From positions 1 to 36,634 of the forward strand of contig JAHJMN010000068.1 in the NCBI GenBank assembly GCA_018821305.1: a stretch of 36,634 bases of DNA, written 5' to 3'. This document shows, in pieces, positions 1-36,634 of this stretch. The translations under genes and the position numbers were made by a program. The notes under the pieces are model-generated. The model did no database searches. It was not told the DNA's origin and saw only the letters and a program-made list of their open reading frames with translations. Origin of the DNA: Myxococcota bacterium (GTDB lineage Bacteria; Myxococcota_A; Polyangia; HGW-17). Position 1 is the first letter of the stretch, and every line of letters begins with the position of its first letter.

Positions 1-11
1 AGCATTGCTTC

Positions 12-322
12 TAGACTGCTTGCGGAGTAAAAGGAACGAAACGGGAAAAGTACTTGTTTTCATCCTGCCATTTGTAATTTTACTTTGATGTTAAATGTTT
101 ACGACCTGATCCTGATCCTGTTTGCCTGACTCCTGAGTCCCTGTTAAAAAAATTCAGGGAAACAGGAAATCAGTAGCAGGAACAGGCAAGCAATTTTTGC
201 TTTGCAAAAATGCAAGGGAAAACAGGTAGGCAATTTCGCGCAGCGGAATGCCATAGAGGGGGCTCATTCCTGAAGCATTTCTTTAAAACGAGTCACAATC
301 GTATTACCTCGAAAGCGGTCTA
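12..322. repeat. Composite family-2 MITE-like element interrupted by CAGG-rich DNA
   Basis: This accounts for the gene-free left edge of the window. The left end (from 12) reads TAGACTGCTTGCGGAGTAA. The right end (about 297-322) reads CGTATTACCTCGAAAGCGG followed by TCTA. These match the inverted ends of the complete copies at 20856-20960 and 33239-33344, and the right half (about 276-322) also matches the short copy at 27998-28075. The interior from about 105 to 232 is unrelated CAGG-rich sequence, so the unit looks like a family-2 element split by another repeat. The right end stops 19 bases before the stop codon of the M48 peptidase gene. No coding capacity was recognised. Confidence 0.5.
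105..232. repeat. CAGG-rich imperfect inverted repeat
   Basis: The left arm consists of CCTG-containing words (CCTGATCCTGATCCTG, then GACTCCTGAGTCCCTG). After an A-rich spacer the right arm returns the complement as CAGGGAAACAGGAAATCAG and CAGGAACAGGC. A second small hairpin follows near 188-213, pairing GCAATTTTTGC with GCAAAAATGC. Similar CAGG/AATCAG wording occurs at the right end of the window (36481-36530), so this may be a third dispersed repeat family. Its boundaries are uncertain. Confidence 0.45.
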
Positions 323-340
323 ATCTGGCGATCCTTTTAC

Positions 341-1645
341 TTATGAAGCGGTCTCCGGAAGTGTTCTCAGTTTACGAATTCGATCGGTAACTGGAGGATG
401 GCTGTAATTCAGAAAAACATGCAGTGGGTGTGGGGTCAGGTTTGATAGACTCGAAAGGCTGAGTCGCTGTAGGCCCGAAGCAAGGGCTTCCCAGTTTCCT
501 GTAATTTCCTTTGAAAAAGCATCAGCTTCAAATTCGTTACGGCGGCTCAGGGCCAGATGTGCGATGCCAGTAAGACTGGAAAGAGGGGAAAATAGTGTTG
601 CGAAAAGAAGCATTCCTGCGTGGACACTGATGTTTTCAATGGCAAATGCATGGAAAAGTCCTTCCCGGCTGATAAACATTCCCATGAGCCAGAACATGAA
701 TGCCATTTCCGCGAGGCCCAGAATCATGGATTTTCGGATATGACCGTGTTTCCAGTGTCCGATTTCATGGGCCAGAACCGCAATAATTTCTTCAGTTTTG
801 TGCTCATTAACCAGTGTGTCATAAAGGGCTATACGACGGGTTTTTCCAAATCCTGTGAAAAAAGCGTTAGCTTTCGTTGATCGTTTTGAACCATCTACGA
901 TGTAAACCCCGGCAAATGGAAATCCTGCCTTATGGCACATTTGAGTGATGGCTTCTTTCAGTTCACCATCCTCGAGGGGTGTGAATTTGTTAAAGAGAGG
1001 CATTATTACTACAGGGGCTAGAAACTGCAGGATGATAGAAAACCCCGCGGCAGCAGCAAATGCAACGAGCCACGCAATGGATCCCATGGCGGAGAAAAAC
1101 CATATAATGAAGGCAACAAGGGGCCCGCCAACGATAGTTGAAAGAATAATTCCTTTGATGCGATCCGAAATGAAGGTTCCGACTGTTGTGCGGTTAAATC
1201 CCCAGCGGTTTTCAATAACAAAAGTGGAATACAGGGAGAATGGCAAGGAGATTATCCACTGAGCTGCCCCAAGGATGGCAAAAAACGCAAGACCGTGGAG
1301 AATATAATGAGAAGAGATCTTCCGCGCAATCAAATCGGCATAGTTGAATCCGCCAATAAACCAGAATCCAAGAAATAACAGTGAATTAACAAGCAAGGCG
1401 ATTATTCCAAAACTGGTGCGATCACGAGTGTATTTCTGGCTGTCTGCATATTTTTCAGGAGATACATCATTGCGAAATTCTTCAGGAATTTCAGGAGACA
1501 GGTGTTTCAGATTCAAATACGAAGATACCAGGGTAAGAATTGATGAGATAATAAAGGCCGATAAAATAAAAAAGAAATAAAAGTTAAACATATCTTTGCC
1601 GGACCTTTTTTTGAGGTAATATAAACTTCGTGACTGTGCGTCCAT
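341..1645 (-). CDS. M48 family (Ste24/CAAX protease-like) membrane zinc metallopeptidase
   Basis: A 434-residue multi-pass membrane protein with the zinc-binding HEIGH motif (H293-E294-x-x-H297) followed by W-K-H-G-H. A downstream E-F-E-A-D-A-F segment supplies the third ligand (Glu373). The hydrophobic N-terminal half corresponds to the M48 N-terminal region of CAAX prenyl protease 1 relatives. In bacteria such proteins are thought to act in inner-membrane protein quality control; the substrate here is unknown. The start is uncertain. The first ATG has no clear ribosome site, and an internal ATG at 1591 (MFNFYFFF) begins directly with the first membrane segment and has AAAGG some 14 bases upstream. 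The gene is divergent from the GH18-like gene at 1723, with a short shared upstream region. Confidence 0.9.
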   Translation of the reverse strand: MDAQSRSLYYLKKRSGKDMFNFYFFFILSAFIISSILTLVSSYLNLKHLSPEIPEEFRNDVSPEKYADSQKYTRDRTSFGIIALLVNSLLFLGFWFIGGFNYADLIARKISSHYILHGLAFFAILGAAQWIISLPFSLYSTFVIENRWGFNRTTVGTFISDRIKGIILSTIVGGPLVAFIIWFFSAMGSIAWLVAFAAAAGFSIILQFLAPVVIMPLFNKFTPLEDGELKEAITQMCHKAGFPFAGVYIVDGSKRSTKANAFFTGFGKTRRIALYDTLVNEHKTEEIIAVLAHEIGHWKHGHIRKSMILGLAEMAFMFWLMGMFISREGLFHAFAIENISVHAGMLLFATLFSPLSSLTGIAHLALSRRNEFEADAFSKEITGNWEALASGLQRLSLSSLSNLTPHPLHVFLNYSHPPVTDRIRKLRTLPETAS

Positions 1646-1722
1646 CCGAAAATTTGAACATTTCGGAAACGCATGGCATGAGAAACCATCAGTGAAAACA
1701 ACTGTTTCAAGGATATGAACAC

Positions 1723-3690
1723 ATGAAACAAATTTCCATCCTCATTTCTTTAATAATTACTTTCTTCTTTGTCAATACTGCTGCTTTTGCGCAGGAGATG
1801 GAGTACAAGTCGATTCATGCCCTGGAGCTTGAGCAACATCAGGATTTTTTGCCTACACAAAGATACTACGGAAATCCTGCTCAGGGGCATAACTTCAAGG
1901 CTCCGAACAAAGTCGTTTATGGGTACCTTCCATACTGGATCACAGATCTGAGCTACATTCGTTGGCAGGATCTGAGCCACATCGCCTTCTTTTCAGTAGA
2001 AGTCAACACAAACGGAACTCTCGGTAACAGGCGAGGTTGGCCTGACAACGACCTTGTAACTACTGCTCATAACAATGGTGTAAAAGTTGAGCTGGTGTTT
2101 ACCCTCATGGACAGTGGTGCAATTACTACAATTGTGAATAACGCTACTACCCGTAACAATCTTGCGGAAGCCATGGTTGACGAGATGGTCCTTGGAAACG
2201 CTGATGGTATTAATATCGATTTTGAGTTCGTTCAGGGAGCCGCGGCCACGGGGTTTGGGGATTTCCTGAATGCAATTCGGGCAGAACTGGATTCCCGCGG
2301 ACTCACGACGAAAACTATATCCATGGCAGGGCCCGCCGTTGACTGGTCTGGTGGTATTGATCTTCCAAGGATTATTCAGACGCTGGATCTGTACTTCATA
2401 ATGGCTTATGACTACTTTTATTCCGGTTCAACATACGCGGGACCTTCGGGGATGTTTCGTTCAACGGACACCTGGGACAGTGTTTCCACTCGTAACGTTC
2501 TGAGATCTGTTGCCACAGCAGCAAAAGCTGTGGGTGAGTCTTACCGCTATAAAATTATCGCGGGGCTTCCCTATTACGGACGTGAATGGATTACCGCTGG
2601 GTCTTCCTGGCCTTCTTCTGTAAATTCTCACGTTGGTACAGTTACTTATGCCTCTGCAAGATCCATAATTGCCGGTGGTCGCACCCCAACATGGGATGCG
2701 GGAATCTGTAACAGTGCCCTCATCTGGCAGGCTAGCGGCTCCTGGCATCAGGCATGGTACGAGGATGAAAATTCTCTGCGCTGTAAATACGACCTGATTT
2801 TGCAACAGCAGATTGGTGGTGTGGGATACTGGGCTCTTGGTTATGACAACGGCTATACAGAATTATGGGACCTGATCGAAGAATATTTTACTGCTCCCGT
2901 CACTCAAGGTGAAGGTTATATTACGGATCCAATTGAAATAAACGGTTTTCCGTATTCAGATTCACGGGATACTTCCACGAGTGGTTATCGATACTTCAAT
3001 TATTACAGTTGTAATCCTGATCTCGACGAATACGGCCGCGAATTCGTTTACCAGTTTGATACATGTCAGCCGGGAACTCTTACGGCGTCAGTAAATGATG
3101 CTGCGGGGCTGGATCCCGACATTCACCTGTTGAGCGAGCTTTCGGAAACAGCATGTATAGACCGCGCTCATATTGATCTCTCAACTCATGTTAATCCAGG
3201 GCGGTACTACATTGTAATTGATACTTATGTTGATGGTGCCGTGGAGCTTGAGGGAGTTTATACTTTCAACGCATCCTTCACTCCCGATGGTGGCACTTCT
3301 CCTTGTCCCGGTGGCACCACCTGTGTAGAGGGAAGTTGCGTCTGTGCTTCAGGCACACTTTGCGGCAGTGTATGCGTTGATACTCTCACGGATAATGCTA
3401 ACTGCGGCTCCTGCGGACATTCATGCACAGGGACTGACACATGCATCAACGGAAACTGCGTTCCTGAGGGCACTGATGCGGGGACCGACACGGGAACTGA
3501 CACTGGCATCGACACTGGCACAGATACTGGCACAGATACAGGAACTGACGGCGGGGATGAACCATGCAATACATGTAAAACGGAATATAACTGTGCATGC
3601 ACTACACCCGGTTCGAAGCAGTCTTCTTTCCCGGTTCTTTTTGCAAGTTTGATGATTCTCGGTATAGCAATATTCCGACGCCGGTTATGA
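1723..3690 (+). CDS. Secreted GH18-like glycosidase with PPC-like, Cys-rich and MYXO-CTERM-like C-terminus
   Basis: A 655-residue exported protein. Residues 1-23 form a signal peptide with an A-F-A cleavage site. The GH18 fold begins at G-Y-L-P-Y-W and carries the catalytic signature D161-G-I-N-I-D166-F-E168, equivalent to the DxxDxDxE of chitinases, so the acid/base Glu is present. GH18 enzymes hydrolyse chitin, peptidoglycan-type or spore-cortex glycans; the substrate cannot be told here. Residues about 450-525 look like a PPC beta-sandwich. They are followed by a Cys-rich stretch (from C528, with C-G-S-C-G), a T-D-T-G repeat linker (about 585-605), a short Cys cluster C-N-T-C...C-A-C, a hydrophobic segment and a final R-R-R-L. 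That ending resembles MYXO-CTERM surface-sorting tails. AAGGAT lies 8 bases before the ATG. Confidence 0.85.
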   Translation: MKQISILISLIITFFFVNTAAFAQEMEYKSIHALELEQHQDFLPTQRYYGNPAQGHNFKAPNKVVYGYLPYWITDLSYIRWQDLSHIAFFSVEVNTNGTLGNRRGWPDNDLVTTAHNNGVKVELVFTLMDSGAITTIVNNATTRNNLAEAMVDEMVLGNADGINIDFEFVQGAAATGFGDFLNAIRAELDSRGLTTKTISMAGPAVDWSGGIDLPRIIQTLDLYFIMAYDYFYSGSTYAGPSGMFRSTDTWDSVSTRNVLRSVATAAKAVGESYRYKIIAGLPYYGREWITAGSSWPSSVNSHVGTVTYASARSIIAGGRTPTWDAGICNSALIWQASGSWHQAWYEDENSLRCKYDLILQQQIGGVGYWALGYDNGYTELWDLIEEYFTAPVTQGEGYITDPIEINGFPYSDSRDTSTSGYRYFNYYSCNPDLDEYGREFVYQFDTCQPGTLTASVNDAAGLDPDIHLLSELSETACIDRAHIDLSTHVNPGRYYIVIDTYVDGAVELEGVYTFNASFTPDGGTSPCPGGTTCVEGSCVCASGTLCGSVCVDTLTDNANCGSCGHSCTGTDTCINGNCVPEGTDAGTDTGTDTGIDTGTDTGTDTGTDGGDEPCNTCKTEYNCACTTPGSKQSSFPVLFASLMILGIAIFRRRL

Positions 3691-3741
3691 TATTTCAGTA
3701 TAAAATCCTTCGAGAAGCGAATTACAGAACACGGAGCTAAC

Positions 3742-4146
3742 TTGAAGATACTAATTTTCACTGCATTATTGAATCTAATTGTAGGCTGCTCCGGTAAAAA
3801 AATTGAAAATAAAAGCACTTCAGATTCAGTGTTAACAACGGATAATTTCCTGAAAATAAAAAAATATATCCTTGAAAAAGGTAAGCGGGAAACTTACTGC
3901 AATATGTATAATTATAATCCCGTTGGCTATTTTGGTGAATTTGCAATATTTCTTAATCCGGATACGGGACAGAAAAACATTAACTGCGAAATCGGGCGTT
4001 CGGATTTTAATTATATGGTTGTCAAGCGTAAAGAACCTATTGGGTATTTCAGGATAAGTATTGAAAATTCTGTACTTTCATTTGATAAATCCGAGAAAAA
4101 ATTACTTGAGTCATTTTTTCAAAAAGCCCTGATTCAAATTCCATAA
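3742..4146 (+). CDS. Small predicted lipoprotein, unknown function
   Basis: 134 residues, with a probable TTG start at 3742 supported by GGAG five bases upstream. The N-terminus is a short lipoprotein signal with lipobox I-V-G-C (Cys16), so the mature protein begins C-S-G-K-K. The remainder is polar and Lys/Asn-rich, with two further Cys, and no family was recognised. It lies 51 bases downstream of the GH18-like gene on the same strand and could be co-transcribed with it. Family-1 repeat unit A begins almost directly after its stop codon, which could supply the 3' end of the transcript. Confidence 0.7.
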   Translation: MKILIFTALLNLIVGCSGKKIENKSTSDSVLTTDNFLKIKKYILEKGKRETYCNMYNYNPVGYFGEFAIFLNPDTGQKNINCEIGRSDFNYMVVKRKEPIGYFRISIENSVLSFDKSEKKLLESFFQKALIQIP

Positions 4147-4147
4147 T

Positions 4148-4293
4148 TAGTTCGTGTCCTGTAATTCGCTTCGCGAAGGATTTTATTAAAAATCCTAACA
4201 GGCCACTAGTAATATTTTCAACACCTTGCGGTTACTGTCCTGAGCAAAAATTGGGCAAAAAATTTGAAAAACTGTATTTCAGGACAGTAACTA
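4148..4293. mobile_element. Family-1 MITE-like element, unit A (146 bp)
   Basis: Starts TAGTTCGTGTCCTGTAAT and ends ATTTCAGGACAGTAACTA, giving imperfect terminal inverted repeats with TA at both outer edges. Inside are the palindrome TTCGCGAA, a GGATTTTATTAAAAATCC hairpin, and an internal second copy of the right-end sequence in inverted orientation (GGTTACTGTCCTGAG). The last 55 bases or so can therefore fold as their own hairpin. No ORF. Nearly identical to unit C and to the copy at 8386-8530. Confidence 0.75.
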
Positions 4294-4295
4294 AT

Positions 4296-4516
4296 TAGTT
4301 CGTGTCCTGAAATTCAATTTTTATCAAAATTGAGCATGTTTACGAAAACATGCTATTCAGAACACTACAATAATTTCAAGCATAGCGCTCTCGCGCAGCG
4401 AAGCGCGGAGGCGAAAGGCAACTGCATAGCAGATGCCGATAGCGACCTTCATTCTTAATGTCCTGTGTCGGATTTTGGTGAAAACTTGAAAAGATCGTAT
4501 TACAGGACATTAACTA
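4296..4516. mobile_element. Family-1 MITE-like element, unit B (221 bp, long subtype)
   Basis: Has the same terminal inverted repeats as unit A but a different interior, including the hairpin GCATGTTTACGAAAACATGC. It aligns, reversed, with the 156-bp copy at 23671-23826. Relative to that copy it has about 65 extra bases at 4381-4445, a GC-rich block with TCTCGCGCAGCGAAGCG palindromic wording and ATAGCG near both edges. This is probably a module inserted inside the element. Only the bases AT separate its TA edges from those of units A and C. Confidence 0.7.
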
Positions 4517-4518
4517 AT

Positions 4519-4664
4519 TAGTTCGTGTCCTGTAATTCGCTTCGCGAAGAAATTTATTAAAATTTCTAACAGGCCACTAGTAATATTTTCAACATCTTGC
4601 GGCTACTGTCCTGAGCAAAAATCGGGCGAAAAATTTGATTTTGGGTATTACAGGACATTAACTA
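4519..4664. mobile_element. Family-1 MITE-like element, unit C (146 bp)
   Basis: Same length and structure as unit A, with scattered substitutions. Within the GGATTTTATTAAAAATCC hairpin, the arms have changed together to GAAATTTATTAAAATTTC, so the pairing is kept although the sequence changed. It ends 32 bases before the stop codon of the convergent lipoprotein gene on the minus strand. Confidence 0.75.
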
Positions 4665-4696
4665 ATTAAGGGAAATCGCATTTTGTGAAAAATTTT

Positions 4697-5209
4697 CTAT
4701 TTTGTTTTCTTTAATGATTTTGTCAGTTCGTTTATTTTTGCATCGATGTCGTCAAGGAATTTTTTACGAGCTTTATGAAGTGCGTCAATGGAATCCTGCA
4801 GGGCCTTAATCATTTGTTTTGCAGATTTATTGCCAGCGATTTTTTCTTGAAGTCCCTTGATCGTCTTATCAATTTCTTCAAGTTTGTCTTTCTTGATAAC
4901 TTCAAGCTTTTTAATCAGTTCTTTCAAAGCCTTGTCCCCGCTGTTTTCAACTTTTTTAAGCAGATCGTTGGCCTTTTTAGTAACTTCATCAAACTTTTTT
5001 GCGGCATCCTTTATTTCATCAGGAAGCTTGATATCCGGAATTTTAATATCCGGAATTTTAATGCCCCCATTATTGTCGGGTACAGGGTCCGGTTGCTTTA
5101 CTTCCGGTGCAGGTTTCTGAACAGTTTTTTCCTTACTTTCTTTCTTTTTTTCCCCGCTGCAACCCGCAAAAGCAAAAGACAACAATATAACAAAAGCAGT
5201 TAGTTTCAT
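4697..5209 (-). CDS. Lys-rich coiled-coil lipoprotein
   Basis: 170 residues with a clear lipoprotein signal, lipobox F-A-G-C (Cys17). A Lys/Glu/Pro-rich linker follows, then a short I-K-I-P-D repeat (three copies, encoded by a 15-base tandem repeat near 5025-5062), then about 110 residues of charged heptad-like sequence rich in Lys, Glu, Ile and Leu. This suggests a long helix or coiled coil standing off a membrane anchor. No enzymatic motif is seen. The gene starts one base after the stop codon of the MBOAT gene, so it is the last gene of a phoH-MBOAT-lipoprotein operon. Function unknown. Confidence 0.8.
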   Translation of the reverse strand: MKLTAFVILLSFAFAGCSGEKKKESKEKTVQKPAPEVKQPDPVPDNNGGIKIPDIKIPDIKLPDEIKDAAKKFDEVTKKANDLLKKVENSGDKALKELIKKLEVIKKDKLEEIDKTIKGLQEKIAGNKSAKQMIKALQDSIDALHKARKKFLDDIDAKINELTKSLKKTK

Positions 5210-5210
5210 A

Positions 5211-6941
5211 TTATCCCTCCAGTTTTCCCCTCAGCATTCTTTTGATTCCTGAGATTCCCTTCATTACGTTTAATTCATAGTCTATTTTCCGACGGAGATC
5301 ATCAGGTTTTTTCGAAAGGGACTCATCCCAGGAAAGAATTCTTAATAATTTTTCAATTCCATGAGGTTTTCCCTCCGCAAGTCGAAGACTGATGAGTTTC
5401 ATTGCGGCATGGCGTTCTTTGATTTTCCATGGGGAACTTACATCGTTAGTGTTTTTAAGGATTCTTGTGAAGTACTCATCAGCTTTCTGCATGTAAAAGG
5501 CACGCTTTTGTCCACTTTGTTTCTGAGCATGATACATTACGGCAGTACCCTGATCTACATAGGTTCCGTTGATAATAAGATTTGAACTGTATCCGCCCAT
5601 AACGGAAACAAATACAATAAAATACGTTATAGGGTAAGCTATAATCCGACGCCACAAGGGGATGGGTAAGGGGGCTGGAAGCGTTCTCCCTTCAAGGCGG
5701 GCTTGTCGCCTGCGGGCAATGGCAAGGTCTGTCTGCCAGCGTTCGATATGAAGTAAAATACCAACGGCTATGAACATAATTGAGTTTTCAACCAGCATGC
5801 TCCAGTAAAAAACCGTATCATTAATGCCGAAATAATGCTTTATCGCCCAGTGAAGGATTGTACTGCCGATAATAAAAACTCCGAATGTGCCTGCCCATAA
5901 ACGGAGATAGGGATTCTGTCGTTTTCCCATGACAAAGGGATAAAAGAAGATTTCCACAAGCATATCACGGAAATGAACGTTCCACCGTCGCCACCATTCA
6001 AGTACGGAATTCGAATTGAGGGGAGACCGAAACGCCAAAGTGACTGATGCCCCCAAACGATTATAAAGACCTGTTATCACATAGGCAGAGCCCAGGGCAT
6101 AAAAAACTGGCTCAAATGGATAACTCCAGGGGATGAGGATCCATTTCATACCGGGAATTGTTGCAACAACCATAAAAAAACGGTCAAAAGATTGATAAGC
6201 AAGATAAAATGCTATCCCAGCCATTATGTAGACCGCGCCTCGGGCAAGAATTTCGTCTTCGGGATTTCCTGAAGCGGTAATCTCTTCCCGTCTAGGAATC
6301 GCAAACATATAGGGAAGCATTATTGGAGCAGGGATCATGAAAAAATAAGTATTAATCTCAAGAAAGTCCGGTGGATTCTGGGGACTTCGTGTTACCTGGT
6401 AGTGAAACCAGACTAGACGAAGAGGTATAAAAAATGCCCACATGAGACCCGCAAGACCCCAGAAATCACTGAAAACAATTCCTGGAAACAGCCTGAAGTT
6501 GAAAAATATCATCATGGTAGCAATGATTGCAATAACACCGGCATGGCGCCAAAAGCCTTTAAAAAGTTTAATAATCAGAAAATATGCAGTTACGGTAGCT
6601 GCGGACAGGAGCCAGAGGGGAAGTGATGCAAATAAAGTCACCGCGTGAGAAAATATTGCGAGAAAAACAAGTTTTTTGCTGCCATTGAAAAATGGTAATA
6701 ATAAAGATGCAAGTCCTATAGATCCTAGAAGAACTGCCATTTTCAGTGAAGAATAAAACGCCGGAGTCCAGCAAGTAAGATGAGCGAGTTTAAAGTGATA
6801 ACCTGCCCAGAGTATGCCAAGTAATATAATAAATAGAAATGGCGATTTTAGTAAAGCCGGAGGTGGAGTTCCTTCAGGTCTTGCGAGAACCGATTCAGGA
6901 TCCCACAGGAATCTGCCCATCAGTTTTATTCGAGAGAGCAT
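5211..6941 (-). CDS. MBOAT family membrane-bound O-acyltransferase
   Basis: A 576-residue polytopic membrane protein. The MBOAT core is recognisable as E-W-W-R-R-W-N-x-H-F-R-D-M-L followed by F-F-Y-P-F, with a downstream His in I-L-H364-W at the position of the family's catalytic histidine. The usual W-R-R-W-H is W-R-R-W-N here. Bacterial relatives (DltB, AlgI, PatA) O-acylate surface polymers; the acceptor is unknown. A roughly 100-residue soluble C-terminal extension after the last membrane segment is not part of the classical core. The first ATG lacks a strong ribosome site, and Met9 is an alternative. It lies 14 bases after the phoH-like gene and one base before a lipoprotein gene. Confidence 0.8.
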   Translation of the reverse strand: MLSRIKLMGRFLWDPESVLARPEGTPPPALLKSPFLFIILLGILWAGYHFKLAHLTCWTPAFYSSLKMAVLLGSIGLASLLLPFFNGSKKLVFLAIFSHAVTLFASLPLWLLSAATVTAYFLIIKLFKGFWRHAGVIAIIATMMIFFNFRLFPGIVFSDFWGLAGLMWAFFIPLRLVWFHYQVTRSPQNPPDFLEINTYFFMIPAPIMLPYMFAIPRREEITASGNPEDEILARGAVYIMAGIAFYLAYQSFDRFFMVVATIPGMKWILIPWSYPFEPVFYALGSAYVITGLYNRLGASVTLAFRSPLNSNSVLEWWRRWNVHFRDMLVEIFFYPFVMGKRQNPYLRLWAGTFGVFIIGSTILHWAIKHYFGINDTVFYWSMLVENSIMFIAVGILLHIERWQTDLAIARRRQARLEGRTLPAPLPIPLWRRIIAYPITYFIVFVSVMGGYSSNLIINGTYVDQGTAVMYHAQKQSGQKRAFYMQKADEYFTRILKNTNDVSSPWKIKERHAAMKLISLRLAEGKPHGIEKLLRILSWDESLSKKPDDLRRKIDYELNVMKGISGIKRMLRGKLEG

Positions 6942-6955
6942 TGTTAAATCCGCTG

Positions 6956-8272
6956 TTAGAGAAGGTTTGATGCAAGTTCGGCAAGGTGAGAGCGCTCACC
7001 TTTCTGGAGAGTAAGGTGGGCGGCGACACGCTCACGCTTAAATTTTTCAACAACGTAGCTCAGTCCGTTATTTGTAGAATCAACATAGGGGTTGTCAATC
7101 TGGTACGGATCCCCGGTGAGAATTATTTTAGTACCATCACCACAGCGCGTAATAATTGTTTTAACCTCATGAGGAGTGAGATTTTGAGCTTCGTCCACAA
7201 TAATATATTGATTGGGGAGGGAACGACCGCGGATGTAAGTCAACGGCTCAATGCGAATGTTTTCCTTGGCGATTACTTCTTTGTAGGTCGAGCCAAGTCC
7301 GTTTTTATTTTGAGAGATGAGTTCAAGATTGTCGTAAATCGGTTGCATCCAGGGAGTCAGTTTTGCATCCACATCGCCGGGGAGAAACCCCATTTCTTTT
7401 CCCATTGGGAAAATTGGTCTTGATACAACAAGGGTTTTGTAAAGATCTGTTTCCATGGCCTCAAGGCCCGCTGCAATTGCTAAAAGCGTCTTCCCCGTGC
7501 CAGCTTTACCCACAAGAGTAACAAGTTTAACTTCCGGATCCAGCAGGATATCAAAGGCAAAGGATTGCTCGGCGTTTCGTGCTCGAATACCACTATGAGC
7601 GCGCTTTTTACTGAAAGTAACAAGCCTCAGTAGTCCCGATTCTTCAATATAACGGGCAGTTCCTGAGGGAGAAAGGCTTTCGTCACTACTTTTCAGGAGA
7701 ACGAATTCGTTGGGATATAGTTCCATTGATTTGGTTGACCATGGGACGCTACCGTCACGATAAAGGGCATCAATCTGGTCGGAACTGATCACAACGGTCT
7801 GAAACCCAGTGTAATGTTCTTCAATGTTACGAGGAGCTTCACCTTCATAATCTTCGACTTTTATGGCAAGTGCATCCGCGCGGAGCCTCAGATTGACATC
7901 CATTGTGACAAAAATCGTATTTTCTCGACCTTTGACATCAATTATTGATTTAACTGTAGCTAATATGGCGTTATCCATTATCCGGATATTTGATTCGAAA
8001 GGAACATCAAGTTGCTCTGTTTTAGCATAAGCAACGTGTATGCTTCCAAGATTTTCGCCCATGGGAATCCCATTCGCAAGACTTCCTTTTTGTCTCATGG
8101 CTTCAATTTTGCGAATTACATCCCTGGCGGATTTTCCCCTCTGGCTCAGTTCTTTTTTAAACTTGTCCAGTTCATCGAAAATGTAGATTGGCAACCAGAC
8201 GTCGTTATCGCCAAAACTGAAAAGTGCTTGAGGGTCGTGTAAAAGAACATTGGTATCAAGGACATAATTCAT
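6956..8272 (-). CDS. PIN-PhoH family ATPase (PhoH2-like)
   Basis: 438 residues. The N-terminal PIN nuclease-like domain begins Y-V-L-D-T-N-V-L-L-H, with the acidic residues of that fold, and covers about 1-140. The C-terminal PhoH NTPase has Walker A G255-K-A-G-T-G-K-T and Walker B I-I-V-D360-E-A-Q. PhoH2 proteins are described as ATP-dependent RNA helicase/ribonucleases. The length and domain order are normal for the family. The start is well supported by GAGAGGT seven bases upstream. It is the first gene of the minus-strand operon with the MBOAT acyltransferase and a lipoprotein; no functional link is obvious. A nested MITE lies in its upstream region. Confidence 0.92.
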   Translation of the reverse strand: MNYVLDTNVLLHDPQALFSFGDNDVWLPIYIFDELDKFKKELSQRGKSARDVIRKIEAMRQKGSLANGIPMGENLGSIHVAYAKTEQLDVPFESNIRIMDNAILATVKSIIDVKGRENTIFVTMDVNLRLRADALAIKVEDYEGEAPRNIEEHYTGFQTVVISSDQIDALYRDGSVPWSTKSMELYPNEFVLLKSSDESLSPSGTARYIEESGLLRLVTFSKKRAHSGIRARNAEQSFAFDILLDPEVKLVTLVGKAGTGKTLLAIAAGLEAMETDLYKTLVVSRPIFPMGKEMGFLPGDVDAKLTPWMQPIYDNLELISQNKNGLGSTYKEVIAKENIRIEPLTYIRGRSLPNQYIIVDEAQNLTPHEVKTIITRCGDGTKIILTGDPYQIDNPYVDSTNNGLSYVVEKFKRERVAAHLTLQKGERSHLAELASNLL

Positions 8273-8369
8273 GTATTTTACCTCTCAAAAAAGCTTGAAA
8301 TCCAAACATGATGCATAATACCAGAACTTTTCAACTTTTGTAAAGAAATCAGAAAAGGGCTGAAACCAT

Positions 8370-8602
8370 TAAACTGCAATCGACGTATTTCGTGTCCTGT
8401 AATTCGCTTCGCGAAGGATTTTATTAAAAATCCTAACAGACCACTATAATAAATTCAACACCTTGCGGTTACTGTCCTGAGCAAAAATCGGGCGAAAAAT
8501 TTGATGTTCGGTATTTCAGGACAGTAACGAAGCAGTAAGATTGAGTTGAATTTGGAAAATATCATTCAATTTGTTTCCGATCTTTTTATTCCGAAAGCGG
8601 TA
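8370..8602. mobile_element. Nested repeat: family-1 copy D inside a family-2 element
   Basis: This fills most of the 425-base gap between the divergent PhoH and lipoprotein genes. The family-1 copy runs 8386-8530 (145 bp), with the A/C-type interior and ends TTCGTGTCCTG / CAGGACAGTAACGA. The sequence on its right (about 8534-8602) matches the interior and right end of family 2, ending TTATTCCGAAAGCGGTA. On its left, TAAACTGCAATCGACGTA (8370-8387) is a diverged match to the family-2 left end. The simplest reading is insertion of family 1 into an older family-2 copy. The left-end match is only 12 of 18 bases and remains uncertain. Confidence 0.55.
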
Positions 8603-8697
8603 ATTGTCGGAAAAACACGATTGCTGTCTTTTAAGATATTGGAAATTACGGGCTACAGTGTTAAGGTATGCTCTGATTTTGAAAGGAAGGTGTCTTT

Positions 8698-9039
8698 ATG
8701 GGCAGAATTTCCGTTGTTTTACTTGCTACTGCAGCGTTTTTTTCAACTGTATCCTGTAAGGAAAAGGTTGATTGTGAAAAAATGAAAGAAAAGCTTATGA
8801 CCTGCATGATGGATAACTACAAAGTTATAAATCCCAAGGGCCGGCCTCTTGACGATCCCAAGTTCGCTGCGGATAAAAAGAAAGCCATGGCTGATTATGC
8901 CGGCATTATTGATAAAGAATTTGTTGAAAAATGTACATCTACGGGCGGGAAAGATGAACGCGCTGCCAAAATTAACAAATGTTTATCCCAGAAAGATTGC
9001 AAGGATGTTCATTCCTGCCTTAAGTCAGTTTTAAACTGA
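8698..9039 (+). CDS. Small Cys-rich lipoprotein (paralogue 1)
   Basis: 113 residues. The lipoprotein signal ends in V-S-C (Cys20), and AAGGAAGGTG lies upstream of the ATG. The mature part has a regular cysteine pattern, V-D-C-E-K...C near the start and N-K-C-L-x-x-K-D-C-K-D...C-L at the end, suggesting a small disulfide-bonded helical domain exposed in the periplasm or on the outer membrane. The neighbour at 9170 shares the same framework, so the pair arose by duplication. No functional assignment. The sequence before the gene is the right half of a family-2 repeat, so the promoter may lie in or next to that repeat. Confidence 0.8.
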   Translation: MGRISVVLLATAAFFSTVSCKEKVDCEKMKEKLMTCMMDNYKVINPKGRPLDDPKFAADKKKAMADYAGIIDKEFVEKCTSTGGKDERAAKINKCLSQKDCKDVHSCLKSVLN

Positions 9040-9082
9040 GAAATTAATCTCAGGTTGAATTCCATCTATTTAAAGTCATGTA

Positions 9083-9130
9083 TTACGATCAAGTTCTGGT
9101 CAGGTGTCGATTCAGTAAGGACACGAACTA
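9083..9130. repeat. Degenerate family-1 fragment
   Basis: Ends AAGGACACGAACTA, which is the reverse complement of the family-1 left end, and is preceded by TTACGATCAAGTT, which resembles the interior of the copy at 23671-23826. It lies between the two paralogous Cys-rich lipoprotein genes. Confidence 0.4.
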
Positions 9131-9169
9131 CTCAAAAGCCATGGATTTCCCCTTTTTCCGGTGAGTTTT

Positions 9170-9487
9170 ATGAAGTATCTTCTGATTATAGTTGTTGCTG
9201 CATGCCTGGGATGCCAGAAAAAAGTCGATTGTGAAAAATTGCATAAAAAAATCCAGAGCTGTCAAAATGCTTTTGACAAAGTGTTTTCCCGCAGTGGGGA
9301 AACGAAGAGTAATGAATTTGACAATCTGCTGAAAGAGATCGTCGATAAAAGATGCCGTGCCCGGAGTGGCAAATTTGGTGATGTAAAAACTTTGAATAAG
9401 TGTCTGGGGGTAAAAGAGTGCGATGATTTCGTAAAGTGTCTTTTTCGTCTGCCTGCCGCAAAAAGCAGGGGAATGGAGAAAAAATGA
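9170..9487 (+). CDS. Small Cys-rich lipoprotein (paralogue 2)
   Basis: 105 residues from ATG 9170, chosen over the in-frame GTG at 9161 because GGTGAG overlapping that GTG is a good ribosome site for the ATG. Lipobox C-L-G-C (Cys15). It shares V-D-C-E-K-L...C, then L-N-K-C-L-G-x-K-E-C-D-D-F-x-x-C-L, with the upstream paralogue, keeping the cysteines while most other residues differ. Its stop overlaps the start of the next gene as ATGA, which indicates translational coupling to the large membrane protein. Unknown function; the coupling suggests the two act together at the envelope. Confidence 0.8.
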   Translation: MKYLLIIVVAACLGCQKKVDCEKLHKKIQSCQNAFDKVFSRSGETKSNEFDNLLKEIVDKRCRARSGKFGDVKTLNKCLGVKECDDFVKCLFRLPAAKSRGMEKK

Positions 9488-11202
9488 AGGAAACGGAACA
9501 AATTGCATTCAGACCATCCCCGGTAAAAAAGTGGCTTATAATCGGTTTACCGGTTCTGGCAACACTTCTCATGAGCACTGGAATTTACATTTCACGTATG
9601 AATATAAAGGGCTGGGTTAGAATATATGGAAACACCAGTTATAAATCCGGTTCCCGGGGGGCATTCAGGATTTTTGTGCGAAAAGGTAAGCTCTCGACTC
9701 CCGTAAAAAAACTTGCGGTGGAAGTGACCATGAAAGTAAATGGAGACACGATTTCCATTGGAAAAGCTGAGATGAGCCGGGGGGAAAAAGCCCTTAACGT
9801 CAATACGATTTTTCCTAAAGTAAACCCGGGTAACTATAATCTGAAATGGAAAATAAAGACAGAACTCGGGACCCAATATTGGACATCATCGATTATGCTG
9901 ACTGATGGCTCAAAAGAACTCAAAAGGATTTACGGAGAAGAGGGCGGGGGGCAGAATTCAAATTATTCCGGAACATCCTCTTCATCTGCATCGCTTGACT
10001 ATCTTGAAAATGCTGTCTCGCTGCATGCTTATAACGGAAGGGGTTTTCGCAACAGGATTCGGGATATTCTTTACATTAAAGCCCACACAAAGGATGGGGC
10101 CCCGCTCAGGATTAAAGGCCGGTTAACTGTTGTAAACGGAATAGTTCGAGTGCCTAAATCTGCTGACTGCCTGCCCTATCTTGTGAAAAAAGAATTACTT
10201 AAATGCATGGTTGAAATCAACGACGGGCAGGAAATTCCTTTCGATATGAAAACTGATGCTCTGGGCCTGGATTCAATGACCGTTTATGCAATGACAAATG
10301 GCGTCAGTTTTAAAATAAAATATGAAGTTCTGGAAGGTCCGAACAAAGGTAAAACATCCTCAGTGGAATATGATGTTGGTGGATTAGAAGATGATGTATT
10401 TATTGGGTATTTTCCGCGCATTCTTCCGCCGGAGAAGGCATTCAATATTCAACTTACAGGTCTCGGTACAGGGCCCTACTGGCTGGATATTTACACCCCG
10501 AATCAGTGGCGCAGTGCGTACACGATTCCTTTAGTTGACTACGAGGGTAATTTTCAGTTGGATACTTCTTCAATGTACGGAATGTACAAAATCCAGAGCA
10601 GTTTATCCTTTGTTCCCATTCATAATGCTACGTCTAATACTACATTCTGGGTTCACCCCTACGCCGATGATCCCAAAATCATACAGAATGCACTTGAGGA
10701 ATCTCTCAAAATAGACAATCTGGACACGCACACAAAAAGCTGGCTTACCTATATTCAGAAAAACGGTCTTGTTTGGAAAAGCGGATACAACGTTCTCGAT
10801 GATATTCATTTCTTCGGTGGGCTTTTAGACCGATATCACTGGAGCATGGGGATTATCAAGGATACCAAACGGTTTTCTGAAGGCAATTTAAGTAGAACTA
10901 AACGCTCAGGTCAGACTATCATATTGACAATTATTGCAATTTCCGGACTTTTACTCATTTTTACTGTATTTTTTGCCGTATATTACTCTATCCGGAAACG
11001 TCGCGAATCCATTTCAGCTATGAGCAATCTCATGGCAGATTCCGATGGAAATGAGCATTTCTGGTCCAATCTTCATAATGATCCTGATGAGATAGACGCA
11101 AGGAGAAAGGCAGTTGCGTTTGGTGTTCTGATTGCTGCCATTGTCGGTTTTGTAATAGTTGCAACTATCTGGCTCATGATAAACATAAAATGGGAGATGT
11201 AA
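9484..11202 (+). CDS. Membrane protein with large extracytoplasmic beta-rich region, unknown family
   Basis: 572 residues from ATG 9484, with GGAG upstream, overlapping the previous stop. One membrane segment at about 16-36 is followed by an extracytoplasmic region of about 440 residues. Its first part (about 42-135) reads like a macroglobulin/Ig-type beta-sandwich (G-x-x-x-x-F-R-I-F-V-R-K-G-K-L...), followed by a Ser/Asn/Gly-rich linker and more beta-rich sequence. Two further membrane segments (about 480-505 and 545-566) flank a cytoplasmic loop that begins R-K-R-R. Two Cys occur mid-protein. No catalytic motif or known family was recognised. It is flanked by a coupled lipoprotein gene upstream and a nucleotidyltransferase-like gene one base downstream. 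Confidence 0.75.
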   Translation: MKETEQIAFRPSPVKKWLIIGLPVLATLLMSTGIYISRMNIKGWVRIYGNTSYKSGSRGAFRIFVRKGKLSTPVKKLAVEVTMKVNGDTISIGKAEMSRGEKALNVNTIFPKVNPGNYNLKWKIKTELGTQYWTSSIMLTDGSKELKRIYGEEGGGQNSNYSGTSSSSASLDYLENAVSLHAYNGRGFRNRIRDILYIKAHTKDGAPLRIKGRLTVVNGIVRVPKSADCLPYLVKKELLKCMVEINDGQEIPFDMKTDALGLDSMTVYAMTNGVSFKIKYEVLEGPNKGKTSSVEYDVGGLEDDVFIGYFPRILPPEKAFNIQLTGLGTGPYWLDIYTPNQWRSAYTIPLVDYEGNFQLDTSSMYGMYKIQSSLSFVPIHNATSNTTFWVHPYADDPKIIQNALEESLKIDNLDTHTKSWLTYIQKNGLVWKSGYNVLDDIHFFGGLLDRYHWSMGIIKDTKRFSEGNLSRTKRSGQTIILTIIAISGLLLIFTVFFAVYYSIRKRRESISAMSNLMADSDGNEHFWSNLHNDPDEIDARRKAVAFGVLIAAIVGFVIVATIWLMINIKWEM

Positions 11203-11203
11203 A

Positions 11204-12217
11204 ATGAAAGCCATGATTCTGGCTGCAGGTTATGGTACGAGGCTCGGTCTTTTAGGGCAACAGTTGCCCAAACCTGCACTTCCTGTACTCAATACTCCTA
11301 TCATCGAGTATAGTATTCAAGCCCTTAAAAAAGCAGGGATTTATCAAATTGTTATAAATCAACACCATCTTGGAGATGAACTGCAAAAAATACTTGGGGA
11401 CGGAAGTGCCCTGGGTGTTGAAATCGAATGGTCCCTGGAAAAAGAGCAGATCCTCGGAACCGGTGGAGGTGTGAAACAAGGCCTCCGCAACGCTGGTGAT
11501 GAGCCAATTGTGGTTTTAAACGGAAAAATTATCTTTGATATAGATTTGGCAAAAGTCATTGAAAAACATAGAGAAAGTGGTCGTATAGCGACTATGGTCC
11601 TGCGTCGGGATCCCGATGCGTCCAGATGGGGAAGTATTGGTTTTGACGGCTATATGGATGTTACTTCTATACTATCACGTGATTCTATGGGCAATTCCAC
11701 CGCGCCGGGAGAACATATGTTTACAGGTATTCAGGTGCTTAATCGAGATTTTCTCAGTATTCTCCCCGAAGGGCCTTCCTGTCTTGTTCGTGACGGTTAT
11801 ATGGGCCACTTTAAAAACGGTACCCCGATAGGCGTGTTTGATACGGGAGAGGCGTACTGGTTTGAACACTCTACCCCCGAAAGATACCTTCGGGGCAATC
11901 TTAATCTTCTTGGAATGGGTCCCAGTGGTCCATTTAGGGACGTCATTGCAGAAAAGGGTATCTGGCACCGGAAGGAAGATGGGTGGGCTTTTATCGACGA
12001 CTCTGTACCCGATGAAAGTGCGGTTCGGTGCGGAAGATTTACGGTTTGTGGTCCAGGCGCCAGAATTACGGGGAATATAACTACTGAGGAATCAGTTGTA
12101 TGGGGCGGCTGCTCAGTGCAAACGAATATCCGTTCATGTATCGTTACGCCACTGGGAATTGTGGAAGCGGGAGAAACCACTCGGGATGGTTTTACAGGTC
12201 CGGCACTAAAAAAATGA
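11204..12217 (+). CDS. Sugar-phosphate nucleotidyltransferase-like protein with altered metal motif
   Basis: 337 residues. The N-terminus has the NTP-transferase signature L-A-A-G-Y-G-T-R-L, then L-P-K-P-A-L-P-V. The E-Q-I-L-G-T-G-G-G motif is typical of mannose-1-phosphate guanylyltransferase / MurU-type enzymes. The C-terminal third looks like a hexapeptide left-handed helix. These enzymes make NDP-sugars from sugar-1-phosphate and NTP. However, where the family has N-G-D before I-x-x-D-x-D, this protein has N-G-K108-I-I-F-D-I-D, so a magnesium-coordinating Asp is replaced by Lys. Catalysis may be lost or changed. The ribosome site GGGAG is good. It is coupled on both sides: one base after the membrane gene and an ATGA overlap with the FHA-like gene. 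Confidence 0.8.
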   Translation: MKAMILAAGYGTRLGLLGQQLPKPALPVLNTPIIEYSIQALKKAGIYQIVINQHHLGDELQKILGDGSALGVEIEWSLEKEQILGTGGGVKQGLRNAGDEPIVVLNGKIIFDIDLAKVIEKHRESGRIATMVLRRDPDASRWGSIGFDGYMDVTSILSRDSMGNSTAPGEHMFTGIQVLNRDFLSILPEGPSCLVRDGYMGHFKNGTPIGVFDTGEAYWFEHSTPERYLRGNLNLLGMGPSGPFRDVIAEKGIWHRKEDGWAFIDDSVPDESAVRCGRFTVCGPGARITGNITTEESVVWGGCSVQTNIRSCIVTPLGIVEAGETTRDGFTGPALKK

Positions 12218-12822
12218 GGATTTACACGAGAATTGAACTTCTTTTCCCTGAGAATTCGCGGGCCGTCTGGATGATTCCTGGTGTCGAGATCATTTTCGGC
12301 TCTTCAGGAAACTTCAGTTTGCCTGAAATGAACGGAACAGAGAACGCATTCAAAGTATTTTGTGGACGAAAGCGCACATATCTAGAAAACTACGATTCGC
12401 CACTTTCTGTTTTTTGTGACGGTGTTCAGTGTGAACGAGGGCAGAGAGTTACGACTCAGACTCCATTTACCTTCGGATTCGGCCGATTTCTGTTCCGGGC
12501 GACTTTTTTAGAAGTAAATGAACACATTGAATTTTTTAACGTGTCCTTTGTGGAGTTATCCGGGGAAATTGTAGCGACTATACCGGTGCCTGCTCAGGGA
12601 GAGATTGCCTTCGGTCGCAGTGATGATACTTTTCTGAAGTTTTCTAGAACCGGAATGTCACGCATACATGGATTGATTTTCAGGAAAGGAAAGGACGTCT
12701 TTATCAGGATCATTGGTAAAAACAACGATCTTACAATTGATGGAATTTCTTCATCCGAGGAAGATGTTTCTCTGAATGGACGTCATTTAGAAATGTTCGG
12801 TTTGAATATAATAATGAATTGA
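12214..12822 (+). CDS. FHA-like domain protein
   Basis: 202 residues from ATG 12214, overlapping the nucleotidyltransferase stop as ATGA; the open frame extends upstream, but only as overlap. The C-terminal part has forkhead-associated features: F-G134-R135-S, then S149-R150-I-H152, then a late L-N-G. These match the Gly-Arg, Ser-x-x-His and Asn-Gly positions that bind phosphothreonine. The N-terminal 110 residues are beta-rich and unassigned. FHA domains dock phosphorylated partners, so this may link the preceding membrane protein and nucleotidyltransferase to Ser/Thr kinase signalling. No kinase gene is in the window. The sequence between the conserved positions is diverged, so the call is moderate. 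Confidence 0.6.
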   Translation: MRIYTRIELLFPENSRAVWMIPGVEIIFGSSGNFSLPEMNGTENAFKVFCGRKRTYLENYDSPLSVFCDGVQCERGQRVTTQTPFTFGFGRFLFRATFLEVNEHIEFFNVSFVELSGEIVATIPVPAQGEIAFGRSDDTFLKFSRTGMSRIHGLIFRKGKDVFIRIIGKNNDLTIDGISSSEEDVSLNGRHLEMFGLNIIMN

Positions 12823-12823
12823 A

Positions 12824-12854
12824 TTGACAATTCAGTTCCAATCTGGTTTATGGT
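12824..12854 (+). promoter_or_regulatory. Possible sigma70-type promoter before lolD
   Basis: A perfect TTGACA (12824-12829) is followed after 19 bases by TATGGT (12849-12854), about 78 bases before the lolD start, in the only gap of more than 100 bases between the FHA-like gene and lolD. A tight palindrome, TGAATTG-A-CAATTCA (12820-12834), overlaps the -35 box and could be an operator. The spacer is long and the -10 box imperfect. Confidence 0.35.
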
Positions 12855-12931
12855 AGTGCTTTGAATCCTCCATGAGGCGGGAATAAAACTCTCCCGGTGC
12901 TTGTTGTTTTCAGGTTTTCGGATTTAATTAT

Positions 12932-13645
12932 ATGACTGATGTATTATTGGCGGTTAAAAATTTAGTCAAAGATTTCAATCATGGGGAAAAGACCCTTCAA
13001 ATTCTCAAATCTGTGGATCTTGAAATTCTTCATGGTGAAAGTGTTGCGGTTCTGGGCGCTTCCGGTGCAGGGAAAAGCACTCTGCTTCATCTTCTCGGCG
13101 GTCTTGATAAACCTACCAGTGGCAAGATTTACTTTAAAGAAGCCGATATTACCAAGTATAACAGTCGTGAACTTGCGGCATATAGAGCTGAAAAAATTGG
13201 TTTTGTATTTCAATTTCATCATTTGCTTCAAGCGTTTACCGCTGTCGAAAATGTTATGATACCATGCCTTATCAGAAAAATAAGTCGTCAGAAAGCTTCA
13301 GACAAGGCACATCGAGCCCTCGAACTGGTGGGCTTATCTCACCGAAAAACACACCGACCAGGGCAACTCAGTGGCGGTGAGCAACAGCGTGTTGCCATTG
13401 CCAGGGCCATTGTTATGGAGCCCTCAATAATATTTGCGGATGAGCCTACGGGGAATCTGGATTCCACAACGGGGCAAAAAATAAACGATCTGCTATTTGA
13501 TCTCAATGCCAAACTTGGAACTACGCTTTTTGTTGTTACGCACAATATTCAGATGGCTGCAAATTTTTCAAGACAGATCACTTTGGCGGATGGAGTAATT
13601 ACAGGCGATGTATACAGGGAACAGACGGATGAAATTTCTGGCTGA
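12932..13645 (+). CDS. lolD: LolD-type ABC transporter ATP-binding protein
   Basis: 237 residues with Walker A G-A-S-G-A-G-K-S-T, the Q-loop region F-V-F-Q-F-H-H-L-L, signature L-S-G-G-E-Q-Q-R, Walker B with A-D-E-P-T-G-N-L-D, and the switch His in V-T-H. The F-Q-F-H-H-L-L-x-x-F-T-A-V-E-N-V-M-I-P stretch is typical of LolD, the ATPase that powers release of outer-membrane lipoproteins from the inner membrane. Context supports this, since bamA and the Skp-like genes follow directly. The partner permease (LolC/LolE) is not in the window. MacB-type ATPases are close relatives and cannot be fully excluded. Its 3' end overlaps the start of bamA by 17 bases. Confidence 0.87.
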   Translation: MTDVLLAVKNLVKDFNHGEKTLQILKSVDLEILHGESVAVLGASGAGKSTLLHLLGGLDKPTSGKIYFKEADITKYNSRELAAYRAEKIGFVFQFHHLLQAFTAVENVMIPCLIRKISRQKASDKAHRALELVGLSHRKTHRPGQLSGGEQQRVAIARAIVMEPSIIFADEPTGNLDSTTGQKINDLLFDLNAKLGTTLFVVTHNIQMAANFSRQITLADGVITGDVYREQTDEISG

Positions 13646-16055
13646 AAAGATTTTTATAATTTTAGCTTTGGTTCTGGTATCCATGGTACCAGTAAGTGCT
13701 TTCAGTCAGGTTGCGACGGAACTTCCCGGCAACATACCTGGACGAAGAGTTCCTGTTATTGATGTTCAGATCAAAGGGAACGTACTTACAAGTAAAAGCT
13801 CCATTTTAAACGTACTATCTACAAAACGTGGTACTTTTTATGATCAGATGCGGCTTGCTCAGGACGTGCGCAATATCTGGAACCTTGCGAAATACAGCAA
13901 TATTCAGGTGCACAGCATTGATTCCTCAGCGGGAATGACACTGATTATTACAGTAACGGAAAAACCAAAAATTAAGACAATTTTTGTCCATGGGAACAAA
14001 GAGCTTGATCTTGATACCATCAACAAAGTTGTGACGCTCAAACCTTCTACCATCCTTGATGAGAGTGCAGTAAATGATAACGCTGTAAAGATTAAACAGC
14101 GATATCAGGAAGATGGTTTCTATCTTGCCCGGGTAAAATCTGGTCTCAAACCCCAGAAAAACAATTCTATGGACGTTCACTTTTATATTGAGGAAGGTCC
14201 CAGAGTTAAAGTTGGTGGTGTTAGTTTCAGTGGAAATAAACAATTTGCTTCTTCTCTGCTCCGTAATGGTATTGAAACAAAAATTCCAGGTATTTTCAGT
14301 TTTCTGAATGATAAGAGCGGTGTTTTCAAAGAGAGCGATCTGAAGACCGACCTTATGAAAATTCAGGGGCTTTATTTTAATCATGGTTATATTCAGGCAA
14401 AAGTTGGACCTGCAGAGATTGAATTCTCCTCAGCACAGAATAAAGTCTATATCCACATTCCCATTGATGAAGGTAAACGATTTAAGATTGAAAATATTGA
14501 TATAAGTGGCACTCTCCTTGGCAAACCTGCTCTGATGAAGCGTATTGCCAAAGGTGACAAGGACGCCCTGAGGGAACTCAAGCGCCTTCACGCAAAGTTA
14601 ATCAAGAGTAAGGCGGGTACCTGGTTTAATCGTGAAAAAGTCGCTGGGGATCTTAAACGACTGACGACTTATTATCGGGATCTTGGCTATGCTTATGTAA
14701 ACGTCATTCCCGTTTCTCCCATTGATGAGAAAAAACAAACGGTCAGTATCAACTTCAAGATCAAACCGAATAAACTCGTGTACATTGAACGAATCGAAAT
14801 CGAAGGAAATTCGAAGACTCGGGATAAAGTAATCCGTCGTGAAATTGTAATAAATGAAGGCGACCTCTACTCTTCAACTCGAATTGAAATATCCCAGCGC
14901 AGAATCTATCGGCTCGGGTACTTTAAAGATGTAAAACTTAAAACGAGAAAAGGGACCAGAGACGACCAGATTACTGTAATCATTAAAGTTGTTGAGACTT
15001 CTACCGGGACTTTCAATATCGGAGCCGGATTCTCCACCGTTGAAAATTTCCTTGCTCAGGCTCAGATTACCCAGCAGAACTTCCTTGGAAGAGGGCAGAC
15101 CCTGATGCTTCAGGGGATGATGTCATCCTTAAGGCAACTTTTTACTCTGCGTTTTATTGAGCCCCACTTCCTTGATACTGATTGGTTTTTTGCATTTTCT
15201 ATTTATAACAGCTTGTTCTCATTTGAGAGTTTCAATAGAACTACAAATGGTGGAACCCTGACTTGGGGTTATAATCTTACCCCGTTCTGGCGAATATATC
15301 TGACTTATAAACTTGAAGATGTAAATATTGACACGTCGTCTAATAGTTTGTTATTCGGATCGACTTCAAGACTTACGATTCCATCTACGGCCTATGTTGC
15401 TAACCTTTTCAATGACGGAATTACAAGTTCATTCAAGGCCCATTTAAGTTGGGATAAACGTAATAACCGGATGTTCCCGACTAAGGGTTGGTATTGGGAT
15501 TCTTCCGTTGAAGTTGCACGTCCGGAATTTGGTTCTCAGAATGTTTTCAATAGATATAAGTCTGATCTGAGGGCATATTATCCCGTTTGGGGTCCGTTTG
15601 TCATTAAAGCTAATGCTGAAATCGGTCTTATCACATCCTCGGAAAAGAGCGGTGTTCCCATTTTCGAACGCTTTTTCCTTGGCGGAATTAATACTATTCG
15701 TGGATTCTCCCCGTACAGTATCGGGCCCAAGATCGACGTCCCCGTTTCACCGGATCCAGGCGCACGACTCTTTTCCTTCAGAAAAGGCGGAGATAAGTCT
15801 TTGATTTTTAATCTTGAACTTGAGTTTGACCTTCTCAAGGAAATGATGATTAAAGGTGTATTTTTCGTGGATGCAGGTAATGCGTTTGATGATAATGAAA
15901 ATTACTCTATATCAAATCTTCGCACTTCATGGGGATTTGGCCTCCGATGGTACACATTCCTTGGTATTCTGCGATTTGAATGGGGTATTCCATTCAACCC
16001 GCAACCTGGTGAGCGGCCAATAGTTTTCGAATTTAACATAGGAAACTCATTCTGA
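13629..16055 (+). CDS. bamA: Outer membrane protein assembly factor BamA
   Basis: 808 residues from ATG 13629, chosen because AGGGA lies nine bases upstream and a normal signal peptide follows directly (cleavage after V-S-A-F-S, about residue 27). Five POTRA-like repeats fill about 35-420, seen in phrases such as V-x-G-N-K and I-x-G-x-x-x-T-R-D-K-V-I-R-R-E. The C-terminal Omp85 barrel has the conserved I-R-G-F loop motif and ends in an aromatic residue (N-S-F). It folds and inserts beta-barrel proteins into the outer membrane. The start overlaps lolD and the stop overlaps the next gene as TGATG, consistent with a single operon with the periplasmic chaperones that follow. Confidence 0.93.
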   Translation: MKFLAEKIFIILALVLVSMVPVSAFSQVATELPGNIPGRRVPVIDVQIKGNVLTSKSSILNVLSTKRGTFYDQMRLAQDVRNIWNLAKYSNIQVHSIDSSAGMTLIITVTEKPKIKTIFVHGNKELDLDTINKVVTLKPSTILDESAVNDNAVKIKQRYQEDGFYLARVKSGLKPQKNNSMDVHFYIEEGPRVKVGGVSFSGNKQFASSLLRNGIETKIPGIFSFLNDKSGVFKESDLKTDLMKIQGLYFNHGYIQAKVGPAEIEFSSAQNKVYIHIPIDEGKRFKIENIDISGTLLGKPALMKRIAKGDKDALRELKRLHAKLIKSKAGTWFNREKVAGDLKRLTTYYRDLGYAYVNVIPVSPIDEKKQTVSINFKIKPNKLVYIERIEIEGNSKTRDKVIRREIVINEGDLYSSTRIEISQRRIYRLGYFKDVKLKTRKGTRDDQITVIIKVVETSTGTFNIGAGFSTVENFLAQAQITQQNFLGRGQTLMLQGMMSSLRQLFTLRFIEPHFLDTDWFFAFSIYNSLFSFESFNRTTNGGTLTWGYNLTPFWRIYLTYKLEDVNIDTSSNSLLFGSTSRLTIPSTAYVANLFNDGITSSFKAHLSWDKRNNRMFPTKGWYWDSSVEVARPEFGSQNVFNRYKSDLRAYYPVWGPFVIKANAEIGLITSSEKSGVPIFERFFLGGINTIRGFSPYSIGPKIDVPVSPDPGARLFSFRKGGDKSLIFNLELEFDLLKEMMIKGVFFVDAGNAFDDNENYSISNLRTSWGFGLRWYTFLGILRFEWGIPFNPQPGERPIVFEFNIGNSF

Positions 16056-16567
16056 TGAAATCAACTATTTTCCTTGTTCTTTCAATTGCGCTGGTGACTT
16101 CCTGCACTAAAAAAGACTCGATTCCAATCGGTGTTGTCAACATGAAGTCCATCATGGATAAATCCGCCTGGGGTAAAAAACATCAGCAGGCGATATCCAA
16201 GGAACTTGCCACACGGGAAAAACAGTGGGAAAAATCATGCAATGAACCACTTAAAGAGCTTACGGACAGGATAGAAAAGGCCAATAAAGCTGGGAATACA
16301 GCAGATGCCAAAGCCCTTTCCAGTGAAAAAAACTTAAAACTCAGACAGTGTTCACTTTTAAGGAATCGATATCAGGCGGAAGTTGAAAAATTAAATGAGG
16401 AATATGCCGGGAAAATCCTTGATAAGGTTAAAGATATCAGCCGGCGTATTGCTGAAGATAAGAAAATCAAGATTGTACTTTCCCTTTTCCGTGGTGTTGT
16501 ATTGCATGCCGATGATACTGTTGATATAACGGACAGCGTGATAAAGTTACTCGATAGTGGAGAATAA
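16055..16567 (+). CDS. Skp/OmpH-like periplasmic chaperone, lipoprotein form
   Basis: 170 residues. The signal ends in lipobox V-T-S-C (Cys17), so this copy is predicted to be lipid-anchored. The mature part shows the OmpH/Skp pattern: a short beta strand I-G-V-V-N-M-K-S-I-M, a long charged helical region with A-x-K, L-K, E-K repeats, then a closing K-I-K-I-V-L strand. Skp escorts unfolded outer-membrane proteins to BamA. It overlaps the bamA stop by one base. A second Skp-like gene without a lipobox follows. Skp is normally a soluble periplasmic trimer, so the lipid anchor is unusual. Confidence 0.8.
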   Translation: MKSTIFLVLSIALVTSCTKKDSIPIGVVNMKSIMDKSAWGKKHQQAISKELATREKQWEKSCNEPLKELTDRIEKANKAGNTADAKALSSEKNLKLRQCSLLRNRYQAEVEKLNEEYAGKILDKVKDISRRIAEDKKIKIVLSLFRGVVLHADDTVDITDSVIKLLDSGE

Positions 16568-16675
16568 TTTGAATTTCCATTTTAAATTGCGTATTTTCCT
16601 TCGGGGATGCGATTCCTCAGATTTTAGAATTTATAATTTAAGTTGTTATCAATATTATTTTTAAGGAGATATTTC

Positions 16676-17227
16676 ATGAAGTTATCAACTATTGCAGTCT
16701 TTTTTGTAATAACAGCCTTTGCTGCTCCGGCGTTTGGCCAGAACATTGCGTGGTTTAATCCAAATAAATTGCTGAAAAATTCAGCTGCTGGAAAAAAAGT
16801 CATTGCAAGTCAGCAGACCCTTCAGAAAAAATTTGAAAATGAAAGGAAAGCAGCGGAAAAACCACTTCAGACTGAAAAAGATCAGATTGAAAAAGATTGG
16901 AAAGCTTTTCAGGAAAATCAGAGTGTTCTTAATGCCAAGGAAAGAAAAAAACGCCTCGCTGCTCTCAAATCACGTTATGATAACTGGGTTGAAAAAGTGA
17001 AGAAAATTCAGGTTAAACTTGCCAAACTTCAGCAGAAACTTTCCGCCGACTTCCAGAAAGTAGCGGAGCCATTTTCCGTAAAGATGAAAAAAGCTGCTGC
17101 ATCAGTCGCGGCAAGCAATGGTTATGCTTATATTATCGCTCATGATCCTGCTAATCCGACGGTTTTACTTTACGCAAAACCTTCACTTGACGTTACGGAA
17201 AAAATCATTGCCCTCCTCGGTGAGTAA
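16676..17227 (+). CDS. Skp/OmpH-like periplasmic chaperone, soluble form
   Basis: 183 residues from ATG 16676, which has a strong AAGGAG eight bases upstream; the longer in-frame Met at 16643 has none. A classical signal peptide ends A-P-A-F-G. The mature part starts I-A-W-F-N-P-N-K-L-L and continues with about 110 residues of Lys/Gln/Glu-rich coiled coil, then A-S-N-G-Y-A-Y-I-I, as in OmpH/Skp. It is the soluble counterpart of the preceding lipoprotein. Its own ribosome site and 108-base leader suggest it may be translated, or even transcribed, separately. Confidence 0.87.
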   Translation: MKLSTIAVFFVITAFAAPAFGQNIAWFNPNKLLKNSAAGKKVIASQQTLQKKFENERKAAEKPLQTEKDQIEKDWKAFQENQSVLNAKERKKRLAALKSRYDNWVEKVKKIQVKLAKLQQKLSADFQKVAEPFSVKMKKAAASVAASNGYAYIIAHDPANPTVLLYAKPSLDVTEKIIALLGE

Positions 17228-17236
17228 GTTCTTCTC

Positions 17237-18925
17237 ATGAAATGCCAAAAGTTAGGCGTTTTACTTATTTTTTTAATTCTTGCTTCAGGATGCAGCAAGA
17301 AAAAAGACTCCACTGAAAAAAACGTACGGAAATCTGGAAAAAAAGAGTTTACCAAGGTTCAACTTACAATTCCAACCCAGAAAGATGCGGATCAGAAGGA
17401 ACTGGTTCCTCTTATTGATGAAAAAGAACTCAATGATTATCCAACGTGGGCTCAGTTTCTCCCACCGGGTGTGGGGGCTAAGGGATACATTAACAAACCG
17501 CATAAATTTCCTCAGGGCTTAACTCCGGATAGGGATGTTTTTCTCTTTGAAATTACTGGTACCGAAAAGCAGATTCTGTGGGCAAGGCTTACAGCGGTGC
17601 CAGATGTTAACACATTTCTTTCGGTCTATACTCGTGCAGAGCAGAAGATTGTTCATCAGGACATAAACGGCCCCAATGAAGAAGAAATAATCGTAAATTT
17701 GACACTTGCACCGGGAAAATATTATTTCAAAGTTGGTTCCACTAAACGGGGAAACACTTTTGAGCATAATCTGAAAAAAACTTATACATTATTCTGGAAA
17801 TTATCTCGTCCTGGTGCTGGAGAAGAAGTTGAACCTAATGATCGGAGGACAGAAGCCAATCCTATAGTTATTGGCAGTGAAATTCGAGGGTTCATGTCCT
17901 CAGGTCAAGACCAGGATTTCTTTCAACTAAACGAAAAAGATGAGATTTATCGGATTGATTTGACACCACCTTCTCGTGTAGCTATTGCACTCTCTTTCTG
18001 GAATACAGGAGACAAAAAAAGCGTTGCAAGAATTGACACTCGGGTTGGAAAAATGCTTACTCTCCGACGTGTTCGTTCGAAAAACTTTTTTGAATACATG
18101 TGCCTGACCAGTTTAAAAGGAAAATACTCACTGAAGGAAAAATATTCGTTTAAAGTTTCCATCGAACCCCAGGTGGATAATTTTGAAACAGAGCCCAATG
18201 ATACTCACAAATCTGCGAACACCGTTGAAAGTGGTGATTCTTTTATAAGAGGATTTATTACTCACAGAAAAGATATTGATGTTTATCGCCTCAATTTTAC
18301 AAATGATTCCCTTTTTTCAATACACTTGAAAAATCCACCCGGAATGAAAACTGAGGTGTGCCTTATGAAAACTTCAAGTCGTTGCTGGAAATCCGAAGGC
18401 TCAACTTTGAAAATTGAACACCAATTTACTTCAAAGGGAACTCATTTTGTTGAAATTAAGTCACTCAATGGCGAAAACTCAGATATGCCCTATCAAATAC
18501 GGTTCAAGTCATCTCTCGCGAGTCGCGGAGATGAAAAAGAACCCAATAATAAAAGTCATCAGGCTAATGTTATTCGCGTAAATCTGCCTGTGAAAGCCTA
18601 CATTCATCCTGCGGGAGACGAAGACTGGTACGTCTTCTCAATGCCCGGGAAGTTGACAGATCCTCCCAGGGCAGGGATTACTCTAATTGGCGGCAGGAAC
18701 ATTAATCCTGTAATTAGTCTATATGACTCTTACGGCAACCTTGTTCTGACCGATTCAAAGGGTATTTATACAGGCAGGCGTCATATCGTTACTCCGATTC
18801 ATCCAGGGCAACGCTATTTTATCAAGGTTTCTGATAAAGATGGCAAAGGGGAAAATTCCGAGACTCCGTATGAGTTGCAACTTATAAAAATAGAGAAACC
18901 TGTGCACTCAAAAGATTTTCACTGA
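17237..18925 (+). CDS. Lipoprotein with three PPC-like domains
   Basis: 562 residues. The lipoprotein signal ends in A-S-G-C (Cys19). After a Lys-rich linker come an N-terminal beta-domain and three repeats each opening with the PPC hallmark E-P-N-D/N: V-E-P-N-D-R-R (about 197), T-E-P-N-D-T-H (about 318) and K-E-P-N-N-K-S (about 434). Each is followed by a D-x-D-x-F/Y/W strand (D-Q-D-F-F, D-I-D-V-Y, D-E-D-W-Y). PPC domains are secreted beta-sandwiches usually attached to proteases; here there is no catalytic module. It lies nine bases after the Skp gene, inside the Bam block, suggesting an envelope structural or assembly role. Confidence 0.8.
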   Translation: MKCQKLGVLLIFLILASGCSKKKDSTEKNVRKSGKKEFTKVQLTIPTQKDADQKELVPLIDEKELNDYPTWAQFLPPGVGAKGYINKPHKFPQGLTPDRDVFLFEITGTEKQILWARLTAVPDVNTFLSVYTRAEQKIVHQDINGPNEEEIIVNLTLAPGKYYFKVGSTKRGNTFEHNLKKTYTLFWKLSRPGAGEEVEPNDRRTEANPIVIGSEIRGFMSSGQDQDFFQLNEKDEIYRIDLTPPSRVAIALSFWNTGDKKSVARIDTRVGKMLTLRRVRSKNFFEYMCLTSLKGKYSLKEKYSFKVSIEPQVDNFETEPNDTHKSANTVESGDSFIRGFITHRKDIDVYRLNFTNDSLFSIHLKNPPGMKTEVCLMKTSSRCWKSEGSTLKIEHQFTSKGTHFVEIKSLNGENSDMPYQIRFKSSLASRGDEKEPNNKSHQANVIRVNLPVKAYIHPAGDEDWYVFSMPGKLTDPPRAGITLIGGRNINPVISLYDSYGNLVLTDSKGIYTGRRHIVTPIHPGQRYFIKVSDKDGKGENSETPYELQLIKIEKPVHSKDFH

Positions 18926-18985
18926 ATTTACTTGAGTATTTATCTCTACTGATGCAGATTTACCAGGCGTTTATGGATTTTTAAT

Positions 18986-19498
18986 ATGCAACTTAAATTC
19001 AAGATTTTTATGTTTTTCAGCGTTTTTTTTGCTTCCTGCGGTTTTCACATTGTAGTCGGGGAGGCTGAAATTGAAAAAGTTTCACTGTGCAATGATCCGA
19101 ATTGCCTCACTAAACTTGATCCACAAAAGCCTCTGGAACTTTCAATTAAGTTATCCCGCTCGGTTTATGGAACAGTTATCTCATCCCATTGGTTTTACAC
19201 AAATACAGATGGTTCTATGCGGCTGATCAGAGAGCGGTTTACTTCAGTAGATACTGCAGGGACTATTATTCACAGAATTGCAGTACCAGCCCCAGGGTAT
19301 TTTAAAAGTGGGAACTTTAAAGTCTTGATTAAGATAAACAATATTTCAAAATCTGAATTAGATTTTACCGTTGCTCCCATGCCGGCGGAAGAGCCCGAAG
19401 AGCCTCAGGATGATGATGTTCTAAAAGATGTAAAGCCAGACAAGGATAAAAAACCTGATAAAAAGCCCGAAAAGGATCTCCTGGATGACAACCTCTGA
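18986..19498 (+). CDS. Small lipoprotein with Asp/Lys/Pro tail
   Basis: 170 residues with lipobox F-A-S-C (Cys18). The central region (about 45-130) is beta-rich and resembles an Ig-like sandwich. The last 40 residues are a disordered acidic-basic tail with repeated P-D-K and K-P-D-K words. No family was recognised and no strong ribosome site is visible. Its end overlaps the DUF2085-like gene by 14 bases, so the two are probably translated together. Confidence 0.7.
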   Translation: MQLKFKIFMFFSVFFASCGFHIVVGEAEIEKVSLCNDPNCLTKLDPQKPLELSIKLSRSVYGTVISSHWFYTNTDGSMRLIRERFTSVDTAGTIIHRIAVPAPGYFKSGNFKVLIKINNISKSELDFTVAPMPAEEPEEPQDDDVLKDVKPDKDKKPDKKPEKDLLDDNL

Positions 19499-19931
19499 CC
19501 GACCTCGATACCGGTTTTTTCTAGCTCACCACAATCATTCAGAGTGTAGCTCCAAATGTGTTTCCATTGGTTTGGGCAGGCTTAAATTCTGGGTATGTGC
19601 CCGATGTCTTGGGGTGTATTCCATAATGGCTCTGGTGATTTCTCTGGATATGATTTTAAAATTCAACCTTTCTGACACAATGCGAGCTGTTGGCTTTTTT
19701 CTGCTTGGAACGGCTCCCTGGGCTCACTGGGCCCTTGAGCACTTTCGTCGCCGCAGCGTTGGTCCAGTGTTCCTCAAAACCATCTCAGGTGCCTTTCTTG
19801 GCTTTGGGTTGGGTCTTTTACTGGCAGGTCATTTCAGGAATCCCTGGAATCACGGTTTTACATTTTCAATTCTGATGCTTGTAATTGGATCTTCTGCTGT
19901 TGTTTTCCTGGAGTCCTTCTTTCGGGACTAG
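19485..19931 (+). CDS. DUF2085-like small membrane protein
   Basis: 148 residues. The N-terminus has H-H-N-H-S-E-C, then L-G-R-L-K-F-W-V-C-A-R-C-L-G-V-Y. This matches the DUF2085 pattern of a Cys-x-x-Cys with upstream Cys/His next to the first membrane helix, and could bind a metal. Three further hydrophobic segments follow. The family's function is not established. It overlaps the preceding lipoprotein gene by 14 bases and is the last gene of the plus-strand envelope block, convergent with the flagellin gene 29 bases away. Confidence 0.7.
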   Translation: MTTSDRPRYRFFLAHHNHSECSSKCVSIGLGRLKFWVCARCLGVYSIMALVISLDMILKFNLSDTMRAVGFFLLGTAPWAHWALEHFRRRSVGPVFLKTISGAFLGFGLGLLLAGHFRNPWNHGFTFSILMLVIGSSAVVFLESFFRD

Positions 19932-19960
19932 GGCACTTCCTTTACTGCGAAATACCATTG

Positions 19961-20809
19961 TTAATTGCCGTTTATCAGGGAAAGCGCTGTTGAGGGTAAC
20001 TGATTTGCCTGAGAAAGAACACTTACTCCAGCTTGCATGAGAATCTGATCCTTTGTGAGCTCTGCGGTCTGGAAAGCTACATCCACATCCCTGATCTGGC
20101 TGTTTGCAGCACTGAGGTTTTCTGCATAAGAGCTAAGGTTGTTTTGAGTAACAGTAAGACGATTCTGTATAGCCCCAAGTTTCGCTCTCACTTCACTGAT
20201 ATCATAAATGGAAGCGTCAATTACATCAAGTGACTGCAAGGCTCTCGTAACGGTTGAAACACCCATAAGGTTCAGCGTGGAAAGGCCTGTCCCCATCTGT
20301 GAAGTACGACAATTGGGTATTGAGACAATCAAACGGTCATCGGAATCGGGACCAATTCCTACTTGAAAAGCAAGCCCCGTGGCCTGAGTTCCATCAAGGA
20401 GTGGATGGGAGTTAAACTCTGTTACACGGGCAATGCGGTCTACTTCATCAATCAATTCCGTAAATTCATCGTTGAGAAAACTCCGGTCAATATCACTTAA
20501 AACATCATTTGCACTGTGGATTGCAAGTTCCCGGAGCCGATCCATTATGCTGTGGACTTCATTCAGTGCTCCTTCAGCAGTTTGTATAAGACTGATTCCG
20601 TCCGCTGCATTTCGATAAGCCTGATTCAGGGATCGGATCTGCGCTTTCATTTTTTCTGAAATTGCTAGCCCTGCTGCATCATCCGCAGCGTTGCGAACCC
20701 TCAATCCGGAAGATAGTTTAGATAGACTCAAATCCAGATTTTTCTGTGTGGTGGAAAGGTTTCGCTGAGCGTTCAACGACGGGATGTTTGTTCGGATTGA
20801 AACGGACAT
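19961..20809 (-). CDS. Flagellin
   Basis: 282 residues from ATG 20809, placed by AAGGAG six bases upstream; the frame extends eight residues further without a signal. The N-terminal D0/D1 region is textbook flagellin: S-I-R-T-N-I-P-S-L-N-A-Q-R-N-L, L-S-S-G-L-R-V-R-N-A-A-D-D-A-A-G-L-A-I. The C-terminal D1/D0 ends Q-A-N-Q-L-P-S-T-A-L-S-L-I. Between them only a short loop is present, so the variable D2/D3 domains are absent and the protein is near the family minimum. It polymerises into the flagellar filament. No other flagellar gene is in the window. The leader contains a complete family-2 MITE. Confidence 0.95.
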   Translation of the reverse strand: MSVSIRTNIPSLNAQRNLSTTQKNLDLSLSKLSSGLRVRNAADDAAGLAISEKMKAQIRSLNQAYRNAADGISLIQTAEGALNEVHSIMDRLRELAIHSANDVLSDIDRSFLNDEFTELIDEVDRIARVTEFNSHPLLDGTQATGLAFQVGIGPDSDDRLIVSIPNCRTSQMGTGLSTLNLMGVSTVTRALQSLDVIDASIYDISEVRAKLGAIQNRLTVTQNNLSSYAENLSAANSQIRDVDVAFQTAELTKDQILMQAGVSVLSQANQLPSTALSLINGN

Positions 20810-20855
20810 GGGGAGCTCCTTCATCCTGAACATAATTTCAAGGTCTTCATTGAGC

Positions 20856-20960
20856 TAGACCGCTTTCGGAGTAATACGATGGCCTTGAAATTTCGAAATA
20901 TCATTCAATTTGACACTCGAAATATTTTGTTTTCGATCGTTTTATTCCGAAAGCGGTCTA
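20856..20960. mobile_element. Family-2 MITE-like element (105 bp) in flagellin leader
   Basis: A complete copy. It starts TAGACCGCTTTCGGAGTAA and ends TTATTCCGAAAGCGGTCTA, which are perfect inverted repeats over 19 bases, with TA at the outer edges. No ORF. It lies 47 bases upstream of the flagellin start codon. A fragment of a family-1 right end, ATTTCAGGACATTAA, follows at about 20989-21003. Confidence 0.8.
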
Positions 20961-21009
20961 AAATCCCGTAAAAACCTGAAAAGAGTTAATTTCAGGACAT
21001 TAAAAGATC

Positions 21010-21035
21010 ATGTCGACCAACCCTTTTAAACTTTT
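21010..21035 (-). promoter_or_regulatory. Possible sigma28-type flagellar promoter
   Basis: On the minus strand AAAAGTTT (21028-21035) and GTCGACAT (21010-21017) are separated by 10 bases. The known FliA consensus is TAAAGTTT, 11 bases, GCCGATAA, giving 7/8 and 5/8 matches. If used, transcription would cross the family-2 element before reaching the flagellin gene about 200 bases downstream. Weak, but it is the best candidate seen. Confidence 0.25.
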
Positions 21036-21054
21036 TAGCTCTTTTTGGAGGGAA

Positions 21055-22131
21055 TTACCATTTATTGATTTTGAGGATGTTTCTGGGCTTTATAGTGATA
21101 TCCATGGTCTTTTGCTTCTTTTTATCAAAACTTACGAGTTTAAGTGTGTATGAACCGACCCTGAGACCGATCACTTCAAACAGGCCGGCATCCATAAACT
21201 TTCCTTTTCCGGGGCCATCCTTAGGCGCGATATAAATGCGGGCCCAGGGATTCAGATTGACTGCAATGCCACCATACTGGAAGTCAAGTTTTGTTTTTTT
21301 GCCGGGTTCCACATTTACCCAGAAACGATAGGCGATGAAGTACTTGGGACAAATGAAACCGACTCCGTAGCGTCCTTTGGGAAGTTCAAGTTTTTTAACA
21401 GGGGTTGAGACCATACGATCCCTGGCATTTACGAGATTCTGCCCGGAAATATTAACGTAGCATTCATAACTGCTTGATAGATCTATTGTGCCAAGAGTAT
21501 TTTTTGCTTCTTTGCTTAACTTTTTCTTTACGCGGGTTGCGTTTTCTCCAAGTGGTCTGACCCTCAGGTACCAGAGATAAAACTCGTCTGCTTGTTTTTT
21601 GTCCTTCAGGTTGTCATAAATTTCACCGAGATGACGATAAACGCCGATAAGGCCGGGATGTAACTTCAATGCAACGGTAAGCATATCCCTGGCTTCTTTG
21701 TATTTTTTTGAACTTTTAAGTTTTAGACCTTCTTTGAACGCTTTCTGCGCGAGGTCAGGTATACTTGTACTCACGGGAACTGTGTCATCACCGGTAGCTG
21801 CAACAGACAGTCGATTTATATTAATTCGGAAGGAATTACATTGATCTTTTGAGTAACAGTTCTTTTTACATGAGTTACCGCAATGATTTGAGACCATTGT
21901 TCGATAAAGATCCAATGCTGTATCTGAACGGTTTGTAGAAAGATAGATGGCTGCAAGTGAACTCATTGCAGTAAGGTTATCTGGGTCGATGATCCTCAAT
22001 GCTTCATAAATTGTGGCAGCTTTGTCTTTCTGGTTTTTGGACATAGCTTCGGAAGCTCCCTTGAGAAGTTCAGACTTGATTCCCGTCTGTGTGGTCAGAA
22101 GAGGGAACAGCAGTACAAAAACAGTAGTCAT
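21055..22131 (-). CDS. Exported TPR protein with C-terminal PEGA-like domains
   Basis: 358 residues from ATG 22131, chosen because AGGTG lies six bases upstream and a signal-like hydrophobic N-terminus (V-F-V-L-L-F-P-L-L) follows; the open frame continues 32 residues further upstream without support. Two blocks of tetratricopeptide-like repeats are separated by an insert with four closely spaced Cys (C-G-N-S-C-K-K-N-C...C). The C-terminal 130 residues read like PEGA beta-domains (L-E-L-P-K-G-R-Y-G-V). TPR regions bind proteins and PEGA domains are usually extracytoplasmic. It is probably a periplasmic scaffold; the partner is unknown. Confidence 0.75.
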   Translation of the reverse strand: MTTVFVLLFPLLTTQTGIKSELLKGASEAMSKNQKDKAATIYEALRIIDPDNLTAMSSLAAIYLSTNRSDTALDLYRTMVSNHCGNSCKKNCYSKDQCNSFRININRLSVAATGDDTVPVSTSIPDLAQKAFKEGLKLKSSKKYKEARDMLTVALKLHPGLIGVYRHLGEIYDNLKDKKQADEFYLWYLRVRPLGENATRVKKKLSKEAKNTLGTIDLSSSYECYVNISGQNLVNARDRMVSTPVKKLELPKGRYGVGFICPKYFIAYRFWVNVEPGKKTKLDFQYGGIAVNLNPWARIYIAPKDGPGKGKFMDAGLFEVIGLRVGSYTLKLVSFDKKKQKTMDITIKPRNILKINKW

Positions 22132-22444
22132 GTTAATCACCTGATACCCGATAGGGTTGAAAAATAGCCTGTAATACTTGTGGTATTTTAGAACATAGGC
22201 TGGCGTTTGTGAAGTTTGAATTACCACAAAATAAAATTTTCCTCTGAATAGAATTTTATAATCAGATATTTACTTCAAATTGTTTTTATCCTTCATGGTT
22301 TAAGTAACTGAAAATATAGTGTAAAAAAGATGTGGTATTCCTTGACCAAAATTATAATTGTTAGAGAATTGTAAGTTTTTTAATTAAGAAAAAAAATTTA
22401 TATTTGATCTTGAACGAAAATCCGCCGATAATCAGGAGAACCAA
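22132..22444. other. AT-rich divergent intergenic region
   Basis: About 313 bases between the divergent TPR/PEGA and REC/HATPase genes. It is strongly AT-rich in 22228-22420 with several A or T runs. A TTGACC at about 22343 has no convincing -10 partner at normal spacing. It probably holds promoters for both genes; nothing more specific can be supported, and no MITE-like end was seen. Confidence 0.5.
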
Positions 22445-23470
22445 ATGGTCTTGGAGATGGTTCAACTATCTCCAGTTAAGATACCGAACGTGAGGATTCG
22501 TAATCCTGACACGAACGAGGTACCAAAGATGGCTCAGGAAAATCAGCCGAAAGTATTTTTATTTCACCCGGACAAACTGCTTCAGAAGAAGCTGGAGAAG
22601 ATATTTTTTGCATCGGAAGTTGAGTTTCAGGTTTTTGACAATCCTCCTTCTCTTGAAATTCTGAAAAAAGACCCTGCTGTTGTTTTTATTGACCGTAAAT
22701 TTTTAAAGGCATATCTCACTATCCCTAAAACTATCTGTCCCGGGCAATGCGTTCTAATTAATTCCGATGAACCGGGGGATATGTTTGAACATATGCTCAA
22801 AGAGCCAAGACTGAACCATGTAATCGGCCGTAAAGAAGGAGAACCCATCCGTTCGTGGGAGATCCTTTATACCACACGACGCCTTGCTTATGAGTATAAA
22901 GCTTATGGTTTAAAAAATCTTCTTGGCTGGGCCGGCCGCATTCATGATGCCTGGATTATGGGCACGGAGGATCTGCACAACATCGTCCAATGGGTTCCTT
23001 CATTTTGTGAAGCTATGGGCGCACCGCCAAAAGTCCGTGAGGCTTTTGCTGAGCTTACCCATGAGCTTCTTATGAATGCAGTATACGATGCAGTTATGGA
23101 TGACGAAGGAAACCACCCGTATGCTCATGACAGGAAAGCTTCTGTTAAACTTAAGGAATCTGAATATCCGTTGTTTTCGATTGGAACTGACGGTGAAATG
23201 CTTGCTGTTGCGGTTAGAGATCCCTTTGGTGGCCTTCGGCGCAAGCATGTGTTCGGTGGTTTATCCCGGGCTCTACAGAATCAGGGACAGATCGACGCTT
23301 CCGGAGGGGGCGCTGGACTTGGAATGATGTACATTTACCAACACGGGATTGGAAGTATTTTTACAGTAAAAAACGAAAAAATGACAGAAGTCATTGTTTA
23401 CTATGACTTATCTGTTAATCGCAGGGATTTTGCGGTTCTTCCGAAATCCGTTCATTTTTATCTGGAGTAG
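22445..23470 (+). CDS. Receiver-like plus HATPase (anti-sigma/switch kinase-like) protein
   Basis: 341 residues. CAGGAG precedes the ATG at 22445; a second start at 22529 (Met29, with GAGGT seven bases upstream) is equally plausible and begins right at the first domain. Residues about 36-140 look like a receiver domain (V-F-L-F-H-P-D43, then V-V-F-I-D83 as candidate phosphoacceptor, a late R-K). Residues about 170-335 form a GHKL ATPase of the RsbW/SpoIIAB type: N-box E207-L-L-M-N211-A, G1 box D259-P-F-G-G, G2 box G-G-G-A-G-L-G. Such kinases phosphorylate STAS-domain antagonists. The next gene encodes two STAS domains, so this is a likely cognate pair. Confidence 0.8.
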   Translation: MVLEMVQLSPVKIPNVRIRNPDTNEVPKMAQENQPKVFLFHPDKLLQKKLEKIFFASEVEFQVFDNPPSLEILKKDPAVVFIDRKFLKAYLTIPKTICPGQCVLINSDEPGDMFEHMLKEPRLNHVIGRKEGEPIRSWEILYTTRRLAYEYKAYGLKNLLGWAGRIHDAWIMGTEDLHNIVQWVPSFCEAMGAPPKVREAFAELTHELLMNAVYDAVMDDEGNHPYAHDRKASVKLKESEYPLFSIGTDGEMLAVAVRDPFGGLRRKHVFGGLSRALQNQGQIDASGGGAGLGMMYIYQHGIGSIFTVKNEKMTEVIVYYDLSVNRRDFAVLPKSVHFYLE

Positions 23471-23521
23471 TTTTTCAGGCCGGGAATTTTCGGAAACGAA
23501 CAACTTGAAGCACAATATAAT

Positions 23522-23545
23522 CGTGAAAACTTGTAGTTTTTTTAC
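23522..23545 (+). terminator. Weak candidate terminator
   Basis: AAAACT-TGT-AGTTTT forms a six-base stem followed by more T (seven T in a row in total), with CGT/ACG able to extend it. It lies about 50 bases after the HATPase stop. The stem is AT-rich and short, so this is tentative. Confidence 0.3.
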
Positions 23546-23670
23546 GTGAAGGATTGAAACTTTATTACGATCAGTTAAAAAACAGATGAGATCCTGTCGT
23601 ATAACTGGTAAAAGAACTTTGTGGAAATGTATTTCCACTTATCTGAAATTAATAAAAGTTAAACTCTAAT

Positions 23671-23826
23671 AGTTTATGTCCTGTGATACGATCTTTTCAA
23701 GTTTACACCAAATTTGGACACAGGACATTAAGAATGAAGACCTTGAAGTTATTAAAGTGTTCTGAATAGCATGTTTTCGTAAACATGCTCAATTTTGATA
23801 AAAATTGAATTTCAGGACACGAACTA
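23671..23826. mobile_element. Family-1 MITE-like element (156 bp, long subtype, reversed)
   Basis: Starts TAGTTTATGTCCTGTGAT and ends AATTTCAGGACACGAACTA, so its orientation is opposite to units A-C. The interior matches unit B, including GCATGTTTTCGTAAACATGC, but without the 65-base block of unit B. It ends nine bases before the GGAG ribosome site of the STAS gene, so it forms most of that gene's immediate upstream region. Confidence 0.75.
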
Positions 23827-23844
23827 AATATTCTGGAGTTGAAA

Positions 23845-26037
23845 ATGGCTGAAGAAAATCGCCTTGAAGTCAGAAAAGTAGTCGAAGGAAAAATAACCGC
23901 TCTCCAACTGAACGGAGTCATTGACGAAAGTTTCAGTGGTAAACAGTTAGCAGAAGGAATCAAAGGAAAGTTGATAATTGATTTCAGCGGGATCAAGCGC
24001 ATTACGTCCTTTGGTATCCGAGAATGGCTTGAGTTTCTGAAAACTGTCGAAGACAAATGTGATGGCATCTATTTTATCAAGTGTCCCTCCCGCATTATCG
24101 ATCAGTTCAACATGGTTGCCAATTTCGGTGGGTCCAAAGGGGCAATTCTCTCATTTTTTGCTCCTTATCACTGTGACTACTGTGAAGCTGATCACAGCGA
24201 ACTTGTGGACGTGGCCGATTACCATGATTCCATCAAAGATTCAAAACTTCCCGATAGACCATGTACCACCTGCGGAAACCCTGAATATCTGGATGAGAGC
24301 CCGGAAATTTTCCTTTCGTACCTCGCCGGAGTTTCCAAGCCCGAAATTGAAGCAGATGTGGCTGCATTCCTTTCTCATCGCCTGAAATATCAAGTATCCC
24401 GCAGCCGTCAGAAACTCAAAATCGACATGCACGTGGGTGAGGCTACCTATATCCGTTTTACCGGGGATATCGATGCCGCATTCCAGGGGCGAAAAATGGC
24501 CGAGGGCATCGAAGGAAAAGTCATTTTTGACATGGACGGTGTTGGCGATATTACAGAAGACGGAATTGAAATCTGGACAAGCATGCTCCGCATTATGGAT
24601 GAAAACGTAGAAAATGTTTACATGATAGGTGTAAACGCTGCGGTTTTAGGACGAATTCTGGCAAATGAGGGTATGATTACCCCGAAGGTGAAACTTGTTG
24701 ATCTGTATCTTCCTTATAACTGTACTTCATGTAATACGACCTTAGATCAGCATGTAAATGTTGACGACCATTTTGAAGTTCTCAAATTTGCCACCGCGCC
24801 GGAGCTCAAATGCCCCGATTGTGGAGGAAAGAGTGTTTGCCAGCTGGATGAAAACATTCTCTCTGAAATCGCTAAAATCCAGAAACCGGATTTTCCTAAA
24901 ACTTTTGTAAAATTTATTGAAAAAGCTCGTGATGAAATTCGCAAGTCCGCTGCACCTGTACCTCAGGTAGCCTCCAGTGAATCCGCTGGTGGAGGGTCAA
25001 GCCTTACTATTATAGCCGCTCTTGCAATATTTCTTGTAATTATAGCTGCCGGGGGGTATTTCCTTTACACAAAGGTTCTTACAAAAAAAGAAACAGTAAA
25101 GGAAAAACTGGAAATGGTGGAGCAGAGTCCGAAAAACAAACCAACCTGGGTCGTGCCTAAAATCACAGCGTCGGTAAAAGGCGATGTCGTTGAAGTTATC
25201 GCATTTGCAGATGAAGTGGACAAGCCCGATCAGGGTATCGGAGAAGCTCTTGGCTGGGCAATAGATCAGTACGTTGAGTTCCTCGCGGACAGGGTTGTGG
25301 AAAAGGATCAACTCTGGAAAACCGTAGTTAGAGGTCTTTACCTGCAGCCCCGGGAAGAGGTTCTCGCCCAGTGGAGGGATTCCGGTGCGAGCAAAACCCG
25401 CCGGGCGGAAGTTTATCGTCGAATAAAAGAATACCACAACGCCATCGGGACATCTTTCCGCATTGCTTTTGGTAAAGAAATTCAGCCGACGGAGACCTAC
25501 TGGGAAAAATATATCCGCACTACCAGAATTGGTGAAACGGTATTTTATCGGGTGTGGGTAAAACTTGAGTTTCCAAAGAAAGTTACAGACCGTATGGTCG
25601 CATATTTCGCCGATCGTAAGGATTTCGACGGTGTTTCCGTAGTTCGGCTTTTCCCGGGCCTCAACTGGGCTTTCCCAAAAATAGCCCGTGGTCTTGCTGT
25701 ATTATCCATAGGTTCTTCAAGTAAATTCAATGGTGTTCTCAAGGTCGGCAACATTGTTACCAAGTTTGCCAATGAAGAACTTAATGAACTCAAGGATTTC
25801 CAGGACAAATTCGAAAGTATTCTCAAAGTTCAGAAGGAAAAAGAGCAGTGTAACAATATCACAGTTCATTTCCACTACTGGAACAGCGAACTTAAAAACC
25901 CAAGGGAAACAACTGCAGACTATGAACGTAACTGCCCCAAAAAAGTTGAAGTAAAAACCATCATAAAAACCGTCCCCGGAAACAATAATCAGGGTACTGG
26001 TTTTCAGGGCAATATATGGGACGACCCCAGCAAATAG
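23845..26037 (+). CDS. Membrane protein with two STAS/zinc-ribbon modules and extracytoplasmic domain
   Basis: 730 residues from ATG 23845, six bases after GGAG. Two tandem modules, each a STAS-like domain plus a four-Cys zinc ribbon with identical spacing: C110-x2-C113, 26 residues, C140-x2-C143; and C293-x2-C296, 26 residues, C323-x2-C326. In STAS 1 the switch loop reads I-T-S55-F-G-I, with Ser at the SpoIIAA phosphosite. In STAS 2 it reads I-T-E238-D-G-I, with Glu there. One membrane helix (about 385-412) follows, then about 315 residues predicted outside the cytoplasm, of no recognised family. With the HATPase gene upstream it forms a likely partner-switching pair able to couple to the periplasm. 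Confidence 0.75.
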   Translation: MAEENRLEVRKVVEGKITALQLNGVIDESFSGKQLAEGIKGKLIIDFSGIKRITSFGIREWLEFLKTVEDKCDGIYFIKCPSRIIDQFNMVANFGGSKGAILSFFAPYHCDYCEADHSELVDVADYHDSIKDSKLPDRPCTTCGNPEYLDESPEIFLSYLAGVSKPEIEADVAAFLSHRLKYQVSRSRQKLKIDMHVGEATYIRFTGDIDAAFQGRKMAEGIEGKVIFDMDGVGDITEDGIEIWTSMLRIMDENVENVYMIGVNAAVLGRILANEGMITPKVKLVDLYLPYNCTSCNTTLDQHVNVDDHFEVLKFATAPELKCPDCGGKSVCQLDENILSEIAKIQKPDFPKTFVKFIEKARDEIRKSAAPVPQVASSESAGGGSSLTIIAALAIFLVIIAAGGYFLYTKVLTKKETVKEKLEMVEQSPKNKPTWVVPKITASVKGDVVEVIAFADEVDKPDQGIGEALGWAIDQYVEFLADRVVEKDQLWKTVVRGLYLQPREEVLAQWRDSGASKTRRAEVYRRIKEYHNAIGTSFRIAFGKEIQPTETYWEKYIRTTRIGETVFYRVWVKLEFPKKVTDRMVAYFADRKDFDGVSVVRLFPGLNWAFPKIARGLAVLSIGSSSKFNGVLKVGNIVTKFANEELNELKDFQDKFESILKVQKEKEQCNNITVHFHYWNSELKNPRETTADYERNCPKKVEVKTIIKTVPGNNNQGTGFQGNIWDDPSK

Positions 26038-26079
26038 TTCCTACGAAGCCGCATTGAATCCAGACCGAATTGTAAGAGA

Positions 26080-26110
26080 TATTGACCGCTTATGGGGTCC
26101 ATGGTCAATA
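26080..26110. terminator. Hairpin between convergent genes
   Basis: TATTGACC and GGTCAATA form a perfect eight-base stem, and ATGG/CCAT can pair inside the loop. It lies between the convergent STAS and acyltransferase genes, where a shared terminator is expected. There is no T-run on either strand, so it may instead be a protein-binding palindrome or a stability hairpin. Confidence 0.4.
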
Positions 26111-26165
26111 AAACCAATAACAATAAGAACAAGGTTTGAAATCAGGATACCTTCCCGTATGAGGA

Positions 26166-26771
26166 TCAGGGGGTTTTTGTGCGGATAGAATCCGTGGTGC
26201 TGAGGTGAGGGTTTTTTCCCTGAAATTGAGAATAGAAGGTTTTCAGGGTTTCCAAATCGACATCGATATTGCCCGTTGGAATGAATGGCTCACCGAAACC
26301 CGCACGCTTCTTTCCGAAATCGAGATAACCAGGAATAATTGGTACTTCCGCTCCGTGGGCAATGTGGTAAAACCCTGTTCTCCAGTAACTTACCTGTCCC
26401 CGGGTGCCTTCGGGAGCAACAACGAGGGTAAAGTTTTCTCTTTCATTAAATATGTTTACGAATTGGTCAACGGCGTTATTGGATTTGCTGCGATCGATGG
26501 GAATGCCACCGAGCCACTTACACACAGTACCAAAGGGAGGTCCGAAAATAGTGTCTTTTCCCATCCAGTGAATATCCATTTTTTGTGAAAACGTACAAGC
26601 CAGGAGGTAAAACAGGTCCCAGTTTGACGTGTGCGGAGCACCGATAACGACACTTTTAGGTAAATCAGGCATTTTATTATCTATTGTCCATCCCGAAAAC
26701 CTCAGTACTGTGTCCCCCGCTAAGGGCATGAGAGTGCGAAAAAGTGGTGTTTTCATAATTGTAAGATCCAT
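26166..26771 (-). CDS. PlsC-like 1-acyl-glycerophosphate acyltransferase family protein
   Basis: 201 residues from the ATG at 26771, placed by GGGAGG four bases upstream; the frame runs 20 residues further upstream with no support. It has the HX4D catalytic motif H47-T-S-N-W-D52, the substrate block G-G-I-P-I-D-R-S, and P-E-G-T-R-G, all diagnostic of the PlsC/LPLAT family, which transfers acyl chains to lysophosphatidate or similar lipids at the inner membrane. At 201 residues it is short for PlsC and closer to the small LPLAT variants, so the exact acceptor is uncertain. Two family-1 elements in tandem lie directly upstream. Confidence 0.85.
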   Translation of the reverse strand: MDLTIMKTPLFRTLMPLAGDTVLRFSGWTIDNKMPDLPKSVVIGAPHTSNWDLFYLLACTFSQKMDIHWMGKDTIFGPPFGTVCKWLGGIPIDRSKSNNAVDQFVNIFNERENFTLVVAPEGTRGQVSYWRTGFYHIAHGAEVPIIPGYLDFGKKRAGFGEPFIPTGNIDVDLETLKTFYSQFQGKNPHLSTTDSIRTKTP

Positions 26772-26839
26772 AAAACCTCCCGTCAGATCCAGACCTGAAT
26801 CACCTGGACTTTTATCATAATTTATTCCCAATTTCTATG

Positions 26840-26983
26840 TAGTTCGTGTCCTGTAATTCGCTTCGCGAAGGATTTTATTAAAAATCCTAACAGGCCACTA
26901 GTAATTTCAGGGTCTTAATTTTTAATGTTCTGTGTTGAATTTTGTTGAAAACTTGAAAAGATCGCATTACAGGACAGTAACTA
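26840..26983. mobile_element. Family-1 MITE-like element (144 bp, hybrid subtype)
   Basis: The left half (TTCGCTTCGCGAAGG, the GGATTTTATTAAAAATCC hairpin, AACAGGCCACTAGTAAT) is the short-subtype sequence of units A and C. The right half (TTAATGTTCTGTG...ACTTGAAAAGATCG) is the long-subtype sequence of unit B. It is therefore a chimera of the two subtypes. Ends TAGTTCGTG and CAGTAACTA. The terminal TA is shared with the next element. Confidence 0.75.
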
Positions 26984-27140
26984 GTTCGTGTCCTATAATT
27001 CGCTTCGCGAAGGATTTTATTAAAAATCCTGACTATAACGTTTCCGCAGGAAATCGTCAAAGTCGGACCCTGTTTTCATAGAAAACAGTGAGAGACAGGC
27101 CACTACCATTAAATACAACATCTTGCGGTTACTGTCCTGA
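26982..27140. mobile_element. Family-1 MITE-like element with internal 65-base insertion, right end truncated
   Basis: Begins TAGTTCGTGTCC and follows the A/C subtype through the GGATTTTATTAAAAATCC hairpin. About 27031-27094 is an extra block containing a perfect hairpin, CTGTTTTC-ATA-GAAAACAG. The A/C sequence then resumes (ACAGGCCACTA...CTTGCGGTTACTGTCCTGA). The final inverted end is missing. It stops 11 bases from the stop codon of the Cys-rich lipoprotein gene. Together with the preceding copy it fills most of the gap 26772-27151. Confidence 0.65.
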
Positions 27141-27151
27141 ATCAAAACTTG

Positions 27152-27889
27152 TTATTCACCGCCGTACCAGTCACAGGAATTTTCAGCAGGCATATCTGCG
27201 CATTTGGACGTGGTTGAATCACAATAGCCAGAAAGGCAATCACTATCCTGATAGACCTGACAATCGTCCCCATTATCAAGTTTTTCATCGCAAATGTGAT
27301 TGATACATGTGACGGTATGATCCGTATCCGTTCCACATTGATAAGGATAATCACAGGCACCACCAATAGGAGTGGGATTACTGCATGTTCCATCAAGACA
27401 AACAAGTCCGGAAATACAGGGGTAATCAAAACCTCCATCGCATTGTTCATCCAGACCTCCCTGCTTAACACATTTATCAGTGTCCCAATTACAATAGTGA
27501 CCTGAAAGGCAGGAAGCATCATTCTCGCAGGGTTCGCCTGCAGCACGTGAGCCTGTGTATACGCTGACAATTCTACACTCTGAAATCCACATTTCAAATG
27601 AACCAGTGCACCCAGCAGTAAAGTTGTCTGTTGCTGCCTCAAGGCAATCGACAAATGCGGACCCATTTATTGTTGCCCCGTCAGGTACATGCGAGATATC
27701 TGCATATGCTGCATCAACACATTCCTGGAGGGTGAACCCTTCTTCACAGCAATCAATACGAAATTGACATATTGCTTGTGCATAATTCTGCATTGCAACT
27801 TCAGGATTAACATCAGTTTTGTTGTCATCATCACAGGCTGCATTTATGGAAGCAAGGATCCCCAGTAATAAAAGACCTTTAATTTTCAT
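27152..27889 (-). CDS. Cys-rich lipoprotein
   Basis: 245 residues from ATG 27889, preceded by AAAGGA; the frame extends 16 residues without a signal. The lipoprotein signal ends N-A-A-C (Cys19). After an N-terminal domain with a C-C pair (F-R-I-D-C-C-E-E-G-F), the second half has repeated disulfide modules of the type G-E-P-C-x-x-x-x-S-C-L-S-G-x-Y-C...D-K-C and S-D-C-L-S-G-Y-C-D-S-T-T-S-K-C. Such Dickkopf-like Cys repeats are common in secreted myxobacterial-type proteins. No function is assigned. A family-1 element abuts its 3' end and a family-2 copy lies upstream. Confidence 0.8.
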   Translation of the reverse strand: MKIKGLLLLGILASINAACDDDNKTDVNPEVAMQNYAQAICQFRIDCCEEGFTLQECVDAAYADISHVPDGATINGSAFVDCLEAATDNFTAGCTGSFEMWISECRIVSVYTGSRAAGEPCENDASCLSGHYCNWDTDKCVKQGGLDEQCDGGFDYPCISGLVCLDGTCSNPTPIGGACDYPYQCGTDTDHTVTCINHICDEKLDNGDDCQVYQDSDCLSGYCDSTTSKCADMPAENSCDWYGGE

Positions 27890-27997
27890 AATAATTCCTT
27901 TCAATAAAATAAAATTCAAGAAACTTGAATACTGCAAAAATATAAAAAATTATTTTATTGTCAACCTTTTATAGCGATTTTACTTTAACTTTTTGTT

Positions 27998-28075
27998 TAG
28001 ACTGCTTCCTGAGTAATAGGATTGTGAGTATTTCTTTAAATTAAGTTGCTATCGTATTACCTCGAAAGCGAACCA
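27998..28075. mobile_element. Short family-2 MITE-like element (78 bp)
   Basis: Left end TAGACTGCTTCCTGAGTAA, right end TATTACCTCGAAAGCG followed by AACCA in place of TCTA. The interior ATTTCTTTAAA matches the right part of the composite at 12-322, defining a second family-2 subtype. It lies between two co-directional lipoprotein genes and fills most of that gap. Confidence 0.6.
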
Positions 28076-28099
28076 ACGTGGGCATCGGTGTATTTTTTA

Positions 28100-29680
28100 T
28101 CAGTAACCGAGGCAGGCGACGAAGGTATCCCAGGTGGGAATTACGCAATCGCCTTCGCAGTGCACTAGTCCGTCTTCGGAATCGCAGAAGCAAACGGCAT
28201 CAACACGACAATAATAAAAATCCATAAAATCCGTAGCGCAAAGAGGGGCTTGATCGAGAGCCATCGTGAACTCGGTAATACATTCATCATATGTAAGTTC
28301 GTTTGTGCAATTGTAACTCGACATTTTTGCGCACTGGTTTTCAATTTCTTCCACATAGTCACACGAACCGCACAGAATGCAGAAATCAAGGCCGTAGGTA
28401 CAGTCTTCATTGCAGTAAATATAACCTTCAGCATCATATCCAAGGGATTCGCAGGAATCAGTTCCGAAATCTTCTATATCACATTGTTCGCCTTCATCTT
28501 TTACACCGTTTCCACAAAGTGCTCCACCGGCGCATTCATTTGAATTTGCAATAGGAGCTTTATAATAAACCAGATCCGGGATTGTTTTATTTTCAAGACC
28601 AATGGCGTCCATATTGAATCCTACACCGGCTTCAATTCCGCCTTTTAAATCCCAGGTAATGCAATCAGCTTCAGGACCATCAACAGCCTTTGCTTTGCCT
28701 TCAAATTCCATAAACAATGACAGATTAATTGCGGGCCCGACAGCTCCGTACAGAAGAAACTCGATTTCGTTCTTCTCATAAATTTTTATTTTTGACGTGC
28801 CTTCAATAGCCGGGCGGTCAAATCCGTAGACGTTGTTGAACCCCCGGATGCCCTTCCATGAACCGTTTGTGTATTCCATACCGAACGAACCTGTGGCGGT
28901 TTGTGAAAATCCGGTGGAAACTTTAACTTTAACTTCACCAGTAGTTCCGATGTAAAAGTTAATATTCGGCTGAATTACTACTGGAACAATGCCGATCATG
29001 AAGGTAATCGGGCGTAAGGATACGGACGCGAATTTCTTTTCATAGTTCCAGTTAGCGAGAGTTGCTGCAGCCGATAAAGTAACGGCGAGTTTTTCCTCAA
29101 GGTCAAGTTTTACAGTAATATTCTTCACTTCAAAAGCGCCGATTTCACAAGAAAGAGTCAATTTGGGCTTGAATGAGATGGACCCGCCAAGGGTTACACC
29201 GGGAACAATGACCATATTAAAGAACGTGTAAGCAAAAGTCCCCTCGATTTCAGCTTTCTTTTGGCTTCTCGAAACACCCTGATCAAGAATCTGCTCATCA
29301 AGAATGTCATTTGTCGTAATATCTCTCTGGAAAGTAAACTCTGCCTCTTCCAGTGCTTGAGCGAGCGTCGCCTGCTCGGTGACAACAGTAACATTCCCTG
29401 AATCGTTAGATACAGATATGACTTTCCTGAGCATTCCTGATGGTTTTTGTGGTGTTGACCCAGCCATCAGAATTGCACCGGGCTGCAGTTGTGAAGTGAA
29501 AGAATCCGAGCCGGAAAATACCAGTTGGTCATCCGTTACTTCCGTAAGGTTTGATAATTCTCCCTCCAGGGGAATAACTGTATTCGGCCCCGGTGAAGCA
29601 AAATTAGTTTTTTCAGGTTCTTCTTCCTTACAGGAAAAGAAAATACTTACGGAAACCATTAGAATATATAGTTTTTTCAT
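28100..29680 (-). CDS. Large lipoprotein with CGNG-type Cys module
   Basis: 526 residues from ATG 29680, six bases after GAGGTG. The lipoprotein signal ends F-F-S-C (Cys17). Residues about 30-390 are long, regular beta-strand sequence without a recognised family. Then comes C-G-N-G-V-K-D-E-G-E-Q-C-D, continuing to D-S-C-E-S-L-G-Y and C-N-E-D-C-T-Y-G, a repeat widespread in secreted deltaproteobacterial proteins. The last 90 residues contain about 14 Cys in a separate disulfide-rich domain. It starts 10 bases after the stop of the trypsin-like gene, so the two are co-transcribed and probably surface partners. Confidence 0.8.
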   Translation of the reverse strand: MKKLYILMVSVSIFFSCKEEEPEKTNFASPGPNTVIPLEGELSNLTEVTDDQLVFSGSDSFTSQLQPGAILMAGSTPQKPSGMLRKVISVSNDSGNVTVVTEQATLAQALEEAEFTFQRDITTNDILDEQILDQGVSRSQKKAEIEGTFAYTFFNMVIVPGVTLGGSISFKPKLTLSCEIGAFEVKNITVKLDLEEKLAVTLSAAATLANWNYEKKFASVSLRPITFMIGIVPVVIQPNINFYIGTTGEVKVKVSTGFSQTATGSFGMEYTNGSWKGIRGFNNVYGFDRPAIEGTSKIKIYEKNEIEFLLYGAVGPAINLSLFMEFEGKAKAVDGPEADCITWDLKGGIEAGVGFNMDAIGLENKTIPDLVYYKAPIANSNECAGGALCGNGVKDEGEQCDIEDFGTDSCESLGYDAEGYIYCNEDCTYGLDFCILCGSCDYVEEIENQCAKMSSYNCTNELTYDECITEFTMALDQAPLCATDFMDFYYCRVDAVCFCDSEDGLVHCEGDCVIPTWDTFVACLGY

Positions 29681-29690
29681 GAAATACACC

Positions 29691-31727
29691 TCAAATCAAC
29701 TTTCTTCTTAAGAAAATGATGAAGCCAATTATAAACACAGGCCAGAGTCTGTGTGATGAAGTACTGCCCACAGTACTGCAACCGCAGCCTTCCTCTTTTT
29801 CTTCTTCAGGTGTTTTTAGATAGTTGCAATAGGAAAAATTATTGCAGTTGGGATCATCGCAATCGATGAGGCCATCTCCATCATCGTCTGAGTTGTTATT
29901 GCAAATTTCTCCGGAAATCTCACCGCACGGGGCAAAAGACTGGCAATCCACATCGTCGCAGTCAGTCAATCCGTCTCCGTCATCATCCAGATAATTCCCG
30001 CAAATTTCCACGGAGAGGGGGCAATGACTGCTTGAACGGCACATTTTGTCTTCACAGTCGATTTTTCCGTCGCCGTTGTCATCGACACCGTTATCACAAA
30101 CTTCGAAGCCTGTAACGGAGCATGAAGGGTGGGCAGCACAATCGGCATCGGCACAGTCTATGTGGAAGTCACCATCGTCATCAATATTATTACCACAAAT
30201 TTCTGTTCGACTGAGGCATGCAAGAAATGTCCGGCAATCGGCATCGTCGCAATCAATGAGTCCGTCGCCATCATTGTCAGTTCCATCGGAACAATTTTCC
30301 GTTGTGTCAATTTCAACACAGTTGGGGTAACTTAAGCAGTCGGAATCATCACAGTCTACACTGCCATCAAGATCATCATCGATGCCGTTATTGCAGATTT
30401 CTTCAAGAATAACTTCGGTACTGTCACAGGTGATTGATAGTGTGAAATTTCCTGCATTTTCATATGTTTCAATGAACAGATAATGAGCTTTCGCATCGGT
30501 TTGGAAGGAAAGGACTTCAGGCTGACCCGGGCTGTTCATGGATGCGGTCTCGCAATTTGTCGGACTACAGTCACCTTTTACGAGGATGAGATCCAGGTCC
30601 GAGTCAACATTTTCGGGAGTCATAACAGCAGTAACCTGAGTATTTGCAGGGACATCAATGAAAAAAGCCTGCTCTGGACCCTGACTGGAAAAGCCCAGGG
30701 TACAGGAATCAGGATATCTTTCATAGGCAAGGAAACCGTAATCAGTTGAAAGTGTGCGTTCTTCTCCGCATGTGATTGTCTCAGGAAGATCACATGCACG
30801 AGGCATGCAACCTGTAAACATCTCACAGTAATAATCATCACAATCGGTATAACCGTCTTCGTTGTCGTCGATGCCATTAACACAATTTTCGTCTCCCATT
30901 ACATAGTAGTCGACGAAATCATCAACAAAAGCATCAACTTTTGTTGCTACAGACAAATAATCGCAAAGATCATCATCGTTAAGATACGTAAACGAAGAAA
31001 TACCTGCAACGTAAGTTTCACCAGCTATAGTTACCAAGAACGGGCCACCGTAGTCGTTAAAACAGATTCCGGGATATGATGGATCTGAATTGGATGAGCG
31101 GATACCAAGGCTGTTATTGGGCATGTCAACAGTGACACCAGAAACCGTTTGTGAGCAGCCTGCTGCCTGAGAACAGATATAGCCTAAAGGGACTACAGCT
31201 TCTCTTTTTCCCCAGTTTATATTTTCGGTTCCCTCGGTATAACCGAATCCTACCATTGTAATTGCAGTGTTATTTAAATCCGTAGAGCCGAGAGCAAGAG
31301 AAGAAGGTAGTGCCTTTATGGGAATTACGCCTTCCGGGGCCGCAGATTCAAGCTCAATAATAGCCAGATCGTTTCCCGCCCAGTATTCTGCGGGATTGAA
31401 CAAATCATGAACGTAAAAATCCACCACATTTCGGTATAATTTTCCAGGATCGTCAACGATATTATAAGTAAAATAAACTACAAGATCCGACGGTTGTCGG
31501 CCATCAACGCATGTTGCGGAAGTGAGTACAAGATTCTGGGAAACCAGAACTCCGCTGCACAGACCCGAACCAGATAGAAGAATTGCAACTACTGCAGGGT
31601 GTCCATCCTCAGGAGTCTGGGTCCCGTGCATAATCATTGGCAATGAGTTTTCGACAGGACCTGAGTCATTTCTGCCACAAGAAGAAGAAAATATTGAAAG
31701 AAAAAGAAAAAGCTTTAAATACCTCAT
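29691..31727 (-). CDS. Trypsin-fold surface protein lacking catalytic His and Ser, with MopE-like repeats
   Basis: 678 residues from ATG 31727 (CAGGAG upstream; the frame runs 35 residues longer without support). The signal peptide has a possible lipobox S-S-C17. Residues about 34-270 are S1 serine-protease-like, but L-T-A-A-H-C reads L-T-S-A-T72-C and G-D-S-G-G-P reads N-D-Y226-G-G-P; only the Asp (N-D120-L-A) remains. A PPC-like domain (about 310-420) follows a first acidic repeat. Six more repeats of C-N-N-G-x-D-D-D-x-D-G-x-x-D-C-D-D type follow, resembling MopE or thrombospondin type-3 calcium sites. The end G-C-G-C-S, hydrophobic helix, R-R-K resembles MYXO-CTERM. A binding rather than proteolytic role is likely. 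Confidence 0.85.
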   Translation of the reverse strand: MRYLKLFLFLSIFSSSCGRNDSGPVENSLPMIMHGTQTPEDGHPAVVAILLSGSGLCSGVLVSQNLVLTSATCVDGRQPSDLVVYFTYNIVDDPGKLYRNVVDFYVHDLFNPAEYWAGNDLAIIELESAAPEGVIPIKALPSSLALGSTDLNNTAITMVGFGYTEGTENINWGKREAVVPLGYICSQAAGCSQTVSGVTVDMPNNSLGIRSSNSDPSYPGICFNDYGGPFLVTIAGETYVAGISSFTYLNDDDLCDYLSVATKVDAFVDDFVDYYVMGDENCVNGIDDNEDGYTDCDDYYCEMFTGCMPRACDLPETITCGEERTLSTDYGFLAYERYPDSCTLGFSSQGPEQAFFIDVPANTQVTAVMTPENVDSDLDLILVKGDCSPTNCETASMNSPGQPEVLSFQTDAKAHYLFIETYENAGNFTLSITCDSTEVILEEICNNGIDDDLDGSVDCDDSDCLSYPNCVEIDTTENCSDGTDNDGDGLIDCDDADCRTFLACLSRTEICGNNIDDDGDFHIDCADADCAAHPSCSVTGFEVCDNGVDDNGDGKIDCEDKMCRSSSHCPLSVEICGNYLDDDGDGLTDCDDVDCQSFAPCGEISGEICNNNSDDDGDGLIDCDDPNCNNFSYCNYLKTPEEEKEEGCGCSTVGSTSSHRLWPVFIIGFIIFLRRKLI

Positions 31728-31857
31728 ATAACTCCTGATAAATGTTAGATTTTTTAGATTACTTCGCAATTTATATAGAAACATCAACAAACTGCTGAAT
31801 AAAAGTAATTTGTGAAGTATAAATAAAATCAAATTTATTTCAAGAGCTGATTTAACC

Positions 31858-31918
31858 TCAATGAACCGGGCGGATTGTTTGTTGTTCGGGAATTATAATT
31901 ACGGCACCAAAAGAGGGG
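31858..31918 (-). pseudogene. Duplicated 3' end of the beta-helix lipoprotein gene
   Basis: 31861-31918 is identical to 33398-33455 at 57 of 58 bases. On the minus strand it encodes the last 19 residues of the 970-residue protein (P-S-F-G-A-V-I-I-I-P...R-P-V-H) followed by a stop (TGA here, TAA in the intact gene). No further similarity extends upstream; instead a family-1 right-end fragment, ATATCAGGACAGTAAA (31922-31937), lies four bases away. This is a remnant of a second gene copy or of a copied fragment. Confidence 0.85.
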
Positions 31919-31973
31919 TGTATATCAGGACAGTAAATCAAAAGAAGGCAAAACAATTAAAATTGTTGAAAGT

Positions 31974-32351
31974 TTACGACTCAGGTGGCATCTGAACTTT
32001 AATATATTTTGCATCAAGGGAATAATATGCGCCTGTGGTGGCATCAATGAATAGTGCCCCGAAAGCTATGAAAAATATATCAAAAAAGAGATAAGGTCGG
32101 TTAACGTAAGTCCCAATGGTAAAGACTTGGGGCTTAAACCCATTTTTACGGAATTCAACAATTTGCTTTACAGATGATTTCAATTTTAACTTCAGTGGTG
32201 TTTTCCCTTTATATACTCCATTAATAAATACCTCTGTTTCCGCAATACTCGACTCAAATTGAATGGGTTCTTTAGTTCCTTTGACCATCAGAGCACATCC
32301 AGAAAAACTGATAAAAATTAGTAATATCAGTGAATTATGCAGTTTTGTCAT
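31974..32351 (-). CDS. PEGA-domain lipoprotein
   Basis: 125 residues from ATG 32351, preceded by GAGGA; the ATG four codons upstream has no ribosome site and its own AUGAGG supplies the signal. Lipobox F-S-G-C (Cys18). It contains one PEGA-like motif (V-F-I-N-G-V-Y-K-G-K-T-P-L-K-L-K-L) followed by a hydrophobic segment with Y-L-F-F-D-I-F-F-I-A-F-G-A that may insert in a membrane. It lies 17 bases after the stop of a small outer-membrane barrel gene on the same strand, so the two may form an envelope pair. Confidence 0.75.
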   Translation of the reverse strand: MTKLHNSLILLIFISFSGCALMVKGTKEPIQFESSIAETEVFINGVYKGKTPLKLKLKSSVKQIVEFRKNGFKPQVFTIGTYVNRPYLFFDIFFIAFGALFIDATTGAYYSLDAKYIKVQMPPES

Positions 32352-32368
32352 GTTTGTCCTCATTGATT

Positions 32369-32983
32369 TTAAAATACATAACCGAATGTAAAACCACCAT
32401 AAAACCCTTTATAGAAGCTGGTCTTATCCCAAGTATTTCCACAATCTTCGACACATTTTACATCTCCAGGAATCAGCATATAATAACCGCCAAATGTCAG
32501 TTTTCCGAAAAAGCCAGAATCTGTAATGACTCCGACGCTTATCTGGGTGTTGCCGTAAAGTGACCAATCATATTCCAGCACTGGACTGGCGTTGTGTACT
32601 CCGCTTGGGCTTCCGAATTTTCCGTAACTTAGACCAAGCCCGAAATCAATCAGCAACCATGAAAAGTTGGTGAAAGCACGTGCCATATATGCATATTGAG
32701 GTGAAATAGAACCTATGCCGGCTCCTAGCGAATGACTCAGCCATTTTCCATAATAACTGCCTTCAAGCCCAAACCCGCCTGTGGGATAGTTAATTGTAAG
32801 GATGTTTGCTTGAAGAGAATACTTAAAAGACTTTATTGCCCGTCTCTTAATTGAAAAGTTACCCAATTCAATTGAATTATCTTCTACCTCAGAATCCTTC
32901 TGTTGAGCGAGAACTTCATAAGGTATACTGAGTGATAACAAGAAAATACTGATAATCAAACCCAGTTTATAGTGTTTTGTCAT
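32369..32983 (-). CDS. Small outer-membrane beta-barrel-like protein
   Basis: 204 residues from ATG 32983, which has AAAGGAG five bases upstream; the frame begins eight residues earlier. The signal peptide ends V-L-A, before Q-Q-K-D. The mature part consists of alternating aromatic/Gly-rich strands (Y-P-T-G-G-F-G-L-E-G-S-Y-Y-G-K-W, F-G-L-G-L-S-Y-G-K-F) and ends Y-V-F, the terminal aromatic expected for BamA substrates. A C-x-x-x-C pair sits in a late loop. Probably an 8-stranded barrel; function unknown. It is followed in the operon by a PEGA lipoprotein. Confidence 0.75.
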   Translation of the reverse strand: MTKHYKLGLIISIFLLSLSIPYEVLAQQKDSEVEDNSIELGNFSIKRRAIKSFKYSLQANILTINYPTGGFGLEGSYYGKWLSHSLGAGIGSISPQYAYMARAFTNFSWLLIDFGLGLSYGKFGSPSGVHNASPVLEYDWSLYGNTQISVGVITDSGFFGKLTFGGYYMLIPGDVKCVEDCGNTWDKTSFYKGFYGGFTFGYVF

Positions 32984-33029
32984 CACTTCTCCTTTTATCT
33001 GTTGCATCAGTTTTTCAGGGCAAAAGAAA

Positions 33030-33152
33030 TAGTTCGCTACTGTCCTGAAATACGTTTTTCAAATTGTTATTCGATTCTTTGCTCAGGACAGTGACCGCAA
33101 TGTGTTGAATTTCGTCGTTACTTGAAACGATCATATTCCAGAGCGTTAACTA
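33030..33152. repeat. Degenerate family-1 element
   Basis: Begins TAGTTCGCTACTGTCCTGAA, the reverse of the usual right end, followed by CTCAGGACAGTGACCGCAA, matching the internal inverted copy of units A and C. It ends with ACTTGAAACGATCATATTCC and GTTAACTA, resembling the right end of unit B. It is a rearranged mosaic, lying upstream of the beta-barrel gene. Confidence 0.5.
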
Positions 33153-33238
33153 TATTGTGAATATAAAGCCAGGAAAAAAAAATGCAATAGATAAGTTTGT
33201 GAACCGTTATTCACAGCTGTTTGGCTGTAACCTTTGTG

Positions 33239-33344
33239 TAGACCGCTTCATGAGTAATACGATTGTGCTGAATTTTGGAAATATCATTTCAATTTTACAA
33301 GTGCCTTAATTGGTTTTCGATCCTTTTATTCAGGAAGCGGTCTA
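33239..33344. mobile_element. Family-2 MITE-like element (106 bp)
   Basis: Starts TAGACCGCTTCATGAGTAA and ends TTATTCAGGAAGCGGTCTA. The CATGA in one end and CAGGA in the other show independent changes in the arms. Length and interior (GGAAATATCATT...GGTTTTCGATC) match the copy at 20856-20960. It lies between the 3' end of the beta-helix gene and the degenerate family-1 unit. Confidence 0.8.
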
Positions 33345-33394
33345 GATATTCAGAAAACTTATTTTAGATTGTTTGTGATTTGATATTTCTTTGA

Positions 33395-36307
33395 TTAATG
33401 AACTGGGCGGATTGTTTGTTGTTCGGGAATTATAATTACGGCACCAAAAGAGGGGACAGTTATATTTTGAGTGTGAATTTCGCCATCAGGTTCCGCAAAG
33501 GGGCCGGGGAGGGTGACTACCTCATCGTTATCAGTGTCGTTATAGATTAGGACTGAGCGGGTGTCTGGAATTTCTTCGCTGAAACGGATTATGGCGCTGT
33601 TTTTAAAATCAGAAACAACGACTTCTCTTATTGAAACTGAATCAATATAAAATGTATCCGGGTAAAAAGGATAAGCTCCAAAAAGCAGGGTGGATTCGCC
33701 GGATGTTTCTGCTTTGAAAACCAGGGTTACTTCCCGGGCTTCGCCGGATGGAATGAGGAATTCCCGGCCACCGTCATAACGAAGTATTGCAGCAGTGAGA
33801 GGCGATGATTCATCCGGGGCAATCCAGAATCTGACTTCGTAGGTTTTTCCGACTTCAAGGTTGAATGCAGGGCTGATGGCATCAATTCCGCCTCCTTCTG
33901 AGCCGTTTCTGTTAAACTGAAGACATGGTCCGAAAACGCTGTGTTCAGCACTGCTAATGGTCACATCTGACCAGGAATTTACACTCCATCCATCGGTTCC
34001 CGTGTCGAAAGTGCCGTTATGAATGAGGTTTTCGGAAAGGTACTGTGTAATTTCTTGCCGATGCCAGTACCAGTCGAGAGAATCCATCGTTTCTCCGGTA
34101 TATTGGGGCCACTTTGTCGTATGGAACTTCTTCATTTCGGTATTCTCAACTTCAAAAGTGGAGAAATCATTCCAGTAATGATTGTCCGTCTCACAATCGA
34201 AAGCAAAGGGGTGGTAGTATCCATTTCCATTATACTCCGCCGCTGTTGTAGCTTTTTCGTTTCGGACTCCAAGGATTTTATGATGGGGCTGTGCTGCAAA
34301 CATTGTGTTATTTTCGATTACTGCAGAAGTACTTACGCCATCAGCGCTTATGATCATTAATTGCCCCATGAGCCATCCGGGGTTATTTACGCGGTTATTA
34401 GCGTAGAGGATATTGTCACGCACCAGCACTCCCGAATTCCGCTGCAGTAAAAGCCCTGCTGTGGTGCTGTCTGCCACAACGTTTTTACGGACGGCGTAGT
34501 TTTGTGCACCATAATCCAGGAACATTCCCTGACCGAGGGGCCCCGCGCAGTTATTTCCGCAACCTTCACTTCCCCCGAGGGTGTGAAGAATAATATTTCT
34601 TGAAATTACGCTACCCTGAATGCTTTCCGATGAGAAACCATCGTTCCAGGTATAGGTTTCGATTCCTCCACAGTCAGCTTTTGTATAACAGGCATTTCTA
34701 ATGAAATTGTATGCAATAAGGGTGTTTTTATTACGAAAACTGATAGCTGCGCTGGATGTTCGCTCAAACCGGTTGTACAAAATCAAGTGATTGTTGCCGG
34801 TGGACATGATTGACTTACCCTGATCATGTACAGTAAGCCCACTGCCTTCCATTCCGAAACGGGAGTAATGTTCCAGATTCCCAACATCACTTATAGTGTT
34901 GCAACTGATTTCAGCATCGGGAACCTGAAGATAAATCGCTTGTGAAGACTGCCCAATGAAAGTGTTTCCGGAAATCAAAATGTTTCCGGGAACTGCGTTG
35001 ATATCACCCCATTTTGTAATGTTGACGCCTGCAGGTCCCGTGAACTCCATGCGACAACTTTCAATTTTAATGTTCGTGGAACTCGCAGGATCATCAGCAG
35101 AAGCGTCGGAAATCGTTGAAACACCGGAAACCGCTGCTCCGCTATAGTGCTTGAAATTGATCCCGCGAACTTCTATACCGCTTCCCTGTCGCAGGGCAAT
35201 GCCATATGAACGCTCAAGCTCCGGCTGTGCACTGGAAGACGCCCATGCTGGCGGCTCCATGTGTTTGCGATAAACAGAAACTTCAACTTCTGCTTCAGCA
35301 AGATTTATCCCCACAGGTGGGTAGAGATAAAGATGCTTTGATTCTTCATCATAAAACCACTCACCGGGAGTTGAAATGGCGGAGATATGATCGATTAACA
35401 TATATCCGAAACCTTCACAGTTATCAGCGCATTCGAGATTTGAAGTGGCAGTAAAACTGTGGGCCGAAACGCTGGATGACTCCACTTCGTTACGCATTAT
35501 TATCCATCGGATAGAACGATAAACTATGCCTGCTCCACTCCAGTCGACCTCACCTCCACTTATATCACTCGTCTCAAGGGCCAAATCCGTATATGTTCGG
35601 CCATTGACTTGGTCGATAACTGAATAATGTCCAGCCGTTAGTGGTACATCCTCATCCATGACGGATTCTCCATCTCCAGTATCAGGAAACCTCGCCAGTG
35701 TCTGAATTTCACCATCTATGAATAACTGAAAAACCATATCATGGGGAGTCCAGGTTGTCCCAAACCTTTCGTAGGGCAGATCTTCCCACAGGATGCCGGA
35801 AACATCCATCATCATAACCTGTGGAGAAAAATCAGAAACCTGCCACGTGCCAGATAATACTTTTGAACCGGCAACTATTGGTGGCTGGGCATTCCGATCG
35901 CCCCAGGAAGTAATGACCACCGGATTTGATGAGTCTGCGTAAACGAAATCACCAAAAGTGATTTCACCGCGGAATGTTTCACCCCGGGCAAGGCAGAAAG
36001 TGCCCCCTCCTGAGGATGCGTTCTGGGAGATCATTGAGATGCTTTTCCATGCTGCTTCAGGTGAGGTTCCGCTGTTTGAGTCATTTCCTGAGTTTGAAAT
36101 GTAATAATCACATCCGGGGTCACAATCCCCGGATGATTGGGGGCAAATCAGGCTACCTGATTCCGAGGCTCGTTCAGCGCATATTCCTTTGTACTGGAGA
36201 GATGGGTCATCTTCTGGAATGTCTACCTTTACGGGGCTCTTTTTATCGGTGCAGCCACTTGAAACTGAAATAAGTAGTAGAGTTGAAATTAAAATTGATC
36301 TGAGCAT
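33395..36307 (-). CDS. Large lipoprotein with right-handed beta-helix and CBM-like domain
   Basis: 970 residues from ATG 36307 (AAAGG about nine bases upstream; the frame extends 26 residues without support). Lipobox S-S-G-C (Cys19). After a Cys-rich linker the phrase Y-Y-I-S-N-S-G-N-D-S-N-S-G-T, then A-A-W-K-S-I, opens a parallel beta-helix of the pectate-lyase/polysaccharide-lyase superfamily, with many N-x-I and N-x-F turn repeats over about 400-720. Residues about 760-895 form a jelly-roll like CBM4/9 (L-I-H-N-G-T-F-D-T-G-T-D-G-W). Likely a surface enzyme or binder acting on polysaccharide; catalytic residues could not be identified. A copy of its last 58 coding bases lies at 31861-31918. 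Confidence 0.82.
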   Translation of the reverse strand: MLRSILISTLLLISVSSGCTDKKSPVKVDIPEDDPSLQYKGICAERASESGSLICPQSSGDCDPGCDYYISNSGNDSNSGTSPEAAWKSISMISQNASSGGGTFCLARGETFRGEITFGDFVYADSSNPVVITSWGDRNAQPPIVAGSKVLSGTWQVSDFSPQVMMMDVSGILWEDLPYERFGTTWTPHDMVFQLFIDGEIQTLARFPDTGDGESVMDEDVPLTAGHYSVIDQVNGRTYTDLALETSDISGGEVDWSGAGIVYRSIRWIIMRNEVESSSVSAHSFTATSNLECADNCEGFGYMLIDHISAISTPGEWFYDEESKHLYLYPPVGINLAEAEVEVSVYRKHMEPPAWASSSAQPELERSYGIALRQGSGIEVRGINFKHYSGAAVSGVSTISDASADDPASSTNIKIESCRMEFTGPAGVNITKWGDINAVPGNILISGNTFIGQSSQAIYLQVPDAEISCNTISDVGNLEHYSRFGMEGSGLTVHDQGKSIMSTGNNHLILYNRFERTSSAAISFRNKNTLIAYNFIRNACYTKADCGGIETYTWNDGFSSESIQGSVISRNIILHTLGGSEGCGNNCAGPLGQGMFLDYGAQNYAVRKNVVADSTTAGLLLQRNSGVLVRDNILYANNRVNNPGWLMGQLMIISADGVSTSAVIENNTMFAAQPHHKILGVRNEKATTAAEYNGNGYYHPFAFDCETDNHYWNDFSTFEVENTEMKKFHTTKWPQYTGETMDSLDWYWHRQEITQYLSENLIHNGTFDTGTDGWSVNSWSDVTISSAEHSVFGPCLQFNRNGSEGGGIDAISPAFNLEVGKTYEVRFWIAPDESSPLTAAILRYDGGREFLIPSGEAREVTLVFKAETSGESTLLFGAYPFYPDTFYIDSVSIREVVVSDFKNSAIIRFSEEIPDTRSVLIYNDTDNDEVVTLPGPFAEPDGEIHTQNITVPSFGAVIIIPEQQTIRPVH

Positions 36308-36480
36308 TGCACTGCCTTTCAAAACAGAGATATTGTAAGTTGAAGTTGGTTTAAAAGAAATACAAAACTTCAGGAAATAGAGCAAACCAGGATTTCCTGA
36401 ACTAGACCCAATGCTGTTCGGTTAAGGCGTATTAGTTGATATTGTTAACAAAACTAAATGCAGTTATAAGGATTTAAATA

Positions 36481-36530
36481 TTTCAGGGAATCAGAAACAG
36501 AAACAGATTCAGGAACAGGGAATCAGGGGT
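36481..36530. repeat. CAGG-rich repeat at right edge
   Basis: Repeated CAGGGAATCAG, AAACAG and CAGGAACAGGG wording like that at 105-232, in the intergenic stretch beyond the beta-helix gene. The rest of 36308-36634 shows nothing recognisable. Confidence 0.35.
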
Positions 36531-36634
36531 CAATTATATTCAGTAAATCATTACTTTATAAAGAATTGCATACTCATGATCATCACGAATAAACGCAGGC
36601 TTTTTAGTCAAGGGTGATGGGCCGGCAAGGCCCC

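Follow-up and report, generated by a model that had tools for sequence, protein, structure and literature searches.

Here, we describe a protein of the Myxococcota that carries two STAS domains and that we read, with a probability of roughly 60%, as a partner switch anchored in the membrane, in which one STAS module works and the other is degenerate. Its established parts are the two-STAS architecture, an invariant serine (Ser55) in module 1, a switch face that module 2 has lost as a whole, a conserved HATPase gene upstream and a PDZ domain past the membrane helix. Kinase activity, topology and output of the switch are what we infer beyond these parts.

The window comprises the whole stretch of DNA analysed, 36,634 nucleotides of contig JAHJMN010000068.1. 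The protein is encoded on its forward strand at 23845-26037 by an open reading frame for 730 residues that has homologues in related genomes. STAS module 1 (residues 6-104; 23860-24156) is followed by a zinc ribbon with the cysteine pattern C110/C113...C140/C143 (24157-24294), and STAS module 2 (residues 190-287; 24412-24705) by a second ribbon with C293/C296...C323/C326 (24706-24840). The first-pass annotation of this DNA had proposed such tandem STAS and zinc-ribbon modules, which is borne out by Pfam matches of homologues and by a structure model. It had also pointed to an identical spacing between the Cys pairs, which is exactly 26 residues in each module, and to a close alignment of both modules, which we recover as a full-length profile match over 157 columns (hhalign E 2.3e-27). 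In this alignment Ser55 (codon TCC, 24007-24009) of the motif I53-T54-S55-F56-G57-I58 lies opposite Glu238 (codon GAA, 24556-24558) of the motif I236-T237-E238-D239-G240-I241. Further downstream we find a predicted transmembrane helix (residues about 386-410; 25000-25074), an alpha/beta domain that is probably extracytoplasmic (residues 416-600; 25090-25644), the PDZ domain (residues about 600-694; 25642-25926) and, after a disordered linker, a conserved C-terminal tail, N-I-W-D-D-P-S-K (26011-26034).

The query sequence alone matched no STAS entry in sequence-only searches of Pfam, NCBIfam and PDB, and the identification thus needed profiles and structure. Matches to CD34_antigen and to C2H2 zinc fingers were set aside as chance or shared-Cys matches. 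Pfam STAS (PF01740) is matched by 14 out of 17 homologues, at best with 3e-7, and a profile built from 57 modules reaches PDB entry 4hyl (E 3e-5); SpoIIAA and RsbV also appear, among its weaker matches. Aligned directly with SpoIIAA of B. subtilis (hhalign E 9e-6; the SpoIIAA sequence used is identical to PDB 1auz over residues 2-117), the module profile places T54/S55/F56/G57 opposite D57/S58/S59/G60. For residues 1-385, AlphaFold2 gives a model with two STAS folds (pLDDT 84.9, pTM 0.73), and the helix after strand beta-3 starts exactly at residue 55 in module 1 and at residue 238 in module 2. The best PDB matches of the model in Foldseek are 4hyl, SpoIIAA (1til/1thn/1th8/1tid, in complex with SpoIIAB) and RsbV (6m36, in complex with RsbW); structures of MlaB are found among the weaker fold and profile matches. 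Structure prediction and SpoIIAA alignment had been among the checks proposed in the first pass; the alignment puts Ser55 at the SpoIIAA Ser58 position, and the model puts Ser55 and Glu238 at equivalent positions of STAS folds. Since Ser55 and Gly57 are the sole invariant residues among the 57 diverse modules, the correspondence to SpoIIAA is more than chance. Ser55, earlier suggested as the SpoIIAA-type switch residue, is aligned with SpoIIAA Ser58 and kept in all 58 of the 58 module-1-type sequences.

Module 2 presents a different picture. Our sequence set, drawn entirely from Myxococcota genomes, comprises 25 distinct tandem proteins plus 34 other modules, almost all of which belong to single-module proteins; the counts given here are counts of sequences rather than independent events, and some rows are close relatives (L046-L048, L036/L037). 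A module-2 profile of six sequences was mis-registered against SpoIIAA, and module 2 was placed via the module 1 alignment and the model instead. The position opposite Ser55 is occupied by Pro in 16, Glu in 4, Asp in 4 and Thr in 1 of the 25 tandem proteins, and never by Ser. Four further residues are nearly invariant in module-1-type sequences, namely Glu28 (56/58), Arg59 (57/58), Gln87 (57/58) and Asn89 (54/58), while the same positions retain these residues in 0-1 out of 25 module-2 copies. In the source protein they are exchanged for A211, E242, R270 and L272, respectively. We refer to the four residues as a presumed switch face, judging from where they sit in the fold and by comparison with the SpoIIAA class. 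Gly24, Asp27, Gly57, Trp61, Pro107 and the four cysteines are retained in module 2. Moreover, 23 of the 25 copies have Arg or Lys at position 87, and module 2 is therefore conserved in its own way. In a maximum-likelihood tree, a branch with 100/100 support has every module-2 copy on the same side, which is the pattern expected if an old duplication took place once and loss followed. We conclude that the switch face of module 2 was lost as a unit.

The first-pass annotation had suggested that Glu238 could permanently mimic the phosphorylated state, such that the HATPase would be presented with one variable and one fixed input. The alignment of Glu238 with Ser55 speaks for this idea, as does the occurrence of Glu or Asp in all eight tandem proteins of the source genome's order that cover the region (six of the source genome's family, L039 and L041). 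There is also a precedent in RsbS, where a phosphomimetic Asp at Ser59 correlates with activation, as does phosphorylation (PMC3944199). However, the acid is confined to this order: a search of the homologues for the Ser/Glu pairing, suggested along with the idea, recovered Ser55 in 58/58 and an acid in all 8 proteins of the order, but Glu in only 4/25 overall, against 16 cases of Pro and one of Thr. Residues such as Glu, Asp and Pro are common in the first helical turn, and their presence at this site may simply have a structural reason. In addition, the other near-invariant residues of the switch face are gone, in the source protein as well, so that the HATPase would probably not read the surface of module 2, whatever its charge. 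A constitutively phosphomimetic STAS domain would conserve the acid and keep its partner-binding face, and module 2 does neither. We consider the phosphomimic very unlikely. Because the site is mostly Pro and otherwise Glu, Asp or Thr, the conserved trait is the loss of Ser and not the gain of an acid. Glu238 itself is, by its distribution, a local and order-specific state of the switch-face loss. On these sequence comparisons, the best reading of module 2 is that it has degenerated and would not serve as a substrate.

The gene of the putative partner ATPase is located at 22445-23470 on the same strand. The product combines a receiver-like N-terminus, recognised weakly, with a HATPase domain carrying the N-box E207...N211, D259-x-F-G262 and GGAGLG at 288-293. 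Searched alone, this open reading frame matched no Pfam family; together with 17 relatives, HATPase_c was matched in 8 and HATPase_c_2 in 2 of the 18 sequences, the N-box Glu and Asn being invariant and both glycine motifs kept in all of them. The N-box Glu is the catalytic base in the SpoIIAB class. A partnership of this product with the STAS protein, as assumed in the first pass, is in good agreement with its conservation as neighbour: in 22 out of 24 testable tandem STAS loci the HATPase gene immediately precedes the STAS gene in the same orientation (exceptions are L066 and L087; L086 ends at a contig edge and stands outside this count). Co-transcription is not assured, because 374 bases separate both genes in the source genome. 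HATPase genes are likewise followed by many soluble single-module STAS genes (L061-L065, L073, L074, L083, L084, L092), and in one relative, at L067:9960-12431, a HATPase (450-648) and a STAS-zinc-ribbon module (674-823) are fused in one open reading frame of 824 residues. SpoIIE-type phosphatase genes are present in the source genome. Among the conserved neighbours of the locus we recognised neither a sigma factor nor another output target.

Alternatively, the STAS modules could act independently of phosphorylation, as adaptors that dock onto the ATPase or another protein, with Ser55 kept for binding or folding. STAS regulators that act by binding are known, e.g., MlaB on its ABC ATPase (PMC7367683), and MlaB is among our weaker fold and profile matches; the kinase role of the HATPase is assigned by analogy. 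Yet Ser55 is kept in 58/58 sequences although neighbouring residues vary, and the fold is matched best by SpoIIAA and RsbV rather than MlaB. Since the adjacent HATPase also keeps the N-box Glu, mere docking seems rather unlikely to us, and a partner switch on module 1 is preferred.

Further STAS-zinc-ribbon proteins were observed beside the tandem type. The source genome holds a tail-anchored single-module paralogue (L055:9778-10773; C4:87909) with the motif INSCGVRDWVNW, which adjoins an open reading frame of 1457 residues; this tail-anchored type recurs in most relatives examined. At L070:768-9998, on the reverse strand, two adjacent and very long open reading frames (1112 and over 1700 residues) lie beside a HATPase gene. 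Both of them contain one STAS copy of the module-1 type and one of the module-2 type, with a transmembrane segment behind.

The membrane helix named in the first-pass annotation is supported by hydropathy, with a hydrophobic helix at about 386-410. The 315 residues behind it, described at first as one unassigned extracytoplasmic domain, can in part be assigned. The whole region is well predicted (pLDDT 87.7), and its second half is a PDZ domain by profile and by fold: Pfam PDZ_2 is matched in 7 out of 15 homologues (best 4.9e-10), the query alone staying under Pfam detection; the profile is of the DegP type (E 1.4e-13); and Foldseek returns an HtrA PDZ domain with a probability of 1.00, but with an E-value of 8e-3. 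The first half (residues 416-600) was assigned to no known family, and Foldseek gave no match beyond the PDZ part. An extracytoplasmic location of the region is likely. Within 20 residues of the helix there are five positive charges on the C-terminal side versus one on the other side, and this distribution argues against an N-in/C-out topology. It would fit a C-terminal region that stays in the cytoplasm, the helix being a hairpin or peripheral, with the PDZ domain as a cytoplasmic adaptor and no coupling across the membrane. The Cys pair 669/697, which was gained together in the family and is kept in all five family members covering the region, the HtrA/DegP-type PDZ domain and an exported neighbour protein favour an outside location instead. 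We judge the cytoplasmic arrangement to be improbable; it concerns the topology only and would be compatible with a switch as such.

The neighbour in question is encoded divergently at 21055-22227 on the reverse strand, by a third gene that is conserved at the locus. The product is a TPR protein that is probably exported, with a C-terminal half that looks PEGA-like by eye. The gene accompanies the tandem STAS locus in 16 out of 25 distinct loci and across families, in 15 cases divergently and in L066 adjacent downstream. Several of the TPR relatives have, by eye, clear signal-peptide-like N-termini, and most of them carry a conserved Trp or Trp-Lys at the C-terminus, which might possibly be a ligand of the PDZ domain. 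The tail of the STAS protein has the consensus N-(I/V)-W-D...D-P-(S/T)-(K/Q/R); it is absent from the clade L044-L048, which also has no TPR neighbour. On this co-absence in one clade, binding of the N-x-W-D...DP tail by the TPR protein is a candidate lead. Two other reverse-strand genes in the window were noted. A flagellin-like open reading frame (19961-20833) shares 86% identity with a counterpart that adjoins this locus in a genome of the same genus. The product of 29691-31832 shows, by eye, a trypsin-like start, repeated units resembling C-x-N-x-x-D-D-D-x-D-G-x-x-D-C and a hydrophobic, sorting-like C-terminal tail.

Implementing these observations, the partner switch may work as follows. 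The HATPase, regulated via its receiver-like N-terminus, would bind module 1 and phosphorylate Ser55, which would set the HATPase free. Dephosphorylation of Ser55, possibly by a SpoIIE-type phosphatase encoded elsewhere in the genome, would let it rebind. Module 2 would not be a substrate and presumably serves as a platform, either structural or for alternative binding. Via the helix, the switch would be linked to the probably extracytoplasmic alpha/beta and PDZ region, which may contact the exported TPR protein. The state of the envelope could then alter the way in which the HATPase is held, or vice versa. The phosphorylation step is borrowed from what is known of the SpoIIAA/SpoIIAB family, and the coupling across the membrane is presumed. 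A stronger version, which we put forward tentatively and regard as possible rather than probable, holds that binding at the PDZ domain on the outside, e.g., of the C-terminal Trp of the TPR protein, alters the phosphorylation of Ser55 via the helix, with module 2 as a conserved regulator that cannot be phosphorylated.

The locus resembles several known systems in part. With SpoIIAA/SpoIIAB and RsbV/RsbW it shares a STAS serine that opens the helix after beta-3 and an adjacent HATPase with the N-box Glu/Asn, and these are also the nearest solved structures. SpoIIAA and RsbV are small, soluble, single-domain proteins; here, in contrast, 730 residues hold a pair of STAS modules with one zinc ribbon apiece, a transmembrane helix and a PDZ domain. 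In addition, the HATPase is extended by a receiver-like part, and no sigma factor was found among the conserved neighbours. The stressosome (RsbR/RsbS/RsbT) likewise combines more than one STAS domain and non-equivalent phosphosites with one HATPase kinase. Unlike there, the STAS copies are united in one membrane polypeptide, one of them is without a phosphosite, and a sensory N-domain of the RsbR type is not seen. MlaB, the regulator of the ABC ATPase MlaF, is also a STAS domain at the membrane beside an ATPase; our locus has no ABC ATPase, its serine is strictly conserved, and the fold match is weaker than to SpoIIAA/RsbV. HtrA/DegP share the PDZ profile and fold, whereas no protease domain was recognised in the STAS protein. 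All parts (STAS, HATPase, PDZ, TPR) are of known kinds, but their combination appears to be undescribed: in the open-access literature on tandem STAS and STAS-PDZ partner switching we found this architecture nowhere described. A phylum-wide search at E 1e-40, scoring three candidates per genome, placed every listed match in the same class of Myxococcota.

From a biological point of view, the Myxococcota hold a large and essentially unannotated family of STAS-zinc-ribbon proteins paired with their own ATPases, with up to 18 matching places per genome. In one conserved branch of it, two STAS copies, one working and one degenerate, are combined with a membrane helix and a PDZ domain. The case also cautions that a Glu which stands at the position of a lost Ser is not necessarily a phosphomimic. 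Most partner switches of the SpoIIAA/RsbV kind are soluble systems of the cytoplasm. If the proposed way of working is true, this branch would provide a route for a partner switch to read the cell envelope, and if the trans-membrane reading holds as well, one class of the Myxococcota would sense its envelope by partner switching.
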